A stretch of DNA of 64,000 bases from an uncultured Alphaproteobacteria bacterium (lineage in GTDB: Bacteria > Pseudomonadota > Alphaproteobacteria > RF32 > CAG-239). Location: the NCBI GenBank assembly GCA_944391485.1, contig CALXTQ010000006.1, forward strand, positions 124,001-188,000. Direction: 5' to 3'. Of the stretch, positions 1 to 64,000 are shown piece after piece; positions within the stretch are counted from its first letter, which is position 1; the number at the start of each line of letters is the position of its first letter. The notes beneath the pieces are model-generated. The model made no database searches. It worked only from the letters and a program-made list of their open reading frames with translations, and was not told the origin of the DNA. The position numbers and the translations under genes were made by a program.

Positions 1-1113
<1,113 letters not shown>

Positions 1114-1133
1114 TTTGAATAGGAGTTTGAGAA

Positions 1134-1499
1134 TTGGCAAAAGCTGCGGCAAAAAAAATTAATAATGAAGACAAAGTTCTGGAGATTATTACCAAAACGC
1201 TGGACGAGGGAAAGGCGGAGGATGTCGTCGTCATTGACTTGAAAGGGAAAACCTCCATAGCCAATCAGATGGTGGTTGCCAGCGGAACGTCCCAGCGGCA
1301 TGTCGCGTCTCTGGCGCAGAAAGTTCAGGAGAATTTGAAGGCGGAAGGATTTAAGTCCGTTGCGGAAGGAGAAGAAAAGGCTGACTGGGTTTTGATTGAC
1401 GCGTATGACGTCATTGTTCATATTTTTAAGCCTGAAGTGCGGGAATTTTACAATCTGGAAAAAATGTGGCAGTCTGTGGCCAATATTCGGGATAAATAA
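1134..1499 (+). CDS. rsfS: Ribosomal silencing factor RsfS
   Basis: RsfS/Iojap (DUF143) protein of 121 residues, which binds L14 (uL14) and blocks subunit joining when nutrients are scarce. Family signatures include VVIDLKGKTSIANQMVVASGTSQRH and the ADWVLIDAYDVIVHIF block near residues 80-96. The start is a TTG at 1134, chosen because AGGAG lies 8 bases upstream and no ATG is available. It sits directly behind obgE and is closed by a strong hairpin at 1506. In many genomes rsfS is followed by rlmH; here rlmH is about 1.35 kb away, separated by two oppositely oriented unknown genes. Confidence 0.95.
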   Translation: MAKAAAKKINNEDKVLEIITKTLDEGKAEDVVVIDLKGKTSIANQMVVASGTSQRHVASLAQKVQENLKAEGFKSVAEGEEKADWVLIDAYDVIVHIFKPEVREFYNLEKMWQSVANIRDK

Positions 1500-1505
1500 G
1501 ACGAG

Positions 1506-1527
1506 GGCAGCCTGCAGGCTGCCTTTT
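1506..1527 (+). terminator. Rho-independent terminator after rsfS
   Basis: A 7-bp perfect GC-rich stem (GGCAGCC/GGCTGCC) with a TGCA loop is followed by TTTT. It starts 7 bases after the rsfS stop codon. Confidence 0.8.
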
Positions 1528-1616
1528 GTCTGGGTAAGAAAGCTTTGCTTTCCATATGAGTAATGTATTGCCTTTTGTCTGAACGGGCGGTTGTGAATTT
1601 CATTTGATCAAAGATA

Positions 1617-1640
1617 AAAAAACCCCGGAATTCCGGGGTT
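1617..1640 (-). terminator. Terminator of the minus-strand gene ending at 1639
   Basis: The perfect 20-base palindrome AACCCCGGAATTCCGGGGTT lies at 1621-1640, with a run of A on its left, which reads as a T tract on the minus strand. The palindrome overlaps the stop codon of the 1639-2211 gene. Confidence 0.75.
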
Positions 1641-2211
1641 AATTTAATTTTTTCCATTCGGCAATGATTTCCCTGACATAATTTATATACAGGGGAGAGT
1701 TGAATGTTTTCAACGTCCGACGATCCCCGTTTTGGGTATTTTCGATCAAAATCGCATTTATCAGCGGTTCCGAAGCGCTGTCCAACTCGTAGGCCACAAT
1801 AAAACGGCGGTCGAGTATTCTGTCGCTATCATCTTCCATGATAACGGTTTCGCCTTTTTTCTTTTTTGTCAGCTTAACCAGATTGTCAGTTGTCAGGAAG
1901 ATCTTTTTGGAACCTACCGGCGTGAAATATACCCAACGCTTGTCGACATACCCCCAAACAGATGTATATTTTTTTCTTCCCAGCCGGTTTTCCAGAATGT
2001 AATGCTGGATTTTTTCCAGATTTATCTGTTTTCCGAGCGTATGGGATAATTTTCGTCTGAAGGGACTGCGGGAGAAAAACCAGTGTCCCGGCCGTTGTTC
2101 TTCAAAGATTATAATCCTGTCGAGATAGCCCAGACCGTTGTCCTTTTTTTGAATATTCCTTTTAAATCTCTGTTTTATCAGGAATAATTTTATTTTTTTT
2201 AATATTTTCAT
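1639..2211 (-). CDS. Hypothetical protein, basic N-terminus
   Basis: Protein of 190 residues that I do not recognise. The first 25 residues are strongly basic (MKILKKIKLFLIKQRFKRN). The rest is mixed alpha/beta with many aromatic and charged residues, for example a VWGYVDKRWVYFTPVG stretch. There is no signal peptide and no clear membrane segment. It is the first of two minus-strand genes inserted between rsfS and rlmH; the second starts at 2695 and ends 32 bases upstream of this start, so they may be co-transcribed. Its stop codon lies inside a terminator palindrome. Coding status is supported by length, terminator placement and lack of an alternative gene on the other strand. Confidence 0.65.
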   Translation of the reverse strand: MKILKKIKLFLIKQRFKRNIQKKDNGLGYLDRIIIFEEQRPGHWFFSRSPFRRKLSHTLGKQINLEKIQHYILENRLGRKKYTSVWGYVDKRWVYFTPVGSKKIFLTTDNLVKLTKKKKGETVIMEDDSDRILDRRFIVAYELDSASEPLINAILIENTQNGDRRTLKTFNSPLYINYVREIIAEWKKLN

Positions 2212-2242
2212 AATGATAAATTTTAAGCGGCTGAAACCGCGG

Positions 2243-2695
2243 TTATTGAAGAAGCAGAATTGCGGCTATGATTGCGATGACGGCTACCAAAAATGCAATG
2301 TGTTCTCTGCGGCCTTTGCTGATTTCGGTTTTGAAATCCTCAAAGGAATGGATGGCTGCATCAACAAAACAAACGGTTTTGCCGCCTTTGGGAATGTAAA
2401 GCCAGCCTCGTTTGTCGAGGTTGTATTTTAGCGCGATCTCGTGCGGGAAAGAGTTTTCTCCGCCAATATGAGCTTCTATGTTTCCTGGCAGCACATCGCG
2501 TCCCAAAAGTATTGAAAAAGCCTTTGCCGCGATGATGTCTGAGTTGACGGGATAACTGGTAACTGAAAGTTCCAGAGCCCTGTCGGACATTTCCCTGATC
2601 GCCTGACTGTCGCCGCTGCGCAGAATTTTTTCATTCTCCGCTTTGTAAGCATCAATTCTCCCATTAATGCTCCAATCATTTTTACTTTTGTTCAT
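2243..2695 (-). CDS. Hypothetical protein with C-terminal membrane anchor
   Basis: Unrecognised protein of 150 residues. The N-terminal 125 residues are soluble and charged. The last about 20 residues form one hydrophobic segment (IAFLVAVIAIIAAILLLQ) preceded by KGRRE, the layout of a tail-anchored inner-membrane protein with its main domain in the cytoplasm. It shares orientation with the 1639-2211 gene and probably its transcript. No catalytic motif could be identified. Confidence 0.65.
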   Translation of the reverse strand: MNKSKNDWSINGRIDAYKAENEKILRSGDSQAIREMSDRALELSVTSYPVNSDIIAAKAFSILLGRDVLPGNIEAHIGGENSFPHEIALKYNLDKRGWLYIPKGGKTVCFVDAAIHSFEDFKTEISKGRREHIAFLVAVIAIIAAILLLQ

Positions 2696-2858
2696 GATTT
2701 ATATTTTTTGTTAAACATATTCTTAACCCCTCGAACAGAGGGAAATAAATTATAATTTTACAGAGAAGATTGTAGAAAAATTTTGTCCAATTGTCAACCC
2801 TCTTGGCCGGGATTGACTATTATGCCGGGTGTGGTTAAATAGCGGCAGGAGAATGATG

Positions 2859-3299
2859 ATGAAAGTAACGATTTTAGCCATCGGTAAATGCCGGAAAAAC
2901 TCGCCGGAAGCCATGATCATAAGCGAATATGCAAAACGTTCCGCCTGGAGTATTCAGATTAAGGAAAAGGATAATTCAACGCAGGAGGACGAAGCGAAGT
3001 TTTTGCAGGGGAATATTCCTCACGGAGCCAAAGTTGTGGTGCTAGATGAACGCGGGGAAAATATGAAGAGTACCGAACTGGCGGCCAAAATCGAAAACTG
3101 GATGTCTAACGGTTGTTCGGAATTGTGTTTCCTTATCGGCGGAGCGGACGGCCATTTGCAGTCAACGCGGAACAGAGCCGATTTGTTGTTGTCTTTCGGG
3201 AAACTGACGCTGCCGCATATGTTGATGAGGGCTGTTTTGGCGGAACAGATTTACCGGATGCAGACTATTATCAGTCATCATCCTTACCATAGGGAATAA
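2859..3299 (+). CDS. rlmH: 23S rRNA pseudouridine-1915 N3-methyltransferase RlmH
   Basis: SPOUT-class methyltransferase that uses SAM to methylate pseudouridine 1915 of 23S rRNA in assembled 70S ribosomes. The SAM-binding knot motif FLIGGADGH and the C-terminal active-site tail HPYHRE are present, as is the core LLSFGKLTLPHMLMRAVLAEQIYR. There are three consecutive ATG codons at 2853, 2856 and 2859. The AGGAG at 2847-2851 best fits the last one (7 bases), giving about 146 residues, close to the family's usual 155. The gene is followed by a gene-free stretch and a hairpin near 3454. Confidence 0.95.
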   Translation: MKVTILAIGKCRKNSPEAMIISEYAKRSAWSIQIKEKDNSTQEDEAKFLQGNIPHGAKVVVLDERGENMKSTELAAKIENWMSNGCSELCFLIGGADGHLQSTRNRADLLLSFGKLTLPHMLMRAVLAEQIYRMQTIISHHPYHRE

Positions 3300-3453
3300 A
3301 AGTTTGTCTGGAAAAAACTGCTCTGCGGCCAGCTGGTACAGGATTAGCGGGTAAAATGAATGAAGGTGTACACTAAAATTTTTCTTGCCTTTGAAATAAC
3401 TCTATAAAATCCATTATCCAAATTTTTTGCAGGCCTTATTATTCAGTTCAAAA

Positions 3454-3492
3454 AAGCCTTTTGCCTGCCAAGAGGCAAAAAGGCTTTTTTTG
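3454..3492 (+). terminator. Rho-independent terminator downstream of rlmH
   Basis: A long stem pairs GCCTTTTGCCT with AGGCAAAAAGGC, with one unpaired base, and ends in seven T. It stands about 155 bases after rlmH. The stretch 3300-3453 holds no gene that I can see. Confidence 0.8.
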
Positions 3493-3509
3493 TTGTTGAA
3501 ATTTCTTAA

Positions 3510-3537
3510 TTGAAAATTAGCAAAATGGCGTTATACT
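3510..3537 (+). promoter_or_regulatory. Sigma-70 type promoter of the 6S-like RNA
   Basis: TTGAAA at 3510-3515 and TATACT at 3532-3537 are separated by 16 bases. This is one of the best promoter matches in the window. It is followed by a structured non-coding region, so transcription should begin near 3544. Confidence 0.65.
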
Positions 3538-3543
3538 AGGCTC

Positions 3544-3725
3544 GTCAGGGGAAATGGTTAGCCCGTGGCGGAGTGTGCAAGCTCCTTGACTAGAACCTAT
3601 TAACCTCCAATTTCTAACTCTTGGAGGATGACGCGATATAAGCCCGCTTGCGGGACGAATAAGCGTGCTGTCTACTTACAGTTTGAAGCTCCTCCACCTT
3701 TTCATTTGAAAAGGTGGTTTTGTTT
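3544..3725 (+). ncRNA. ssrS: Structured small RNA, probable 6S RNA
   Basis: About 180 bases between a good promoter and a strong terminator contain no reading frame but much secondary structure. A long-range stem pairs GUGG-C-GGAG (3565-3573) with CUCC-U-CCAC (3689-3697), eight pairs around one C-U mismatch. Inside it are hairpins CCUCCAA/UUGGAGG (3604-3627) and ACGC...GCGU (3631-3666), the latter carrying a CCCG-CUUG-CGGG tetraloop hairpin. The GCAAGC just inside the 5' arm and UUACAG just before the 3' arm sit where E. coli 6S RNA has the same words. 6S RNA binds sigma-70 RNA polymerase and mimics an open promoter. Length fits 6S. The identification is by eye; a leader RNA for the downstream HTH gene is the main alternative. 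Confidence 0.55.
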
Positions 3726-3727
3726 TT
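3694..3727 (+). terminator. Terminator of the 6S-like RNA
   Basis: The perfect 9-bp stem CCACCTTTT/AAAAGGTGG (3694-3702 and 3709-3717) is followed by TTTTGTTTTT. Its left arm is the same CCAC used by the long-range closing stem of the RNA, so the two pairings exclude each other. Confidence 0.85.
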
Positions 3728-3753
3728 AACAAAATCAAAAGGAGTTGAAGAAA

Positions 3754-4035
3754 ATGACAATAATCAATATAGATATCAGCCAACGCAAATATTATGAAAA
3801 GTTTCGCCGGGATATCGGCAGATTTTTATTCTCGCGTCGGCAAAAGGAAAAATACAGTTTGGCCAAGGTCGCAGCGCTGACGGGAATCAAGCCGGAACTT
3901 TTGGATCGAATAGAACTGGGAAGACACAATATAAAGACATTGGCGATCATGAAGCTGCTGTCTTTATATCACAGCCATGTTATTATAAAATTTGAGAAAA
4001 AGGGGCAGGAAGTTCCGACTGTGGAAATAGAATAG
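3754..4035 (+). CDS. Small helix-turn-helix (XRE-like) protein
   Basis: Protein of 93 residues with an XRE-type helix-turn-helix: a charged first helix, then YSLAKVAALTGIKPELLDRIE with the usual A-x-x-x-G turn, then GRHNIKTLAIMKLLSLY. Probable DNA-binding regulator, target unknown. The ATG at 3754 follows AAGGAG by 9 bases; an in-frame TTG at 3745 has no spacing for a ribosome site. The gene begins only 27 bases after the terminator of the 6S-like RNA and has no clear promoter of its own, so it may depend on read-through. A hairpin at 4043 ends it. Confidence 0.8.
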   Translation: MTIINIDISQRKYYEKFRRDIGRFLFSRRQKEKYSLAKVAALTGIKPELLDRIELGRHNIKTLAIMKLLSLYHSHVIIKFEKKGQEVPTVEIE

Positions 4036-4042
4036 AAACAAG

Positions 4043-4063
4043 CTCCCGGGAAACCGGGAGTTT
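4043..4063 (+). terminator. Terminator after the HTH gene
   Basis: CTCCCGG-GAAA-CCGGGAG hairpin followed by TTT. It lies between the HTH gene and the convergent uvrB and could serve both. Confidence 0.7.
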
Positions 4064-4097
4064 GTAAATTTAACTTTAAGTTTGAGGGATCGGGCGC

Positions 4098-6080
4098 TTA
4101 TAGATTCTTCATGGCTTTGAGTTCCAGCTCTTTGATTTTGTCGCGGTAGATGACAGCACTTTCAAACTCGAGGTTTGCCGCGGCTTCCTTCATGAGTTTT
4201 GTATATTCCCGGATCTTTTTATCAATATTTTTGATTTCTTCCGCATCCTGTTCTTCGTCTTTAATGAAGTCTGTTTCGGTCATTTCTTTGAGGGTTGAGG
4301 AAATGCTTTTTTTGATTGTTTTCGGCGTGATGCCGTGCTCCGCATTATAATTGAGCTGTTTTTCCCGGCGTCTCTGCGTTTCTTCCAAAGCCTGTTTGAT
4401 TGAGCCCGTCATTTTGTCGGCATAGAGGATAACCTTGCCTTCGGCGTTGCGCGCTGCACGGCCGATTGTCTGGATCAGGGATCTTGTGGAACGCAGAAAT
4501 CCTTCTTTGTCGGCGTCCAGAATGGCCACGAGCGAACATTCGGGAATATCCAGTCCCTCGCGCAGAAGGTTGATGCCGACGAGAACGTCAAAGACGCCCA
4601 GCCGTAAATCGCGGATGATTTCAATTCTTTCCAGAGTTTCGATATCCGAGTGCATGTAGCGTACTTTAATGCCGTTATCATTCAGGTATTCGGTCAGATC
4701 TTCGGCCATTTTTTTTGTCAGGGTCGTTACCAGAGCCCGCTCGCCCCGGGCGATGACTTTCCGGCATTCTTCCATCAGATCGTCAATCTGATTTTCGGCA
4801 GGGCGGACGAGGCAGACGGGGTCAGCCAGTCCGGTCGGACGGATTACTTGTTCTGTAAAACTTCCGCCGCTTTGCTCCAGCTCCCAGTCTCCCGGCGTGG
4901 CGGAAACAAAAATCGTCTGGCCGCGCATGGCATTCCATTCTTCAAATTTTAACGGGCGGTTGTCAACGCAGGAGGGCAGGCGGAAACCATATTCGGCCAG
5001 CGTGTGTTTGCGGTTGAAGTCGCCGCGGTACATTCCGCCGATCTGCGGGATGGAGATATGGCTCTCGTCAATAAAAATGATGGCGTTGGGCGGCAGATAT
5101 TCAAACAGGGTCGGAGGCGGCGCGCCAGCCGGTCTTCCCGTTAGGTAACGGGAGTAGTTTTCAATGCCTTTGCAATGGCCGGTAGTTTCCAGCATTTCCA
5201 GATCGAAACGGGTTCTTTGTTCCAGCCGCTGCGCCTCCAGCAGTTTGTTTTGCGATTTGAGTTCCTCAAGCCGGCTGCCAAGTTCTTCGCGGATACGGAC
5301 AATAGCCTGCGACAGGGCCGGCCGGGGCGTAACATAGTGATTGGCAGGATAAACGACAACCTCTTCCAGTTCAGACGTTTTTTTACCGGTCAGGGAGTCG
5401 AATTCGCAGATGCTTTCAATCTCATCTCCGAAAAAGGAAATGCGCCAGGCACGGTCTTCATAGTGGGCGGGGAAAATATCCAGTGTGTCGCCCTGGACAC
5501 GGAAAGTGGAACGCACAAAATTCTGCTGGTTTCTCTCGTATTGCAGTTCGGCCAGTTTTTTGCAGACGTCTCTCGGCTCTATCATGTCTCCGACTTTCAG
5601 ACGGATAGTCATCTGCGAATAGGAGGCAACATCGCCGAGGCCGTAAATGCAGGATACGGAGGCGACGATAATAACGTCGTTGCTTTCCAGAATATTTCGG
5701 GTCGCTGAATTACGCATGCGGTCAATCTGTTCGTTGATGGCAGAATCTTTTTCAATGTAGGTGTCTGTTTTGGGGACATAAGCTTCCGGCTGGTAATAGT
5801 CGTAATAAGAGACAAAGTATTCCACTTTGTTTTTGGGAAAAAACTCTTTCATTTCACTGTACAGCTGTGCCGCAAGGATCTTGTTGGGAGCCATGATGAG
5901 AGCCGGTCGCCGGCTTTGCTCGATGATTTTGGCCATTGTAAAAGTCTTTCCGCTTCCGGTAACGCCAAGCAGAACCTGATCCTTTATGCCGTTGTTGATG
6001 CCGCTGACCAGTTCGGCAATTGCCTGAGGCTGATCCCCTGCCGGAGCAAACGGACTTTCGATTTTGAATTCGCTGTCCAT
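4098..6080 (-). CDS. uvrB: Excinuclease ABC subunit B
   Basis: UvrB, the damage-verifying helicase-like subunit of nucleotide excision repair; it receives damaged DNA from UvrA and recruits UvrC. It has 660 residues, typical of the family. Walker A GVTGSGKT is at 39-46, the beta-hairpin [12 protein letters not shown] near 92-103, and the Walker B region [18 protein letters not shown] follows. Helicase motifs V/VI ([22 protein letters not shown]) and the C-terminal UVR coiled coil (about 620-655) are all intact. It starts 10 bases after the TPR protein gene upstream, so it is the last gene of the flagellar-type transcript. Confidence 0.98.
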
Positions 6081-6090
6081 GTTTTTCCTG

Positions 6091-8664
6091 TTAATCCGTA
6101 TCTTTGTCTAAATTGCCGCTTTTTAACGAGTTGGTATAAATTTTTGCAAAATTGCTGAAAGCCGAAATATCGTTCACAACTCGGTTGATATCGTTGATGT
6201 CGATTTTGTCGTCTCGCAGGCTGTTGGTTAATATGTTAAAAACGCTGTAATATTTGGTGTTTTGGAAATAAGGCATAAATTTGTTGCGCAGCCTTACGAT
6301 GACGGTTTCTTTGCCGGATTTCTTCAGCGCTGTAGCCCAGTCTAATATATAGTTCATTTGTTCGTCGCTTAAAGGTTTGCCGGCAACGGGTTTTTCAATC
6401 AGGTATTTGATGGTGTCCGATGCCGGTCCCCATAATTCTGCATTCCAGTAAATTTCGCTTTTGAGCAAAATGGCGTTTTTGCTGAAGTCATCTTCCAGCA
6501 GTTCAAGAGCTTCGTCTTCCCGCCCCATGTTTGACAAAGCTTTGGCGCGGATGATTTTACGGTGCAGAAACAGAGTTTGTGGCATTTGCGGCATTTCCGT
6601 TTTGTCCAGCATAAGCAACGCTTCTTCGTCCTTTTTGTTAAAAAGGTAAATAAGGGCGAGACGGGCGCCGGTCTTACTGCGATCCAAGGCAGTCATTTCG
6701 TTGTTTTTCAGCTGGTTCTGAAGCAGCGTTTCGGCTCTGTCCAGCAAGTCGACGGCAACCAGACGGTCGCTTAGCTTCTGGATGATGGTGTTGTAGCGCG
6801 GGCTTTTAGGTGCCAGCCACTCGAAATCCTGATACAAAGCCAGAGATTTTAGGGCGGGCAGGTAGTCGGCCTCGTTGTTGATGTAGATATTTTCGAACAA
6901 ATTGACCATCTGGCGTTCGACTCCGGCTTTATCCGCGTAATCCGAAAGATTTTTCAGTTCGTTGAGCGTGCGGAGAGAATTGTAGAAATCTTTTTTCTGG
7001 GCATATAAATCGGCCAATCCTTTCAGCAGGTCGATTTTAAAATACTTTTCGCCCCAGGCGTAACGCAGTTTTTCATATTCGGCAATGGCTTTGTCCAGAG
7101 GCATAATATTGAGTTTCAGGCTCAGGTCGACAATTTCTTTCCGCGCAAAAGAAGTATACTTCAGAGACTCAAGCGGCAGAATGCGTCTGTACTCGGAAAC
7201 GGCGCTCATCGGCGAGCCCTGAAGAACCAGTTTCTGAGCGGAAAAGTAGTGAACCGCTGGAACCAGACGTTCGGGATGTTTGCTGTTTTTAAGAATATCG
7301 ATAAAGTTCTGGGCGGACAGATCATCACCCGCTTTCAACGCTATTGCGGCACCGACCAAAGCTATGCGGTCTTTTATTTCGTCAGGATAATCCCGGATGA
7401 GGGAAATGAATGACAGCAGAATGGCGCTGTGCTCGTCCTGATATTCCAAAGCTGCCGAAGACAATGTTTTCCAGAAAATAGCTTCGTTGACAGTCGGGAG
7501 TTTTCCGAATGAAAAGTTTTCAATTGCTTCTTCGTAACGGTTAGCCAGAAAGTTGGCGACGCCGAGCATACCGTAGAGCAGATCCGAACGGGCTTCCGGC
7601 GCATCCGAAGCCTTAATTTTGTTCAGTATGCCGAGCGCGTTGGAGCCAAGTCCTTTGGACAGGTAATATCTGGCCAATTCCATGCGGGCTTTGGTTTTTT
7701 GTTCTTCGGGGGCTTTTTGAATATCCTGCCGTAGTTTTTCCTCCGCTTCAATAAACGGGGCATTCTGAATATCCGCGGGAATGCCGCTGCTGAAAGAAGC
7801 AAAATCTATTTCGGACTGGAGCAGCAGTTCCTGCCGTTTCAGCATTTCCAAATCTTCCGAGATATTAAGGCCGCGGTTATAGCCCTGAATAGTCAGTCCG
7901 GAAGTCGCCCGGTTGACGACAATGTCATTGGTTTTGGAGATAAGAGCCAGACCTTGGATGGAAGAAAGAATGTCCAGATCGGGGTAACTGTATGGTTTGC
8001 TGATGCCAATACCGATGTCCATGTTTGGTGCAATGATGAGCGTATCGCCGATTTCGGGATCCAGCGTCGAAATAATGTTGCCGGTTCCGGAAACCGGAAC
8101 ATACAGGTAAGGCTGTTTTTTACTGTTGTACTGCGTGAATATCTGCATGTCTTTTATCCGGACGGGGATGTCCTGTGTGAACAGGTCGACAATCCAGAGA
8201 AGTCCTTCTTTACGGATGGCGTAATTGATGTCATTTTTCAGCCGCAACCGCAGAATCAGTCCCTGAAAATTGGGGATCTGGATGACTTCTTCCGCCAGAG
8301 GCGCCGCCGTTTGCGCCAGCTCGTCAATATTGACGCTCTGATTGTGGTCGAAAACGATCCATAAATAAGGGCCGCGTTTGAAAACAGCCAGACCGACCGG
8401 GATGTTCCAGGCAAAGCTCAGGCTGGCAACCTGATTGGTGTTTGACCGTATCTGCGGCAGGGGCTGAGGAATGGCCGTCTGTGCCGGCGTCCTGACAGTG
8501 TCGGCCGCTCCGGCAACCGGGGGTATGCGCCCTTCGGCAATCGGTGCTGTTTTTACGGGCGTAATCTGGGCGGAAGCGGCGGCCGGAATGAAACAGGCAA
8601 ACGCCGGCACAAATATTATGAGCCGGCAGAATCTGGTAATTATGTTTTTAATGCCTGTTATCAC
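6091..8664 (-). CDS. Secreted TPR-repeat protein of the flagellar operon
   Basis: Protein of 857 residues with a signal peptide (basic start, hydrophobic core to about residue 28, AASAQ cleavage region), so it should act in the periplasm. Residues about 60-290 are beta-rich. The remainder is alpha-helical with tetratricopeptide-like pairs, for example [17 protein letters not shown] and [20 protein letters not shown]. No enzyme motif is visible. It lies 16 bases downstream of motE and 10 bases upstream of uvrB on the same strand. The position suggests a role in assembling or energising the flagellar motor, perhaps as a periplasmic scaffold, but this is inference from neighbours only. Confidence 0.8.
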
Positions 8665-8680
8665 TTCAGTCCCTGATGTT

Positions 8681-9337
8681 TTAAATACTGTTGCCTATCA
8701 GCTCGTCGGTAACGGCCTTTGCTTTTTCGGAATTCATCTGAGATACGATGGCCGAGGAGACGGACGGTTTCATCTCTTTTAAAAGCGACACAATGATGTC
8801 AATATCCAGCGTATTGAATATTCTGGCCGCGTCTTTGGGCTTCATGGTCGAATACATCTTGACCAGCGAAGCTATTTTTTCTTTTTCTTTTTCATTATAC
8901 TGGTTAACCAGTTTTTTCAGTCTGGCCTCATATTCTTTCAGCTGTTGGACTTTCTTGTCTATTTCTTCTTCGGCGACTTTCAGCTGCACGGCTTTTTTAT
9001 CAATTTCACGGCTGCGGAGGTCAAGGGCTTCGCGTCTTTCGGCCAGCTCCTGCAGAATCATGATTTCAGACTGCGTAAAGTTTCCCGCGGGAGCGGCGGT
9101 ATTCCGTCCGTGGGGAGAAACGCCGCGTTCGGACTGGTCCAGAACTTTGTTCAGTTCGGCAGTTTCTCTGTTTGACTGCTCTTCCGCGAAAGCGCTGCTC
9201 TGAGAAATGTTGAAGCGCCGGCCGTCCTGATTTTTCAGGGAGTCAAACACATTGTTGATGCGGATGGAAAGCATCAGAACCGCAAGAAAAATGAAAACCG
9301 GCAAAACACGAAAATTATTTTTTATTTTTGAAAACAA
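8681..9337 (-). CDS. motE: MotE-like flagellar motility protein
   Basis: Protein of 218 residues with one N-terminal membrane segment (VLPVFIFLAVLMLSI), a long coiled coil (about 95-155, rich in E, K, R and L), and a C-terminal MgtE-N/MotE-like domain (MYSTMKPKDAARIFNTLDIDIIVSLLKEM). This is the architecture of alphaproteobacterial MotE, a periplasmic chaperone for the motor protein MotC in rhizobia. No motC is in the window. It lies between the DUF6468 gene (11 bases away) and the TPR protein gene, in the fliL-fliM cluster. Confidence 0.85.
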   Translation of the reverse strand: MFSKIKNNFRVLPVFIFLAVLMLSIRINNVFDSLKNQDGRRFNISQSSAFAEEQSNRETAELNKVLDQSERGVSPHGRNTAAPAGNFTQSEIMILQELAERREALDLRSREIDKKAVQLKVAEEEIDKKVQQLKEYEARLKKLVNQYNEKEKEKIASLVKMYSTMKPKDAARIFNTLDIDIIVSLLKEMKPSVSSAIVSQMNSEKAKAVTDELIGNSI

Positions 9338-9348
9338 TGCTTTTTCCT

Positions 9349-9834
9349 TTATCTGATGGATCTGAGCGCTTTTAACAATTCAAGCTCCGCTTCCGACCGG
9401 GAATCCGTTATTTCCGGCGCGCTTTCCTCTGAGCCGAAAGCTCTGCCGGTTGCGGTCTTTTCCTTGCCGTATGCGGCCGCGGTTTTGAGGGATTTTTCGT
9501 CCTTGATGCTGCGTCCGTCCTTGATCATTGTTTCCAGGCGGTCCGCCAGATTGTCGGCGCGCTCGTTGATAAAGATCAGGTCGTCTTTGAGCGTTTTGGC
9601 GCTGCTGACAACTTCTTTCAGGCCTTCGGACGAATGTTCGGTAACGGATTTCAGCTTCGGAATCGAGTTTTCGGCCTTGAATGTGGCGTCGTTTAACGAT
9701 TCAACCAGTTTACCGAGGCTTTTCTGATTTTGCCGAAGCAGGCTGAGGTTCTTGTTCAGCTTATATGCATAAATGATAGTCGGGATCAGAAGCCCGATGA
9801 TGATCAGATTGATTATCAGTTCCAGATTATCCAT
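9349..9834 (-). CDS. DUF6468 family membrane protein
   Basis: Protein of 161 residues: an N-terminal membrane helix (LELIINLIIIGLLIPTIIYAYKLN) followed by a heptad-rich helix with conserved LRQNQKSLGKLVESLNDAT and a charged tail. This matches the DUF6468 family as I know it, which sits next to fliM in many alphaproteobacteria and has no proven function. Its start overlaps the end of fliM by 8 bases, which indicates translational coupling and a role tied to the motor. Confidence 0.75.
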   Translation of the reverse strand: MDNLELIINLIIIGLLIPTIIYAYKLNKNLSLLRQNQKSLGKLVESLNDATFKAENSIPKLKSVTEHSSEGLKEVVSSAKTLKDDLIFINERADNLADRLETMIKDGRSIKDEKSLKTAAAYGKEKTATGRAFGSEESAPEITDSRSEAELELLKALRSIR

Positions 9835-10912
9835 TTTTATCCGCCTTATCCTTTACTTTGATGACAACGTGGTCTGATTTTCTTCCCATGCAGCCTTTCA
9901 GAAGCGGAACGTCGCCGCAAATGAGGGTGATTTCTTCGTCGCAAGACATTTCCAGCGGGAGAAAAGATCCTTTTTCCCATTTGGCAATTTCGCCGAGTTT
10001 GATTATCCGTTCTTTCAAAATAGCCTGAATTTCAACGTCGGTTTCCCAAAGTTCTTCCATCAGGTGATTTTCCCAGATTGTGTCGCGGCCGTAACGTTCG
10101 CCCATAAACATCTGAAGAAGAAGCTCGCGGATTGGTTCCAGCGTGGCATAAGGAATCATCAGGTCGATTTTGCCGCCGCGGTCTTCCATGTCTATGCGCA
10201 GGCGGGCGACGATGACGGCGTTGGAAAGACGGGAAATCGTAGCAAAACGGGGATTGGTTTCCAGCCTGTCGTATGCAAAGTTGACCGAAGTTACGGGATC
10301 GAAGGCTGTGGACAGGTCGGAAAGAATCAGCTCAATCATGTCTTTGACGAGGTTAAGCTCGATTGTGGTGTAGGGGCGTCCCTCAATGCGCATGGCCGCT
10401 GTGCCGCGCCGTCCGCCGAGCAGAACGTCGACAATGGAATAGACAAGGGAGGAATCAACGGACATCAGGCCGTAGTTGTCCCATTCTTCCGCTTTGAAAA
10501 CAGCCAGCAGGGTCGGAAGAGTCAGCGAATCGATATATTCGCCAAAACGCATGGATTCAATGTTGTCGAGAGAAACCTCGACGTTGTCCTGCGTGAAGTT
10601 ACGGAGCGATGTGGCCATCATGCGGATCAGGCGGTCGAACACAATATCGAGCATCGGCAGACGTTCATACGATACCATGGAGGAGTTCAGAATGGCGCGG
10701 ACGCCGGTCTTCATGGTATAATTTTCGTTTTCGTCATCTGAGGCCGTGTAGCCGAACAAACTGTCGATTTCTTCCTGGTTTAGTATTTTGGAATCGGCCA
10801 TATCATCCGGAGCGGCGGCGTTATCGTCCCGTACCTTGATCGAATCTGCCCAGTCTTTTCCGGCATCTTCCGCAGGGGAGGTCTTTTCTTCGTTTTTATT
10901 TTCTTCAGCCAC
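9827..10912 (-). CDS. fliM: Flagellar motor switch protein FliM
   Basis: FliM, the C-ring protein that binds phosphorylated CheY and sets rotation direction. It has 361 residues. An acidic, disordered leader precedes the conserved EEIDSLFG peptide (the CheY-binding segment, near 47-54). The CheC-like middle domain includes NFTQDNVEVSLDNIESMRFGEYIDSL and a GGRRG loop. The C-terminal SpoA domain includes LGEIAKWEKGSFLPL and VPLLKGCMGRKSDHVVIKV. The leader is longer than in E. coli, common in alphaproteobacteria. fliL ends 11 bases upstream. Confidence 0.95.
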   Translation of the reverse strand: MAEENKNEEKTSPAEDAGKDWADSIKVRDDNAAAPDDMADSKILNQEEIDSLFGYTASDDENENYTMKTGVRAILNSSMVSYERLPMLDIVFDRLIRMMATSLRNFTQDNVEVSLDNIESMRFGEYIDSLTLPTLLAVFKAEEWDNYGLMSVDSSLVYSIVDVLLGGRRGTAAMRIEGRPYTTIELNLVKDMIELILSDLSTAFDPVTSVNFAYDRLETNPRFATISRLSNAVIVARLRIDMEDRGGKIDLMIPYATLEPIRELLLQMFMGERYGRDTIWENHLMEELWETDVEIQAILKERIIKLGEIAKWEKGSFLPLEMSCDEEITLICGDVPLLKGCMGRKSDHVVIKVKDKADKNG

Positions 10913-10923
10913 TTTTTGTGTCC

Positions 10924-11460
10924 TTAATTCTCTTTATTGATTTCAAAAGTTTTAAAATTGAGGTTGGAAACGACGATCGGGTCAACAATCAGGTTGATGC
11001 GGTAAAGTAATTCTTCCTTCAGCCAGTACAGACCGTTGGCACCGCTGATTTCATCGGGCGTCAGTTCCACGGTATGGGCAATAACGGTGTCTATGATTTT
11101 GGGCATCAGGGCTTCGACGGTTCTGACGTTTTCCGCGTTGTCGAGCTCAATGTTCAGGCGCATTTTTATGCTTTGCGCGTCTCCGGCGGCGTCTCTGATC
11201 TGAACGTTTATTTCAGGCATGTCATACAAAACGAGCGTCTGGACAGGACCGTTCTCCTCAGTCGCCGGCTTTTCGACAACGCTGTATGACAGCTGGGTCT
11301 GCGAGTTGAGTTTTTGGTTAAAGACCGAATAGAAACTGACGACGAGCCCGATGACAATCAGCGCCGGCAGCAAAAAAACGAGAATCTTTTTGCGGTCGAT
11401 TTTTCTGCGGCTTTCGCCGTCTTCCTCGTCCTGATCGAGATCATCCTCAAAATTTGCCAT
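10924..11460 (-). CDS. fliL: Flagellar basal body protein FliL
   Basis: FliL, a single-pass inner-membrane protein that surrounds the stators at the basal body. The start at 11460 (MANFEDDLDQDEEDGE) is preferred because GGGGA lies just upstream; the frame stays open to 11535. Residues 1-26 are acidic then basic, followed by a membrane helix (ILVFLLPALIVIGLVVSFYSVF) and a periplasmic stomatin-like domain that ends in NLNFKTFEINKEN. It is first in the fliL-fliM-DUF6468-motE-TPR-uvrB run. The region 11461-11740 upstream is AT-rich, holds no gene, and presumably contains divergent promoters for this operon and the pilus-like locus. Confidence 0.9.
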   Translation of the reverse strand: MANFEDDLDQDEEDGESRRKIDRKKILVFLLPALIVIGLVVSFYSVFNQKLNSQTQLSYSVVEKPATEENGPVQTLVLYDMPEINVQIRDAAGDAQSIKMRLNIELDNAENVRTVEALMPKIIDTVIAHTVELTPDEISGANGLYWLKEELLYRINLIVDPIVVSNLNFKTFEINKEN

Positions 11461-11740
11461 ATTTTTCCCCAAATATATACTTTTCCCTGTTCGGTATTTT
11501 ATAATATTTTTTTTAGAATGAAACACTAAAAACATACTTATTAAACGTATTTCTGATTTTAACCATTATTTCAGGAATTTCATGCTAAAAAATAGGCCAG
11601 GTCGGCCTGTTCTGCCGATTGTTCGTTCTTTTGTTACAGATATGTGAATTTTATTTGTTTCGGGGCTTAAACTCTGGCAAAAGAAAGACAAATATGGTAG
11701 GATTAATAATGAGTTATCAGAGCTTTGTGAGGCTTGGAAA

Positions 11741-12475
11741 ATGTATATTTGGGTGATTTTGGCGACATTTATTACGATTTTGTATTCGTTTAATCTGGCG
11801 GTGAGGCCGGATATGCGCCAAATTTATGTCGAGCCGCAGGCCGAGGCTGTCGTTACCAAACTTGTGGTTCAGCACCGCGGCGCGATGAAGTATATTAAAT
11901 ACAACACGCCGCCTTTAAACAATAAAAACGCCGTTTCCTATTATCCCGGCGAAATCAGTTTTGATGATCTGGAAGAATACGGTTATCTGCCGTACGGTTT
12001 TCAGCCCGGCGGCTATACGACCCTGATGTACTGTCTTAAGAAAAGCAGCTCCGGCCTGAGCCAGCAGATTTCGGCCAGCTGTCCCGGAAACCAGCCCAGT
12101 TGCTGCAGCAATACGGACTCTATCAACTATCTGGTTACGTTCGGCTGTGTGCCGAACCGCTGGCGGGATATCAAGACCGGGCTGCCAAACACAGACCTGC
12201 TGAACGCGATGCAGAATGTGGTTGGTTCCGGTATTGACTTCGGCTATACGGAAACGGTCAAGGCCAGCACCAACAAACTCGGGTCGACAATGGTCATCCG
12301 CGGCCGCCAGGCCAACCAGGAGCAGGGCAACAGCGGTTCCAGCGAAACTTACGGTGTTGCCGTGCCGAAATACATTGTTTCGGGCAGCCTGGCCGGAGCC
12401 AGCCGCACGGTGGCCAATACCTGCGGCAAAGCCAATTGCAAATATTGTCTGATGTATATGTCGCCGTTTGAATAA
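11741..12475 (+). CDS. Membrane-anchored Cys-containing protein of pilus-like locus
   Basis: Protein of 244 residues starting with a hydrophobic helix (MYIWVILATFITILYSFNLAV) that would leave the rest outside the inner membrane. Nine cysteines, several paired closely (SCPGNQPSCC; TCGKANCKYC at the C-terminus), suggest disulfide bonds. A G-P-type prepilin site with Glu at +5 is not evident. It lies 18 bases upstream of the giant prepilin-like gene on the same strand, so a joint role in a type IV pilus-like structure is likely. I do not recognise a family; a minor pilin or adhesin subunit is the best guess. Confidence 0.7.
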   Translation: MYIWVILATFITILYSFNLAVRPDMRQIYVEPQAEAVVTKLVVQHRGAMKYIKYNTPPLNNKNAVSYYPGEISFDDLEEYGYLPYGFQPGGYTTLMYCLKKSSSGLSQQISASCPGNQPSCCSNTDSINYLVTFGCVPNRWRDIKTGLPNTDLLNAMQNVVGSGIDFGYTETVKASTNKLGSTMVIRGRQANQEQGNSGSSETYGVAVPKYIVSGSLAGASRTVANTCGKANCKYCLMYMSPFE

Positions 12476-12493
12476 GGCGAAGGGAGAACAAAA

Positions 12494-15400
12494 ATGTGGA
12501 AAAACAGATTTGAAAAACTAAACGAGTGGGGCAGCCTGATGGTAGAGGCTATGGCCATGCTTGCACTTATTTCCATGGTTACCCCGATCCTGTATAAAAA
12601 AGCGGCGGAAAGGACGACCGAGCTGCAGGATATTAATGCGGCCAGCCAGGTTCGCAGCATTATCAAAGCTGTGGACGATTTTGCCAAAGACAACTATGAC
12701 AAACTGGTGGTAGGTGACAGCGTAACCAACAGCGCCGGAACCAGCCAGAGCTTTGCCAACCTGAAAAACGACAAGGGCAAAGTTACGGTGCCCATTACCT
12801 TTTTCCGGGATTATCTGCCTTACGGCTTTTTGGATAAGGATGGTAAAGTTCAGGACAGCAAAACTTTTTCCAAGGATTATCAGGTCGTATTGAAAAAGAC
12901 TGACAAAACGGATGCGTCCAAAGGTCTCAACATTAAAAGCATTACGGCGTTTCTGATTACCAAACCGAAAGAAGGCAGCGAGTTTCCGATGCTCAGAGCT
13001 TCGCGTATTGCGTCCATGGTCGGTTCCAACGGTGGTTATGCTTTAAATAACGTCGGTAACGGTGTTCAAGGTATCTGGACCATTTCCGATATTAAAAGCG
13101 AACTCGGCGTAACGGCAACTGACGGAGCCGTCATCGCGTCGTCCGTTCAGCCGATTGCTTCGGCCGGCGGCGGCGAGAACGAAAACTATCTGTACCGTAC
13201 TTCGCGCCCGGGCCGCAAAGAACTGAACCAGATGGAAACGGACCTTTATCTGGGCGGCGTTAACAGTATGGATCATAATATCCGCAACGTTAACCAGCTG
13301 ATTATTACGGCAAGTCAGATCGGACATATGGCAGAAGCCGGGCAGGGAGCTAACGGCGCGTTGATGCTGACCGGTTCGGCAGGTGCGTATATTAACGGCA
13401 CTTTGTCGGCGATGATGGGAACGGCGGATCAGAATTTTACGGTTAACAGCGAAGGCATGAAATACGGCGCGTTGTTTCAGGTAACGCCGTCAAACCTTTT
13501 GTACGGGGAAAGCGGTAAAGTGGTTAAGGCAAGCGCGTCGGACGTCAACCTGCTGAACGGAAAAGTTACGGTGAACGACGGTGGCACCAAAATGACCGAT
13601 CTGGTAAAAATGACTGGAACAGCGGTTGTAGGCGGCGAGACCGTGACTTCGGGATCTGATTTTACAGTCCAGGGAAATGCCGATGTTACCGGCACTTTAA
13701 CGGCCGGCGAAGTTAAGACACCGGAATTTAAATCGCAACAGTTGTATGCCGGTATGGACGCGAATTATTTGGAATCAACGGCAAATCTGCATGTAACCAA
13801 TTCGCTGGCGACTTTTTCCAAAACTAATTTAAAAGTTGGCGACACCAGTGATCCGAAACTGGATATTCAGGCGACCAATACGGATTTGCGTAATACGACG
13901 GTAAATCTGTACGGCGGCGGAACCGCGTCCTCTCTGGCGCTGTCGCCCAATGCGGTTTTGAGTTCTACCGGTGCTGGGCAGACAAATATTATTGGCGGTA
14001 ACAGCGTGAATATTTATACATCGGGTGTCGGAGTTTCAAATGTTGCCGATGAGGTAAGCATTCAGAACAATATGCTGCGCGCCAACAGCAGTACGGTGGA
14101 GATTGATTCCGCCGTCAATGCGTTTACCGTTAAAAATTCGGACGCAACGGTTTATGCACAGACTGATATTTCAAGCAGGAGCCAGAATATTCATAATATG
14201 AATTTGGTTGTCAGGGACGGTAGCAGCAATTATGTCCTGAAAGTAGAGCCGCAGACTGCCAACAAAGGCAAGGTTAAGGTTGACGGCGAACTGACGGTCT
14301 TTAACGATAATGCGGCGGGGGACAGTGGCTCCAGACTGTTTCAGGTTTCGCAGGCCAGCAATAACGCCGCCGGAAATCCGACAATGCATGTTATTCCCGG
14401 CGCGGTTACGTTTAATGCGACAAACGACGCGGATATGGGGAACGGCATTACCGGTAAAAAGGTTCTGGTCGTTGACAATGACTTTAAATATACGGCGGCA
14501 GCCGATAAAGGCAGCGTTTATGTTCGCCGCGGCGTCGTGGAGCTTGCCAGCAATACCGGCAGCAAAGAATCGGACGAGGCTGGCATTACCGGTTACATGA
14601 AAGCGGACAGGTTCGTTTCCAACAAAGCTTTGGATGCCGGAGCGCTGAAAACGGCAAATTCGGTCAATGAATATAAAAATTACCAGATAAATCCGGCTTA
14701 TACGTCGGTTATGCATGATATTAAGCTGACCACGCGCGGCGGTGCCCGTCTGAGCGATATTCTGCCGGATTTCATTAACAAAGGTATTTATGTGGTTGAC
14801 AATACTTATCTGGAAACTTTTGGCAGCTGGGAAAGTCCTTCGGGTTGTCCGAACCATACCAGCGGTAACAGCTGTCAGACGGTGGCTGACAGCTATGTGG
14901 CTAAAAATCATACCGACTGGACGTCGCCGTGGTTGGGTGTGGTTCCGTCGCCGATCTGCCCGCCGGGATATGCAAAAGTCGTAACGATTACGCCGGCCGG
15001 TTTTGCAATGGCGCAGGCCGGTATTCCGGGAACGCGCGCCGATACGACTTCCCGTCAGGATATTGTTCTGGTTACTTATCCGAAAAGTCCGCATGATGAT
15101 TATTCCACCAATCCGGCTGACGCTCCGATGCCGCTGTATTTCCAGAAAAGTACCTGGCTGAGGGCAAAGGTCTATGCGCACGGCAGCGGCGATAACTTTA
15201 AAGGCTGGAGTGCGATTATGGGCTTTATGTATCCGTATACATATTATAAAAAATATATGGAAGAGGTAGGTGCTGCTAAAGATAAGAGTAGCAGCACAAT
15301 TGCGTGGAATCTGTTTCCGGTGTTCAAAAACCAACTGGAGGCTTATGCGACGGTATACTGCTATTTTGACCGTCTGGGCAAGCTCGGAACGACCTTCAAT

Positions 15401-15517
15401 GATGATCTGGTTGACAAATATGATCAGCTGAACAGTTTCAGAGCGCCCAATACCAAGACAGAGCCTTATTCGTCAAGGCTGAACGATCCGACGCTGAATT
15501 ACAACGATCCGTGGTAA
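12494..15517 (+). CDS. Giant type IV prepilin-like surface protein
   Basis: Protein of 1007 residues whose N-terminus has class III signal features: a short basic leader ending in G13, then SLMVEAMAMLALISMV with Glu at +5 and about 20 hydrophobic residues. A prepilin peptidase should cut after G13. The next about 140 residues look like a pilin head (an alpha-helix with KAVDDFAKDNYDKL). Residues about 250-740 are a long Asn/Thr/Gly/Val-rich beta region with motifs such as DVTGTLTAG and ELTVFNDNAAG, resembling trimeric fibres or tail fibres. The C-terminal 200 residues carry CPPGYAKVVTITPAGFAMAQ, reminiscent of PilV shufflon-type tips. Likely a pilus-tip adhesin. It has a GGGAGAA-like ribosome site and a strong terminator at 15531. 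Confidence 0.75.
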   Translation: MWKNRFEKLNEWGSLMVEAMAMLALISMVTPILYKKAAERTTELQDINAASQVRSIIKAVDDFAKDNYDKLVVGDSVTNSAGTSQSFANLKNDKGKVTVPITFFRDYLPYGFLDKDGKVQDSKTFSKDYQVVLKKTDKTDASKGLNIKSITAFLITKPKEGSEFPMLRASRIASMVGSNGGYALNNVGNGVQGIWTISDIKSELGVTATDGAVIASSVQPIASAGGGENENYLYRTSRPGRKELNQMETDLYLGGVNSMDHNIRNVNQLIITASQIGHMAEAGQGANGALMLTGSAGAYINGTLSAMMGTADQNFTVNSEGMKYGALFQVTPSNLLYGESGKVVKASASDVNLLNGKVTVNDGGTKMTDLVKMTGTAVVGGETVTSGSDFTVQGNADVTGTLTAGEVKTPEFKSQQLYAGMDANYLESTANLHVTNSLATFSKTNLKVGDTSDPKLDIQATNTDLRNTTVNLYGGGTASSLALSPNAVLSSTGAGQTNIIGGNSVNIYTSGVGVSNVADEVSIQNNMLRANSSTVEIDSAVNAFTVKNSDATVYAQTDISSRSQNIHNMNLVVRDGSSNYVLKVEPQTANKGKVKVDGELTVFNDNAAGDSGSRLFQVSQASNNAAGNPTMHVIPGAVTFNATNDADMGNGITGKKVLVVDNDFKYTAAADKGSVYVRRGVVELASNTGSKESDEAGITGYMKADRFVSNKALDAGALKTANSVNEYKNYQINPAYTSVMHDIKLTTRGGARLSDILPDFINKGIYVVDNTYLETFGSWESPSGCPNHTSGNSCQTVADSYVAKNHTDWTSPWLGVVPSPICPPGYAKVVTITPAGFAMAQAGIPGTRADTTSRQDIVLVTYPKSPHDDYSTNPADAPMPLYFQKSTWLRAKVYAHGSGDNFKGWSAIMGFMYPYTYYKKYMEEVGAAKDKSSSTIAWNLFPVFKNQLEAYATVYCYFDRLGKLGTTFNDDLVDKYDQLNSFRAPNTKTEPYSSRLNDPTLNYNDPW

Positions 15518-15530
15518 AAGCAGCGGTCAG

Positions 15531-15558
15531 GCCCCCGGAATTTCCGGGGGCTTTTTTT
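15531..15558 (+). terminator. Terminator after the giant prepilin-like gene
   Basis: GCCCCCGGAA/TTTCCGGGGGC stem followed by seven T. Confidence 0.9.
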
Positions 15559-15698
15559 ATGGCGGGATTTTATGAAATTGAGGATAATCAGTTCGCTGTT
15601 TTTTGGTGATGCGTGTGGTTATCCGCAATTTTTTGGTATTAAATTTTTTCTTTTGATATTATATTAAATCAAAAGATTAATAAAAGAGGAGATGACGA

Positions 15699-16445
15699 AT
15701 GAAATTTAAGGCTTTGCTGGCAATAGGAGTTTTGTGCGCCACCGCGGTTCCTGTTTTTGCGCAGGGGACGGCCGGGCTTCCGGCAGAGGGCGTCCAGTCT
15801 TTTCAGCGGGACGAAGATTCCTGGCGCCGTCAGAATACCTCGGCAAAACCCGTTGTGTCGCAGAGTATCATTGATTCGACTTCACAGACGGCCATAGATA
15901 ATATTACCGGCGCGGAACAGGTTTTTTGTTATCAGGTGCAGGGAAAGCCTTCCGGTTATTCCGGTTATACTCTTGACGGAATGGCACTGACCGGTTTCTG
16001 CGGCATTGTCGAAAAAGATCTGAAAGATATGATTGTTCAGCAGTTTCTGGCAACTCCGGAAAATATTTCCGCCGACGTCGAGCGCTGTGTTATCCAGCCC
16101 CGCCTGCTGATCCGCTTTGTCAAAGGGGTTGACGCGACGGACGTTCTGCTGTCTTCTCCGTGCCATTCCTTTTCAATATTTTACGGCGGAAAAGTCCGGA
16201 CTTTCAACTTTAAGCCGGCATCGGAAATTATTGATGTTATGGTTGACTCTTTCAAGGGGAAAACAGTCGATTTTACGTCTCCAGCGCTGCTGAACCAGCT
16301 TCTGCCCATCGGCGTTGCTCAGACTGCGGAACAGAAGGAAAAAGTCAGCCAGCAGAAAGGGCCGATCCGCAACTGGGAAAACGAGACCACCGCTCCGGCG
16401 TCGCAACCCAAAAAGCAGGGTGGATGGAATAATCTGAAGTTTTAA
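15699..16445 (+). CDS. Secreted protein of unknown function
   Basis: Protein of 248 residues with a clear signal peptide (MKFKALLAIGVLCATAVPVFA, cut before QGTAG). The mature part has four cysteines (FCYQVQ, GFCGIV, ERCVIQ, SPCHSF) which could form two disulfides. The C-terminus is Gln/Lys/Pro-rich and looks disordered. GAGGAG stands upstream of the ATG. It follows the prepilin-like gene but has its own leader after a terminator. Its location suggests a periplasmic or outer-surface partner of the pilus-like structure; no family is recognised. Confidence 0.7.
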   Translation: MKFKALLAIGVLCATAVPVFAQGTAGLPAEGVQSFQRDEDSWRRQNTSAKPVVSQSIIDSTSQTAIDNITGAEQVFCYQVQGKPSGYSGYTLDGMALTGFCGIVEKDLKDMIVQQFLATPENISADVERCVIQPRLLIRFVKGVDATDVLLSSPCHSFSIFYGGKVRTFNFKPASEIIDVMVDSFKGKTVDFTSPALLNQLLPIGVAQTAEQKEKVSQQKGPIRNWENETTAPASQPKKQGGWNNLKF

Positions 16446-16753
16446 TCCGTAACGAGAAACCGCTTCCGAAAAGGGGCGGTTTTTGTTTTGGGAGAAAGGA
16501 TGCCTTTGGAGCCAGTCCGGAAGAAAGACGTTTTTTGTTTCGGAAGGAAGGATGTCTCTGATGTCCGGTCCGAAAGAGAAACTGTTTTTGCGTTCTCATT
16601 TTTGTTTTGGGAAAAATGCGGCGCCGCTGTTCATGATTGTTTCGGAAATAAGGCGGCCTCTTCGTCCCTGTCCGGAGGAGGGACTGTTTTCTGCAATCCG
16701 GATTTTGTTTCGGAAAAGGGCGCCGGGGTGTCCGTTATACACCAAGCTTCCTT
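16446..16753 (+). repeat. Gene-free spacer with degenerate TTTGTTTYGGRAAA repeats
   Basis: This 308-base stretch between two convergent genes holds no convincing gene. It contains five similar words: near 16481 (TTTTGTTTTGGGAGAAA), 16533 (TTTTGTTTCGGAAGG), 16599 (TTTTTGTTTTGGGAAAA), 16637 (ATTGTTTCGGAAAT) and 16703 (TTTTGTTTCGGAAAAG). The spacing is irregular (36-68 bases). A weak hairpin at about 16458-16480 could end the upstream gene. Confidence 0.5.
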
Positions 16754-17806
16754 TTAGGGGACAAAAACGATCTGATTGAAAACATTAGCCAGGAAAAACA
16801 AGGAAACGAAGCACACCAAAGCGGCGATAGCCGGGGTTGTTATCCAGCCGATGGCTATGCGGCCGAGCGTTCCCCAGCTGATGCCGTGTCCGCCTTTGGC
16901 AATGCCTATGCCGACTACGGCGCCGATGACGGCCTGGGAGCTTGAAACCGGAACAAGGGGCAGGGCCGGAAGTCCGTGGCTGAGCAGAAAGTTTTGCAGC
17001 CCCTGCGACGCAAATATAAATAATACCAGAGACTGAGAAACGACGACAATCCACGCGACAATCGGCGACATGTGCATCAGGCCGTTGCCGACCGTATTGA
17101 TGACGCGGCGCGAATAAGTGTAAACGCCGCTGCTGATGGCCAGACCGCCGATCAGAAACAGAATCTGGGCGGCATTGAGAGAAAATCCGTGGTAATTTAT
17201 GCCTTTGAATGGGCTGGAATCCACAAAAACGCCCATGACATTGGCGATGTTGTTGGCGCCGAGGGCATAAGCGCCGAAAGCGCCGGCAATGATCAGGCCG
17301 ATCCGCGTGTACGAATCCTGACGAATGAGGTGGAGGCGGGAATATTTCAACAGCCATTTTATGATAAAATAGATAATGGTGGCGATGAGACCCGATAATA
17401 TCGGACAAATGACCCAGGTGCTGGTGATTTTGAAGAAAATGTCCAGATCCGTCGGTTTTCCGCTGTATATGTTCCAGCCGACAATCGCTCCGACAATTGC
17501 CTGAGAAGTTGAAACGGGAATGGCGGCTTTGACCATCCAATAGACGCTCAGGGCAGCCGCCAGAGCAACCATAAACGCGCCGGGCAGGGCATTGATGTGG
17601 CCCAGCTGACCTAATGTCCGGCTGGCGCCCGCGCCGGCAAAAACCGCGCCGATGACAATAAACAGGGAGGCGATGAACGCCGCCGTCCGGAATTTTACCA
17701 TTTTTGTGCCGACGGCCGTGCCAAAGACATTGGCCGCGTCGTTGGCGCCTAATGACCAGCCCAGAAACAAGCCGCTGCTTAAAAATATGAAATAACTCAG
17801 GTCCAT
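16754..17806 (-). CDS. pit: PiT-family inorganic phosphate transporter
   Basis: Inner-membrane phosphate permease of the PiT family, which couples metal-phosphate uptake to protons. It has 350 residues and about ten membrane segments. The duplicated family signature GANDAANVFGTAVGTKMV occurs near the N-terminus, and GANNIANVMGVF in the second half. Each half also carries a S-S/T-SQA-V-GA motif (PVSTSQAIVGAIVG; PVSSSQAVIGAVVG). Its ATG overlaps the stop codon of the upstream PhoU-like gene by one base, so the two are translated together. Confidence 0.93.
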   Translation of the reverse strand: MDLSYFIFLSSGLFLGWSLGANDAANVFGTAVGTKMVKFRTAAFIASLFIVIGAVFAGAGASRTLGQLGHINALPGAFMVALAAALSVYWMVKAAIPVSTSQAIVGAIVGWNIYSGKPTDLDIFFKITSTWVICPILSGLIATIIYFIIKWLLKYSRLHLIRQDSYTRIGLIIAGAFGAYALGANNIANVMGVFVDSSPFKGINYHGFSLNAAQILFLIGGLAISSGVYTYSRRVINTVGNGLMHMSPIVAWIVVVSQSLVLFIFASQGLQNFLLSHGLPALPLVPVSSSQAVIGAVVGIGIAKGGHGISWGTLGRIAIGWITTPAIAALVCFVSLFFLANVFNQIVFVP

Positions 17807-18465
17807 CAGATATCCCGTTTAATTGTGAAAATCAGCAGTTCGTCGACACAGTCTTCGGCAATGTCGGCAATATCGGCAACTTCCGTAATCAGCCCGCCAA
17901 GCTGGATTTTGTTGGCCAGAGGAATATCAGAATCGTAGATCGCTTCCTGCAGACGGCCTGAAGAAAGGTCTGACTCGTGTTCCATGAAGTAGACTTTCTG
18001 CGAATAATCCCGCACCGTGCTGAAGTCGCGGAAAAAAGCCCGCGAGGCGATTGCCATATTTTCCGCGCAGTCGGCAACCTGCTCGCAGAGTTCGGTCAAC
18101 CGCAGGTGATATTCTTTCGGAATGTCGGGGCGCTCAATATAAAACTTGTAGGTAACCTCGTCGAATTTGTTGATGATTTTATCGAGGTTTTCCACCAGAT
18201 GCAGAACATCCGCGCGCAGATCGGGAATCAGGTTTTGAATGTAGAGCTTGTTTTCGATGTCGCGCCGCAGCGCGTCGGCGTCGTGCTCGATTTGTTTAAT
18301 CTGTTTGCTTTGTTTCCGGTATTCGTCGCTTCTTTTTTCCTCAAGAAAAATACGCATGGCTTTCTTGAATGTCATGGCGGCATCGATGATCTTGTCGTGA
18401 AACAAATCGATTTTGTTTTCGAGAGATTTGGTGCGCGAAAAGAAAGACACTTTTACATTAAACAT
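17806..18465 (-). CDS. PhoU-like DUF47 protein, partner of the phosphate permease
   Basis: DUF47/TIGR00153 family protein of 219 residues, all alpha-helical, related to PhoU. The pattern of helical bundles includes HDKIIDAAMTFKKAM, LVENLDKIINKFDEVTY and the C-terminal GGLITEVADIADIAEDCVDELL with acidic metal-binding clusters (E-x3-D-x2-D). These proteins are nearly always encoded with PiT permeases and are thought to control them. Translationally coupled to pit. Confidence 0.9.
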   Translation of the reverse strand: MFNVKVSFFSRTKSLENKIDLFHDKIIDAAMTFKKAMRIFLEEKRSDEYRKQSKQIKQIEHDADALRRDIENKLYIQNLIPDLRADVLHLVENLDKIINKFDEVTYKFYIERPDIPKEYHLRLTELCEQVADCAENMAIASRAFFRDFSTVRDYSQKVYFMEHESDLSSGRLQEAIYDSDIPLANKIQLGGLITEVADIADIAEDCVDELLIFTIKRDI

Positions 18466-18629
18466 TCGGCTTTGTTCCTTATTCTGTTTTTGCTGAGTAT
18501 ATACGCAATTTATGAAAAAAGCTTTAGCATTTTAACAAATAATCTTCAATTAGGTCTTGTAAATATAAAGGATATTAGTTAGATTATTTCTGTTTATTAT
18601 ATAATATTAACCTTAAGGACACAAACAAT

Positions 18630-19349
18630 ATGAGTAAATTGAATTCACTTTATGTTTCTTTGCTGGCTTTAGTCGTTGCCTTGGTCGCTCTCGGTCTCGG
18701 CATCCACAATACCAGTCAGGAACAGCCGGGCATTGAAGAAGCTTTGAACAATAAGCCGGAAATGATTATTAACGCTATGCAAAAGTATGAAGAGAATATG
18801 AGACAGCAGGCTATGGCCGAGGCTCAGAAAGCTATTGAGGATAATATTGAAGCTGTCAATAACGATCCGAATTCTCCGTTTGTCGGCAATCCCGACGCTG
18901 TGGTTACATTGGTTGAATTCTTTGACTTTTCCTGCGGCTACTGCCACAGACTGTATCCGGGTCTGAAAAAGGTTATTGCGGATAATCCGGATATTAAGGT
19001 TGTTTTCAAACCTCTGGCTTTTGTTGCTCCGGTTTCCGAATATGCCGCCCGCGCCGCTCTGGCTGCAAACGAACAGGGCAAATATATCGAATTCCACAAT
19101 GCATTGTTTGAATCCGATGCTCCTCTGACCGAAGCCAAAATTGACGAAATCGCCGTCAAAAACGGTCTGGATCTTGAAAAACTCAAGGCCGACATGAATT
19201 CGTCCAAGATTGAGGGCGCAATGAGAGACGTTAATGACTTGGCCGGAAAGGTTCAGATTAACGGTGTTCCCGCTTTGATCCTGAACGGCAAAATGCTTCA
19301 GACTATTGATGGTCAGGTCGTTCAAGACGAGATCAACAAAATAAAATAA
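18630..19349 (+). CDS. Membrane-anchored DsbA-family thiol:disulfide oxidoreductase
   Basis: Protein of 239 residues with an N-terminal membrane anchor (LYVSLLALVVALVALGLGI), a linker with a helical segment, then a DsbA-like thioredoxin fold. The active site is FDFSCGYCHR with the CGYC redox pair; the cis-Pro loop is INGVPALILNGK. It should oxidise or shuffle disulfides in periplasmic proteins. Several exported proteins in this window are cysteine-rich (11741, 15699, 21617) and could be clients. No DsbB partner is visible. A strong terminator follows. Confidence 0.88.
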   Translation: MSKLNSLYVSLLALVVALVALGLGIHNTSQEQPGIEEALNNKPEMIINAMQKYEENMRQQAMAEAQKAIEDNIEAVNNDPNSPFVGNPDAVVTLVEFFDFSCGYCHRLYPGLKKVIADNPDIKVVFKPLAFVAPVSEYAARAALAANEQGKYIEFHNALFESDAPLTEAKIDEIAVKNGLDLEKLKADMNSSKIEGAMRDVNDLAGKVQINGVPALILNGKMLQTIDGQVVQDEINKIK

Positions 19350-19375
19350 GCCGATATTTTGGCGGATTTTACAGG

Positions 19376-19403
19376 CAGCTCCCTTTGTAGGGAGCTGTTT
19401 TTT
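19376..19403 (+). terminator. Terminator after the DsbA-like gene
   Basis: CAGCTCCC/GGGAGCTG 8-bp stem followed by six T. Confidence 0.88.
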
Positions 19404-19570
19404 GTTTGGGAAAAGAAGAAAAAGAGGAAGAATAGTATAACCGGCTGGATAATGTCTTTGGGAAAAGTCTGCGGGGCGTAGAAACAGAGTGCCGGAAACA
19501 AGGGCGGCAGGATTAGAGAAAAAGCGAAGGAATTTAAGAAGTCGCGCGGGGATTTGTTGTCTGCGGAAGA

Positions 19571-19599
19571 CAAAATAAAAGCCCCGTTTCCGGGGCTTT
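19571..19599 (-). terminator. Terminator of phosphofructokinase gene
   Basis: AGCCCCG-TTTC-CGGGGCT hairpin with an A-rich left flank, which reads as a T tract for minus-strand transcription. Confidence 0.8.
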
Positions 19600-19605
19600 G
19601 CAGGA

Positions 19606-20691
19606 TCAGGCTTTTATTTCGCCGACATACATGCCGACTTTTTGGGCCGCTTTTACGTAGTCGCCGTGGACATCAAGGAATGTCGTGCCTTTTTTTACAA
19701 CTTCTTCCAAGGCATAGGATTTGGCTTCGCCGTCTTCCCAGACAACCATTTTGTTGGTTTCGCCTTTTTCCAGCAGTTCTACGGCTTTGGCGCCGAAAAC
19801 TGTGGCTAGCATACGGTCAAATGCCGTCGGAATACCGGACCGCTGTAAATGGCCGAGCGTGGTTACGCGGGTCTGAAATTCCTTATAACGTTTGTTTAGC
19901 TCCGCGCTAAGATATTGTCCGACACCGCCGTAGACATTTTCGCCGATGAGATTTTTGGCGCCGGTAATATGTTCGCCGTCTTCCGTTTTAATGCCTTCGG
20001 AAACAACGATCACAGCGTGATTTCTGCCGGTGGTCTTGATTTCTTTCAATTTATTGATTATAGAATCTATCTTGTAGGGGATTTCCGGTACCAGGCAGAC
20101 GTCCGCGCCGCCGGCTAGAGCCGAATGCATGGCCAGATGTCCGGCATCGCGTCCCATGACTTCCAGAATCAGGGCGCGGGAATGCGACCGGGCCGTGGCT
20201 TCCAGACTGTCTATTGCCGATGTGCAGACCTGGCAGGCAGAATTGAACCCTACTGAAAATTCGGTAATGGGCGTGTCGTTGTCAATCGTTTTGGGAATGC
20301 CGACCATTTTAATGCCGGCGTTTTTGCAGTAATTGCTGCAGATATTCATACTGCCGTCGCCGCCGATGACGACAACCGCGTCTAAACCAAGAGTTCTGAC
20401 TCCGTCGCCGAAACGTTTGGAAACTTCTTCCAGAGATTCCATCTTGACGCCCTTGTTCAGAGAGCCGAGATAGGAACCGCTGATTCTCGGCCACGGTGTG
20501 TCCGAGAAATTGTGGACGGTAAGAATTTCGTATTGATAAGGCTTTTCGGTCAAGCCGTCGGTACCATTCTTGATACCGTAAACTTCCCAACCGAGACGGC
20601 TTGCGGAATTGACTACGGCCCGAATAACGGCGTTAAGTCCGGCACAGTCGCCGCCGCTGGTTAAGATACCGATTTTCTTAAAGTTACTCAT
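19606..20691 (-). CDS. pfkA: 6-phosphofructokinase
   Basis: Phosphofructokinase of 361 residues that makes fructose 1,6-bisphosphate in glycolysis. The N-terminal SGGDCAGLNAVIR, the GGDGS motif at 110-114 and PKTIDND at 133-139 are clear, as is MGRDAGHLA. The glycine in GGDGS (E. coli Gly104 equivalent) points to ATP as phosphoryl donor; pyrophosphate enzymes have Asp there. The Lys in PKTIDND is a residue usually seen in pyrophosphate enzymes, but the Gly/Lys mix is also known in ATP-dependent actinobacterial forms. A downstream terminator makes the gene monocistronic. Confidence 0.93.
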   Translation of the reverse strand: MSNFKKIGILTSGGDCAGLNAVIRAVVNSASRLGWEVYGIKNGTDGLTEKPYQYEILTVHNFSDTPWPRISGSYLGSLNKGVKMESLEEVSKRFGDGVRTLGLDAVVVIGGDGSMNICSNYCKNAGIKMVGIPKTIDNDTPITEFSVGFNSACQVCTSAIDSLEATARSHSRALILEVMGRDAGHLAMHSALAGGADVCLVPEIPYKIDSIINKLKEIKTTGRNHAVIVVSEGIKTEDGEHITGAKNLIGENVYGGVGQYLSAELNKRYKEFQTRVTTLGHLQRSGIPTAFDRMLATVFGAKAVELLEKGETNKMVVWEDGEAKSYALEEVVKKGTTFLDVHGDYVKAAQKVGMYVGEIKA

Positions 20692-20836
20692 AAAAAACTC
20701 CTAGTTTTACTTATATCTTGTATTATTTATTGCTTTTTCCTCAAATATACTGTATAATCAATACAAATTTTATGGAAAGATTTCCAGCAAAAAGTTTTTT
20801 ATTCTCATAGTTTTTTTTCAAAAGGGGACTAATTTA

Positions 20837-21049
20837 ATGTTAAATAATGACAATTTGGGTAAACTTCAACATCAGTTATGTGAGTTAAAGCTCGAAGAAC
20901 GTCGCGTTTGTTCGGATATCCGGCATTTAGTTACCAGAAACAAAACTATTGATTTTTTTCAGGCAAAGCAGCTGAATACGCTTCGCTCCGGGCTGAAAAC
21001 AAAAATTAAGAGCGTCGAAGCCAAAATTATGCCCAATATCATCGCCTGA
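20837..21049 (+). CDS. DUF465/YdcH-like small protein
   Basis: Protein of 70 residues made of two helices with the DUF465 pattern: an N-terminal LQHQLCELKLEERRVC helix, then the KQLNTLRSGLKTKIKSVEAKIMP helix ending in IIA. These small proteins are common in alphaproteobacteria and of unknown function. An AAAGGGGA ribosome site precedes the ATG. A second DUF465 protein is encoded at 22068. Confidence 0.8.
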   Translation: MLNNDNLGKLQHQLCELKLEERRVCSDIRHLVTRNKTIDFFQAKQLNTLRSGLKTKIKSVEAKIMPNIIA

Positions 21050-21209
21050 TTTTGCATCCGTTGTCTGACCGGCGGAAGTTTGAACCTTTACGCGGAAATC
21101 CGGGGCGGATTCCGCGTTTTTTGTTATTTTGTTCTTGCATTGACAAAAAGTTTATGTTAAAAGACGAGTCAATGTTTAACCTTTGGAAAATTGAAAAGGG
21201 GTGATTTAA

Positions 21210-21416
21210 GTGGTTCAGGTTACTGTTATCGGTAATGATGTCGGTCAGTCTCTGAAAGTTCTGAAAAAGAAAATGCAGCGCGAAGGTATTTTCCGCGAGA
21301 TGAAACTGAGACGCCATCATGAAAAGAATTCCGAGAAAAAAGCCCGCCGTCAGGCAGAAGCTGTCAGACGCGCCCGCAAGCAGCTACGGAAACGCTTAGA
21401 TACTGAAGGATTCTAG
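21210..21416 (+). CDS. rpsU: 30S ribosomal protein S21
   Basis: S21 (bS21) of 68 residues, part of the 30S platform. It has the family core [25 protein letters not shown] and a basic Lys/Arg-rich tail. The start is a GTG at 21210, the only reasonable start after AAAAGGGG; an upstream GTG meets a stop at once. A strong terminator follows. Confidence 0.95.
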
Positions 21417-21440
21417 TTTAATCCGATAAGTTGTTGAAAA

Positions 21441-21468
21441 ACCTCTCCGTTGGGAGAGGTTTTTTTTA
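21441..21468 (+). terminator. Terminator after rpsU
   Basis: ACCTCTCC/GGAGAGGT 8-bp stem with GTTG loop, followed by a run of eight T. Confidence 0.92.
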
Positions 21469-21616
21469 TTGTATATCTTACAGAAAATTCTGAATTTATT
21501 TGGGAAAATGCGGTCAGGTGCTGTTTTGTGCCGACGAGCGCAGTCTGGCTGTAAGTTTTGCAGCAACCGTTGAATCTTCCGCTTTGCCGGGATATCTGTT
21601 CAGATTCTTGAAAAAT

Positions 21617-21961
21617 TTAACCGCATTTGTAGTAATCGCCGCATTTTCCGACCGGCTTCAGACCATGATTAACGCAATCGCTTTCCTGATAGCGGTATTC
21701 TTCAGGACAGCATTCGCGGTAATAACCGTAACTGTAAGGGCAGGGGCCGGCCATGATGTAGCCTGCCGGGCAACCGGTTTGGGTATATCCCTCATTGATG
21801 CACTGTTGCTCGGAACTGATGCTGTAGTTTTCGCTGTCGTAGCTGCTTCCTGATGAATCGGCGGTGTTGTCCGTATCGACAATGGAACGGATTGCAGCGG
21901 AAACAAACGGCGCCGAGTTAAGCATAAGCAGAACAGTTAATGCCAAAAGCAGTTTTTTCAT
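21617..21961 (-). CDS. Small exported cysteine-rich protein
   Basis: Protein of 114 residues with a signal peptide (MKKLLLALTVLLMLNSAPFVSA). The mature part has nine cysteines, arranged around short repeated turns: CINEGYTQTGCPAGYIMAGPC, YYRECC, CVNHGLKPVGKC. The cysteine count suggests a disulfide-stabilised extracellular module. I do not recognise a named family. The C-terminus GDYYKCG stops without an anchor, so the protein is released or bound by others. Its ribosome site is AGGAGATTCGC before ATG. Confidence 0.75.
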   Translation of the reverse strand: MKKLLLALTVLLMLNSAPFVSAAIRSIVDTDNTADSSGSSYDSENYSISSEQQCINEGYTQTGCPAGYIMAGPCPYSYGYYRECCPEEYRYQESDCVNHGLKPVGKCGDYYKCG

Positions 21962-22023
21962 GCGAATCTCCTAATGTTGTTTCTTCTTTTACAGGTAATA
22001 TAAAAAGGTTAATTTTCTACCTA

Positions 22024-22055
22024 TAAAAAAGAACAGCCCCCGAAAAAGGGGGCTG
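22024..22055 (-). terminator. Terminator of the DUF465 gene at 22068
   Basis: CAGCCCCC/GGGGGCTG 8-bp stem with an A-rich left flank, reading as TTCTTTTTT on the minus strand. Confidence 0.88.
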
Positions 22056-22067
22056 CGGAGAAAGAAT

Positions 22068-22250
22068 CTACATTGTTGTGGCCTGTAATGTTCTTCTCAA
22101 TAGTTCGTCTTTCTTTCTGAGTTTTTCTTTTTTCAATTCTTCAATGCGGATGCAATTCTTCCAGACATGAGCCTCTTCTTCCTTAATGGCCGCATCTAAA
22201 TGCGCGTGTTGGATACGCAGTGTTTCAACGCTGATCTCTTCAACTTCCAT
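22068..22250 (-). CDS. DUF465 (YdcH) family protein
   Basis: Protein of 60 residues with the full DUF465 signature: LRIQHAHLDAAIKEEE, then IRIEELKKEKLRKKDEL. It is a short helical hairpin of unknown function. The start at 22250 is supported by an AGGAGGG ribosome site 4 bases upstream; the frame is open to 22307 but that extension is hydrophobic and lacks a site. Monocistronic with its own terminator. Confidence 0.85.
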   Translation of the reverse strand: MEVEEISVETLRIQHAHLDAAIKEEEAHVWKNCIRIEELKKEKLRKKDELLRRTLQATTM

Positions 22251-22437
22251 GCTGCCCTCCTCTGCTTGTGAACAGTTAATATTATAATATATAAATAACC
22301 AAAACACCAGTTCTTTTCAATGTGTTCAGTGTAATACGGCAAATATCTTTTGGCAAGTTTAAATATATACCTGTGCGAATGTATATTATTTTTGTGCCTA
22401 TGAAAGAATACAGATACGGCGGCAGAACAGAAAACGG

Positions 22438-23445
22438 TCAGGAAAGCGTTGCTGCTTTTTGCCAGATTTTTTTCATCAGTGTTGAAAACGGATAATCCGC
22501 AATGTTTTTTACCGGCACGAAAATTCCACCGATATTGACGTCATCTGATTTTAATGTATAAATCCGCAGAGTCAGCCGGAAATGCGTGAAGGTATGCGAT
22601 ACTTCTGTTTCTGTATCCGCGGCGTTTTGCGTGTCAAATGGCATGTCAGTTTCACTCCAGGGAAATTCATAAAGGCCGGAAAGCAGTCCTTTTTCTGTCC
22701 TTTTGCGGATATAGATCTGTCCCAGACGGTTGTAGATCAGAAAAACTTTTCCCCGTTTGATTTTCTTTTCGGTTTTGGCGCGTTTGGGAATTTGTTCCAG
22801 GTCGGGAAGGCCTGTGGAAAGGCAGCTTTGATGCCAGGGGCAGAGCAGGCACCGGGGGTTTTGCGGCGTGCAGATCAGGGCGCCGAGATCCATAATGGCC
22901 GAAGCGTAGTCGGCGGCATTGTTTTTGTCGGTAAGGGCTTCCGCTTTTTGACGGATGAGAGGCAAAATATCCGCCGCCGGATCCGTCAGGCGGTACATCC
23001 GGCAAATGACGCGGATGACATTGCCGTCGACCACGGTTTCCGGTTTGTTGAAAGCGAGCGCTAGAAAACTTGCCGCGGTGTAATTCCCGATGCCCTTAAG
23101 CCTTAAAACTTCGCTGCGGGTTTGGGGAAAAATACCGCCCATCTGCCGCACTATTATCTGCGCCGTGGCGTGCAAGGAGCGGGCTCTGCTGTAATAACCG
23201 AGCCCCTGCCAGTACAGATAGATTTCGTTTAGCGGCGCGTCGGCAAGGGTTTGAACCGTCGGAAAGCGTTCCATGAAACGTTGGAAGTAGGGAATGACCG
23301 TTTTGACGGTTGTCTGCTGGAGCATTATTTCGGAAACCAGAATGACGTAAGGATCAGGATGCGGACCACCTTTGACACGCCAGGGAAGGTCGCGACCGTT
23401 TTTTGTATACCACTCTAACAGTTGTTTGGATAATGTTTTTTGCAT
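22438..23445 (-). CDS. mutY: A/G-specific adenine glycosylase MutY
   Basis: MutY of 335 residues, which removes adenine mispaired with 8-oxoguanine. The HhH-GPD fold contains the catalytic Glu region VSEIMLQQTTVKTV, the hairpin LKGIGNYTAASFLALAF and the catalytic Asp in VVDGNVIRV. The 4Fe-4S cluster ligands fit C-x6-C-x2-C-x5-C in CTPQNPRCLLCPWHQSC. A NUDIX-like C-terminal domain (from about residue 230) recognises 8-oxoguanine and includes FTHFRLTLRIY. A gene-free AT-rich gap separates it from the islet at 23600. Confidence 0.95.
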   Translation of the reverse strand: MQKTLSKQLLEWYTKNGRDLPWRVKGGPHPDPYVILVSEIMLQQTTVKTVIPYFQRFMERFPTVQTLADAPLNEIYLYWQGLGYYSRARSLHATAQIIVRQMGGIFPQTRSEVLRLKGIGNYTAASFLALAFNKPETVVDGNVIRVICRMYRLTDPAADILPLIRQKAEALTDKNNAADYASAIMDLGALICTPQNPRCLLCPWHQSCLSTGLPDLEQIPKRAKTEKKIKRGKVFLIYNRLGQIYIRKRTEKGLLSGLYEFPWSETDMPFDTQNAADTETEVSHTFTHFRLTLRIYTLKSDDVNIGGIFVPVKNIADYPFSTLMKKIWQKAATLS

Positions 23446-23599
23446 GACAGGAGTATACAGTCAAAAATTGCGATGTCTAAGAAAATTTGTGTATTCTGTG
23501 CAGAACGTCAGTATATTTATCAAATCAGATTTTTGTATAATGTTCCAAAGTTGGTAACTTGTTGAATTTTTGGGGTTAAAAAGGATAGAATTCGTATAT

Positions 23600-23912
23600 T
23601 TATATATTAAAAAAGTTGATAAAATATATGTATCTTGCCAGATATAAAAGAGCTGGAATTGATATGGCAATATAGGCTTTTTTTAGGTGCTGTTTAAGGT
23701 TTTTCCATGCATAAACCAAAGGCGCAATGATTATGAATAAGATTGTTAACGTCATTATGGTATAGTTAAATCTGTTTTCATATGCCCAACCCAACGCTTC
23801 TGCATTCCAAGGCATTTGGTCGCTGCTCATATCTTCCGGATATGTTACAGTGAGTATAAAGACTGCAAATGCATATAATGCTGACAAAAGGTATCAGCTT
23901 GATTATTTTCAT
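23600..23912 (-). pseudogene. Small membrane protein gene with apparent frameshift
   Basis: Two overlapping frames look like one broken gene. An ATG at 23912 opens MKIIKLIPFV, a signal- or anchor-like start. The continuation in that frame is poor. One base away, the frame from 23887 reads SALYAFAVFILTVTYPED, then two further hydrophobic segments (IMTLTILFIIIAPLVYAW; AYIAISIPALLYLARYIYF) to a stop at 23600. Removing one T from the TTTT run near 23888-23891 joins them into a membrane protein of about 104 residues. It lies 65 bases downstream of the Tlde1-like gene on the same strand, the usual place for an immunity partner. Sequencing error or real decay cannot be told apart here. Confidence 0.5.
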
Positions 23913-23977
23913 AATTGCGCCTTTGGTTAAATTTGTTTTCAGCATATTGAACAATTGTCTAAAATACAACCCAAAAA

Positions 23978-24463
23978 TTACCAGAAATCTTTGTCATATT
24001 TTACATTGAGAAGCATATCATGGCCATATTTTTTTAATTTATCGGTAAATTCATCCATCTTATCGGTTAAATCTATGCATCCTTTTGAACCATATTCTTT
24101 GCCGCCATGAATAGATAGATGTGTTCTGTCTTTGTTGTCTGTTCCTCGTGCTGGTTCCAGCCAAATGCGGTTGTTTCCCCAAGAATCTTTTCGGCCTCTC
24201 CATTTCCCCATGATTCCAAAACCGTGTTCACTTTTGAATTGGTCAAATTTACTTTGGTCTTTATAAAAGTTCTGATGTTGGGATTGTCTTACCAGCCATT
24301 TTCCCTCCGGTATCGGACCTCTGTTTTTAACTGTATCGTATTCTTTGCATTGATAATCAGGTTTACCGGACATTCCTTTCCAGGAGTAAGTTTTTTTATC
24401 GTCTTCAAACCAAGAAAGTTCTCTTCCGTTAAATTCTAAACGCGAAGGTTTGTTTTTTAGCAA
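23978..24463 (-). CDS. Tlde1/DUF2778-like L,D-transpeptidase-type protein, possible effector
   Basis: Protein of 161 residues matching the DUF2778 (Tlde1) pattern: an N-terminal RLEFNGRELSWFE strand pair, a sGK...N segment, GPIPEGKWLV, and a catalytic block HLSIHGG...GSKGCIDL with His119 and Cys129. Tlde1 enzymes are type VI secretion effectors that act on peptidoglycan tetrapeptides in the periplasm of a target cell. There is no signal peptide, as in secreted effectors. The only start is a TTG at 24463 just after an in-frame stop, with a weak AAGG nearby, so a truncated N-terminus is possible. No T6SS gene is in the window. Base composition is AT-rich compared with its neighbours. Confidence 0.7.
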   Translation of the reverse strand: MLKNKPSRLEFNGRELSWFEDDKKTYSWKGMSGKPDYQCKEYDTVKNRGPIPEGKWLVRQSQHQNFYKDQSKFDQFKSEHGFGIMGKWRGRKDSWGNNRIWLEPARGTDNKDRTHLSIHGGKEYGSKGCIDLTDKMDEFTDKLKKYGHDMLLNVKYDKDFW

Positions 24464-24553
24464 ACCTTACGGTGTTTCGGGCAAAGTAATTGTAACGCTT
24501 GTTTAACACGCTGTCGCGGTGTTACAAACTAAAAAGTTCTTTTTCACCATAAC

Positions 24554-24580
24554 AAAAAAAGCTCCTGATGGAGCTTTTTT
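24554..24580 (-). terminator. Terminator after tRNA-Leu
   Basis: AGCTCC-TGAT-GGAGCT hairpin flanked by A7 on the left and T7 on the right, so it can act on both strands. It lies directly 3' of the tRNA. Confidence 0.85.
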
Positions 24581-24585
24581 TGTTA

Positions 24586-24671
24586 TGGTGCCCTGGAGAA
24601 GACTCGAACTTCCACTGGCTGAGCCAACATGCACCTGAAGCATGCGCGTCTACCAATTCCGCCACCAGGGC
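24586..24671 (-). tRNA. tRNA-Leu (CAG)
   Basis: Cloverleaf of 86 bases including an encoded CCA. The acceptor stem GCCCUGG pairs with CCAGGGC. The anticodon loop UUCAGGU sits on stem CAUGC/GCAUG and gives anticodon CAG, reading CUG Leu codons. The long variable arm typical of class II tRNA-Leu is present. The TpsiC arm has GUUCGAGUC. Confidence 0.95.
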
Positions 24672-24719
24672 TTAACAACGGATACTCTTTTATATCACTT
24701 CAAAATAAATTGCAAGCAT

Positions 24720-25544
24720 TTATTTCAAAAATTTATCAAGATATCCATAAGAATCTAACAGCAGATAGCTTCCCAAGCATAAGCGGTAGATGACAAACGG
24801 CAGAAAAGTTGATTTTTTCAGCCACCACATGATGATAAAAATTGCAATGATCGAAAAGACAAAGGAGTAAGTAATTCCGTCGACCGCATAGATAATTTCC
24901 TGAAAATTTCCGCTTTGATAAAGTTCCCAGCCGACAAGAAGACCGGCGGCGGCAATTGTCGGAATTGACAGCAGCATGGCGAATTTGGCGGCGTCGCGGC
25001 GTTCCAGTCCGAGAAAACGCCCCATGGTGATGGTTATGCCGGAGCGGCTTGTTCCGGGAATGAGAGCCAGACACTGCGCCAGCCCGATGAGAAAGGCGTC
25101 CAGAGATGAAAGATGATCTATTTTACGGATTGTCATACCAGTTTTATCAGCAATGAACAGCAAAATTCCGAAGCCCAGAATCGTCCAGCCGATGATGCGG
25201 GAATCACGCAGCCATTCCATGCCGTAAAGTTTCAGGCATAAGCCGGCAATAACAGCAGGAATTGTGCCGATGACGATAAGCCAGAAAAGTTTGCTTCCCG
25301 CGTTTTTGAAATTGGGGATAAGCCAGGTTTTGAAAACGCCTTTGACCATGGCCGCGATATCTTCTGAAAAATATATCATTACGGCCATAATGGAACCGAC
25401 ATGCATGGCAACGTCCAAAGCCAACCCCTGGTCGGGAAATGTCGTAAATTTTGAAAATAGAATCAAATGTCCCGAGGAACTTACCGGTAAAAATTCTGTC
25501 AGTCCCTGCAAGGCAGACAATAACAGCAGTTGCAGATCAGTCAC
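24720..25544 (-). CDS. uppP: Undecaprenyl-diphosphatase UppP (BacA)
   Basis: Integral membrane enzyme of 274 residues that dephosphorylates undecaprenyl pyrophosphate and recycles the lipid carrier for peptidoglycan; overexpression gives bacitracin resistance. The motif LTEFLPVSSSGHLIL (16-30) and the PGTSRSGITITMGRFLGL motif near residue 165 carry the catalytic Glu, Ser and Arg. Its start lies 2 bases after the stop of the upstream receiver gene, so the two are co-transcribed. Confidence 0.96.
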   Translation of the reverse strand: MTDLQLLLLSALQGLTEFLPVSSSGHLILFSKFTTFPDQGLALDVAMHVGSIMAVMIYFSEDIAAMVKGVFKTWLIPNFKNAGSKLFWLIVIGTIPAVIAGLCLKLYGMEWLRDSRIIGWTILGFGILLFIADKTGMTIRKIDHLSSLDAFLIGLAQCLALIPGTSRSGITITMGRFLGLERRDAAKFAMLLSIPTIAAAGLLVGWELYQSGNFQEIIYAVDGITYSFVFSIIAIFIIMWWLKKSTFLPFVIYRLCLGSYLLLDSYGYLDKFLK

Positions 25545-25546
25545 TT

Positions 25547-25972
25547 TTATACTCTTTCCTGTTTTATTCCGAAAGCGTTGAGAATCCGTTTTTTGAGAGC
25601 CAGAGGCGAAATGGGTTTGACGAGGTATTCCTGAATGCCTAGAGCTTTAGCATCCAAAACGGTTTTTTCCTTGGTGTCAACGGTTATCATGATAATGGGA
25701 ATGCTGCGCAGATTGACATTTGCGGAATTTTTCAGTTCGGCGGCAAATTCCAGACCCGTTTTGACCGGCATCTGCTGATCAAGAAAAATAATATCGATTT
25801 TGAAGTTGTTGATAAATTCCCAAGCTTCTTCCGCCGACGCAGCTTCTTTGGTATTTTTCATGCCGATCTGGTACAGTGCCGTTTTGATGAAGGTTCTGGA
25901 GAATTTGTCGTCATCGACGATCAAGCAGGTAAGAGTGTCCCAAGTGATTTGTCTGTGTCCCGTTTCTGCCAT
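25547..25972 (-). CDS. CheY-like single-domain response regulator
   Basis: Receiver domain of 141 residues with no output domain. The acidic pair is at IVDDDK (about 19-23), the phospho-acceptor Asp65 in IIFLDQQMP, the switch Thr in IITVDTK and the conserved Lys in YLVKPISP. No kinase is nearby. Single-domain regulators act by binding partners such as FliM or in phosphorelays; which applies here cannot be read from the sequence. It precedes uppP in the same transcript. Confidence 0.88.
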   Translation of the reverse strand: MAETGHRQITWDTLTCLIVDDDKFSRTFIKTALYQIGMKNTKEAASAEEAWEFINNFKIDIIFLDQQMPVKTGLEFAAELKNSANVNLRSIPIIMITVDTKEKTVLDAKALGIQEYLVKPISPLALKKRILNAFGIKQERV

Positions 25973-26021
25973 GATTACCTCTTTTTTTGCTCTCTGATTA
26001 TCCCAAGTTTATATTAATTGT

Positions 26022-26852
26022 TTATAAATTAAAACAAAAATCATCATTATTCATATGCAATAATGAAACAGGATTAAATCTGACGCCGTTCAGCGAAGCT
26101 CCCCAGTGCAGGTGCGGTCCCGTTACGCGGCCGGTTTTTCCGACCTGACCGATGATTTGTCCCTGTCTGACATAATCTCCGGTTTTGACGTTTGTTTTTT
26201 TCAGATGCGCATATATCGTGAAAAGCTGCTGGCCATGGTCGATGATGACCATGTTTCCCGAATAAAAGAAGTTTCCGCCGCTTAAGCGGACAATTCCGCC
26301 GGAAGAGGCTTTTACGGGCGTTCCTTCGGGGGCGGCGATATCCATTCCCTGATGCGGGTTCATTTTTTTGCCGTTCATAATCCTCTGACCGCCGAAGTTG
26401 CCGCTGATTCTTCCCTCAACGGGACGAATGAAGCCTTTCTGCCAGTAGTTTTTGCCGAGTTTGTCCTGCAGAGCTTCCCGGACGCCGCCGCGTTCCCGCA
26501 GAATTTCCTTTTCGTCTTCTTTGGACGGCGTTACTTTTTTCTGCGGAATGCCTTTAATGTTCTGGATGTCCCATTTGGTCGGAGCCACCTGCAGATTGAA
26601 ATTTTCGGTGTTTCCCACTTTGTCAATAAGAGACAGCTTTTTCTGCGGCTGTTCGTCTCTGCCGAACGCAATCATAAAATATCCTGACGGTGAGAGCATG
26701 TACTCTTTGCCGTCGAGCATGATTTTTCCGGCTTCGGGTGCATATCCCCGCAGGATTTCGCCCTGAGCTTTTTTTCCGCATAATTCCAGAGCTCCGGCGG
26801 GGGCGGCCAGAAGCAGAATGCTAAAAGTCAAACAAATCGCCCTGTAAATCAT
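26022..26852 (-). CDS. M23-family peptidase, periplasmic
   Basis: Protein of 276 residues with a signal peptide (to about residue 21, APAGALE). The C-terminal LytM/M23 domain has all zinc and catalytic motifs: HQGMDIAAPEGTPV (first His and Asp), IYAHL, and GPHLHWG. It should cleave peptide cross-links of peptidoglycan. The N-terminal part has a small beta domain. Its start overlaps the 3' end of xseA by 32 bases, indicating a shared transcript. Confidence 0.9.
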   Translation of the reverse strand: MIYRAICLTFSILLLAAPAGALELCGKKAQGEILRGYAPEAGKIMLDGKEYMLSPSGYFMIAFGRDEQPQKKLSLIDKVGNTENFNLQVAPTKWDIQNIKGIPQKKVTPSKEDEKEILRERGGVREALQDKLGKNYWQKGFIRPVEGRISGNFGGQRIMNGKKMNPHQGMDIAAPEGTPVKASSGGIVRLSGGNFFYSGNMVIIDHGQQLFTIYAHLKKTNVKTGDYVRQGQIIGQVGKTGRVTGPHLHWGASLNGVRFNPVSLLHMNNDDFCFNL

Positions 26853-28125
26853 CTTTCTTTACTTTCACTTTCGTTTTTACCGAACCGTCAATAAATCTGA
26901 TTTCAAGGTTGGGGGTCCTTTTGGCCTGCGCGGTATTATAAACCGTTTTCTGACGGCTGTCTCTGACCCACGCGAAACCGCGGCTTAAAACCGAATCTAT
27001 TGAGACAGAATCCAGTCTAAGGGCTAAATTCTTTAAATTTTCTTGCTTTTTTTCAAAAATATTCAAAATGTAGTAAGGTTTCAGGCTTGTTTTTTCGAGC
27101 AATCCTTTTTTTTGCGTAAGCAGATTGCCGAAAGCGAGAGTCAGGCGCTCGACGCGGTCGTCAAATTTCTGCCGGATTTCCTGCAGAATTTGGTTTAAAT
27201 TGGGAATTCCCCGGCTGAGGCCGTCAATCTTGTTTCGACGCTCTTCTAGATAACGGCTGGCCGCGTTCAGCATGCGGCTTTGCGTTGTGGACAGGGAGGC
27301 GGCAATTTCTGCTTTGACGGGGACGGCAAATTCGGCAGCACCGGTCGGCGTCGGGGCGCGCAGATCCGAGACATAATCAATGAGCATCGTATCTGTTTCG
27401 TGTCCGACAGCAGAGATTAAGGGAATTTCCGATTCATACACGGCCCGGATGACGACTTCTTCGTTAAACGGCCACAGATCTTCAAGACTGCCGCCGCCGC
27501 GGGCAACAATCAGAACATCCGGGCGTTTGATGCGACCGTTCGGAGAGAGGCTGTTGAAACCTTTGATCGCCGCGGCGATTTTGTCGGCCGCGCCTTCTCC
27601 CTGAACCGGGGTCGGCCAGACAATAATGCGGCTCGGAAAGCGGTCGCGCACGCGGTGGATGATATCTCTGATTACGGCGCCGCTGGCAGACGTAATTACG
27701 CCGATTGTTTCGGGAAGAAAGGGGATCTTTTTTTTGTGCGCCGCGTCGAAGAGGCCTTCCGCCGCAAACTTACGTTTTCGCTCTTCCAGAAGCTTCAGGA
27801 GTGCGCCGGTGCCGGCGACTTCCATTTGTTCGATGACCAGCTGGTAGGAGGATTTTCCGGCGAAAGTGGTTATTTTTCCGGTGGCGATGACTTCCAGTCC
27901 GTCTTCCGGTTTGACGGGCAGGGTGTTGGCAATCCCTTTCCAGATGACGGCGGATAAAACCGCGTTTTCGTCTTTCAGCGAAAGATACCAGTGTCCGGAA
28001 TCGGCTCTTTTGGCTCCGAAAATTTCACCTTTAACGCGAACGCGGTTAAAATTGGTTTCAACGAATTTTTTTATTTCAAAGGAAATTTCGCTGACCGTAT
28101 ATTCTGTTATCTGAGTATTATCCAT
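26821..28125 (-). CDS. xseA: Exodeoxyribonuclease VII large subunit
   Basis: XseA of 434 residues, the catalytic subunit that degrades single-stranded DNA. The N-terminal OB fold (VKGEIFGAKRADSGHWYLSLKDENAVL) is followed by the catalytic domain with the conserved RGGGSLEDLWPFNEE, GHETDTMLIDYVSDLRAPTPTGAAE and a C-terminal SRGFAWVRD block. No xseB is in the window. The M23 peptidase gene overlaps its end. Confidence 0.95.
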   Translation of the reverse strand: MDNTQITEYTVSEISFEIKKFVETNFNRVRVKGEIFGAKRADSGHWYLSLKDENAVLSAVIWKGIANTLPVKPEDGLEVIATGKITTFAGKSSYQLVIEQMEVAGTGALLKLLEERKRKFAAEGLFDAAHKKKIPFLPETIGVITSASGAVIRDIIHRVRDRFPSRIIVWPTPVQGEGAADKIAAAIKGFNSLSPNGRIKRPDVLIVARGGGSLEDLWPFNEEVVIRAVYESEIPLISAVGHETDTMLIDYVSDLRAPTPTGAAEFAVPVKAEIAASLSTTQSRMLNAASRYLEERRNKIDGLSRGIPNLNQILQEIRQKFDDRVERLTLAFGNLLTQKKGLLEKTSLKPYYILNIFEKKQENLKNLALRLDSVSIDSVLSRGFAWVRDSRQKTVYNTAQAKRTPNLEIRFIDGSVKTKVKVKKDDLQGDLFDF

Positions 28126-28237
28126 CGGCTTTATCTTTGTAAAAACATCTGTTTTCTAACATAGCGCAAATCCGGAAAATGTTAAGCGCAATCGTTTTTT
28201 ATACAGAGAAGATTCGTAAAACCGGGCAGTTGGGCGG

Positions 28238-29155
28238 CTATCCGAGTTCCAGCAGACTGCGGGCATAATCTCCGGCGTGAAATTCATCAAGGTCGTCAAT
28301 TCCTTCGCCGATGCCGATGTAATATATCGGCACGGGCTGTTCTTCGGCCACGGCAACCAGAATGCCACCTTTGGCCGTGCCGTCGAGCTTTGTAACGACC
28401 AGGCCGCTGACATCGACCATTTCTTTGAAAGTCTGTACCTGCGACAAAGCGTTTTGTCCCGTTGTCGCATCGATGGTTAAAAGTGTGGCATGTGGTGCCT
28501 GGGGTAAAATTTTCTTTATGACTTTGACAATTTTTTTTAATTCGTCCATCAAGCCGGTTTTGTTTTGCAGCCGTCCGGCCGTATCAATGAATACGACGTT
28601 GTCTTTCTGTCTGATGGCTTCGTTTAAGCCGTCAAAACATAATCCGGCCGCATCGCAGCCGCCGGATCCGCTGAAAACCCGGACGCCGTTGCGCTGTCCC
28701 CAGACAACCAGCTGTTCTACCGCGGCGGCCCGAAAAGTGTCGGCGGCGATGAACGAAACCTTTTTGCCCTGTGCCGTCAGTTTGGCGGCCAATTTGCCGA
28801 TAGTCGTCGTTTTGCCGGCGCCGTTGACGCCGACCATCAGGATGATAAAAGGGCAGGCATCTGCTTTTATAACCAGGGGCTGTTCGCAGGGAGCCAGTAT
28901 TTTTTCAATGTCAGCCGCCAGCTCGGATTTGATTTCTTCCGCCGAAGCATCCTTGTCCAGACGGCGTTTGGCAAAGGCGCCGATAATTCTGGCGCTGGCC
29001 CGGACGCCCATGTCGGATGAAATCAGCAGTTCTTCCAGTTCGTCGAGCGTTTGCGCGTCGACTTTGCGTTTGGTGAAGATTCCGCTGATTCCGCCGGTGA
29101 TTTTGGCGGAAGATTTTTTCAGTCCGAAACCGAGTTTTTGGAAAAAGCTAGTCAT
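28238..29155 (-). CDS. ftsY: Signal recognition particle receptor FtsY
   Basis: SRP-type GTPase that docks Ffh-nascent chain complexes at the membrane. It has about 305 residues, with a minimal N-terminal extension instead of the long acidic one of E. coli. The NG domain contains GVNGAGKTTTIGKLAAK, DTAGRLQNKTGLMDEL and TKLDGTAKGG. The ATG at 29155 is preferred over an in-frame GTG at 29176, because GGAGAAG precedes it. It overlaps the end of mtaB by 8 bases. Confidence 0.95.
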   Translation of the reverse strand: MTSFFQKLGFGLKKSSAKITGGISGIFTKRKVDAQTLDELEELLISSDMGVRASARIIGAFAKRRLDKDASAEEIKSELAADIEKILAPCEQPLVIKADACPFIILMVGVNGAGKTTTIGKLAAKLTAQGKKVSFIAADTFRAAAVEQLVVWGQRNGVRVFSGSGGCDAAGLCFDGLNEAIRQKDNVVFIDTAGRLQNKTGLMDELKKIVKVIKKILPQAPHATLLTIDATTGQNALSQVQTFKEMVDVSGLVVTKLDGTAKGGILVAVAEEQPVPIYYIGIGEGIDDLDEFHAGDYARSLLELG

Positions 29156-30191
29156 TGTTGTCTTCTCCGTGTTCACGTAAAATCCGGGCGCGTTCGCGGC
29201 GGATGTCCACCGGAATCTGCGGCATTAGAGCCGCCGGTGTTCCCGGGCGCTCGGAATAGGGAAAAACATGCAGTTTGGAAATTCCGGCTTCATCCACCAG
29301 CCTGACCGTATTTAGAAAGTTTTCGTCGCTTTCGGTCGGAAAACCGCAGATAAAATCCGCTCCGAAGGTTGCTTCCGGGCGAAGTCTGCGGATTTCATGA
29401 CACAGACGGATCACGTCTTCGCGGCTGTGCCGCCGTTTCATGCGCTTCAAAATCAGATTGTCGCCGGACTGTACTGAAAGGTGAAAATGCGGATGGAGAT
29501 TGGGGTATTGTCCGACAAGAGCGATAAATTCATCATCGACGGCTGCCGGGTCAAGAGATCCGAACTGAAGAGAAGGAAGCTCGGGAAAACGTTCCAGAAT
29601 GTGTTTTACCAGTCCGCTGAATGAAGGGCTGTAGGAACAGGCGTCCACGCCGGTCAGACAGATTTCACCGAATCCCTGGTTCAGAAGCTCGCGAATCTGG
29701 GTCATGATGTCTTCTTCCTTTACGGAGCGGTTGCCGCCGCGGGCGTAAGGGACAATGCAGTATGTGCAGCGATGGTCGCAGCCCTGCTGTATCTGCACAA
29801 AAGCGCGTTGTCTTCCTTCAAACCCGGTTATCAGGTATTTGTCATAATCGTCATAGGAGAAGATGTCGCCGACAATGCTTTTTTCGGTAATCGGGCCAGC
29901 GGCATATTTTTCGATCTCTGTCTTTTCGCGGTTGCCCAGAACCAGATCGACCTCGGGCATGGACGCAAATTTTGCCGGAGCAATCTGCGCCGCGCAGCCC
30001 GTAACGATAATTCTGGCTTCCGGATTGCTTTTGCGGAGTTTGCGAATAGTCTGGCGGCACTGGCGTTCCGCTTCTCCGGTTACGGCGCAGGTATTGACAA
30101 TGACGACATTGTCAAAAGAAGCCAGTTTTTCTTTTAAAACCTCGGATTCATAACTGTTGATGCGACAGCCGAGCGTGATGACCTGTACCAT
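29148..30191 (-). CDS. mtaB: tRNA t6A37 methylthiotransferase MtaB, without TRAM domain
   Basis: Radical-SAM methylthiotransferase that converts t6A37 to ms2t6A37 in tRNAs reading ANN codons. The N-terminal UPF0004 cysteines appear in LGCRIN, VNTCAVT and VTGCAAQ; the radical-SAM cluster is CDHRCTYC. The protein has 347 residues and ends at RRERARILREHGEDNND. Most family members continue for about 70 residues with a TRAM domain that binds tRNA; here this is absent and the gene runs straight into ftsY. The start at 30191 gives the standard MVQVITLGC. Confidence 0.9.
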   Translation of the reverse strand: MVQVITLGCRINSYESEVLKEKLASFDNVVIVNTCAVTGEAERQCRQTIRKLRKSNPEARIIVTGCAAQIAPAKFASMPEVDLVLGNREKTEIEKYAAGPITEKSIVGDIFSYDDYDKYLITGFEGRQRAFVQIQQGCDHRCTYCIVPYARGGNRSVKEEDIMTQIRELLNQGFGEICLTGVDACSYSPSFSGLVKHILERFPELPSLQFGSLDPAAVDDEFIALVGQYPNLHPHFHLSVQSGDNLILKRMKRRHSREDVIRLCHEIRRLRPEATFGADFICGFPTESDENFLNTVRLVDEAGISKLHVFPYSERPGTPAALMPQIPVDIRRERARILREHGEDNND

Positions 30192-30271
30192 TGCGTATCC
30201 TAAAAAATTCCTCTTCTCCGGCAATATAGGCGAAAAGAAGAGGAATTGCAAATGTTGATTGTCCGTGAGGA

Positions 30272-31216
30272 TTATTTTTTTATGAATCCCATGGCCTGAT
30301 CGGTGTATTCCTTGACTGTGGCCGCGGATTTGGCCAGAGCCGCGTGTTCGTCGGCGGAAAATTCCGGATAAATTTCACCCTGAATGCCCCATTTGCCGAT
30401 GATTGACGGGTAGGAAATGCAGATGTTTTCTGAGTCTTCGGCTTTTTCGTGGAAAGACGAAACGGTCAGAATAGCATATTCGTTGTTTGACACGGCCTGA
30501 CAGATGCGGCACAGTCCGCCGGCAATGCCGTATGTGGTCGAACCCTTGCCGTCAATGATATGGTAGGCGGCATTGCGGACACAGTCATCAATCTGCGCTT
30601 TGATTTCCGGCGTGAACGGTTTGCCGATGCTGCGGCCGAGTTTTTCTATCTGGACGGTGCCGGCAACGGCGCTCGACCAGATGAGCACTTCGCTGTCGCC
30701 ATGCTCGCCCAAAACATTGGCGTGCACTGACTGCGGCGAAACGCCGAGATGATAGCCGAGCAGTGTTCTGAAGCGGGAGGTATCAAGAACGGTGCCGCTG
30801 CCGAAGACGCGTTCTTTGGGAAAACCGGAAAGTTTCAGGGCGACGGACGTCATGATGTCTACGGGATTGGCTGCTATCAGGAGAATACAGTCCGGCGCGG
30901 CCTTAACCACTTGAGGAATAATGCTTTCAAAAATCTTGACGTTTGTTTCCAAGAGATCCAGACGCGTTTGTCCCGGTTTCTGGTTAGCCCCGGCCGTGAT
31001 AATGACTATTTCGGCGCCGGTTAAATCTTCATAAGTTCCGGCCTTGACCTTGTTGGCATAAGCAAAAGGAGCGGCATGAGCGATATCCTGCGCTTCCGCC
31101 TGCGCTCTTTTTTCATTAGCGTCTATTAAAACGACTTTGCGGGCCACGCCCCTCATAACAAGGGCAAAAGCCGTGGCGCTGCCGACTCCGCCGGCTCCGA
31201 TAATTCCTACTTTCAT
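30272..31216 (-). CDS. ldh: L-lactate dehydrogenase
   Basis: NAD-dependent dehydrogenase of 314 residues in the lactate/malate family. The nucleotide-binding motif IGAGGVGSATAF is at the N-terminus. The substrate loop reads GANQKPGQTRLDL: the Gln after GAN marks lactate specificity, where malate enzymes have Arg. The catalytic His lies in LGEHGDSEV. The product regenerates NAD+ by reducing pyruvate to L-lactate, which suggests fermentative growth. The ATG at 31216 has AGGAG upstream. A malate dehydrogenase role is less likely. Confidence 0.9.
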   Translation of the reverse strand: MKVGIIGAGGVGSATAFALVMRGVARKVVLIDANEKRAQAEAQDIAHAAPFAYANKVKAGTYEDLTGAEIVIITAGANQKPGQTRLDLLETNVKIFESIIPQVVKAAPDCILLIAANPVDIMTSVALKLSGFPKERVFGSGTVLDTSRFRTLLGYHLGVSPQSVHANVLGEHGDSEVLIWSSAVAGTVQIEKLGRSIGKPFTPEIKAQIDDCVRNAAYHIIDGKGSTTYGIAGGLCRICQAVSNNEYAILTVSSFHEKAEDSENICISYPSIIGKWGIQGEIYPEFSADEHAALAKSAATVKEYTDQAMGFIKK

Positions 31217-31334
31217 TCGTATCTCCTCAAATGCTGCCTGTCCGGCAGGCGTTTCCTGTCGCGGCAACTCTTTCTTAAATCAGTTCTTGTTAATATTTCC
31301 GTTGTTAATATAAGGATAATTTTTCGTAATACAA

Positions 31335-31367
31335 CAAAAAAGGCCATCAAATTTGATGACCTTTTTG
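31335..31367 (-). terminator. Terminator of the gene at 31389
   Basis: The stem AAAAAAGG-CATCAAA pairs with TTTGATG-CCTTTTT around a short loop with one mismatch; the A-rich left flank reads as a T tract for the minus strand. Confidence 0.78.
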
Positions 31368-31388
31368 TAATAAAACCGGATCCTAGAT

Positions 31389-31712
31389 TTATTTATCTTC
31401 AGGAATCTCAATGTCTCCCGCAGGAACGATGTCTTCATGAGATTCGTCTTCAACCGCGTTGGCAGCTTCTGGAGAAACGGCTTCCTCAACGCCTTCGGCA
31501 ACGCTTTCGCTGATGATTTCTTCTTCCGCAATAACATTTCCGTTTTCATCAACAGCTACTTCGTCTACGGCAGCGGCTTCGGGCGTTTCGGCCTCAACGG
31601 CAATAACTTCGGTTGCCGGTTCTGCCGCGGGGACTTGGTTTCCCTGCTTGATGAAACGGCCGATGACCATCAGGACGACAATAACAAGCACGATATAGAA
31701 CAGCTTTTTCAT
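31389..31712 (-). CDS. Small membrane-anchored acidic protein
   Basis: Protein of 107 residues: an N-terminal membrane helix (KKLFYIVLVIVVLMVIGRFI) then an acidic, Ala/Glu/Val-rich low-complexity tail that should be disordered and extracytoplasmic. It has no family that I recognise. The ATG at 31712 follows AAGGTGG. It has its own terminator. The 347 bases from 31713 to 32059 contain no gene; they include the acpP promoter region. Confidence 0.7.
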   Translation of the reverse strand: MKKLFYIVLVIVVLMVIGRFIKQGNQVPAAEPATEVIAVEAETPEAAAVDEVAVDENGNVIAEEEIISESVAEGVEEAVSPEAANAVEDESHEDIVPAGDIEIPEDK

Positions 31713-31971
31713 TTTTTCCACCTTATAAAATAGTATTAGACTCTCTATTATTAGAAATATTTCGATATTACATAATTGTCAATTAAATTAGGAGACTATG
31801 TTTCTGTTTTTGCGGGCGGAACGGGTATCTGACCAGAACGGCGGCCGATTTATCTTTTCCCGGTGCCGGAATTTGATGTTTTATCCACTTTTTTCCGCCG
31901 GCTGAAGCCAGAGATTCCACGGCTTTTTAAAGACTTAGAGAGCTGCGGCGTGCGTTTTTTTAAAATAATGC

Positions 31972-32000
31972 TTGTCAAATAATATAAATTTGTGCTAACA
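31972..32000 (+). promoter_or_regulatory. Possible acpP promoter
   Basis: TTGTCA at 31972-31977, 17-base spacer, CTAACA at 31995-32000. The -35 element is good and the -10 is weak. The position suits acpP, whose ATG is at 32060. Confidence 0.3.
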
Positions 32001-32059
32001 AGTCTTCACAGGCCGTTGTGGTCTGAAAATTTGTTTTAATATTTTTTGAGGTTTATCAT

Positions 32060-32293
32060 ATGACTGATACAGCTAACCGCGTTAAGAAAATCGTTGCAGA
32101 ACATCTTGGCGTAGAAGAATCTAAAGTAACAGATAACGCCAGCTTCATTGATGATTTGGGTGCTGACAGCTTGGATACAGTAGAATTGGTTATGGCTTTT
32201 GAAGAAGAATTCGGTTGCGAAATTCCTGACGAAGCCGCTGAAAAAATTCTTACTGTTAAAGATGCTATCGATTATCTTTCAAAGAATGCATAA
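32060..32293 (+). CDS. acpP: Acyl carrier protein
   Basis: ACP of 77 residues, the carrier of growing acyl chains in fatty-acid synthesis. The 4'-phosphopantetheine attachment Ser lies in [16 protein letters not shown]. It sits upstream of fabF, the usual order, separated by a terminator at 32320 that would let acpP be made in excess. Confidence 0.98.
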
Positions 32294-32319
32294 GTCTTTA
32301 CGGCTTGTAAAATTGATGA

Positions 32320-32346
32320 AACTCGCTTGACTAAGCGAGTTTTTTC
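32320..32346 (+). terminator. Terminator between acpP and fabF
   Basis: AACTCGCTT-GACT-AAGCGAGTT hairpin (32320-32341) followed by TTTT. Confidence 0.88.
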
Positions 32347-32413
32347 ATATAAAAACAGGAGGAATTACCGTCGGTTTTCCGGGGGTGTAATGAAATTTGC
32401 ATGGAGTGAATGA

Positions 32414-33682
32414 ATGAAAAGAGTGGTTGTAACAGGACTGGGTATGGTATCGCCTTTCGGACGGGGTGTCGAGTTTAACTGGAAAAACATCCTGGACGGA
32501 AAATCCGGCATCAGAAAAATCGAAAATTTTGATTTGAAGGATATTCCTGTTAAAATAGCCGGTCAGGTTCCTTTCGGCAAGGAAAAAAACCAATTTGATC
32601 CCGACACGGTTATGGCTCCCAAAGATCAGAAAAAAGTCGACAAGTTTATTCTTTACGGTCTGGCCGCTGGATCCGACGCGATTGAGGATTCCGGCTGGAA
32701 GCCGGAGCGCGAGGAAGACAAGGATCGCTCGGGCGTTATGATGGGATCCGGAATCGGCGGTTTGCAGACAATTTATGAAAACTCCCTTATTTTTAATGAA
32801 AGCGGCAGCCACAGAATGTCTCCGTTTTTTATTCCGGCCTGTCTGATTAACATGGTTTCGGGAAATCTGTCGATTAACTATGGTTACAAGGGGCCGAATC
32901 ATGCTTGTGTAACAGCCTGCTCGACGGGAACGCACGCTATCGGCGACGCTGCCCGCATTATTGCGATGGGCGATGCCGACGTTATGGTTGCCGGCGGTGC
33001 GGAATCCGCCGTTAATGTTCTGGCGCTGGCCGGATTTTCCAGACTGCGTGCCGTTACTGCCGCTTATAACGACGAACCTGAAAAGGCATCCCGGCCCTGG
33101 GACAAGGACCGCAGCGGTTTTGTTATGGGCGAAGGTTCCGGAGCCGTTGTTCTAGAAGAGCTTGAACATGCCAAAGCCCGCGGCGCAAAAATTTATGCGG
33201 AGCTGGTCGGTTACGGCATGAGCGGCGATGCTTACCATATTACCGCTCCTTCGGGCGACGGGGCATACCGCGCCATGAAAATGGCTACCGACCACGCCAG
33301 AGAACACGGTGTTGAGCTGAAAGACATCGGTTATATCAATGCGCACGGAACGTCAACTCCGGCCGGCGATGTCGGCGAAGCTCTGGCTGTGGAGCGTCTG
33401 TTCGGTGAAGATATGAAAACGGTTTCCATGTCTTCCACCAAATCGGCAATCGGACATCTGCTGGGCGCAGCCGGCGCTGTTGAGGCCGTTTTGACGATAA
33501 AGGCTCTGGACGAGCAGATTTGTCCTCCGACCCTAAACCTTGAGAACCCTTCCGAAGAAGTGGCTCATATGGATCTGGTTCCGCTGAAAGCCAAGAAAAA
33601 ATCGTTTAAAGCCGCCATGTCCAACTCGTTTGGTTTCGGCGGAACAAACTCCTCTCTGGTATTTAAGAAATACGAAGGTTAA
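32414..33682 (+). CDS. fabF: 3-oxoacyl-ACP synthase II
   Basis: KAS II of 422 residues, which condenses malonyl-ACP with acyl-ACP. The active Cys lies in TACSTGTHAIGDA; the two His in NAHGTSTPAGD and KSAIGHLLGAAGAVEA; the C-terminal NSFGFGGTNSSL loop is intact. It lies between acpP and mltG, the common alphaproteobacterial order. mltG begins 17 bases downstream. Confidence 0.97.
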   Translation: MKRVVVTGLGMVSPFGRGVEFNWKNILDGKSGIRKIENFDLKDIPVKIAGQVPFGKEKNQFDPDTVMAPKDQKKVDKFILYGLAAGSDAIEDSGWKPEREEDKDRSGVMMGSGIGGLQTIYENSLIFNESGSHRMSPFFIPACLINMVSGNLSINYGYKGPNHACVTACSTGTHAIGDAARIIAMGDADVMVAGGAESAVNVLALAGFSRLRAVTAAYNDEPEKASRPWDKDRSGFVMGEGSGAVVLEELEHAKARGAKIYAELVGYGMSGDAYHITAPSGDGAYRAMKMATDHAREHGVELKDIGYINAHGTSTPAGDVGEALAVERLFGEDMKTVSMSSTKSAIGHLLGAAGAVEAVLTIKALDEQICPPTLNLENPSEEVAHMDLVPLKAKKKSFKAAMSNSFGFGGTNSSLVFKKYEG

Positions 33683-33699
33683 GTTAAAAAGAAAAGCGC

Positions 33700-34653
33700 A
33701 TGAAAAAATTATTACTGTTACTGGTTATCATTGCGGCTTTGTCTTTTATGCAGTTGAGGGAGTGGGCGGAGAAATCCGGCCCGCTCCTTTCTGTTGTGAA
33801 TGTGGTTATTCCCAAAGGAGCGTCATCAAAGCTTGTGGCTGCGGAACTAGCTAAAGCCGGCGTTATAGACAAGCCGCTTTTGTTTCGTCTTCTGGCGAGA
33901 TTCAACGGCATGGACAAACAGCTGAAAGCCGGTGAATATCAGTTTATGCCGGGGATTTCTATGCTCGAAGCCATGCAGAAAATTTCCCGCGGGGAAGTGT
34001 TTTTCCGGAAAATTACCATTCCTGAGGGACTGACAACCGGGCAGATTTTGTATTTGATTGCCAGTTATCCTGATTTGAGCGGAGAAGTTGACGAGGATGT
34101 CAGGGAAGGGGAACTGCTGCCGGAAACTTACAGTTTTGAACTGGGAGCGACGCGAAGCAGCATTATTTCTCAGGCGCGCAACGCCATGAAAAAGGTTTTG
34201 ACCGAGGCTTGGGAAAGCCGACAGGAAAATCTGCCGCTTAAAAATATGCGCGAGATGCTGACTCTGGCGTCGATTATCGAAAAAGAAACGGCTGTTCCGG
34301 AAGAGCGGCCGCTAGTGGCCTCCGTCTTTATCAACAGGCTTAAAAAAGGAATGCGTCTGCAAACCGATCCAACCGTTATTTACGCGTTGACGGAAGGGGA
34401 AATGAGTTTTGGCCGCAGCCTCAGAAAAAAGGATCTGAGTATTGACAGTCCTTTCAATACCTATAAGTATTACGGTCTTCCTCCCGGACCTATCTGCAAT
34501 CCCGGAAAAGAAGCGATTTTTGCGGCAGTGAATCCCGAAAGCAGCGACTTTCTGTATTTTGTTGCCGACGGCAAGGGGGGCCACAGCTTTGCCAAAAGTC
34601 TCGGTGAACATAACCGCAATGTGCGGAACTGGGTTAAGTCGCGTCGCAACTGA
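33700..34653 (+). CDS. mltG: Endolytic murein transglycosylase MltG
   Basis: YceG/MltG of 317 residues, anchored by an N-terminal membrane helix (KKLLLLLVIIAALSFMQL) with a periplasmic catalytic domain. It cuts nascent glycan strands and sets their length. Family features are a LysM-like VVIPKGASSKLVAAELAKAGV region, the catalytic Glu block LASIIEKETAVPEERPLVASVFINRL, MRLQTDPTVIYAL, and FNTYKYYGLPPGPICNPG. A strong terminator follows. Confidence 0.96.
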   Translation: MKKLLLLLVIIAALSFMQLREWAEKSGPLLSVVNVVIPKGASSKLVAAELAKAGVIDKPLLFRLLARFNGMDKQLKAGEYQFMPGISMLEAMQKISRGEVFFRKITIPEGLTTGQILYLIASYPDLSGEVDEDVREGELLPETYSFELGATRSSIISQARNAMKKVLTEAWESRQENLPLKNMREMLTLASIIEKETAVPEERPLVASVFINRLKKGMRLQTDPTVIYALTEGEMSFGRSLRKKDLSIDSPFNTYKYYGLPPGPICNPGKEAIFAAVNPESSDFLYFVADGKGGHSFAKSLGEHNRNVRNWVKSRRN

Positions 34654-34684
34654 AAAAGCATCAACGGATATCAGGAAAAAACAA

Positions 34685-34718
34685 AGAGCTTTGTCGGCAG
34701 ACTGACAAAGCTCTTTTT
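34685..34718 (+). terminator. Terminator between mltG and the YbjN gene
   Basis: The perfect 11-bp stem AGAGCTTTGTC/GACAAAGCTCT is followed by five T. It lies between convergent genes and may serve both. Confidence 0.88.
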
Positions 34719-34723
34719 GCCGG

Positions 34724-35221
34724 TTATGCCTGTCCCACAGTTTCCAGCATCATGGGGTACAGCGCCTGTTTGGGCGGCATACCCTTGGTTAAAACGACAT
34801 TAAAGACGGGGTACATCCGTTCGCATTCCTTAATGGCGATATCTATTATCTGCGATATTTTGCTTTCAAACATTTCTTCTTCGTCATTGATAATGACAGA
34901 ATGTTTGAAGACCGGCATATTTTGTTCTGTCCAGTAAGAAAAATGCCCGACCCAGAGTTCTTCATTGGCCAGGGCGAGAAGCTCGAAAATTTTGCTCCGG
35001 TCCTCGATGGCGGATTTAATGTCCATCAGGCAGGAGAGGTGGAGACAGTGCATGTTTCTTTCCCAGGCAAAAAACAGAAGCATGTTGTTCCATTTGCCCT
35101 GTACCTCGACGACAACTTCGTCTGCTCCCCGGCGTTCCAGCTCAAAACTACGGCGGCCGAAAATGTTTTCTACGGTGTCGATCGGGTTATAATCGAAGGC
35201 TAACTTCTGTGCCGGAAACAT
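34724..35221 (-). CDS. YbjN domain-containing protein
   Basis: Protein of 165 residues matching the YbjN family, found across alphaproteobacteria and structurally similar to type III secretion chaperones. The order is NPIDTVENIFGRRSFELERRGADEV, then WNNMLLFFAWERNMHCLHLSCLMDIKS and LLALANEELWVGHFSYW. Its function is not known; a chaperone or regulatory role is inferred from structure only. The gap 35222-35477 to lgt is very AT-rich and holds the divergent promoters. Confidence 0.85.
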   Translation of the reverse strand: MFPAQKLAFDYNPIDTVENIFGRRSFELERRGADEVVVEVQGKWNNMLLFFAWERNMHCLHLSCLMDIKSAIEDRSKIFELLALANEELWVGHFSYWTEQNMPVFKHSVIINDEEEMFESKISQIIDIAIKECERMYPVFNVVLTKGMPPKQALYPMMLETVGQA

Positions 35222-35477
35222 GTGTGATACTCCACTCGGGGTTAATTTTTGACAATGATGTCGAACTGAATTCAGATTGCATTACCGAGTCGCAGAAGAC
35301 AATAAACTTTAAAAAGTTTTCCACCTAAAAGAAAAAAATAAATAAATCTTTTACAAAAAAACAATAAAATTCAATTAGATATATTAAAACAGTGGAGATC
35401 GGTTTTTTTTAGATGTGGATATATTTTTTTTTGTTAATATACTTTTAAGCAATTTGAATTTTTGAAAGAAAGAACAG

Positions 35478-36275
35478 ATGACGGGCTTTGCATATCCTGA
35501 AATTTCGCCGATTATGTTTTCGATCGGGCCGCTGGACATCCGCTGGTATTCCATGGCTTATCTGGCCGGCATTCTGCTTGGCTGGTATCTGGCAGGGCGG
35601 ACTGTAAAAAAATATGATTTGGGACTGAGCCGGGAAAATCTTGAGGATTTTATCTTTTATATTACGATCGGCATCATTGCTGGCGGGCGGCTGGGATATG
35701 TTCTTTTTTACGGAAAAGGCATGTTTTGGGAAAATCCGCTCAGTATTTTTGAAATATGGCAGGGCGGCATGTCGTTTCACGGCGGGATTCTGGGCGTCAT
35801 TCTCGCGATTTTTTTCTGCGCGAGAAAGCTGAAGATGCCGTTTCTGAAACTTACGGATCTGGCTGCCCTTTATGCGCCGATAGGCATTTTCTGCGGACGG
35901 CTGGCAAATTTTATCAATGACGAGCTGTGGGGAAGGGTAACAGACGTTCCCTGGGCCGTTAGGTTTCCAAACGGCGGTTATCTGCCGCGGCATCCGTCGC
36001 AGCTGTACGAAGCGTTGTTTGAGGGGTTGGTGATGTTTGCCGTTTTGAACTGGCTGTGGCGTTATGACTGGGTACGCCGCAGGGCGGGTTTGGTTTCCGC
36101 TTTGTTTGTGCTGTTTTACGGCATTTTCCGGATTGCAATGGAGCAGTTTCGGGAGCCAGATAAGCATATGGGGTTCTTTTTTGATTATTTTACCATGGGA
36201 CAGATATTATCCGTGCCGCTGGTGGCAACAGGCATTATCGTGATGTGGCTGGCCTGTCGGCGCGGGAAAGTTTAG
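35478..36275 (+). CDS. lgt: Prolipoprotein diacylglyceryl transferase
   Basis: Lgt of 265 residues and about seven membrane segments, which moves diacylglycerol from phosphatidylglycerol to the lipobox Cys of prelipoproteins. The signature GRLANFINDELWGR (family GR-x-GNF-I-N-E) and the motif HPSQLYEALFEG are clear, as is the conserved YGIFRIAMEQFREPD near the end. Convergent with the small gene at 36272; their ends overlap by 4 bases. Confidence 0.95.
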   Translation: MTGFAYPEISPIMFSIGPLDIRWYSMAYLAGILLGWYLAGRTVKKYDLGLSRENLEDFIFYITIGIIAGGRLGYVLFYGKGMFWENPLSIFEIWQGGMSFHGGILGVILAIFFCARKLKMPFLKLTDLAALYAPIGIFCGRLANFINDELWGRVTDVPWAVRFPNGGYLPRHPSQLYEALFEGLVMFAVLNWLWRYDWVRRRAGLVSALFVLFYGIFRIAMEQFREPDKHMGFFFDYFTMGQILSVPLVATGIIVMWLACRRGKV

Positions 36276-36592
36276 TTTTCAAATCTTGACGGCGTGAGAG
36301 AAATTCCCTCCGGGCGGAGAATGACCTTGAAACAGCTGCCGCACATCGGATATTTTTCGCCCTGAATGACGTCGGAGATTGTCTGGATTTTGTTTTTTTC
36401 GACGATTTTTAAGTAACCGAAAACGGAAATCAACGCCGCGGCCTGCCGGTCGCGGTAGGTCCAGAAAATGCCGTCGTGATTTTTTTTGTCAATGAAGCAA
36501 ACTTTCTTTAGCTCAAAATCGCCGTTCAGCTTTAAGCCGTATTTGCAGGCGGTGCGTTTGGCTTTTTCCTTGTCCGCTATAAAATCCAACAT
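36272..36592 (-). CDS. Hypothetical protein with CGSC motif
   Basis: Unrecognised protein of 106 residues. It is basic in its first third (DKEKAKRTACKYGLKLNG), and has cysteines in TACKYG, KKVCFID and MCGSCFKV. The CxxC near the C-terminus might bind metal or form a disulfide, but there is no signal peptide. It ends against lgt on the opposite strand. The 388 bases from 36593 to 36980 upstream contain no gene that I can support. Confidence 0.6.
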   Translation of the reverse strand: MLDFIADKEKAKRTACKYGLKLNGDFELKKVCFIDKKNHDGIFWTYRDRQAAALISVFGYLKIVEKNKIQTISDVIQGEKYPMCGSCFKVILRPEGISLTPSRFEN

Positions 36593-36980
36593 GGGAAATT
36601 ACTCCATATTTGTTGTCATAGCCATTTAGTAACATAATATTTTGACGAAATCAACTTATTTTTAGACAAAATATATTAAATTTTTGTTACAGCGGTGTTT
36701 TTCTGTTTTGCATAAACGGAATGGAAAGTATTTGGCGTTGTTTCGCTGCCGGGCGGGGGAGAGGATTTTTGCTGCGGAAACGCTATACGCGCCGTTTAAT
36801 AAGCAGGGCAGAGCTGGGTGAAAGGGGATGTGCGATAGGGCGTTATGCGAATGAAATAAGCGGCTTATGAGAAGAGAGATGCCGAAACACGCAAACGGTT
36901 GTGCGGTTTATCGGGCAATGCTGGAATATGAGCGTGGAAAAAAACAGGGCTGGAGATTATGCGGCGCCGCGGGGCAGGTA

Positions 36981-38156
36981 TCAGGCTTTGGTGGTTACAT
37001 TCTGGGTGAATTTGTAGGTTTTCTGCAGGGCTTTACGGGCGCGAATCAGAACCTCGATTGAGTTGGCATCGCTGCGTTTTTTTTCGGACACGCTGCAGGA
37101 GACTGTCAGCTTTACCGGTTTTTTGCGCCGCCCAAGCATAAATTCGGCTGAGGCAATGTTGCGCCGGATTTTTTCTAAACGGTCAAAACCGCTGTTTTTG
37201 TCCTCGTTTTTGAAGATAAGTACGAACTCGTCTTCGGCATAACGGTATATAAGAGCTTCCGTTTCGGTTTCGTTTATTCGGGCCGCTATCATTTTGACGA
37301 GGGCGTTGGTTCCGAGGCGGCCGAATACCATGCGGATTTTCTCATAGTCGTCGATGCAGATAACACCGGTGCTGTATTTGAGCGGAAAATCCCTGGCGTT
37401 CAGCATATAGGCATTGCGGCTGGGCAGGTCGGTCAGTATGTCTTTGTAAGCAGAGTGGTAAATGTCCTGAATTACCGTCAGAAGCAATATCAGCGCTGCC
37501 GACGAGAAAAAGACAGTCAGAGCCGTGGGGCTTTCCGAATAATAAAAACCGAGGAAGACGCAGAAAGATGCGTAAAACAGGCCTGCCGTATCAATTGTGC
37601 CGGCAACCGACATCCGAAGAAACATGGCGGCAAGCACGATTGCAAAAAGCAGAAATCCGCTCAGGCTCATTCCCGCGACGGAATGCGCTTCCGGAAAAAA
37701 GCCGATGGCAATGCCGGCGGCGCTCAGTTTTTCGGCCAGAGCAAACTGCGCAAAAACAGTCAGAAGGAGGTAAACGTTTGTTTTTTTCAGCAGCGGCCTC
37801 TGCGGCAGAAAGCAGAATATCAGCAGGTTGAGCGGCAAAAAGACGCTCAGATTCAGGTAAGCCGGAGAAAGCAGGTAGTCGCTTCCGAGACTGCGCTTCA
37901 GCCAGTTTATCAAAATATAGGAAATCTGGAACAGCAGAATAAAAAAGGCCGGTCTGCCGCGGTTGAAATAAAGCAGGACGAGGAAACAGGCCAAGCTCAG
38001 AATAAAAAACAGGGAATGAAAGCCAAGCATGGTATTCTCGCTTAGAGGAGAAGCCGCGTAGCAGCCGATAAGCGCTGCGCCGAAAATAAGTGCGGGTATA
38101 ACCGCGTTTTTGAGCAACGGCAGAAATTTTTCCGGACTAATTGAAATTCTGAGCAT
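36981..38156 (-). CDS. Multi-pass membrane protein with degenerate GGDEF domain
   Basis: Protein of 391 residues: about seven to eight membrane helices (residues 15-230), then a cytoplasmic GGDEF-like domain. The start of the domain is DILTDLPSRNAY; the signature reads YAEDEF at 306-311 instead of GGDEF. The metal- and nucleotide-binding ND pair after the IDDYEKI segment is not conserved. It therefore probably makes no cyclic di-GMP and may act as a sensor or binding domain. No RxxD inhibitory site is seen before the signature. It is monocistronic. Confidence 0.8.
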   Translation of the reverse strand: MLRISISPEKFLPLLKNAVIPALIFGAALIGCYAASPLSENTMLGFHSLFFILSLACFLVLLYFNRGRPAFFILLFQISYILINWLKRSLGSDYLLSPAYLNLSVFLPLNLLIFCFLPQRPLLKKTNVYLLLTVFAQFALAEKLSAAGIAIGFFPEAHSVAGMSLSGFLLFAIVLAAMFLRMSVAGTIDTAGLFYASFCVFLGFYYSESPTALTVFFSSAALILLLTVIQDIYHSAYKDILTDLPSRNAYMLNARDFPLKYSTGVICIDDYEKIRMVFGRLGTNALVKMIAARINETETEALIYRYAEDEFVLIFKNEDKNSGFDRLEKIRRNIASAEFMLGRRKKPVKLTVSCSVSEKKRSDANSIEVLIRARKALQKTYKFTQNVTTKA

Positions 38157-38192
38157 CTTTTCTCCTTTTTTTCAATATAGTCCGCAACAGGT

Positions 38193-39275
38193 TTAAATTT
38201 TGTTTACGCATTTAAGAATGGAGCTGTCACCGTAAGAATAAAAACGGTATTTGTGATCCATGGCGTAGCGGTAGGCCTCCTGCATTTTCTGCGTGCCGGC
38301 AATGGCGCAGATCAGCATAAAAAGCGTGGATTTTGGCAAGTGGAAGTTGGTGATGATATAATCGATGATTTTGAATTTGTATCCCGGCGTGATAAAAATG
38401 TCCGTTTCTCCGGTAAAGGGATGCAGGATTCCCCGGTCGTCCGCCGCGCTTTCCAGCAGTCGCAGTGAAGTTGTGCCTACGGCGATAATGCGGGCACCGT
38501 TCTTTTTGGCCCGGTTGATTTCTTCGCAGGCTTCAGGCGTGATGATGCCGTATTCCGCGTGCATTTTATGATCTTTGGTATCCTCAACCTTGACCGGCAG
38601 GAATGTTCCGGCTCCGACATGCAGGGTCAGAAAAACTTTTTTGACGCCTTTTTTTTCAAGAGCGTCCAGAACGCGCGGCGTAAAATGCAGTCCGGCCGTC
38701 GGTGCGGCGACAGCGCCTTCGTGTTTTGCGTAAACGGTTTGGTAGTTTTCTTTGTCATTATATTTATCCCAGAGGCCGCTGCGCGGTTTTTCACGCTTGA
38801 TATAGGGCGGCAGCGGCATAGAACCGTATTTTTCAAGAAAACTGCCGAGCTTCTGAGCCGAACAGTTGAATTCAATCAGAACGCCCTCTTCACCGTTTTT
38901 TTCCATAACAACGGCGCTGAAATCCGACTCCTGCGCGGAAATTTCCCCGGTGTAAAAACGAATGATGTCTCCGGGACGCAGCCTTTTGGCATTTTTGATG
39001 AAAGAGTGCCATTTCAGGCCGTCAACCGGATGATAAAGCGTTACCTCGACCTGAGCCTCTCCCCGCTGTCCGTACAGGCGCGCCGGAATAACTCTGGTAT
39101 CGTTAAATACCAGTACGTCGCCTTCTTTCAGAATATCCGGCAATTCGTAAAAAATACGATCGGTGATTCTGCCTTCTTCCGACAGGTCCAGAAGTCTGGA
39201 GGTATCCCGCGGATCGGCAGGCTTGTCGGCGATGAGGCTTCGGTCGAGGTCAAAATCGAAAATATCCACTTTCAT
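38193..39275 (-). CDS. queA: tRNA preQ1(34) S-adenosylmethionine ribosyltransferase-isomerase
   Basis: QueA of 360 residues, which transfers and rearranges the ribosyl moiety of SAM onto preQ1 in tRNA to give epoxyqueuosine. Family motifs are RLLDLSEEGRITDRIFYELPDIL, VLVFNDTRVIPARLYG, GAVAAPTAGLHFT, FLTLHVGAGTFLPV and the C-terminal TNFHLPKSTLFMLICAIAG. No other queuosine gene is in the window. Confidence 0.96.
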   Translation of the reverse strand: MKVDIFDFDLDRSLIADKPADPRDTSRLLDLSEEGRITDRIFYELPDILKEGDVLVFNDTRVIPARLYGQRGEAQVEVTLYHPVDGLKWHSFIKNAKRLRPGDIIRFYTGEISAQESDFSAVVMEKNGEEGVLIEFNCSAQKLGSFLEKYGSMPLPPYIKREKPRSGLWDKYNDKENYQTVYAKHEGAVAAPTAGLHFTPRVLDALEKKGVKKVFLTLHVGAGTFLPVKVEDTKDHKMHAEYGIITPEACEEINRAKKNGARIIAVGTTSLRLLESAADDRGILHPFTGETDIFITPGYKFKIIDYIITNFHLPKSTLFMLICAIAGTQKMQEAYRYAMDHKYRFYSYGDSSILKCVNKI

Positions 39276-39348
39276 GTTTTTTCATCCTTTATTTTCTGCC
39301 TGTTATAATATATAGCTGAATCTAAAGCAAGTTATTTTTGGAGTTGAA

Positions 39349-40185
39349 ATGAAGTTGAAAATTGCCTATCAGGGAGTTCCGGGAGCCTATTCGCATATTG
39401 CCTCCATGCGGGTTTATCCGGGGCAGGAGTATCTTCCCTGCGACACTTTCGAAAAAGCCATGGATCTGGTGCAGAGCGGCACAGCGGATCTGGCGATGAT
39501 TCCGGTCGAAAATTCCAACGCGGGAAGAGTATCTGACGTGCATTTTCTGTTGCCGCAGACCGGGCTCCATATTATAGGCGAATTTTTTCTGCGGGTTGAG
39601 CATCAGCTTCTGGGCCTCAGGGACGCCAGGCTGGAGGATATCAAAACCGCGTCGTCGCATCCGCAGGCTCTGGCTCAATGCTCGGAGTTTCTGAAACAGC
39701 ATTTTATTGTGCCAATGGCCCGAATTGATACGGCAAAATCGTGTCAGGACGTGGTTGACTTTCAGGATAAGAGCAAGGCGGCGGTTGCGTCAAAACTGGC
39801 CGGCGAGATTTATGGTCTGAAAGTGTTGGCGGCCAATATTGAAAATACGGCCAATAATACGACGCGTTTTCTGATCATGTCGAAGGAAACGGCTATTCCC
39901 AAATATGACGGAGGCGAATATATTACGTCCTTTATCTTTAAGGCGAAAAATATTCCGGCGGCGCTGTATAAGGCGTTAGGTGGTTTTGCGACCAACGGCA
40001 TTAATCTTACAAAGCTTGAAAGCTATCTGCTGAACGGTAAATTTGTTTCGGCGCAGTTTTATGTGGAAATCGAGGCGCATCCGGAACAGCAGTCTTTCCG
40101 GAACGCCATGGAAGAACTTCGGTTCTTTTCCGAATCGGTTCATGTTCTCGGCACCTATGCGGCGGACAGATACCGGTATATTTAG
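39349..40185 (+). CDS. pheA: Prephenate dehydratase
   Basis: Monofunctional prephenate dehydratase of 278 residues that makes phenylpyruvate for phenylalanine synthesis. The N-terminal catalytic domain begins KIAYQGVPGAYSHIAS and has the essential Thr-Arg-Phe in NTTRFLIMSKE. The C-terminal ACT domain (from about residue 190) carries GINLTKLESYLLNGKF, the ESRP-like site for feedback by phenylalanine. No chorismate mutase domain is fused. Confidence 0.95.
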   Translation: MKLKIAYQGVPGAYSHIASMRVYPGQEYLPCDTFEKAMDLVQSGTADLAMIPVENSNAGRVSDVHFLLPQTGLHIIGEFFLRVEHQLLGLRDARLEDIKTASSHPQALAQCSEFLKQHFIVPMARIDTAKSCQDVVDFQDKSKAAVASKLAGEIYGLKVLAANIENTANNTTRFLIMSKETAIPKYDGGEYITSFIFKAKNIPAALYKALGGFATNGINLTKLESYLLNGKFVSAQFYVEIEAHPEQQSFRNAMEELRFFSESVHVLGTYAADRYRYI

Positions 40186-40290
40186 GGCAGTGCTGCGAAA
40201 AAACGCGCGGCCGGAACTGAGGCCGTGCAGGCAGAGGCAATTTGCCTAAAACAGCTTCAGGACGGATCGGCAGTTTTTTAAGAAACAAAG

Positions 40291-42324
40291 CTAAAAGAGT
40301 TTGAGGACGGACTGGTTGGCCTGAGAAGCTAACGAGAGGGAGTTGACGGCAAGCATCTGTCTAGTCTGCAGAGCGAGCATGTTGGCGCTTTCCTGATTCA
40401 TGTCGGCCAGCGTCAGTTTGTCGGCGCCTTCTTCCAGAACATTGATCATTGCTTCGGTAAAGTTCTGCCGCGTTGAGAGGATGTTGTTATAGTTGCCGAA
40501 TAGTGATGCAAAACTGCGCAGGCGAGAAACGGCATTCTCCAGTTCGACGATGATTTTTTCTATTTCATCGGAATTGGTCAATCCGGACATACTTATTCCC
40601 AAAGCCTGAGATGACGCGTCCACGCCCGGAATGTTGACTGAGGATGATGAATCTTCGTTAAAACTGACTTTGAGACTGTCGCCGCGCAGCAGGTTGACAC
40701 CTTTGTAAGAACCGTCTCTGATAAGGGCATCATACTGGCGAATCAGTTCCTGGTAACGTTCTCCCTCAGCTGTTGCCGCTGTTTGACCGGTTTCTGTTTT
40801 TGTGGTCAGGTCAGCGGGGAGATCTTCAATATCCGAGGCCTGTCCGCCGGTGTTGCTGAAACCGTCCAGACCGTCGAACCCTTTGATATCCTGGGAACCT
40901 GATGCTGTGAGTTTGTTGTTTTGCTCCGACTGCCAGACGCCTTGCGTCGTTCCGTCGGGAGTTTTCCACGAAATCAGGCTTCCGGATGCGATGAAAACAG
41001 AGTTTTCAGCCTGCGGATTTTCTCTGAACATCAGCATAATGTCAGAAACGATATTCATTTTGACGTCAGGCGAAAAAATATTGATTGAGGCTGGAAATTC
41101 TTTGCCGTCAGATGAAGAGAGATAAACTGCCAGACCATAAGAGCTGCCGCCTTTGTTTTTTATGTTAATGTCGGCCTGATCATAAATATTTATCTGACCG
41201 CTGTTCCATGTATCCAAACCATAGCAGTTTTCGCCGTCGGTTTCGATGTTCAGGCGGGTGTTGCCGCGGATGTTGATCCGTGCTCCGACGCCGCGTCCGG
41301 CAGCCAGAGCTTCGCCTTTATTGCCGTTGAGACGCATTGTAATCTGGGAATCGGTAATGTCGGCAATGGCATTGTTCATGTAAATGCCAAGATAAGAAGA
41401 TGTTCCTGTTCCGTTCAGATCAAAATTGATGTGGCAGCCGCTTTCGATGTTGAGTGTTGACTGATCATAGAACTCAATGCCGCGTATAATGGTTCCCTGG
41501 CCGGTATGGTTAATGACCGTATTGCCGGCGATGGTTACGGCAGAATTTCCGGAAGCTATCAGCATACGATGGTTATACCCTTCGGCCTTAGTGTTGAAGA
41601 AGCCTTCAAGGCGTAAGTCTGCTCCGTTTATGGCGCCGAACATACCGACATCGCTTCCGGCGATGGTATCGGAAGTATCTAAAGAAGCGGTGATGTTTCT
41701 GATGGTGGCGCTGCCGCCGTCAAGACTTATAATTTTTCCACCGGGAGCTTGAGCAGTGTAGTTTATTTCAAGATCGGAAATTATAGAATTGTTTTTCAGA
41801 TTGATGGCGTTTTCAGCCGTGTCGAAATTAAAATTAAGTTTTGAGTTTTTATCGATGCCGATGTATCGGCTGCCAACCAGAGACTGTCCTGCGGACAGCT
41901 GCAGAGAATGATTGGTTATATTTATTTCGCCGTTAACGACAATTAAACCCTTTTTTCCGGAATTGACGGCAGCAAGTAATTCGTCTTCTGTTGCTACACT
42001 GGCAATGATGGGTTGGGCTGTTTCCAGGGCCTGGGAGGCAACGGCTTTAGCCTGTTGCAGAAAGCCGGAGGCAGCGTCGATGGTTTCGGCCACGGCTTTA
42101 AGGGTCTGTATTCCCTGAGACATGGCGTCCAGCAGGGCATTGAGGTCCGAGGCCCGGTCAGAGAGGGACTGCGCGGTATAATATGCGGAGGGATTGTCAA
42201 TGGCGGAATTGACCTTCAGACCGGTCGACAGCCGGTTGGAGGTTATGTCCTGAAGCTTTGAAGTCTGCTGAAGACTGAGAAGATTGGCGCGCATGGAGGC
42301 ATTGAGGGAGACGTTATGAAGCAT
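40291..42324 (-). CDS. fliC: Flagellin with large predicted beta-helix insertion
   Basis: Flagellin of 677 residues. Residues 1-104 are the conserved D0/D1 N-terminus (NRLSTGLKVNSAIDNPSAYYTAQSL). Residues about 519-677 are the conserved C-terminal half, with YKGVNLLRGDSL, LFGNYNNILSTRQNFTEAM and a DMNQESANMLALQTRQMLA end. Between them, about 410 residues form an Asn/Gly/Ile-rich series of short strands (LNIESGCHINFDLNG, INIRGNTRLNIETDG, INIYDQADINIKNKG) like a pectate-lyase-type right-handed beta-helix. This would project from the filament surface. It starts after GGAGG and has a candidate promoter at 42428-42455. No other flagellin is in the window. Confidence 0.9.
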   Translation of the reverse strand: MLHNVSLNASMRANLLSLQQTSKLQDITSNRLSTGLKVNSAIDNPSAYYTAQSLSDRASDLNALLDAMSQGIQTLKAVAETIDAASGFLQQAKAVASQALETAQPIIASVATEDELLAAVNSGKKGLIVVNGEINITNHSLQLSAGQSLVGSRYIGIDKNSKLNFNFDTAENAINLKNNSIISDLEINYTAQAPGGKIISLDGGSATIRNITASLDTSDTIAGSDVGMFGAINGADLRLEGFFNTKAEGYNHRMLIASGNSAVTIAGNTVINHTGQGTIIRGIEFYDQSTLNIESGCHINFDLNGTGTSSYLGIYMNNAIADITDSQITMRLNGNKGEALAAGRGVGARINIRGNTRLNIETDGENCYGLDTWNSGQINIYDQADINIKNKGGSSYGLAVYLSSSDGKEFPASINIFSPDVKMNIVSDIMLMFRENPQAENSVFIASGSLISWKTPDGTTQGVWQSEQNNKLTASGSQDIKGFDGLDGFSNTGGQASDIEDLPADLTTKTETGQTAATAEGERYQELIRQYDALIRDGSYKGVNLLRGDSLKVSFNEDSSSSVNIPGVDASSQALGISMSGLTNSDEIEKIIVELENAVSRLRSFASLFGNYNNILSTRQNFTEAMINVLEEGADKLTLADMNQESANMLALQTRQMLAVNSLSLASQANQSVLKLF

Positions 42325-42415
42325 AACAGCCTCCGTTCAGGGGGATAAAACGGCGTTTAGTCGGAATAAGGACCCTCGTTAAGACCATACTGGTAACAAT
42401 CCGCACATATGTTAA

Positions 42416-42455
42416 GTGTATACACAGGATATAATACGCGCGGTAATGTTAACAA
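42416..42455 (-). promoter_or_regulatory. Candidate flagellin promoter with overlapping palindrome
   Basis: On the minus strand TTGTTA (42455-42450) and TATATC (42433-42428) are 16 bases apart. The 10-base palindrome GTGTATACAC at 42416-42425 overlaps the expected start site and could be an operator. No sigma-54 or sigma-28 consensus is convincing. Confidence 0.35.
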
Positions 42456-42485
42456 TTCCTTACCCGGCACATTTTTTGGCAAAAA

Positions 42486-43127
42486 TCAGAAAAGCGAACA
42501 GATTTCGGCTTTAAGTTCATTCAGGCCGAGGTTTTTCTCGGAGCTGGTGGCCAGAACATCGACATAAGCAGCACCGTGTTTTTTTATGATTTCCTTTGTT
42601 TCGGCGATTACGCCGGCGAGTTGTTTGGCGCTTATCTTGTCGATTTTGGTTAAAACGATCTGATAGGTAACGGCAGCCTTATCCAGAAGTTTCATTGTTT
42701 CTTCATCGACTTTTTTTATGCCGTGGCGGGAATCGATGAGCAGAAAAACGCGTTTGAGGTTAACGCGGCCCTGAAGATAGGTAAAAATCAGTTTCTGCCA
42801 GTTCTTGACCAGAGCTTCCGGCGCCTGAGCAAAGCCGTATCCCGGCAGGTCCACCAGATGGAGCCTGTTATCAAGGTTAAAATAGTTCAGCTGCTGGGTG
42901 CGACCCGGGGTTCCGGAGGTTTTGGCCAGTTTGCGCTGGTTGAACAGGGCGTTTATCAGGCTTGATTTGCCGACGTTTGAGCGGCCGGCAAAAGCAACTT
43001 CTCCCATTTCGGTCAGGGGCAGCTGCTCTAATTTTGCAACGCTGAGAACAAAATTGCACGGGCGGTTGAACTGTTCTTCCGCCTGTTTCAGTTCTTCGGC
43101 ACCGAATTTTGCAGCTGCCTGTTCCAT
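42486..43127 (-). CDS. engB: Ribosome biogenesis GTP-binding protein EngB (YsxC)
   Basis: TrmE-Era-EngA-EngB family GTPase of 213 residues needed for 50S assembly. The P-loop [14 protein letters not shown], the G2 Thr region [13 protein letters not shown]3 DLPGYG and G4 LTKIDK are present. It starts immediately after the yidC stop codon, so the two are co-translated. Confidence 0.96.
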
Positions 43128-44798
43128 TTAGTTGACTCCGTTTTTCTTCATGATTGCTTTCTGCTGGATTATCGAAAGAATATTGCTCAGAGTCCAGTAT
43201 ATGACCAGTCCGGATGCAAAATGTCCGAGCATAAACGTGAAAATAACCGGCATCAGGGCAAACATGCGCGCCTGATCTTTATTGGTCGGAGCCGGGTTCA
43301 GCTTCTGCTGGATCCACATGGTCAGACCCATCAGAATCGGCCAGACGCCGATGTCAAGCAGTCCGGGAACCGGCAGATGGGTTATGGCCGATATAGTCAT
43401 CGGATCCGGCGCTGACAAGTCCTTTATCCAGCCGATAAACGGCGCATGCCGAATCTCAATGGAGATATTGAGAACTTTGTAGAGCGAGAAAAATACCGGA
43501 ATCTGAATCAGCATGGGCAGACATCCGGCAGCCGGATTGATTTTTTCGCGGCGGTACAAGGCCAATGTTTCCTGCTGAAGTTTGACTTTGTCTTCGCCGT
43601 ATTTTTCCTGCAGGTCTTTTATTTTTGGCTGAACCTTTTTCATCTTGGACATGCTTTCGTACGACTTGTTGGCTATGGGGAACATAACCAGTCTCAGCAG
43701 AGCGGCAAACAGCAGGATTGCCCAGCCCATGTTGCCAATGAAATTGTACAGAAAGTCAAGGATATAAAAGAACGGTTTGGTCAGGAAGTAATACCAGCCG
43801 AAATCAACGGCAAGGTCAAACTTGTCGATATTATAGGCATTGGTGTAATGATCGAGCAGTTTGATTTCTTTGGCGCCGGCAAAAAAGCGGAGATTGTTGG
43901 TGCCGATGGTTCCGGCGGCAATTTTAACCGGCTGGCCGACATAATCAACCTGATAGGCGTCTTTGGCAGTGTTGGAAAATTTTACGTTGCTGCTCCGGTT
44001 CTTGTCCAGAATAAACGCGCTGAACCAATAGCGGTCCGAGAAACCGGCCCAGCCGCCGCTGGTTTTGAAATCTTCGTGCTCATGTTCTTCAAGGTCGGTA
44101 TATTTGATTTCTTTGAGATTATGATCCATTACGCCGATCATTCCCTCGTGCACGACGCTGCTCTTGGGTGCTTTGGGGTCCTGAATCTTGTTTATGAGAG
44201 CATAAGGGTAAAGCGTTATTTCTTTTCCGGTGTTGTTTTCGACAGCCTGCTCAATGCTGAATAGATAGTTTTCATCTACGGAAATGCGGCGGATGAATTT
44301 GAGACCCTGGCCGTTGTTCCATTCCAGAACCACGGGTGTTTGCGGCGTCAGTTCCGAGCCTTTTACCTGCCAGAGCGTTTCGGCGTCCGGGGTCCGGATA
44401 TTCTGGCCGTTGTCAAGCCAGCCGAATTCGGCGTAATAAGGGGCGGCGGTGCGGGCAGGCGCCAGAAGTTCTATGTCCGGACTGTCTGCGGCTAAGGTCT
44501 GTTTGTATTTTTCGAGGAGGAGATTGTCAAAACGGGCGCCTTTGACGCGGATGGAACCGGATAACGCCGGTGTTTTGATGCTGACGCGCCGGTCTTCCTT
44601 CAAAGCTTCGGCAACAGTAAGAGGAGATTCATCAACAACAACGGTTTCCCGGGGCAGTTCAGTCTTCGGGACTGCCGCTTCAACCGTGGCCTGCGCAGGG
44701 ATCTGCGCTTTTTTGGCCGGCCAGATCAGATTTGTTATGAAAATGATGGCTAAAGACAGAATAACGGCCAGATACAGGCCTTTGGTTTCTTCTTTCAT
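43128..44798 (-). CDS. yidC: Membrane protein insertase YidC
   Basis: YidC/Oxa1 insertase of 556 residues in the Gram-negative form: an N-terminal membrane helix, a large periplasmic beta domain (about 60-340), and a five-helix core starting at KPFFYILDFLYNFIGNMGWAILL. The hydrophilic groove Arg is in FAALLRLVMFPI. The last helix has GLVIYWTLSNILSIIQQ. It sits between yidD and engB, in the standard rpmH-rnpA-yidD-yidC order. Confidence 0.97.
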   Translation of the reverse strand: MKEETKGLYLAVILSLAIIFITNLIWPAKKAQIPAQATVEAAVPKTELPRETVVVDESPLTVAEALKEDRRVSIKTPALSGSIRVKGARFDNLLLEKYKQTLAADSPDIELLAPARTAAPYYAEFGWLDNGQNIRTPDAETLWQVKGSELTPQTPVVLEWNNGQGLKFIRRISVDENYLFSIEQAVENNTGKEITLYPYALINKIQDPKAPKSSVVHEGMIGVMDHNLKEIKYTDLEEHEHEDFKTSGGWAGFSDRYWFSAFILDKNRSSNVKFSNTAKDAYQVDYVGQPVKIAAGTIGTNNLRFFAGAKEIKLLDHYTNAYNIDKFDLAVDFGWYYFLTKPFFYILDFLYNFIGNMGWAILLFAALLRLVMFPIANKSYESMSKMKKVQPKIKDLQEKYGEDKVKLQQETLALYRREKINPAAGCLPMLIQIPVFFSLYKVLNISIEIRHAPFIGWIKDLSAPDPMTISAITHLPVPGLLDIGVWPILMGLTMWIQQKLNPAPTNKDQARMFALMPVIFTFMLGHFASGLVIYWTLSNILSIIQQKAIMKKNGVN

Positions 44799-44870
44799 AT
44801 TATAAAAATCTCCTCGTTGTCATTACTGTTGAATTTTTATAGTATTATCGGACGTTAAGCAAGCAAATAA

Positions 44871-45119
44871 CTAGTTTTTCGAGCATTTTTCTTTTTTGGG
44901 CGGGACGGGGTCATATCCGCTTCCGCCCCAGGGATGACAGCGCAGAAGCCGGCGGATGCCGAGCCAGAGACCTTTGATGACGCCGTGGGTCTGAATGGCT
45001 TCAATCATATATTGCGAACATGTCGGACGAAACCGGCAGACGCCCGGACAGAGGGGGGATAAAATTTTCTGATAGGCCTTAACCAGCAGAATCAGAAAGC
45101 GGCCGGGCAGGTTCTTCAT
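44871..45119 (-). CDS. yidD: Membrane protein insertion efficiency factor YidD
   Basis: YidD of about 82 residues with the whole conserved stretch [17 protein letters not shown], then [33 protein letters not shown]. It is a small membrane-associated factor helping YidC-dependent insertion. The ATG at 45119 gives the usual start before the LLVKAYQ helix; longer in-frame starts at 45131 and 45179 overlap rnpA. The gene overlaps rnpA's 3' end by about 40 bases. Confidence 0.9.
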
Positions 45120-45483
45120 CGCCGTTACCATTTTTGTTGAACAGTTTATTGATTTTTTTTGTGGTCCAAAGCAGGTCATTTTTTAGCTTTTCAAACGGAC
45201 AGTCCGCCGTGTTGTAACGGCCGATCAGCACATAATCGGTGCCCGCAGCCGCATATTGGGGAAATATTTCGCGGACAGCCGCCCGCAGCCGGCGTCTGGT
45301 TCTGTTACGGATATGGGCTTTCCCCAGTTTTCTGGTGGTCGTATAGCCGACGCGGACGGCGTTTTCCGGTGCGGATAAAGAAGGAGCCGCCTGCAGGATA
45401 AGGGTCGAAGCGACCATTTTTTCTCCTTTGGAGGCGACTCTGACAAAATCTTTCCGTTTTTTTAATACTAAAACTTCAGACAT
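45079..45483 (-). CDS. rnpA: Ribonuclease P protein component
   Basis: Protein subunit of RNase P, which matures the 5' ends of tRNAs. It has 134 residues from the ATG at 45483. The N-terminus [16 protein letters not shown] and the RNR motif [15 protein letters not shown], which contacts precursor tRNA and the RNA subunit, are typical. It follows rpmH by 12 bases. Confidence 0.95.
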
Positions 45484-45495
45484 TGGGATTTGCAA

Positions 45496-45630
45496 CTAAG
45501 CAGTAAGATTTTTACGGCCTCTGCTGCGGCGCGCGGCAACTACCTTGCGGCCGCCGACCGTAGCCATGCGCGCACGAAAACCGTGGCGGCGGGCTCTTAC
45601 CAGTTTGCTCGGCTGATATGTACGTTTCAT
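45496..45630 (-). CDS. rpmH: 50S ribosomal protein L34
   Basis: L34 (bL34) of 44 residues, read directly from the minus strand: [18 protein letters not shown], then a [15 protein letters not shown] tail ending NLTA. ATG at 45630, TAG at 45496-45498. It is the first gene of the rpmH-rnpA-yidD-yidC-engB cluster, which in many bacteria lies near the replication origin or dnaA; no dnaA is in this window. Confidence 0.97.
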
Positions 45631-45769
45631 TTGTTTTCTCCGGTTGTTGTCGGTTAAAAAACCGATGTAAAGTTATTTTTATTATTTAAGCTTTAATCAC
45701 CGTTAAAGCCTCGGACAATGGCTTTATATAGAGTTTTGCGCTTTAAGTCAATGTTTTTTTGCAAAAAAA

Positions 45770-45794
45770 CAGGGGAGCCTGTCCGGTTCCCCTG
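45770..45794 (-). terminator. Terminator of the BI-1 family gene
   Basis: CAGGGGAGCC pairs with GGTTCCCCTG (one G-T pair) around TGTCC; the left flank of seven A reads as T tract on the minus strand. It lies 21 bases after the stop. Confidence 0.82.
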
Positions 45795-45814
45795 AAAACG
45801 ATTTTCGCTGTTTT

Positions 45815-46546
45815 TTATCTGCGTTCCCCGAAGAGGTTGAGCAGAGCGATGAACATATTGATGAAATCCATGTACAGGGCAAGAGCGCCGGCAATTGCCT
45901 TACGGGTTACGGTGTCGCCGCCGTCCGCTTCATAATACATCTGACGGATGCGCTGCGTGTCAAAGGCCGTCAGCCCCGTAAAGACGATAACGGTCAGGAA
46001 TGACAGCGCGTAGTATAATCCCGGGCTTTTCATGAAAATGTTGACGATTGAGGCAATGATGATTCCCCACAGACCCATGGTCATGAAGGAGCCCATGGCG
46101 GTCAGATCCTTTTTGGTGGTGTAGCCGTAAAGACTCATTCCGCCGAACATCGCGGCCGTAATAAGAAAAATGCGGGTTACCGAAGCGCCCGTATACATGA
46201 GAACAATAGGAGCGAGAGAGGCGCCCATAACTGCGGCAAAACCCCAGAATACGCCCTGAACCTGCGCAATCGAACCGCGCATGATGACCCAGCCGAAAGC
46301 AAAAATCATGATAAACGGCGCGATCAGCATGAGCCAGCCAAGGGCAGACATGCCGACGGCCTGACCGGCTTCGTTGATGTTAAAAAAAGCATGAAGCAAA
46401 GAAGTATGGGCTATCAGGTAAGCAACCAGAGCCGTCAGGCATAAGCCACCGGCCATATAGTTGTAAACCTTGAGCATATACTGGCGCAAACCTTCGTCAA
46501 CCGCAGTTTTAGCGCTGACTGCCACGTAATCTTTATTTTCTAACAT
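45815..46546 (-). CDS. Bax inhibitor-1/YccA family membrane protein
   Basis: Protein of 243 residues with seven predicted membrane segments, a member of the BI-1 family (YbhL/YccA type). Typical blocks are YNYMAGGLCLTALVAYLIAHTS, the GASLAPIVLMYTGASVTRIFLITAAMFGGMSLYGYTTK segment and TAFDTQRIRQMYYEADGGDT. Proposed roles are a calcium or proton leak channel and interaction with FtsH; the substrate here is unknown. Monocistronic. Confidence 0.92.
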   Translation of the reverse strand: MLENKDYVAVSAKTAVDEGLRQYMLKVYNYMAGGLCLTALVAYLIAHTSLLHAFFNINEAGQAVGMSALGWLMLIAPFIMIFAFGWVIMRGSIAQVQGVFWGFAAVMGASLAPIVLMYTGASVTRIFLITAAMFGGMSLYGYTTKKDLTAMGSFMTMGLWGIIIASIVNIFMKSPGLYYALSFLTVIVFTGLTAFDTQRIRQMYYEADGGDTVTRKAIAGALALYMDFINMFIALLNLFGERR

Positions 46547-46675
46547 AAAGTTTTTCTCCTAAGAATTAAGTTGTTGCTGATAAAAATATAGGGGTAATTT
46601 CTGCAGATATCAAGTTTTAATTATAAAGCCGCAGCAGGAGGATGCCGATTGGACAGCGCGGAACGGCGGCCGGCG

Positions 46676-47386
46676 TTATTCATAGCGGTAGAGGAGGCGA
46701 CTATGTTTTTTTAACCAGTTTTTTCCCTGTTCCGCCTGTGGATAGAGATCTGATACGCATTGCCAGAAGGCTTCGGAGTGGTCCTGATGAACAAGGTGCG
46801 ACACTTCGTGCGCTATCAGGTAATCGATTACATAGCCAGGAGCCAGAGCAATGCGCCAGCTGTAATTTATGTTGTGCATGGATGAGCAGCTTCCCCAGCG
46901 GGATTTGGTGTCCTTAATCGTTACATCGTTCAGTTTTGTTCCGAGTTTTTCGGCGAGAATTTTTGATTTTTGATAAAAGATTTCCCGCGCCTGTTTCTTT
47001 ATGTAATCTTTGACGCGGCGGTGCAAAAATTCGATGTCGCCGGAAACAAAAAGTCTGTCTTCGCGCAGCAGCGCGCCGGAACGCATTTCGGGGGAATGCA
47101 CGATGGTGATGTTCTGTCCGAAGAGGGAGATTGTTTCGTTGTTTTCGAATTTTTTGGCTTCGGGAAGCCTGCCCAGCGAGTTGGTAATCCAGTCGCGGTG
47201 GCTGTTGACAAACTCGACCGCCCGCGCCGCAGAACAGCGCGATGGCATGGTTAGGACGGGAATTCTCTCTTTGGCGTCTATGCGCAGGGTCATCCGTTTG
47301 GCGCGGGTTGATTTGACAACTTTGATTTTGAAGCCGAGCGCCTGTTCGATGTCAAAGGTCTTCCCAGTGAATAATGTAATCTTCAT
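46676..47386 (-). CDS. YgjP-type M48 metallopeptidase-like protein
   Basis: Protein of 236 residues of the DUF45/YgjP family. The zinc site HEVSHLVHQDHSEAFW (HExxH with a downstream acidic residue) lies near residue 190; before it come RWGSCSSMHNINYSWRIALAP and YVIDYLIA, the usual blocks. Its function is unknown; it is probably a cytoplasmic zinc peptidase. Its 5' end overlaps the 3' end of the upstream UPF0260 gene by 35 bases, so it is in the dnaB-UPF0260 transcript. Confidence 0.88.
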   Translation of the reverse strand: MKITLFTGKTFDIEQALGFKIKVVKSTRAKRMTLRIDAKERIPVLTMPSRCSAARAVEFVNSHRDWITNSLGRLPEAKKFENNETISLFGQNITIVHSPEMRSGALLREDRLFVSGDIEFLHRRVKDYIKKQAREIFYQKSKILAEKLGTKLNDVTIKDTKSRWGSCSSMHNINYSWRIALAPGYVIDYLIAHEVSHLVHQDHSEAFWQCVSDLYPQAEQGKNWLKKHSRLLYRYE

Positions 47387-47855
47387 AGTTGTTTATTCCC
47401 GTTTCCGAAACAACGCCGCGGTTTTGCAGGGACATGCCCGCCTGATGCACCGAAACGGCCTTTCCGGTTTTCAAAGGATGCCATTCCGGCAGATCCTGAC
47501 CGTTGTCCAGCAGCCAATAGGCGCAGGTTTTGGGAAGCCATCTCGGCTTCTCGCGCACGGCGTCGAGGTCAATGTCCCGGCAGTCCGGAACTTTTTCAAA
47601 CCGGTTTTCGTAAATGCGGCAGAGGCAGGTTTTGCAGTCCAGAAAACGGCAGCAGGTGTTGGTAAACCTGATTTTCCCCTTTATCTCCAGTTTGTTGAGG
47701 CAGCATTTGCCGCAGCCGTCGCACAGCAGTTCCCATTCTTCGCGGCTCATTTCCTCCAGTTTTTTCTTTTTCCAGAATTCCGGTTCAATGTTTTGCAGAT
47801 TGTCAAACCGGGACTGAGGATCATATATATCGTCTATCTGAAAGGTTTTGCTCAT
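47352..47855 (-). CDS. UPF0260 (YcgN-like) cysteine-cluster protein, copy 1
   Basis: Protein of 167 residues of the UPF0260 family with the cysteine pattern CDGCGKCCLNKL, then CCRFLDCKTCLCRIYENR and CRDIDLD. The cysteines could bind a metal or iron-sulfur cluster. The ending YEDYIIHWEDL is the family's usual C-terminus. It overlaps the second UPF0260 gene by 4 bases (ATGA). About 40 extra residues precede the first Cys cluster compared with copy 2. Confidence 0.85.
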   Translation of the reverse strand: MSKTFQIDDIYDPQSRFDNLQNIEPEFWKKKKLEEMSREEWELLCDGCGKCCLNKLEIKGKIRFTNTCCRFLDCKTCLCRIYENRFEKVPDCRDIDLDAVREKPRWLPKTCAYWLLDNGQDLPEWHPLKTGKAVSVHQAGMSLQNRGVVSETGINNYEDYIIHWEDL

Positions 47856-48229
47856 AAGTCATCCCAGTCCACAATATGGTCTTCAAGCTGGTCTTCTTCA
47901 ACCCGCGTTTCGGAAATAACCCGACCGGAAACCGGCTGGCGCGCGGGACGGGGACGGTCTTCAAACAGGCAGCGGTAAGCGCAGGAGGCCGGCATCCAGG
48001 AGATTTTGTCGACATTATCCTTTGTAAGCTTGATGCATTCGGGAACCAGCATGCAGCGGTTTTCATATTCGGTGCAGCTGCAGGTCTTTTCGTCAAAGTA
48101 TCTGCAGATGACATCGGTATAGTAAATTTCGCCGCTGTCTTCGTCTTCCAGCTTGATCAGGCAGCATTTGCCGCATCTGTTGCAAATGGCTTCCCATTCT
48201 TCTTCGGTATAATCTTCCGGTTTTTTCAT
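47852..48229 (-). CDS. UPF0260 (YcgN-like) cysteine-cluster protein, copy 2
   Basis: Protein of 125 residues of the UPF0260 family, closer to the usual length (about 150). Cys clusters are CNRCGKCCLIKLED, CRYFDEKTCSCTEYENRC and ECIKLT; the end is LEDHIVDWDDL. It overlaps copy 1 by 4 bases and lies 2 bases from dnaB. Function unknown. Confidence 0.87.
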   Translation of the reverse strand: MKKPEDYTEEEWEAICNRCGKCCLIKLEDEDSGEIYYTDVICRYFDEKTCSCTEYENRCMLVPECIKLTKDNVDKISWMPASCAYRCLFEDRPRPARQPVSGRVISETRVEEDQLEDHIVDWDDL

Positions 48230-48231
48230 TG

Positions 48232-49743
48232 TCAGCCTATCTGTTCCGGTAAATATTCTTCTTTAATCAGATTGCCGAACTGGGCAAATTCGCCGTTCCA
48301 GAACAGTTTGACCGTTCCGGTCGGACCGTGTCTCTGTTTGCCGATGATGACTTCGCCGATATTAGCGGTTTCGCGGCAGCGCTTCTGCCATTCTTCCAGA
48401 CGGTTCTGGAGATGTTCCGGCGTTTCGGAGGCTTTTTGCTTAGGTTCCTCGTTCTGGATATAATAGTTTTCGCGGTAAACAAACATGACGATATCGGCAT
48501 CCTGTTCAATGGAGCCTGATTCGCGCAGGTCTGACATGACGGGGCGTTTGTCGTCGCGCTGTTCAACACCGCGGTTCAGCTGAGACAAGGCGATGACAGG
48601 AACGTTGAGTTCTTTGGCCAGAATTTTGAGGCCGCGGGAGATTTCGGAAAGTTCCTGCACGCGGTTGCCTTCGGTTTTTTTGCTGCCGGTGCCCATGATC
48701 AGCTGGATATAGTCGATGACTATCAGGCCGAGACCTTTGTTGCGTTTGAGACGGCGGGCGCGGGTGCGGATGGTGTTAATGTTGAGGCCGGGAGTGTCGT
48801 CAATATAAAGGGGAATGCTTTCCAGCTCCCGGACGGCGGCGGCAATCCGCGTAAATTCGGCATTGTCCAATTCGCCAGTGCGCATTTTGTGTCCGGGCGT
48901 CTGGGTTACCGTGGACAAAATACGGCCGGCCAGCTGGTCGGCGGACATTTCCAGCGAAAAAAACGCTACGCCGCGGTTTTTGGCTTCGATGCTTTTATCA
49001 TGGCTCATGAATTCTGCTACATTATAAGCTATGTTGGTTGCCAGCGCGGTTTTGCCCATGGCCGGTCGGCCGGCTATAATAATCAGGTCGGAGTTGTTGA
49101 GACCGCCGGTTTTTTCATCCAGAGCATCCAGCCCCGAAGGCAGGCCCGAGATCTTTCCGTCTTTCTGATAAGCCTGCTCGATTTGTCCCAGAGAGGAGGT
49201 CAGCGCCTCGGCAAAGTCGATGAAGCCGCCCTGGCTATCGCCCTGATTGGCAAGTTCAAAAAGTTTTTTCTCCGCATTTTCGATTTGTTCCGAGGCATCG
49301 GAATCCAAATCTTCTTTCAGGGCGTCGGCGACGATCTCATATCCGGTATTGATCAATTCGCGGCGCAGGTACTTGTCGTAAATGAACTGGGCATAGTATT
49401 CCACATTGGTCAGAGGCGAGGAACTATCGGCCAGTTTGATGAGATATTTGTGGCCGCCGACTTCGTTTAGACTGCCTTCCTGTTCGAAATAGTTTTTAAG
49501 CGTGATCACGTCGGCGATGTGTCCGCGCTGGATGAGTTTGGAAATGACCTCGAATATCTTGGCGTGAATCGAATCGGCAAAGTGGTGAGGTCGGAGGTAT
49601 TCTGAAACTTTTTCGTAAGCTTTGTTATTGGCCAGAATGGCTCCGAGAAGAGCCTGTTCGGCTTCCAGATTTTGAGGCAGTGATGAGATATCCGGTTGTT
49701 CCATGGTGTGTTTCTTCTGCATAAAGAGGTTAGTGTCAGGCAT
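48232..49743 (-). CDS. dnaB: Replicative DNA helicase DnaB
   Basis: DnaB of 503 residues, the hexameric fork helicase. The N-terminal domain starts PDISSLPQNLEAEQALLGAIL; the RecA-like domain has Walker A GRPAMGKTALATNIAYN, Walker B VIDYIQLIMG and RESGSIEQDADIVMFVYRE. ATGs at 49743, 49722 and 49704 are all possible; none has a strong ribosome site. The conserved region begins just after the third. The two UPF0260 genes follow. Confidence 0.96.
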   Translation of the reverse strand: MPDTNLFMQKKHTMEQPDISSLPQNLEAEQALLGAILANNKAYEKVSEYLRPHHFADSIHAKIFEVISKLIQRGHIADVITLKNYFEQEGSLNEVGGHKYLIKLADSSSPLTNVEYYAQFIYDKYLRRELINTGYEIVADALKEDLDSDASEQIENAEKKLFELANQGDSQGGFIDFAEALTSSLGQIEQAYQKDGKISGLPSGLDALDEKTGGLNNSDLIIIAGRPAMGKTALATNIAYNVAEFMSHDKSIEAKNRGVAFFSLEMSADQLAGRILSTVTQTPGHKMRTGELDNAEFTRIAAAVRELESIPLYIDDTPGLNINTIRTRARRLKRNKGLGLIVIDYIQLIMGTGSKKTEGNRVQELSEISRGLKILAKELNVPVIALSQLNRGVEQRDDKRPVMSDLRESGSIEQDADIVMFVYRENYYIQNEEPKQKASETPEHLQNRLEEWQKRCRETANIGEVIIGKQRHGPTGTVKLFWNGEFAQFGNLIKEEYLPEQIG

Positions 49744-49816
49744 GTTATACCCAAGATTTTTATAAAACTCAAAAAGTTTAGTCTTTTATTGTTCACAGGC
49801 TGTTAATTGTGGGGAT

Positions 49817-49849
49817 AAAAAAATATCCTCCCGTTTTATCAGGAGGATA
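49817..49849 (-). terminator. Terminator of rpmB
   Basis: TATCCTCC/GGAGGATA 8-bp stem with an A7 left flank; lies 30 bases after the rpmB stop on the minus strand. Confidence 0.82.
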
Positions 49850-49878
49850 GAGATGTTTTCTGGACTGAAAATCTTTAA

Positions 49879-50166
49879 TTATTTGGAAGCTTTGCTTTTA
49901 GCAATGGTTTTTTTGATTTTTTTAGCTTCTTCAGTCAGTTTGCTGTTGGAAGTGGATTCCAGGTAAGCGTCGAGACCGCCGTTGTGCTCAATAGAACGCA
50001 GGGTCTTGGAGCAGACTTTCAGCTTGAAGATTTTACCCAGAGTTTCGCTCAGCAGGGAAACGACCTGCAGGTTCGGCAGAAAACGACGACGAGTACGGTT
50101 GTTAGCGTGGCTCACATTGTTGCCGCTCATAACGCCGGTGCCGGAAATATCACATTTTTTAGCCAT
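49879..50166 (-). CDS. rpmB: 50S ribosomal protein L28
   Basis: L28 (bL28) of 95 residues. The start MAKKCDISGTGVMSGNNVSHANNRTRRRF is typical, as is LKVCSKTLRSIEHNGGLDAYL. The tail is Lys-rich. Monocistronic with a terminator. Alphaproteobacterial L28 is of similar length. Confidence 0.96.
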   Translation of the reverse strand: MAKKCDISGTGVMSGNNVSHANNRTRRRFLPNLQVVSLLSETLGKIFKLKVCSKTLRSIEHNGGLDAYLESTSNSKLTEEAKKIKKTIAKSKASK

Positions 50167-50344
50167 TGTATTAATCCTTATAAATAAACTTGTTGCTTGT
50201 TAATACCTTTTTCAAAAACAAAAGTCAAGACCAAAGTGTACAAAAATTTTGGAAATAAGCCGCCGGATATAATAAGCGTGAAAATTGAAAAATTTTACTG
50301 GAATTTAAAATTAAAATATTGTACATAAAGAAACACAAGCTGAT

Positions 50345-50421
50345 GCACCCGTAGCTCAGTTGGATAGAGTGTCGGCCTCCGACGCCGAAGGTCATGGGTT
50401 CGAATCCCCTCGGGTGCGCCA
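50345..50421 (+). tRNA. tRNA-Arg (CCG)
   Basis: Cloverleaf of 77 bases with encoded CCA. Acceptor GCACCCG pairs with CGGGUGC. The anticodon stem UCGGC/GCCGA holds loop CUCCGAC with anticodon CCG, reading CGG Arg codons. The TpsiC arm has GGGUUCGAAUCCC. Confidence 0.96.
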
Positions 50422-50462
50422 TACACAAAGACCACCCTTTTGCGGGTGGTCTTTGTGTATGG
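50419..50462 (+). terminator. 19-bp perfect inverted repeat/terminator after tRNA-Arg
   Basis: CCATACACAAAGACCACCC (50419-50437) is followed by TTTTGC and its exact reverse complement (50444-50462). The inner AAAGACCACCC/GGGTGGTCTTT part works as a terminator; the T content lies inside the right arm, not after it. The left arm begins at the tRNA's own CCA end. The rest of the gap to 50685 is GC-rich and contains no gene I can support. Confidence 0.6.
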
Positions 50463-50685
50463 CAGGCAGCGGCGGATCAGGACACTCGGAGAAATGAGCT
50501 CAGGCCGGGCTTTCGGATGACCGGAAACTCAACCGGGGAGCGTCAGAGAAAACGGGCAGGCGTTATGAGCGAAGAAAATCAGCCTGGTTCCGGCATAATG
50601 TCCAAAAGCTTTCCGTGCGCGAGAAAGGCTTGCGGCCAAAACGGATGATTGGGGCGCAGGGCGCGTGCTCAGAAGTTCTCTGCCG

Positions 50686-50742
50686 CCGGAAATGTTTGGG
50701 TATAAAACGGAAATGCTTTTGGGTATAAGCCGGAAATGATTT
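50686..50742 (+). repeat. Three near-repeats of CGGAAATG(n)TTT before the ATL gene
   Basis: CCGGAAATGTTT (50686), AACGGAAATGCTTTT (50706) and GCCGGAAATGATTTT (50729) occur with CGG at 50687, 50708 and 50731. Between them stand two copies of TTGGGTATAA. The array ends on the first possible start codon of the next gene. Confidence 0.55.
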
Positions 50743-51137
50743 TAAGGGTAGTAAATCAGCTTTGGAGCAGGGTCGTGTATTGGGAAGAAGATGAAGACAG
50801 AAAAGAATGCAGAGTAAAAAATTTTAATCAGCGCGTTTATGCGGTGGTTCGCTGTATTCCCGCCGGAAAAGTCCTGAATTACGGCCGGGTTGCCCGGCTG
50901 GCCGGCAACGTGCATGCATCGCGGGCTGTCGGTTATGCTCTGCACGGACTGCGGGACGGGGACGATGTGCCTTGGCAGCGGGTTGTCTTCAGGGACGGGG
51001 GACTGGCTTTTGCCGTTTCCGGACAAAGAAAGCTTCTTGAGGAAGAAGGAGCTCTTTTTACTGCGGAAGGAAAAGTCGACATGGCGCGCTGTCTGTGGGA
51101 TGCTCTGGAAATTGAGGCGGAATTGTCAGGACTGTGA
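50736..51137 (+). CDS. Alkyltransferase-like protein (ATL, MGMT family)
   Basis: MGMT-family DNA-binding domain with the helix-turn-helix PAGKVLNYGRVARLAGNVHASRAVGYALHG. The methyl-accepting motif PCHRV is replaced by PWQRV, so there is no acceptor Cys. This is the mark of alkyltransferase-like proteins, which bind O6-alkylguanine and hand it to nucleotide excision repair. uvrB is in this window. The start is uncertain: the conserved part begins near FNQRVYAVVR, and the first about 28 residues look unlike the family, so a start at or after 50776 is possible. Confidence 0.82.
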   Translation: MILRVVNQLWSRVVYWEEDEDRKECRVKNFNQRVYAVVRCIPAGKVLNYGRVARLAGNVHASRAVGYALHGLRDGDDVPWQRVVFRDGGLAFAVSGQRKLLEEEGALFTAEGKVDMARCLWDALEIEAELSGL

Positions 51138-51297
51138 TGCCAGAGGCAGCGGTTCCGGATTAATTCCGATCCGGATCGGAGTGCTTTTTTCTGTGGTGGG
51201 AACCGGTTCTGCCATATAACCCTTCGGCTAAGGCTATAGATTTTTGCGGATGACTGATTAAATAAACAGCAGTTTGAATCAGTATTCGGAGGCAATG

Positions 51298-52191
51298 ATG
51301 TTTGAAAAATCAGCGTTACAGAATCCAACCGACAAATATTATAACGGAAAATTCAGCCGGCAGCCGCAGGATTATCCCGGTATTCAGGGTAAAATGCATC
51401 CGCGTCCGGACTGCGGGGAAGAAAGTTATAAGGGCAGCGGGCGGCTGTCGGGAAGAAAAGCTCTGGTTACCGGAGGAGATTCGGGAATCGGCAGGGCCGC
51501 GGCTATTGCCTTTGCGCGGGAGGGAGCGGATGTTGCCATTAATTATCTTCCGGCGGAGCAAAGCGATGCCGAGGAGGTTAGGGAGCTGATTGAAGCTGCC
51601 GGCCGCAGAGCATCGCTGATTCCCGGAGATATCAGCAGCGAAGCTTTTTGCCGGGAAATGGTTGCCCAGGCGGTTAAGGATCTGGGCGGACTGGATATTT
51701 TGAGCCTGGTGGCCGGAAAACAACAGGCAAACACGGATATCGCGACTCTGAGCAGCGAACAGCTAGTCAAGACTTTTGAGATTAATGTCTTTTCGATGTT
51801 CTGGACCGTAAAAGCCGCTTTGCCGCATCTGGCCGCGGGAGCGTCTATTCTTACGACCTCTTCCGTTCAGGCTTATCAGCCGGGAGAATATCTGCTGGAT
51901 TATGCGTCGACCAAGGGAGCAATTGTCTGTTTTACGCAGGCTTTGGCAAAACAGCTTGCGGATAAGGGCATTCGCGTCAACTGCGTGGCGCCGGGGCCGA
52001 TTTGGACGCCGCTGCAGATCTGCGGCGGACAACTGCCGGAAAATATTCCGGATTTCGGGCGGGATACGCCACTGAAAAGGGCCGGGCAGCCGGCGGAACT
52101 TGCAGATGTCTATGTCTTTTTGGCGTCGGATGCCGCCAGTTATGTAACGGCGCAGGTTTACGGCGTTACCGGCGGAATGTTTCTGGCATAA
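51298..52191 (+). CDS. Short-chain dehydrogenase/reductase, YghA-like
   Basis: SDR oxidoreductase of about 298 residues with an N-terminal about 45-residue extension typical of the YghA/YdaD group ([11 protein letters not shown]...[21 protein letters not shown]). The cofactor motif is [19 protein letters not shown], the catalytic Ser-Tyr-Lys lies in TTSSVQAY and [12 protein letters not shown], and [15 protein letters not shown] follows. It is probably NADP(H)-dependent; substrate unknown. CGGAGG precedes the ATG at 51298. It ends against dps, sharing a terminator. Confidence 0.92.
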
Positions 52192-52193
52192 AA

Positions 52194-52218
52194 AAGCTCC
52201 CCGTTCGGGGAGCTTTGC
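52194..52218 (+). terminator. Bidirectional terminator between SDR gene and dps
   Basis: AAGCTCCCC-GTTC-GGGGAGCTT hairpin with A's on the left and TTT on the right, between convergent genes. Confidence 0.82.
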
Positions 52219-52229
52219 GGCAGATATTT

Positions 52230-52667
52230 TTATTTTGCAAGCATGGCGCGCAGGAACCACAGCTTTTTGGCGTAGAAATCCAGGTAGCCTTCAAACATGC
52301 CGACAATCTGGCAGTCGTCGTTTTTATCGGCTTCATCGCGAATTTCGCGGGCCAGCGCCGACATAGCTTTCATATCGGCTTCGACCAGCTGCAGGGCTTC
52401 GGTAATGGTAAAATCTTTGGCGTCAATTTCTTTAAGCGTTGCGTTGGCCAGAAAGTCAGACAGTTTGACCAGCGGCATTTCTCCGCGCATTTTCTGAACT
52501 TCGGCAACGGCATCGTACTGTTCAAAGGTTTCATCATACAGACTTTCGGTAAACTCGTGCACCTGAACAAAAGCCTGACCGGTTACATTCCAGTGGATGT
52601 TGTGCAGTTTGGCCGTCCAAAGAGCGAGATTGGAAAGATAGACGTTTAATTTGTTTACGTTAGACAT
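52230..52667 (-). CDS. dps: Dps family ferritin-like DNA-protection protein
   Basis: Dps of 145 residues, a dodecameric iron-storing shell that binds DNA and consumes peroxide. The ferroxidase site is read in ALWTAKLHNIHWNVTG and HEFTESLYDETFEQYDAVAE (His, Asp, Glu in the usual spacing). The N-terminus is short, so DNA binding may be weak. It has an AGGAGAAAA ribosome site, a strong promoter at 52702-52730 and a perfect Fur-type box at 52749. Confidence 0.93.
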   Translation of the reverse strand: MSNVNKLNVYLSNLALWTAKLHNIHWNVTGQAFVQVHEFTESLYDETFEQYDAVAEVQKMRGEMPLVKLSDFLANATLKEIDAKDFTITEALQLVEADMKAMSALAREIRDEADKNDDCQIVGMFEGYLDFYAKKLWFLRAMLAK

Positions 52668-52701
52668 GATTTTCTCCTTTGCATTGTTAAATTCTGTTTA
52701 C

Positions 52702-52730
52702 ATACTATAAAGCAAAAATCTAATTGTCAA
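52702..52730 (-). promoter_or_regulatory. Sigma-70 promoter of dps
   Basis: On the minus strand TTGACA (52730-52725), 17-base spacer, TAGTAT (52707-52702). Start site expected near 52695, giving a leader of about 28 bases. Confidence 0.75.
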
Positions 52731-52748
52731 AGGTATTTTAAAAGAAAA

Positions 52749-52763
52749 TGATAATTATTATCA
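52749..52763 (-). promoter_or_regulatory. Fur-type box upstream of dps
   Basis: TGATAAT-T-ATTATCA is a perfect 7-1-7 inverted repeat, identical to the consensus Fur/PerR-superfamily core. Its centre is about 61 bases upstream of the predicted dps start, ahead of the -35 element, and 3 bases from the cstA stop codon. Confidence 0.7.
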
Positions 52764-52766
52764 ATT

Positions 52767-54617
52767 TTATTCGACAACTTTAAGTTTAACTGATTCTCCG
52801 TATGCATCCGTCTGAAGGGTTTTTGTTTTTATCAGCCGATACCATTTGGCGAAAGCGCCGGCCAAAACAACCGTCATCAAAAGCATAACGGCGGCGCCCA
52901 GAACGGCAAGCAGATATTGCTGCCGGGGCAGGTACTGTTCCGTAACCTGAAGCCAGCCGGCCCAAAAGGTAACGATAACCATGAAGATGCCGGGAATGGC
53001 CGAGGCAAGCGCGTATCTGCCGCGATTGAGGCGCAGCAGCATTGTTGTGCAGACAATCAGCGCGCAAGCTGCCAAAAGCTGGTTGCTCAGGCCGAACAGC
53101 GGCCAGATGCTGCTGATATTGCCAGTATAGACAAGGTATCCCCACAGAAAAGTAAATACGGCGCCGGTTGTGATGATGCCGGGCATCCATTCCTTGTCGC
53201 TGAATTTAGGAAAGACTTTGCCGAGCATTTCCTGCAGAAAAAAGCGTCCGACGCGGGTTCCGGCATCGATAGCAGTTAAGATGAAGACGGCTTCGAACAT
53301 GACAGCGAAGTTGTACCAATAGGCGACAAGATGATCCATGTAAGGCAGGTTGCGGAAAATGTGAGCCATGCCGACGGCCAGAGAAACGGCGCCACCGGTG
53401 CGACCGTGCAGGTCAATGCCGATGTGCGATTCATAATAAGGAAGGTCGACAACGCCGAGGGCCGGATACGCGGCGGTCAGCGCGGTATAGGCTTCGCGCG
53501 GCGAGTTGATGGCGAAATAGTCTCCCGGCATCATGGTACAGGCGGCCATCAGCGCCATCATGGCGACAAAGCCTTCAGTCAGCATGGCGCCATAGCCGAC
53601 AAACAGAATTTCCTTTTCGTTGCCGAGCATTTTGGGTGTCGTGCCGGTGCCTATAATGGCGTGAAAACCGGAAATGGCTCCGCAGGCGATGGTGATGAAA
53701 ATAAAGGGCAGCACCGGTCCGTTGATGACGGGGCCGCCGCCGTTTACAAAAGGTGTCAGGGCGGGCATCAGAACATCGGGCATGACGACGACGATGCCGA
53801 CGGTCAGCATGAGAATTGTGCCGATTTTGAGATAAGTGGAAAGATAGTCCCGCGGAACCAGCAGAAACCATACGGGAAGGACTGACGCCAGAAAACCGTA
53901 AAAGGGGATTGCCAGCGAAACGGTCTCTTTATCCCAATTGAACATCCAGCCCAGAACATCTTCCTTCATCAGGCTGTGGCCGGAAACGATTCCGGCCAGA
54001 AGCAGCGCAATGCCAAGGATACTGGCAAAGGCGACGCCGTTGGCTTTGTATCGCATGATTAATCCCATCAGGACGGCAATCGGCATGGTAATGATGACGA
54101 TGAACAGCGACCAGGGCGCGTTGTGCATGGCGCTGACGCAGGCGAGGGACAGGCCGGCAAGAGTCAGAACAAGAATGAACAGGACGGCGATTCCGGTTAC
54201 TGTCCCCGTTACCGGGCCTATTTCGCGCTGAGCTATGGCGGCGAGGCTTTCGCCTTTGTGGCGGACGGAAGCAAACAGCACGACCATGTCATGAACGGCG
54301 CCGCCGAGGACACAGCCGACGAGAATCCAAAGCGCGCCCGGAAGGTAGCCGAACTGGGCGGCGAGCACGGGGCCGACGAGGGGGCCGGCAGCGGCAATCG
54401 CGGCAAAGTGATGTCCGAACAAAACGTTGCGGTTGGTTTTGACATAATCGTGTCCGTCGGCATATTTGACGGCCGGCGTTGTTCTGCCGGCATCAAGGCG
54501 CAGGACCCTGTCGGCAATAAAAATTCCGTAAGTGCGGTAAGCTATGGCGAAAACGCACAGGCTGGCAAAAACAATAGTCAGCGCGTTGATGTTGTTTAGA
54601 GAATCAAGAAAGTTCAT
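52767..54617 (-). CDS. cstA: Carbon starvation protein A (peptide/pyruvate transporter family)
   Basis: CstA of 616 residues with about 16 membrane segments. Family blocks are KYADGHDYVKTNRNVLFGHHFAAIAAAGPLVGPVLAAQFG near the start, GTGTTPKMLGNEKEILFVGYGAMLTEGFVA in the middle and AIDAGTRVGRFFLQEMLG late. CstA proteins import peptides or pyruvate when carbon is limiting. Its 3' end abuts the dps control region. Monocistronic; the gap to 54728 has no gene. Confidence 0.95.
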   Translation of the reverse strand: MNFLDSLNNINALTIVFASLCVFAIAYRTYGIFIADRVLRLDAGRTTPAVKYADGHDYVKTNRNVLFGHHFAAIAAAGPLVGPVLAAQFGYLPGALWILVGCVLGGAVHDMVVLFASVRHKGESLAAIAQREIGPVTGTVTGIAVLFILVLTLAGLSLACVSAMHNAPWSLFIVIITMPIAVLMGLIMRYKANGVAFASILGIALLLAGIVSGHSLMKEDVLGWMFNWDKETVSLAIPFYGFLASVLPVWFLLVPRDYLSTYLKIGTILMLTVGIVVVMPDVLMPALTPFVNGGGPVINGPVLPFIFITIACGAISGFHAIIGTGTTPKMLGNEKEILFVGYGAMLTEGFVAMMALMAACTMMPGDYFAINSPREAYTALTAAYPALGVVDLPYYESHIGIDLHGRTGGAVSLAVGMAHIFRNLPYMDHLVAYWYNFAVMFEAVFILTAIDAGTRVGRFFLQEMLGKVFPKFSDKEWMPGIITTGAVFTFLWGYLVYTGNISSIWPLFGLSNQLLAACALIVCTTMLLRLNRGRYALASAIPGIFMVIVTFWAGWLQVTEQYLPRQQYLLAVLGAAVMLLMTVVLAGAFAKWYRLIKTKTLQTDAYGESVKLKVVE

Positions 54618-54727
54618 AAGCGTCGTCCCGAAAATTTTTTATGACGGGATTATACGCTAAAAAAGTTGCCGAATTGTTTATTTTCCGCAATTTGTTTTCT
54701 AACGTTGCGGAAAACGCTGCCGCGCTG

Positions 54728-54985
54728 TTACCGGTCGAAACAGGTTTTGCGGTCTATTCCCGCCGTGTCGCAGCCGGCGGAACGGTCGCTGTCCGGAAGG
54801 TCGTCCAGATTGCTGTAATCAAGCATGTCGCGGACGAATTCGTGATCGTCGTCGAAAACGGGAACCGAATCGATTAATTTTATATCGCGGATGGTACGGA
54901 TTTCAAAATCTTTTTCATCATCCGGCGTAAAGTTCTGGTCGGAATAGTCTTTGACTCTTGCGCCGCGTATTTCTTCTGACAGCAT
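54728..54985 (-). CDS. Small acidic hypothetical protein
   Basis: Protein of 85 residues rich in Asp and Glu, with no signal peptide or membrane helix. The start is well supported by AAGGAG upstream of the ATG. It begins 30 bases after the pirin gene on the same strand and is probably co-transcribed with it. Function and family are not recognised; cysteines near the end (AGCDTAG, KTCFDR) are the only notable residues. Confidence 0.6.
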   Translation of the reverse strand: MLSEEIRGARVKDYSDQNFTPDDEKDFEIRTIRDIKLIDSVPVFDDDHEFVRDMLDYSNLDDLPDSDRSAGCDTAGIDRKTCFDR

Positions 54986-55015
54986 TTTTTTCTCCTTATG
55001 TTTCGGGCCTGATTT

Positions 55016-55723
55016 TCAAGGCCTCAGGTTGAACAAAAGAAAGTTCGACAGGTTGTCCGAGCCGCGGATTTCCAGAGTATCTGTTTCACCGCTGATTGCC
55101 ATGCCGTCTCCGGCAACCATGATGCTGCCGTTTGCCTCAATACTCCCCTCGGCCACCTGTATCCAGTATTTGCGGTTTTCATCCAGTTTGCAGATGACTT
55201 CGGCTTTCGCCTCCGGCAGACATTGAAACAGTTCGGCATCCTGATGAAGCAGAAACGAATCGTCGCGGCCGTCCGGCGAGGCAATGCAGCAAAGCCGGTT
55301 GGTCATAGCGGCTTTATCGAATTTTTTCTGTTCGTAAGACGGGCGGAGATTCTGAATATTGGGCAGAATCCAAATCTGCAGGAAGCGGACGGCTTGGGTT
55401 GGCGACGGATTGTATTCGCTGTGCATTATTCCCGAGCCTGCCGTCATCTTCTGAATTTCGCCGCGGCGGATGACGCCGCCGTTGCCAAGGCTGTCCTGGT
55501 GTTTCAGCTCGCCGCTCAGAATAATGCTGATGATTTCCATGTCAGCGTGGGGATGCATGCCGAATCCCATACCGGGCGCCACGATATCGTCGTTGATGAC
55601 CCTGAGGTCGCTGAAACCCATGAAGGCGGGATCGCAGTAATCCCCGAAAGAAAAGCTGTGATAGCTGTTAAGCCAGCCGTTTTTTGTGCGGCCGCGTTTG
55701 TTTGCAGGTCTGAGCTGATACAT
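55016..55723 (-). CDS. Pirin family protein
   Basis: Bicupin of 235 residues. The N-terminal cupin carries the metal ligands in FGMHPHADMEIISIILSGELKHQDSLGN and the block MTAGSGIMHSEYNP. Pirins act as quercetin dioxygenases or metal-dependent regulators; which applies here is not shown. The start fits AAAGGAGGACAA before ATG. The second cupin is short, with QVAEGSIEANGSIMVAGDGMAI. Confidence 0.92.
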   Translation of the reverse strand: MYQLRPANKRGRTKNGWLNSYHSFSFGDYCDPAFMGFSDLRVINDDIVAPGMGFGMHPHADMEIISIILSGELKHQDSLGNGGVIRRGEIQKMTAGSGIMHSEYNPSPTQAVRFLQIWILPNIQNLRPSYEQKKFDKAAMTNRLCCIASPDGRDDSFLLHQDAELFQCLPEAKAEVICKLDENRKYWIQVAEGSIEANGSIMVAGDGMAISGETDTLEIRGSDNLSNFLLFNLRP

Positions 55724-55922
55724 TTGTCCTCCTTTGCCGATGTTGCTTTTGATATAGACAGCGCGGCGGGAGATTCAAGCCGTTGGCTGACGAAAGGCAT
55801 CTTTTTTTGCGGCGGAAGAGGTTTGTACAAAAATATTGTCCTTTTGTACAAACTGTGGTATATTAAAAGTCTTAAATCATATTATGAAATTTCTATTATT
55901 ATTAACATAAAAACAAATCGCA

Positions 55923-57662
55923 ATGAGTTACATTTTATTATCTTTTGTGTTTGCCGCTGTGTTCGGCGTTTTGGTATATGGAAAAGAAAAAGGCAAAGTC
56001 TGGAATTTTCTGCTTCCCGGTATCGTCTTTCTGATTCTGGGATTGATAAATTACGCGGGGCTTCCGGTTCTGCGGTTGTGGGGATTCCACGGCGTATGGG
56101 TTGAGTTTTTCTTTGTGGGTCTTGTCGGTTTTGTCTTGTCGTTGGTAAATTTTGATGACGGCTATGACTTATTTAACAAGAAAAACTTTCGCTGGTGGAG
56201 AGCCGTTCCGCTGGGAATTTCGTTGTTTGCTTTTCTGATCATGATCGGACAAAGCTGGGAATGTTTCCATGCAGGGGCTTTTCATCAGAGACTGAAAGTG
56301 GAGATCGTGAGCGACAGCGTTTTCAACCACGATGTCCATCCCATTCCCGTCTCCAAGATGATAACGGTAGACGAGACACTGGCGCGGAAAGTGGCGGAAG
56401 ACAAGCTGGGACAGGATCTGGGACTTGGGTCGCGCGTTGAAATCGGCAAGATGACGATTCAGCAGATGACTGGAGAATTTGTTGTCGACAAAGGGCAGAA
56501 GCTCAAGTTTGATGATGCCCAGATCTGGGTTGCGCCGCTGGAACACCGCAGCTTTTTTAAATGGCTGCGCAATGATGTAACCCCCGGTTACGTGATTGTA
56601 GACGCGACGGATGCCACAAAAATTTATCTGGTAACGGAGCTGTCCGGAAAGCCGCTGGCTTTAAGATATCTGGAAAATGCGTTTTTCGCCGATGATATCG
56701 AGCGGCATATCAAAAACAACGGTTATGCTTCCAAGGGGCTGAATGACCATTGTTTTGAAATTTCTCCGGAAGGCGTTCCCTACTGGGTACTGTCCTCTTA
56801 TGAGCCGACGATCGGTTTTAAGGGAGAAGAAAGCGAGGGTGTCATTACGGTTGATGCCCAGACCGGAGAACTGAAGTCGTATTCGATTGCAGAAACACCG
56901 GAATGGATTGACCGCATTCAGCCTGCAGACTTCGTTTTTGACCAGATCCGCTGTTATGGCGAGTACGGAAGAGGATGGTGGAACAGTTTCTGGGCGCAGT
57001 ATGAGGTTCAGGAACCGACGCCGGGCATCAGTCTGGTTTATTCGGAAGGCAGAAGTTTCTGGTATACCGGTATTCAGAGCGCCGGAGCAGACAACGCGAC
57101 GAACGGCTTTATTCTGGTGGATACCAAAACCAAAGCTGCCAAATTCTACCGGGTTATTGGCATTAACGAGCTTGAAGCCCGGAAGATTGCCGAAGATCAG
57201 AATTTTGCCAAAGCTTCCGGCTATCAGGCAAATGACCCGATTTTGTATAATGTGCGCAGCGTGCCGACATATTTTATGACAATGAAGGGTCAGTCCGGCA
57301 ATGTGATGGGCTATTGTTTTGTGGCTGTAAACAACCGTCAGGCAGTGGGAATCGCGTCCAGCAAAACCGATGCGGAGCAGGCTTATCTGAGAATGTTGAA
57401 AAAGACGTCTCATGACAAGCTTACCGACGGCCCGGTGCAGGAAAAAGCTCAAACCTTCGTTGTCCGGGACATTACTCTGGAAGGCAGCACCTATTATCTG
57501 CTTTTTGAGGGTGTTTCCGGAAAAGAGTTCACCGGTTCCACGGAATTTTACCGAGAGCTTAAGTGGACCAAGAAGGGCGATAAGGTATCCGTTGTTTACG
57601 GAGAAGGCGAAGGAACGGTTATTCCTCTTGACTTCTTCGATAATCTTGACTTTGAGATATAA
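55923..57662 (+). CDS. Large membrane protein with PepSY-like extracytoplasmic region
   Basis: Protein of 579 residues. Residues 1-115 contain four membrane helices; the remaining about 460 residues are soluble. The soluble part has repeated units of the type GVITVDAQTGELKSYSIAETPEW and GFILVDTKTKAAKFYRVIGINELEARKIAEDQ, that is, a strand-turn-strand followed by a helix, which resembles PepSY-like folds. I do not recognise a named family. There is no ribosome site before the ATG. It stands alone between pirin and the pyrophosphatase gene and ends at a strong terminator. A cell-envelope role is guessed only from topology. Confidence 0.75.
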   Translation: MSYILLSFVFAAVFGVLVYGKEKGKVWNFLLPGIVFLILGLINYAGLPVLRLWGFHGVWVEFFFVGLVGFVLSLVNFDDGYDLFNKKNFRWWRAVPLGISLFAFLIMIGQSWECFHAGAFHQRLKVEIVSDSVFNHDVHPIPVSKMITVDETLARKVAEDKLGQDLGLGSRVEIGKMTIQQMTGEFVVDKGQKLKFDDAQIWVAPLEHRSFFKWLRNDVTPGYVIVDATDATKIYLVTELSGKPLALRYLENAFFADDIERHIKNNGYASKGLNDHCFEISPEGVPYWVLSSYEPTIGFKGEESEGVITVDAQTGELKSYSIAETPEWIDRIQPADFVFDQIRCYGEYGRGWWNSFWAQYEVQEPTPGISLVYSEGRSFWYTGIQSAGADNATNGFILVDTKTKAAKFYRVIGINELEARKIAEDQNFAKASGYQANDPILYNVRSVPTYFMTMKGQSGNVMGYCFVAVNNRQAVGIASSKTDAEQAYLRMLKKTSHDKLTDGPVQEKAQTFVVRDITLEGSTYYLLFEGVSGKEFTGSTEFYRELKWTKKGDKVSVVYGEGEGTVIPLDFFDNLDFEI

Positions 57663-57672
57663 CGGCGGAGGT

Positions 57673-57705
57673 AAAAAAAGCTGCGTTTTCGGACGCAGCT
57701 TTTTT
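57673..57705 (+). terminator. Terminator after the 55923 gene
   Basis: AAAAAAAGCTGCGT/ACGCAGCTTTTTT stem around TTTCGG, ending in a T-rich stretch. Confidence 0.9.
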
Positions 57706-57915
57706 GTTTTAAATTGCGAAAACGAATCCGTTTTCGGCGCGCCCTTATGAATTTTAAATCCGCGGAAACTGACTCCGGATAAGAATCTTAACCGATTTTT
57801 TAGAATCTCGGACTACACTCTGAACCATAATTTAACTTACGTCTTGTATCTAATCAGGAAAAGAAGTAAGTTATTTTTATCGACTTTATGTTTTAACAAT
57901 TTAAGGAAAAAGAGT

Positions 57916-60345
57916 ATGTCAGCATTAAGAAAAATCAGCAATTTGGCTGTCGCCTCGCTGCTGGTTATGATTGCGCTTGTAAACGGCGCAGCTGCCTCCG
58001 AAATTGACCTTAACGTTCCGATGCTGGATGTGGGGTACAATATCTGGGGCTATGCAACGACCGGTTCCCAGATTCTGCTTTACGGTATGGGAATTTGTGT
58101 TTTGGGAATGCTTTTTGGTTTGTATGAATTTTATAAGATCAAAAGAATGCCGTCGCATCCTTCAATGTTAAGAGTTTCCGAGACAATTTACGAAACCTGC
58201 AAAACCTATATGAAACAGCAGGGGCTGTTGTTGATTCTGCTGGAAGTTTTTATTGCGGCCTGCATTTTTTATTATTTCTTTTATCTGAACGCTACCCCGA
58301 TGCCGAAAGTTCTGACAATTCTGGGCTGGTCTGTTCTGGGTATTCTGGGATCATATTCCGTAGCCTGGTTCGGCATGAGAATCAATACCTATGCCAATTC
58401 GCGCACAGCGTTTGATTCCCTGAAAGCCAGACCGTATTCCGTTATGAGCCTGCCGCTGCGTTCGGGAATGTCTATCGGCGTTCTGCTGATCTGCGTCGAG
58501 CTGATCATGATGATTGTCATCCTTCTGTTTGTTGACAGAGCCAATGCCGGCGCCTGCTTTATCGGTTTTGCCATCGGCGAATCTCTGGGAGCTTCCGCTT
58601 TGCGTATCTGCGGCGGTATCTTTACGAAGATTGCCGATATCGGCGCGGATCTGATGAAAATCATCTTTAAAATCGACGAAGACGATGCGCGCAATCCCGG
58701 CGTTATTGCCGACTGTACCGGTGACAATGCCGGAGACTCCGTCGGTCCGACCGCCGACGGCTTTGAAACTTACGGTGTAACCGGCGTAGCCTTAATCAGC
58801 TTCATCGTTCTGGCCGCGGGCATGATGTACGCTCCGAACGGCGAACTGACCCTGATGGCCGGCGGTATTGATATTCAGGCCCGATTGATTGTGTGGATTT
58901 TCACAATGCGCGTTCTGATGATCATTACCTCAATTGTTTCCTATATGCTTAACGCCAAAGCTTCGGCAATAATTTTTGGCAAAAAAGACGCCTTTAACTT
59001 TGAGACGCCGCTGACCTCTCTGGTTTGGCTTACGTCGCTGATCTCCATTGCCGTTACCTTCGGCGTTTCTTATGTCATGATCGGCGATATGGGCGCAGAT
59101 CTGTGGTGGAAGCTTTCCGTCATCATTTCCTGCGGTACTCTGGCCGCGGCTTTGATTCCGGAATTTACCAAAATCTTCACGTCTTCCAAGTCGAAACATG
59201 TTGAAGAGATTGTTAATGCCAGCCGCGAGGCAGGCGCTTCCCTGAACATTATTTCGGGTATCGTCGCCGGCAACTTTTCCGCTTTCTGGAAAGGGTTGGT
59301 TATGGTTGGCCTGATGGTTATCGCTTACTTTACGGCCCGCGTTGGATTGGACGCTTATATGGTTTATCCGACCGTATTTGCTTTCGGTCTGGTTGCTTTT
59401 GGCATGTTGGGCATGGGACCGGTTACGATTGCCGTCGACTCTTACGGCCCGGTTACCGACAATGCCCAATCTGTCTTCGAGCTTTCGCAGATTGAAAGCA
59501 TTAAAGGCATAGACAAGGAAATCGAAAAAGATTACGGCTTTAAACCTAATTTTGAAATCGGTAAGCACCTGCTTGAAGAAAACGATTCCGCAGGTAATAC
59601 CTTTAAGGCAACGGCAAAACCGGTGCTGATTGGTACGGCGGTTATCGGCGCGACAACGATGATCTTTTCGATTATCCTGCTGCTGAACCTGCAGCTGAAC
59701 CTGCTGAATCCGAATGTTTTGTTCGGTCTGCTGCTCGGCGGCGCGGTTATTTACTGGTTCTCCGGCGCCTCAATGCAGGCGGTTTCCACCGGGGCTTACC
59801 GCGCGGTCAACTACATCAAGGAACATATCAAGCTTGATACCAACAAAGCCGCATCAATCGAAGATTCAAAAAGCGTGGTTCGTATCTGCACAATCTATGC
59901 GCAGAAAGGCATGCTGAACATCTTTATCGTTATCTTCTCGTTTACGATAGCGTTTGCTTGCTTCGATGCCAGCATGTTTGCCAGCTACCTGATCTCCATT
60001 GCTATTTTCGGACTGTTCCAGGCGCTGTATATGGCTAATGCCGGCGGCGCGTGGGATAATGCCAAAAAAGTGGTGGAAGTCGATCTCCACGAAAAAGGCA
60101 CGCCGCTGCATGACGCCGCGGTTGTCGGCGATACAGTCGGCGATCCCTATAAGGATACGTCATCCGTTGCGTTGAACCCGATTATCAAGTTTACGACGCT
60201 GTTCGGACTGCTGGCCGTCGAAATGGCCGTTGCCGCTCCGCGCTGCGTTTCGCTGGGACTTGGCGTCGTGTTCTTCCTGATTGGCCTGTATTTTGTCCGC
60301 AGGTCTTTCTACGGAATGCGTATTGAGCCTAAAAAGATGGATTAA
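57916..60345 (+). CDS. hppA: Membrane-bound ion-translocating pyrophosphatase
   Basis: M-PPase of 809 residues and about 16 membrane helices, which uses pyrophosphate hydrolysis to pump H+ or Na+. The pyrophosphate site reads DDARNPGVIADCTGDNAGD; the usual GDNVGDCAGMAADLFE is here GDNAGDSVGPTADGFE, a divergent form. The potassium-dependence motif is GNTFKATA, with Lys at the position associated with K+-independent enzymes. The second PPi loop is GAWDNAKK and HDAAVVGDTVGDPYKDT. Ion specificity cannot be fixed by eye. The ATG at 57916 is preferred over a frame open from 57844, because AAGGA precedes it. Confidence 0.93.
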   Translation: MSALRKISNLAVASLLVMIALVNGAAASEIDLNVPMLDVGYNIWGYATTGSQILLYGMGICVLGMLFGLYEFYKIKRMPSHPSMLRVSETIYETCKTYMKQQGLLLILLEVFIAACIFYYFFYLNATPMPKVLTILGWSVLGILGSYSVAWFGMRINTYANSRTAFDSLKARPYSVMSLPLRSGMSIGVLLICVELIMMIVILLFVDRANAGACFIGFAIGESLGASALRICGGIFTKIADIGADLMKIIFKIDEDDARNPGVIADCTGDNAGDSVGPTADGFETYGVTGVALISFIVLAAGMMYAPNGELTLMAGGIDIQARLIVWIFTMRVLMIITSIVSYMLNAKASAIIFGKKDAFNFETPLTSLVWLTSLISIAVTFGVSYVMIGDMGADLWWKLSVIISCGTLAAALIPEFTKIFTSSKSKHVEEIVNASREAGASLNIISGIVAGNFSAFWKGLVMVGLMVIAYFTARVGLDAYMVYPTVFAFGLVAFGMLGMGPVTIAVDSYGPVTDNAQSVFELSQIESIKGIDKEIEKDYGFKPNFEIGKHLLEENDSAGNTFKATAKPVLIGTAVIGATTMIFSIILLLNLQLNLLNPNVLFGLLLGGAVIYWFSGASMQAVSTGAYRAVNYIKEHIKLDTNKAASIEDSKSVVRICTIYAQKGMLNIFIVIFSFTIAFACFDASMFASYLISIAIFGLFQALYMANAGGAWDNAKKVVEVDLHEKGTPLHDAAVVGDTVGDPYKDTSSVALNPIIKFTTLFGLLAVEMAVAAPRCVSLGLGVVFFLIGLYFVRRSFYGMRIEPKKMD

Positions 60346-60365
60346 TCCGTCTGACAGAAAACGGG

Positions 60366-60400
60366 AAAGCCGCCCTCCTCAAAAGGGCGGTTTTCTTTTT
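60366..60400 (+). terminator. Terminator after hppA
   Basis: CCGCCCT (60370-60376) pairs with AGGGCGG (60384-60390), followed by TTTTCTTTTT. Confidence 0.85.
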
Positions 60401-60489
60401 GTCCGCGCAGATCTCCCTATAAATATCGGTTGACAAATTTTGTCTAACTCCGTAAGTTGGAAGCAGATTTCTTAAAAATTATGTAAATT

Positions 60490-61068
60490 ATGATTGAAGA
60501 AAAAGATTTGAGTTTTTGCAAGGGAGTTTGCAAGACTTTGGTAAAATTCAGGTTTAACGATGCGTCTTTAACCGAACCGGGAATTCTGCTCGACGGGAAA
60601 AAAGATGTCTTGAAAAAACTGCTGGAAGATCCCGCGTATTGTTTTGCGCTCATGCCTTACGCCGAATTAAAGCACTGCCCGAAGAAATACCAGACTGTTG
60701 TCGGACATCCGGCTTTTAATCTGGTGCGGCAGTATCTGAAAAAGGAAAAGGCAGAGCGCCTGTATCGCGAGGCTTTGGCCAGAGAATGGAATTTTCCGGA
60801 GTTTGAGGCCTATTTGTTTCAGCTGCTGGGCGTTGTGTCCGATGGCGGCGGAAGCGAAGCTCTGTATCTGGCGGAGGCACGTTTTCTGACGGCGCTGAAA
60901 GAACGTTTCTATCCGGGGCTTTTGTACGAGGCTTTTCTGATTATCGTTCTGTTTTTTGACGATATCCTCGACAAGGATGCGGCAAAAAATGCTTTCAGGG
61001 AACAGAAATTCAGTCTGCAACAGCAAGTCAGACATATGTTTTACTCTTCCGCAGCCTGCGGATTTTAA
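60490..61068 (+). CDS. Hypothetical helical protein
   Basis: Unrecognised protein of 192 residues, largely alpha-helical and charged, without signal peptide or membrane helix. Some helix pairs look like TPR or HEAT-type repeats, for example FPEFEAYLFQLLGVVSDGGGSEALYLAEARFLTAL. It is followed after 12 bases by another unknown gene of similar character, in which the pattern DENEYAAAKAFVTLAEGLKQETE also suggests helical repeats. The two probably form an operon and may be partners. Confidence 0.65.
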   Translation: MIEEKDLSFCKGVCKTLVKFRFNDASLTEPGILLDGKKDVLKKLLEDPAYCFALMPYAELKHCPKKYQTVVGHPAFNLVRQYLKKEKAERLYREALAREWNFPEFEAYLFQLLGVVSDGGGSEALYLAEARFLTALKERFYPGLLYEAFLIIVLFFDDILDKDAAKNAFREQKFSLQQQVRHMFYSSAACGF

Positions 61069-61080
61069 TTCAAAATTATT

Positions 61081-61737
61081 ATGAAACCGGATGAATTCAA
61101 GATTGTGCTGTGGCGGTTGATGCACGGCATAAAAATTCCGTTTGAAGTCGTGAAGAAAATACGCGATGTTTCAAGCGAAAACAGTTTTCGGAAGTTTTTT
61201 GAGATCTATTATGACCCCGACCAGTCGTTTTTGCTGGCAATTGATGCGCAAACAGCGGAGGACGCCGCCGTTGTTGCCGGAAAATCTGTTCCCGGCACGG
61301 AGGCCAGTCCCGCGTTTCTGGCGTTTGTTGTCAGTCCCGAGTACCGCGAAATAAAACGCTGCTGGGAAAGAGAGATGCTGGAGGAAGTCTGGGATTACGC
61401 GAGAGGCCGCGATATTGGTTATCTTGAAGATTTTGTCAGATGTATTTCTGACGAAAACGAATATGCCGCGGCAAAAGCTTTCGTTACTCTGGCGGAGGGT
61501 CTGAAACAGGAGACGGAGAGCGAGATCGTCTATATCGCGTTTGAGGTTTTGTTCCTGTACAGCGGTTATATTCCGCGGGAAGACTTTTCGACAGTACTGA
61601 TTTTGTACGGCATTCATCAAGAGCGTCTGCGAAAAATGGCTGCGGTTCTCGATGAAATGAATGCGCGTCTGAGCAGACAGGCTCAGGATGAACAGCGGTG
61701 GGAAGATATCGAGGATGATAATTTCCCGGATGTGTAA
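61081..61737 (+). CDS. Hypothetical helical protein, second of a pair
   Basis: Protein of 218 residues, soluble, helix-rich, with an acidic C-terminal tail (DEQRWEDIEDDNFPDV). No family is recognised. It follows the 60490 gene by 12 bases on the same strand with no separate promoter or clear ribosome site, and ends in a terminator shared with the convergent transporter gene. Confidence 0.65.
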   Translation: MKPDEFKIVLWRLMHGIKIPFEVVKKIRDVSSENSFRKFFEIYYDPDQSFLLAIDAQTAEDAAVVAGKSVPGTEASPAFLAFVVSPEYREIKRCWEREMLEEVWDYARGRDIGYLEDFVRCISDENEYAAAKAFVTLAEGLKQETESEIVYIAFEVLFLYSGYIPREDFSTVLILYGIHQERLRKMAAVLDEMNARLSRQAQDEQRWEDIEDDNFPDV

Positions 61738-61765
61738 AAAGCGGCTGAAAGCCGCTTTTTATTTT
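61736..61765 (+). terminator. Bidirectional terminator between 61081 gene and CDF gene
   Basis: AAAAAGCGGC-TGAAA-GCCGCTTTTT, perfect 10-bp stem, between convergent genes. Confidence 0.88.
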
Positions 61766-62710
61766 TTAAAGAAGACAATCGGAAGCGTTCGGACCGCTGC
61801 ATATTATTTTGTGGTCAAGACGGTCTTCCGCAAGACCGGCCGGGTCTTCATGAATAATGATTTGGGCGCCGGGGTAGACGCGCAGCAGGGACGCTTCGAC
61901 GGCATCGGTATATTCATGGGCCTGGTACAGACTCAGGTCTCCGTCCAGTTCCAGATGAAATTCGAACATAAAAATACCGCCCAGATCGCGGGTGCGCAGA
62001 TCATGAATGCCTTTGGCAAAATCATGGGACAATACGATTTTCTTTATGTTCAGTCGGATTTCTTCGCCGAGTTCTTTGTCTGTCAGCAGAGCCAGGGCAT
62101 CGCGCGCCAGCTTGTAGGCGTTGTATATGAGATATGACGATACGGTAAACGCGGTGAGCGTGTCGAACCAGCTGATATGGAACAGCTTGACGACTATCAG
62201 CGTGAGGATGATCGAAATATTGGTAACGACATCAACCGTATAATGAGCGCTGTCGGCAGCAATTGCCTGAGAGCGGGTCTTTTGGGCTACGTATTTTTGA
62301 AAGACGATCAGCGCAAGCGTGGCGATGAGAGACACGGACATAATCAGAATGCCGGCGCCGGTTTGTTCGATGGTTACGGGTTTAAGCATACGGCTGAAGC
62401 CGTCATACATGACAAAAATGCCCGATCCGGCGACAAACGCCGATTGGATCAGCGCGCTGACGGCTTCGACTTTTCCATGTCCGTAGCGGTGGTTGGAATC
62501 GGCTGGTTTGGAGGAAATCTTGACGGCGATGAAAGTGATGGAGGAAGCAAAAATATCGGCCAGACTGTCTATCATGGAAGACAGAACTGCCAGAGATCCG
62601 GTATACAATGCTCCAAAAGTCTTGAGAAGACTCAGGCTTATTGCCAAAGCGACGCTGGCGATTGTCGCCGCCCGTTTTAGTCTGTTCTTTTCATCAGTGT
62701 TTGAATTCAT
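61766..62710 (-). CDS. Cation diffusion facilitator family transporter
   Basis: CDF/FieF-type efflux protein of 314 residues with six membrane helices and a C-terminal cytoplasmic ferredoxin-like domain. The metal sites are in SMIDSLADIFASSI (helix 2) and AIAADSAHYTVDVVTNISI (helix 5); HRYGHGKVEAVSALIQS precedes helix 4. Metals could be Zn, Fe, Co or Mn; the D-x3-D / H-x3-D pair favours zinc or iron. Its start overlaps the fusion gene's end by 17 bases, so it is in the same transcript. Confidence 0.93.
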   Translation of the reverse strand: MNSNTDEKNRLKRAATIASVALAISLSLLKTFGALYTGSLAVLSSMIDSLADIFASSITFIAVKISSKPADSNHRYGHGKVEAVSALIQSAFVAGSGIFVMYDGFSRMLKPVTIEQTGAGILIMSVSLIATLALIVFQKYVAQKTRSQAIAADSAHYTVDVVTNISIILTLIVVKLFHISWFDTLTAFTVSSYLIYNAYKLARDALALLTDKELGEEIRLNIKKIVLSHDFAKGIHDLRTRDLGGIFMFEFHLELDGDLSLYQAHEYTDAVEASLLRVYPGAQIIIHEDPAGLAEDRLDHKIICSGPNASDCLL

Positions 62711-64000
62711 CTGCTATTTTCTCCACAACCGACGGGGTAATTTCGTAGAATTTACCTTCTACGCTTTCCTTGAATAATTGCAAATGTTTTCCGGGGTTTT
62801 TCCCGCTGATTTGGTAAGAGACGTAGTCTTTGCCGGCCGCGGTGCTGAAAATAAGCTTTGCGCGGCTGCCGCCTTCAATGTCCAGATCCAGCACAAACAG
62901 ACGTTTGGCAGATTGCGGAGCGGAAACGGGAGCAGACAGGGAGGTGTTCAACAGAGTCTTAGCCAGTTCGGCGAGCCTGTCCGCGTCAGTTATGCCGTTT
63001 GCGGCAGCCAATCGGCCGAAACGCAGATTCCACAGCGTGCTGTATGTCCAGTCGCGCCAGTCGGCCGAAAGGTCTATGAATTCCGCGGCGACCAGCCATA
63101 CCTGAAACTGGTTGTCAAATTTGATATAAGCGGCCTGAGCCCCTCTGCCGATATCAACGTTGAATTTTCCAACCTCAAAAGAGGTCAGGCTGCGCCGGTT
63201 TTGGTCTTTCAGTTCTATGCGGATATTCGGGGAACCGGGAACTTCTATCGGGTTCAGTCCAAAGCGTCCCAAATGTTCGGCCCGGGCGGATTTTTTCTCG
63301 TAATAAACGGCTTCCAGCAGCGCGCTCAGAAAACTGCGAATCCGTTCCTGGTATACGGGGAAGTCTTCGTATCTCTTGAGTTTCCATAACTCGTCGCTTT
63401 TGTAAAAAGTCAGGGACGCGTCATGGCTGCGCAGAGTTATTTCCTCAACATCGTTGATATGATTCCGCAAAGACGGGAAGGCCGGTTTGTTTTCGTATTC
63501 GGCAATGCTGCTGCGGTCGGAAAGTACGGCCGCTACAAGGCCAGCTGCCAAAATTGCCAGGCAGGAAGCCGCCAGAATCCAGAAGCGGCGGTTGAGTGCC
63601 AGCGGCTGGGTTGTCTGCGGGCTGTTTCTGCGGCGCCATAAGATGTTTGTTGCCAGTATGAGAATCAGAAGCAGCGGTATGGCGTAAATATTGAGAAACT
63701 TGATGGTCGTGTCTATCCGGTTTATTTTGCGGTTCATGTCGCCGCGGATTTTGCCGAGATCAGCGCGCAGAGCCTCCAGACGCGTGCGGATGCCCGCAAT
63801 GACTGCCAGTTCGTCGGCCGTAAAATTGCTGCGCCCCTCAAAGTCTTTTTTGCTCCAGATTTCCTGAAGTTCCTTTTTTGTCCGCTCAATCTTATCAAAA
63901 ATTTCCTGCTCTTTTATTTTGAACTCGAGCTGATTTTGGCGGCGCAGCTTTTCAATGTTTTCAAACCGGCGGGTTTGCGCCGATTTTCCGCGGAGCTCGA
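62694..64000 (-). CDS. GldG-like ABC auxiliary protein fused to DUF4340 domain (partial, 5' end outside window)
   Basis: The frame is open from position 63998 with no stop and ends at 62694, so at least 434 residues are seen and the N-terminus lies outside. The first about 87 residues (before the internal ATG at 63737) are a long charged coiled coil with LRADLGKIRGDMNRKINRID, followed by a membrane helix (LLLILILATNILW): the C-terminal end of GldG-like ABC-2 auxiliary proteins. A second helix (RFWILAASCLAILAAGLVAAVL) and a DUF4340 domain (NDVEEITLRSHDASLTFYKSDELWKLKRYEDFPV) follow in the same frame. GldG and DUF4340 proteins are normally adjacent separate genes of an ABC exporter; here they look fused. 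The exporter's substrate is unknown. Confidence 0.8.
   Translation of the reverse strand, partial: ELRGKSAQTRRFENIEKLRRQNQLEFKIKEQEIFDKIERTKKELQEIWSKKDFEGRSNFTADELAVIAGIRTRLEALRADLGKIRGDMNRKINRIDTTIKFLNIYAIPLLLILILATNILWRRRNSPQTTQPLALNRRFWILAASCLAILAAGLVAAVLSDRSSIAEYENKPAFPSLRNHINDVEEITLRSHDASLTFYKSDELWKLKRYEDFPVYQERIRSFLSALLEAVYYEKKSARAEHLGRFGLNPIEVPGSPNIRIELKDQNRRSLTSFEVGKFNVDIGRGAQAAYIKFDNQFQVWLVAAEFIDLSADWRDWTYSTLWNLRFGRLAAANGITDADRLAELAKTLLNTSLSAPVSAPQSAKRLFVLDLDIEGGSRAKLIFSTAAGKDYVSYQISGKNPGKHLQLFKESVEGKFYEITPSVVEKIADEFKH

Follow-up and report, generated by a model that had tools for sequence, protein, structure and literature searches.

A flagellin gene in the genome of an uncultured alphaproteobacterium raises the question of what occupies the long middle of the protein it encodes, and what that middle might do on a filament. 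The gene lies in the window, by which we mean the whole 64,000-nucleotide stretch of DNA that was analysed. A reading made from the sequence alone had placed a beta-helix between two standard flagellin ends and proposed that it gives every subunit a surface for binding or cleaving polysaccharide. Its coordinates, 40291-42324, proved right; the gene is an open frame on the minus strand (42324-40291) encoding a 677-residue flagellin (P0001). So did its D0/D1 assignment at both ends (residues 1-104 and about 160 C-terminal residues): Pfam matched Flagellin_N at residues 6-105 and Flagellin_C at residues 595-677 (33.7 and 27.9 bits, both above the curated cut-offs), with nothing significant between them, and the C-terminal D1/D0 spans residues 517-677. 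This C-terminal part scored 53-54 bits against the Caulobacter FljK/FljM filament structures, and the Caulobacter Flj filament flagellins are the solved proteins nearest to the core. The same genome (G000) encodes FlhA, the flagellar export gate, on contig C14, and an Rfam search near the gene gave no match. As part of the overall explanation that we favour, the gene probably encodes an assembly-competent flagellin with its outer domain at the D2/D3 position.

Table 1. Features of the flagellin locus and its flanks, in window coordinates.
Feature	Position	Strand	Basis
Flagellin with beta-helix outer domain, 677 aa	40291..42324	-	Open frame; Pfam Flagellin_N and Flagellin_C above cut-offs
N-terminal D0/D1, residues 1-104, homogenised 5' block	42013..42324	-	Pfam Flagellin_N; paralog DNA identity
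Predicted parallel beta-helix outer domain, about residues 105-494	40843..42012	-	AlphaFold2 insert model; Foldseek neighbours
C-terminal D1/D0, residues 517-677, partly homogenised 3' block	40291..40776 (last three bases are the stop codon)	-	Flagellin_C
Upstream block of about 141 bp (GGTAAGGAATTGTTAACATT...), common to paralogs	42325..42465	-	Upstream DNA alignment, six G000 copies
pheA (prephenate dehydratase), flank at synteny break	39349..40185	+	Pfam PDT
yihA/ysxC-type GTPase, opposite flank at synteny break	42486..43127	-	Pfam MMR_HSR1

The predicted structure bears out an insert of about 400 residues with stacked coils. Using an alignment of 37 long relatives as input, AlphaFold2 modelled the full-length protein as a beta-solenoid flanked on either side by D0/D1 helices (mean pLDDT 84.2; 10-residue blocks across 111-510 average mostly above 90). 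Because Foldseek matches of the whole model mostly reflected its flagellin core and flexible arrangement of domains, we modelled the insert alone (residues 103-515), obtaining a mean pLDDT of 93.6 and a pTM of 0.93, with about 36 short strands of at least three residues along the whole insert, stacked into coils. The predicted beta-helix stops near residue 494 and is followed by a linker to about 515, with the D1 helix resuming at 516, so that the boundaries first proposed (105-518) were correct to within about 20 residues. Against the PDB, the neighbours of the insert were alginate epimerase AlgE6, phage tailspikes, pectate lyase, polygalacturonase, rhamnogalacturonase and the Lactobacillus reuteri SRRP adhesin (5nxk), all of the right-handed parallel beta-helix class. 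With a best E of 8e-3 and TM scores of 0.2-0.43, these statistics are weak, and they support the fold class and allow no family to be named. The insert is thus predicted to be a parallel beta-helix of about 390 residues, right-handedness being the class of its nearest PDB folds.

We compared 35 related inserts for conserved residues. The conserved columns comprise an N-cap (ELLAAV..GK.GLIV..G.I....L..GQSLVG) and single Asn, Gly and Ile ladder positions, and the recurrence of this N-cap and Asn/Gly ladder indicates that the architecture is not due to chance. The sole charged residue invariant across all 35 is Glu115, in the N-cap helix; other conserved polar residues are scattered singly. An active polysaccharide lyase or hydrolase on the flagellum would be in keeping with a fold class common to pectate lyases, polygalacturonases and AlgE-type epimerases, yet none of the 35 inserts matched a pectate-lyase or polygalacturonase enzyme, lyase or hydrolase profile, and no conserved Asp/Arg/Lys/His set, catalytic acid/base or calcium-site residues were found across them. 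The window protein has no WIDH-type, RxP, DD or DxD motif, and its insert lacks the HExxH zinc site of flagellinolysin. The missing profile match and the missing conserved catalytic residues rule against the enzyme reading, which we regard as very improbable. Of the pectate-lyase relationship raised by the sequence-only reading, the fold class therefore stands, through Foldseek, and the enzyme family does not; nor did the cleaving surface, or the catalytic Asp/Arg and calcium-binding sites sought in its support, survive the comparison.

The one recurrent Pfam signal among the inserts was Pectate_lyase_5 (PF20585), annotated as a putative pectate lyase-like adhesive domain, which matched 9 of 35 (best 4.8e-5). 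The beta-helix fold is alike in that family, though the match is weak in those nine and absent from the window insert itself. Since conserved catalytic residues are lacking and the recurrent family is an adhesive one, binding or antigenic display appears more likely than cleavage; the polysaccharide-binding half of the sequence-only proposal is plausible. It is possible, if on balance doubtful, that the proteins are primarily adhesins, each beta-helix binding one particular glycan, be it mucin or a polysaccharide of plant or microbial origin, so that the repertoire would widen attachment and antigen variation would be a by-product. The adhesive-domain signal, the presence of the L. reuteri adhesin and polysaccharide-binding tailspikes among the structural neighbours, and two copies, in two genera, that also bear a lectin-like Lcl_C domain all fit this idea, but no ligand-site residues are conserved and the window insert is without a Pfam match.

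The window gene does not stand alone. In G000 (1.68 Mb in 21 contigs), search matches and retrieved stretches revealed seven long flagellins of this type, the others being on contigs C9, C16, C18, C4 and C13, plus C15, together with two 3' fragments at contig starts, a broken copy on C20 and N-terminal fragments. Judged by sequence, the window gene belongs to a dispersed set of about ten copies whose ends are near-identical and whose outer domains differ greatly. Two ordinary flagellins are also present, at the contig ends of C11 and C14, and these may alone build the filament. At the end of C7 (L013 3057-3479) lies a flagellin remnant of 141 codons; its N-terminal block runs directly into the last residues, the insert having been deleted between short similar stretches (...LLAAVNS / ...LAVNSLALAS). 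The insert of the C15 copy (L054, frame 3-2123) starts as a beta-helix and continues into a lectin-like Lcl_C domain at about residues 282-391; a copy in G021 (L085:1113-3443) has a similar architecture. A diversity-generating retroelement acting on the C15 copy was considered and rejected, as the candidate variable region is single-copy and has no template repeat. The sole reverse transcriptase, on C21 (G000:C21:395-1081, L053), lies beside a phage-type integrase, and its locus showed only short, insignificant DNA matches to the flagellin loci. Elsewhere on C21 (L053 4472-4999) a frame start resembles a signal-peptide-bearing repetitive surface protein. Judging from the domain matches, Lcl_C is another expanded lectin-like family in the reduced genomes G010, G014 and G012 of the same family, with 12-21 matches per genome.

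Comparison of the G000 paralogs at the DNA level revealed a sharp contrast between their ends and their middles. About 141 bp upstream of the start together with the first 300-450 bp are approximately 94-97% identical; the window 5' block has 94-97% identity to paralogs on C4, C18, C7 and C16, and the 5' ends of the C4 and C18 copies are 92.9% identical over 576 bp. The last 120-440 bp are mostly 84-94% identical, and the window 3' block is 92.6% identical to the paralog at the end of C9 over 445 bp, while the middles yielded no DNA alignment. For the N-terminal block, amino-acid identity is 0.93 within a genome versus 0.72 between genomes. Fourfold-degenerate sites, which are free of protein constraint, agree in this block at 0.61-0.65 within G000 and within G007 (a genome of the same family and another genus) versus 0.29 between the two, which indicates homogenisation within each genome. 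The inserts agree at 0.31-0.34 of fourfold sites both within and between genomes, i.e. they are synonymously saturated. The copies are also mosaic: the D1-C segment of the window gene has a fourfold-site agreement of 0.92 with the C9-end copy and of 0.18-0.50 with the other copies, and the C13 copy is without the homogenised 5' block (0.13-0.20). By these measures, the flanks show concerted evolution around a divergent centre, homogenised within each genome. What was found is thus what a gene-conversion repertoire would show, namely multiple dispersed copies, homogenised flanks and a divergent, variable centre. The homogenisation could be old, with no active switch.

The inserts themselves have a deeper history. 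The reciprocal best match of the window insert is L056 of G007, in the other genus (40%, E ~1e-90), and further reciprocal best pairs of inserts join genomes (L009/L059, L058/L082 and L069/L084), implying that these insert lineages either are older than the divergence of the genomes or have passed from one genome to another. This bears on whether the inserts form a variable shield, selected for difference, as in escape from antibodies or flagellum-dependent phages, and not for binding. Synonymous saturation of the inserts even within a genome whose flagellin ends are homogenised, and conservation limited to the N-cap and ladder residues, would both be expected of such a shield; against this, the lineages remain recognisable across genera, and their persistence suggests a retained function or structure. 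We hold the shield to be unlikely. Less likely again, and argued by analogy, is a mechanical sheath in which the beta-helices would stiffen the filament for swimming in viscous mucus. The insert does sit at the D1 tip, contacts between outer domains are reported to alter motility in viscous media (PMC8931119, PMC10256154), and a sheath role is reported for outer-domain dimers in other bacteria (PMC8931119); but the insert alignment contains no conserved outer surface patch, and since the inserts vary in both length and sequence, a regular sheath contact would be hard to maintain.

The surroundings of the window gene provide a further sign of recombination. In the relative L120, the genes after yihA are a methyltransferase, a TM2-like and a holA-like gene, and in no same-genus relative was a flagellin found next to yihA. 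In G000 the window flagellin comes next to yihA, with pheA beyond it, and the methyltransferase and holA-like gene adjoin the C9-end flagellin; yihA and its usual neighbours are therefore split, one flagellin copy lying next to yihA and another next to the neighbours. In the same-genus relatives examined, pheA has a polyprenyl-synthase-like or another gene next to it, never a flagellin or yihA. From this gene order, recombination between flagellin copies is the simplest cause of the breaks. An assembly artefact, in which the window gene is a chimera of wrongly joined flagellin repeats, has to be weighed here, since flagellin genes contain many of the contig ends and the window gene itself is at a synteny break. 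The contigs break, however, at exact 127-bp repeats (C12/C19 and C9s/C7s), whereas the longest exact match of the window copy to any other copy is 98 bp, which makes the contig path probably real. Moreover, the same insert lineage is present in an independent MAG (L055 at full length; L056 as a truncated 553-aa form), and a chimera would exchange just the near-identical 5' block. We judge misassembly unlikely, and a chimera of this kind decidedly improbable.

In the alignment of six G000 copies, the upstream block has a sharp 5' boundary, and its core motif stands at the same distance in the other five such copies (chance ~0.007 per site). A consensus search of the block found no sigma-54-type sites. 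By sequence comparison, the block probably serves each copy as a promoter and leader of its own. Sharing of this putative promoter is particular to G000, since the sequence preceding the start codon is not strongly conserved among the G007 copies. Each MLHNV-type copy with upstream sequence has its own leader, and co-expression would thus be possible without switching.

Such flagellins are patchily distributed. An insert search matched 12 of the 101 genomes of the family, in 5 of 16 genera. All the genomes compared for their repertoires are drafts or MAGs. At least 25 long beta-helix flagellins were counted in G007 (contigs CALXTG; alignment A1), a number that strain mixing could raise in this draft MAG (87% complete, about 220 contigs); a search for FlhA found none in this incomplete assembly. 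G021 has four long copies, and genera g2, g7, g8 and g12 have one to several long flagellins per genome. Within the genus of the window genome, by contrast, none of six relatives matched, and where their flagellins were read these proved to be ordinary, at about 340-410 aa; the expectation that close relatives might keep the insert thus failed within the genus and held for some other genera of the family. Among the g7 matches are some to free-standing proteins (about 323-335 aa), of which the two that were read lack flagellin ends. These two (L206 2184-3152 in G072 and L207 1072-2076 in G042; about 325 aa) are 26-28% identical to the insert and lie between ruvX-like and amidase-like genes.

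We consider it probable that these genes, each with a non-catalytic beta-helix, form a repertoire that recombines and whose flagellin outer domains are interchangeable. The architecture, fold class, copy number, homogenised ends and saturated inserts, cross-genus lineages, rearrangement points and lack of conserved catalytic residues were computed directly. Recombination or gene conversion would keep the D0/D1-coding ends (and, in G000, the leader) similar around beta-helix inserts that appear to be old, divergent lineages. A uniform core would allow any copy to co-polymerise into the same filament, and expressing or exchanging copies would then change the surface on thousands of subunits. The likely use would be to bind host or diet glycans, to vary an exposed antigen or phage receptor, or both. 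What we infer from this model is that the copies are expressed and enter the filament, that recombination continues to act as a switch, and what the ligand is. In its most active form, in some alphaproteobacterial lineages, about 10 to more than 25 dispersed genes would swap ends by gene conversion, and filaments would show changing mixtures of beta-helix binding domains. This would resemble the repertoires of surface antigens, here placed on a motility organelle whose subunits co-polymerise; we consider it possible but less likely than not. If true, the repertoire would offer a testable model for one filament that presents many binding or antigenic surfaces at once, and the inserts would supply flagellum display with naturally occurring outer-domain scaffolds.

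Domain insertions in the hypervariable region are already known from other flagellins, among them the flagellinolysins (Eckhard et al. 2017, PMC5595980). Flagellinolysins resemble the flagellins described here in having a flagellin core with a foreign domain in its surface-exposed middle and a patchy occurrence across taxa. They differ in carrying an M9-like metallopeptidase with a conserved HExxH, in place of a beta-helix without conserved catalytic residues that belongs to a multigene repertoire. Among the ten most frequent of the 61 inserted domains in that study there is no pectate-lyase or beta-helix domain. In the openly available papers that our literature search covered, no beta-helix flagellin or repertoire of this kind is described, nor was one found in work on flagellin gene conversion or on flagellins of gut Alphaproteobacteria. 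Caulobacter FljK, FljL, FljM and FljN are likewise alphaproteobacterial, build a filament from several flagellins and provide the nearest solved core, but at about 270 aa they are without outer domains. Recombination in the middle region of Salmonella and E. coli fliC (PMC7018530) similarly combines conserved ends, a highly variable middle and exchange at the ends; variation there is mostly between strains or two loci, whereas here the variants occur together in one genome. The largest flagellin set in a 2021 review is that of Magnetococcus, with 15 genes (PMC8306008), likewise a large number, compared with at least 25 long beta-helix flagellins in G007, where strain mixing is possible. As far as the literature searched extends, flagellins with inserted domains and flagellins with strain-variable middles were known, and what is new is a large family within one small genome that joins homogenised cores to divergent beta-helices.

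Follow-up and report, generated by a model that had tools for sequence, protein, structure and literature searches.

A predicted GldF-GldG-DUF4340 fusion protein encoded beside a FieF/YiiP-type pump gene in a family of uncultured Alphaproteobacteria

The window, meaning the whole 64,000-nucleotide stretch of DNA analyzed here, corresponds to C6:124001-188000 of a draft genome of 21 contigs and 1.68 Mb that is 99.7% complete. On its minus strand, one frame holds 434 open codons between the window edge (63998) and a stop codon at 62694-62696. Past the edge, the frame stays free of stops as far as an ATG, giving a protein of 1150 residues encoded at C6:186694-190146 (which would be 62694-66146 in window numbering). 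A preliminary description had read a GldG-like part and DUF4340 in one stop-free frame, and the 1150-residue frame, with its domains above the Pfam cut-offs, bears this out. That description took a start with a preceding stop upstream of 63998 as evidence against a fusion; none is present, as the frame continues to the ATG. The N-terminus, permease and ATPase that it expected beyond position 64000 were found, the permease in the same frame and the ATPase as a gene upstream. The fusion reaches further than described: GldG and DUF4340 are joined, but not to each other alone, as an ABC-2 permease is also fused at the N-terminus, outside the window. The features within the window are as follows.

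61766..62710, minus strand: gene for a predicted FieF/YiiP-type cation diffusion facilitator (CDF) of 314 amino acids; as called, it shares its first 17 nt with the end of the fused gene
62694..64000, minus strand: open frame, the in-window part of the fused GldF-GldG-DUF4340 gene (codons 717-1150 and the stop)
63645..63962, minus strand: coiled coil of the GldG part, residues 729-834 (long helices in the AlphaFold2 model)
63642..63698, minus strand: transmembrane helix 8, C-terminal anchor of the GldG part, residues 817-835 (hydropathy, alignment)
63585..63641, minus strand: mostly basic fusion loop between GldG and DUF4340, residues 836-854, predicted cytoplasmic (hydropathy, AlphaFold2, pN/pS)
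63528..63584, minus strand: transmembrane helix 9, N-terminal anchor of the DUF4340 part, residues 855-873 (hydropathy, alignment)
62697..63518, minus strand: DUF4340 part, predicted periplasmic, residues 877-1150 (PF14238 at 921-1039; AlphaFold2)

Four Pfam domains were matched in the fused protein: ABC2_membrane_4 at residues 10-170 (30.7 bits versus a gathering score of 27), DUF7088 at 288-386 (65.1 versus 27.8), ABC_transp_aux at 424-705 (110 versus 34.7), and DUF4340 (PF14238) at 921-1039 (42.2 versus 25). The predicted product is thus one protein that combines a GldF/NosY-like ABC permease, a GldG-like auxiliary part and DUF4340, in the order permease, GldG-like part, coiled coil, membrane helix, short loop, second helix, DUF4340. 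Upstream lies a gene for a GldA-like ATPase of 240 residues, which overlaps the start of the fused gene by 4 nt. The gap between these two genes was -14 to +27 nt in all 38 sequences of our main alignment, which holds 37 of the 40 fused loci of the host family (two duplicates and one cut locus were omitted) and one further fused locus, L100.

A family-mean hydropathy scan gave ten membrane peaks, and at the DUF4340 junction helices 817-835 and 855-873 are linked, in all 38 aligned sequences, by a loop that is short and mostly basic. Both junctions, that between the permease (F) and GldG (G) and that between GldG and DUF4340 (D), are predicted to be short, mostly basic, cytoplasmic loops between membrane helices. 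The topology of the separate proteins would therefore be kept in the fusion, with F ending inside, G starting and ending inside, and D starting inside. No methionine was common to 8 or more of the 38 sequences at residues 230-289 or 780-879; in the absence of a widely shared methionine near either junction, internal restarts are unlikely.

The AlphaFold2 model of the fused protein had a mean pLDDT of 82.6 and a pTM of 0.70. In this model, residues 2-241 matched 7o12_E, a NosDFY permease chain that we take to be NosY (Z 23.2, rmsd 2.9, 237 residues aligned). Residues ~424-717 matched the oligosaccharyltransferase subunits 8b6l_N (Z 19.2) and 6s7o_G (Z 19.1), both presumably OST48/Wbp1 chains, and the N-terminal (GIFT) domain of IFT52 (5fms_A; Z 18.0, rmsd 3.2, 214 aligned). 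The DUF4340 part modeled alone reached a pLDDT of 94.4 and a pTM of 0.89 and had no clear fold match in the PDB (best Foldseek E 0.072; best VIA Z 6.4 over 89 residues), so that any mechanics proposed for it are a guess. A search for PDB sequence relatives of the fused protein returned none at E values up to 1. GH42 enzymes topped the Foldseek whole-chain list at E ~1e-3 and were not trusted, their TM to the query being only 0.12-0.14.

The long frame is present in 31 of the 33 host-family genomes; the two without it are 59% (G020) and 93% (G024) complete. A survey of 153 genomes of the host order gave at least 107 places with frames of 949 amino acids or longer among those listed, a count that excludes shorter frames cut by contig ends, such as that of 566 residues in G063. 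PF14238 was matched in 142 of the 153 genomes, and PF14238 counts are lower bounds, since two fused genes, in G033 and in G172, escaped this search. Near full-length matches (44-57% identity in the best segment) were also found in nine named MAG contigs from uncultured Alphaproteobacteria or Pseudomonadota, two of which have deer rumen in their titles. Across six sequence pairs, pN/pS was low in the permease, GldG and DUF4340 parts, with whole-gene values from 0.029/0.358 to 0.170/0.723, and the fused gene is under purifying selection. In the loop between GldG and DUF4340 the sequence varied freely and the frame was retained, and the F-G loop had no non-synonymous change in three of the six pairs, although these three share the same three close relatives and are not independent. 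It could be argued that an assembly or reading-frame artifact conceals stops, because the source of the window is a draft assembly of 21 contigs and, in some relatives, long frames without stops are misleading. However, the long frame occurs in more than 100 genomes (of the host family, of the sister family and G196, from another order) and in the nine MAG contigs, and pN/pS is low; the chance of such an artifact is vanishingly small, and recurrence already refutes it. The same recurrence excludes a sequencing error that masks a stop, which the preliminary description had seen as a way for the fusion to fail.

Beyond the host family, the one sampled genome of the sister family (G033) carries a fused gene at L162:6282-9383 (+), which encodes a protein of 1033 residues with a shortened DUF4340. 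Pfam did not call DUF4340 in this product; a home-made profile matched positions 7-183. The full domain is thus not always needed, and its second half may be dispensable in the sister-family protein. The sole sampled genome of another order, G196, also carries the fused gene and is rated 6% contaminated. Stop-free full-length matches, which are expected to rank first among the class and phylum matches listed, came from five host-family genomes and G196 among those listed for 385 class genomes, and from the window's own genome only among those listed for 398 phylum genomes.

To place these genes we used two trees, of 60 and 47 rows, with SH-aLRT support from a quick search without bootstrap. 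Duplicates, near-copies, L102, and contig-cut or incomplete loci (L046, L079, L091, L114) were dropped from both, and the long branches L084, L086, L088 and L092 were also left out of the 47-row tree. In the 47-row tree, the 17 fused rows formed one clade with an SH-aLRT of 100. An independent second fusion in G196 was rejected, as the trees put G196 sister to the fused clade of the family (99 in the 60-row tree); one origin, or transfer, is more likely than convergence for this gene, and binning contamination is possible at the 6% rating. Given this single clade, one fusion event is the likeliest history: a collinear operon would have lost two stop codons, and the fused gene would then have spread by descent or transfer. 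Such a loss would be easy in some relatives, where only in-frame stops separate the parts: in several unfused genomes, G263, G472 and G408 among them, a match runs in a single frame through all three genes and meets no more than two or three in-frame stops. F and G are joined without DUF4340 in several lineages (eight loci: L084, L088, L092, L120, L121, L124, L165 and L166), and the unusual step is the addition of DUF4340. Outside the family, 20 DUF4340 frames longer than 500 residues were listed; of the 19 examined (all except that of G354), every one but G196:C104 proved to be a run-on that spans separate genes, mostly in GC-rich DNA. The short frame G196:C81 was examined with the long ones.

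The preliminary description held that GldG and DUF4340 are neighboring but separate genes elsewhere, and the unfused loci agree: all four parts occur in the order ATPase-GldF-GldG-DUF4340, with DUF4340 separate, in 52 of the 59 that we read. The other seven are incomplete, with three cut by contig ends (L079, L091, L114), two where no adjacent ATPase was found (L092, L124), and two where DUF4340 was not detected (L121, L125). The fused system is not the only one in its genomes. By Pfam, an unfused set is also present in 17 of the 33 host-family genomes, and the idea that the window's genome holds the fused system alone proved wrong, as its contig C13 carries an unfused set that has diverged (L164:2788-8517, minus strand). 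Pfam called no DUF4340 in this set, and a PAS/HisKA/HATPase kinase gene follows it after 8 nt. Of 17 further unfused loci examined in the family, 14 have a homologous kinase; the exceptions are L082 (short flank), L084 and L088. Those unfused copies from these genomes that were placed in the trees form a separate clade. The partners thus tend to differ, a FieF-type gene for one paralogue and a kinase for the other, which suggests that the two have different jobs. Unfused DUF4340 proteins commonly carry FDG and GW motifs in their C-terminal part; by eye, neither is seen in the 13 fused versions compared from the family, although the fused DUF4340 of G196 retains FDG (alignment A2).

The gene that overlaps the end of the fused gene in the window is predicted to encode a FieF/YiiP-type metal efflux pump. 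Its product matched the Pfam models Cation_efflux (141.8 bits versus 26.6) and ZT_dimer (63.9 versus 26.7) and aligned with 2qfi_A over residues 9-293 (E 5e-66); its DxxxD and HxxxD sites, D48-D52 and H156-D160, align with those of FieF and are presumably the metal ligands. It is the sole Cation_efflux match in the window's genome. A FieF-type gene lies downstream of the fused gene in all 41 fused loci read, a number that includes two contigs counted twice (L034/L057 and L035/L054); as called, it overlaps the fused gene in 40 of these and starts 8 nt downstream in L100. The sister family and the other order have this neighbor too. Across the 107 listed long-frame places it follows the fused gene at 106 (on the same contig and strand, less than 700 bp beyond the DUF4340 match), with G171, at a contig end, as the exception. 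When the link was tested from the other side, with loci picked by their CDF matches in 20 genomes (19 of them outside the 107), the end of DUF4340 lay directly upstream in 20 of 20, as part of a whole fused gene in 15 and of one cut by a contig end in 5.

FieF-type genes were found in 143 of the 153 genomes of the host order. Two genomes go against the rule, G144 (100% complete) and G104, which have a DUF4340 match and no FieF-type match at 1e-60. Among the 11 genomes without a PF14238 match, four have a strong FieF-type match: in G172 it adjoins a whole fused gene, in G164 it adjoins a DUF4340 tail at a contig end, and in G110 and G131 it lies at a contig start. No FieF-type gene was found beside any of the 59 unfused loci, of which about 20 have short flanks where a gene farther away could be missed; of the 57 in which the DUF4340 end was seen, 37 have a 3' flank of at least 1000 bases and 56 one of at least 400. 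L164-L166 also lack such a gene.

We consider it probable that the locus encodes an inner-membrane machine of the GldAF-GldG/DUF4340 type with all but its ATPase in one chain. Two fused chains would form a complex with two separate GldA-like ATPases, and the fusion would fix the ratio of permease, GldG and DUF4340 at 1:1:1. ATP-driven motion of the NosY-like permease might then be passed to the two periplasmic modules, which would act on an envelope substrate. Given the gene cluster shared with the FieF-type pump, with its adjacency and overlap, the work of the machine is probably tied to periplasmic divalent-metal balance, or at least to a condition that calls for both. That two genes are adjacent does not prove that the pump and the ABC machine have a common target, and metal balance is best regarded as the most useful hypothesis to test. 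The Rosetta-stone signal proposed in the preliminary description, that fusion points to a physical link, is supported in that the parts are neighbors elsewhere and share one frame here, which argues for contact rather than demonstrating it.

Three other readings bear on this proposal. The machine might be an ordinary envelope exporter or flippase for a lipid, glycan or lipoprotein, with the CDF a passenger of the operon through translational coupling or shared regulation. GldFG-type systems elsewhere, which presumably do the same basic job, lack a CDF neighbor (0 of 59 unfused loci), the GIFT-type fold is common to an oligosaccharyltransferase subunit, and the invariant columns of the fused family, read by eye, hold no cysteine and only one histidine. 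These points give the passenger reading a real chance, although one below even, because the CDF at 106 of 107 places, and also in the sister family and the other order, with an overlap with the fused gene that recurs in 40 of 41 loci, is more than loose synteny. An upstream neighbor, presumably rRNA-methyltransferase-like, clusters in 25 of 42 loci (a lower bound owing to short upstream flanks). It is less likely, and we think doubtful, that the fusion is neutral, with stops lost in small genomes, the three parts still independent and nothing implied about contact. The few in-frame stops that part the genes in several unfused relatives and the eight F-G-only fusions in several lineages would fit such drift, but DUF4340 was fused only once in the sampled tree and yet retained throughout the clade, and the F-G loop was free of non-synonymous changes in the three non-independent pairs.

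Least expected of the three is a joint metal-handling machine of the envelope, made up of the ATPase, the fused protein and the separate FieF-type pump, in which the pump would deliver a divalent metal to the periplasm and the ATP-driven, NosY-like GIFT-DUF4340 arms would use or load it. This improbable reading is drawn by analogy with NosDFY and copper; if it were true, the whole GldG/DUF4340 family would be metal- or cofactor-insertion machines, not exporters. Compared with these alternatives, we favor the single-chain machine with a probable tie to metal balance.

Here, three adjacent genes have become one, and the merger ties together the parts of a membrane machine that is poorly understood. 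GldG/DUF4340 ABC systems are widespread: of the genomes sampled, 131 of 337 in the class and 76 of 348 in the phylum gave a PF14238 match. DUF4340 is scarcely mentioned in the literature that we searched. That literature, from which subscription papers were largely absent, contained no description of a GldF-GldG-DUF4340 fusion and no match for GldG together with 'cation diffusion facilitator'. A passage of one paper calls a DUF4340 protein essential in Verrucomicrobium spinosum (PMC12283558), and another names PA4040 of P. aeruginosa as a DUF4340 protein (PMC8088628). A natural single-chain version, which would fix the subunit ratio, is a good target for structural work, and the tight genetic link to a metal pump offers a testable first hint of the machine's job.

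Among known systems, the GldA-GldF-GldG set of Flavobacterium has the ATPase, the ABC-2 permease and the GldG auxiliary protein in common with the present locus, which differs in the added DUF4340 and in carrying everything except the ATPase in one chain. The closest NCBIfam models were GldA for the ATPase (1.9e-75) and GldF (1.4e-38) and GldG (4.4e-18) for the fused protein, all far below their equivalog cut-offs (254.1/402.6, 133.3/288.5 and 65.2/389.85 bits, respectively). The T9SS motor protein GldL, the only gliding marker searched for, reached at best 12.9 bits in the window's genome against a cut-off of 68.3. The 'gliding-motility-like' of the preliminary description thus stands as a family name, and with GldL as the marker no tie to gliding was found. 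In F. johnsoniae, GldF and GldG are reported, in the text available from PMC9127263, to be needed for membrane localization of GldA, a dependence that fits one complex.

The unfused operons, known from Alphaproteobacteria and from relatives elsewhere in the phylum, have the same four parts in the same order, but as separate genes or with F and G fused, and unlike the fused locus they have no FieF gene found alongside. NosDFY(L), which serves in the assembly of nitrous oxide reductase, has a similar permease fold (Z 21-23 over 234-240 residues) and a possible link to metal; its periplasmic partner is NosD, and Pfam found no NosD domain in the fused protein. Compared with NosDFY, the GIFT-type and DUF4340 parts are covalently attached to the permease. 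IFT52 and OST48/Wbp1, whose fold is common with residues ~424-717 (Z 17-19), are eukaryotic and are not known to have an attached ABC permease. The IFT52 domain was named GIFT after GldG and intraflagellar transport, according to a passage in PMC10191852. Finally, the downstream gene is a relative of FieF/YiiP, which appears here as the near-constant neighbor of a fused exporter.
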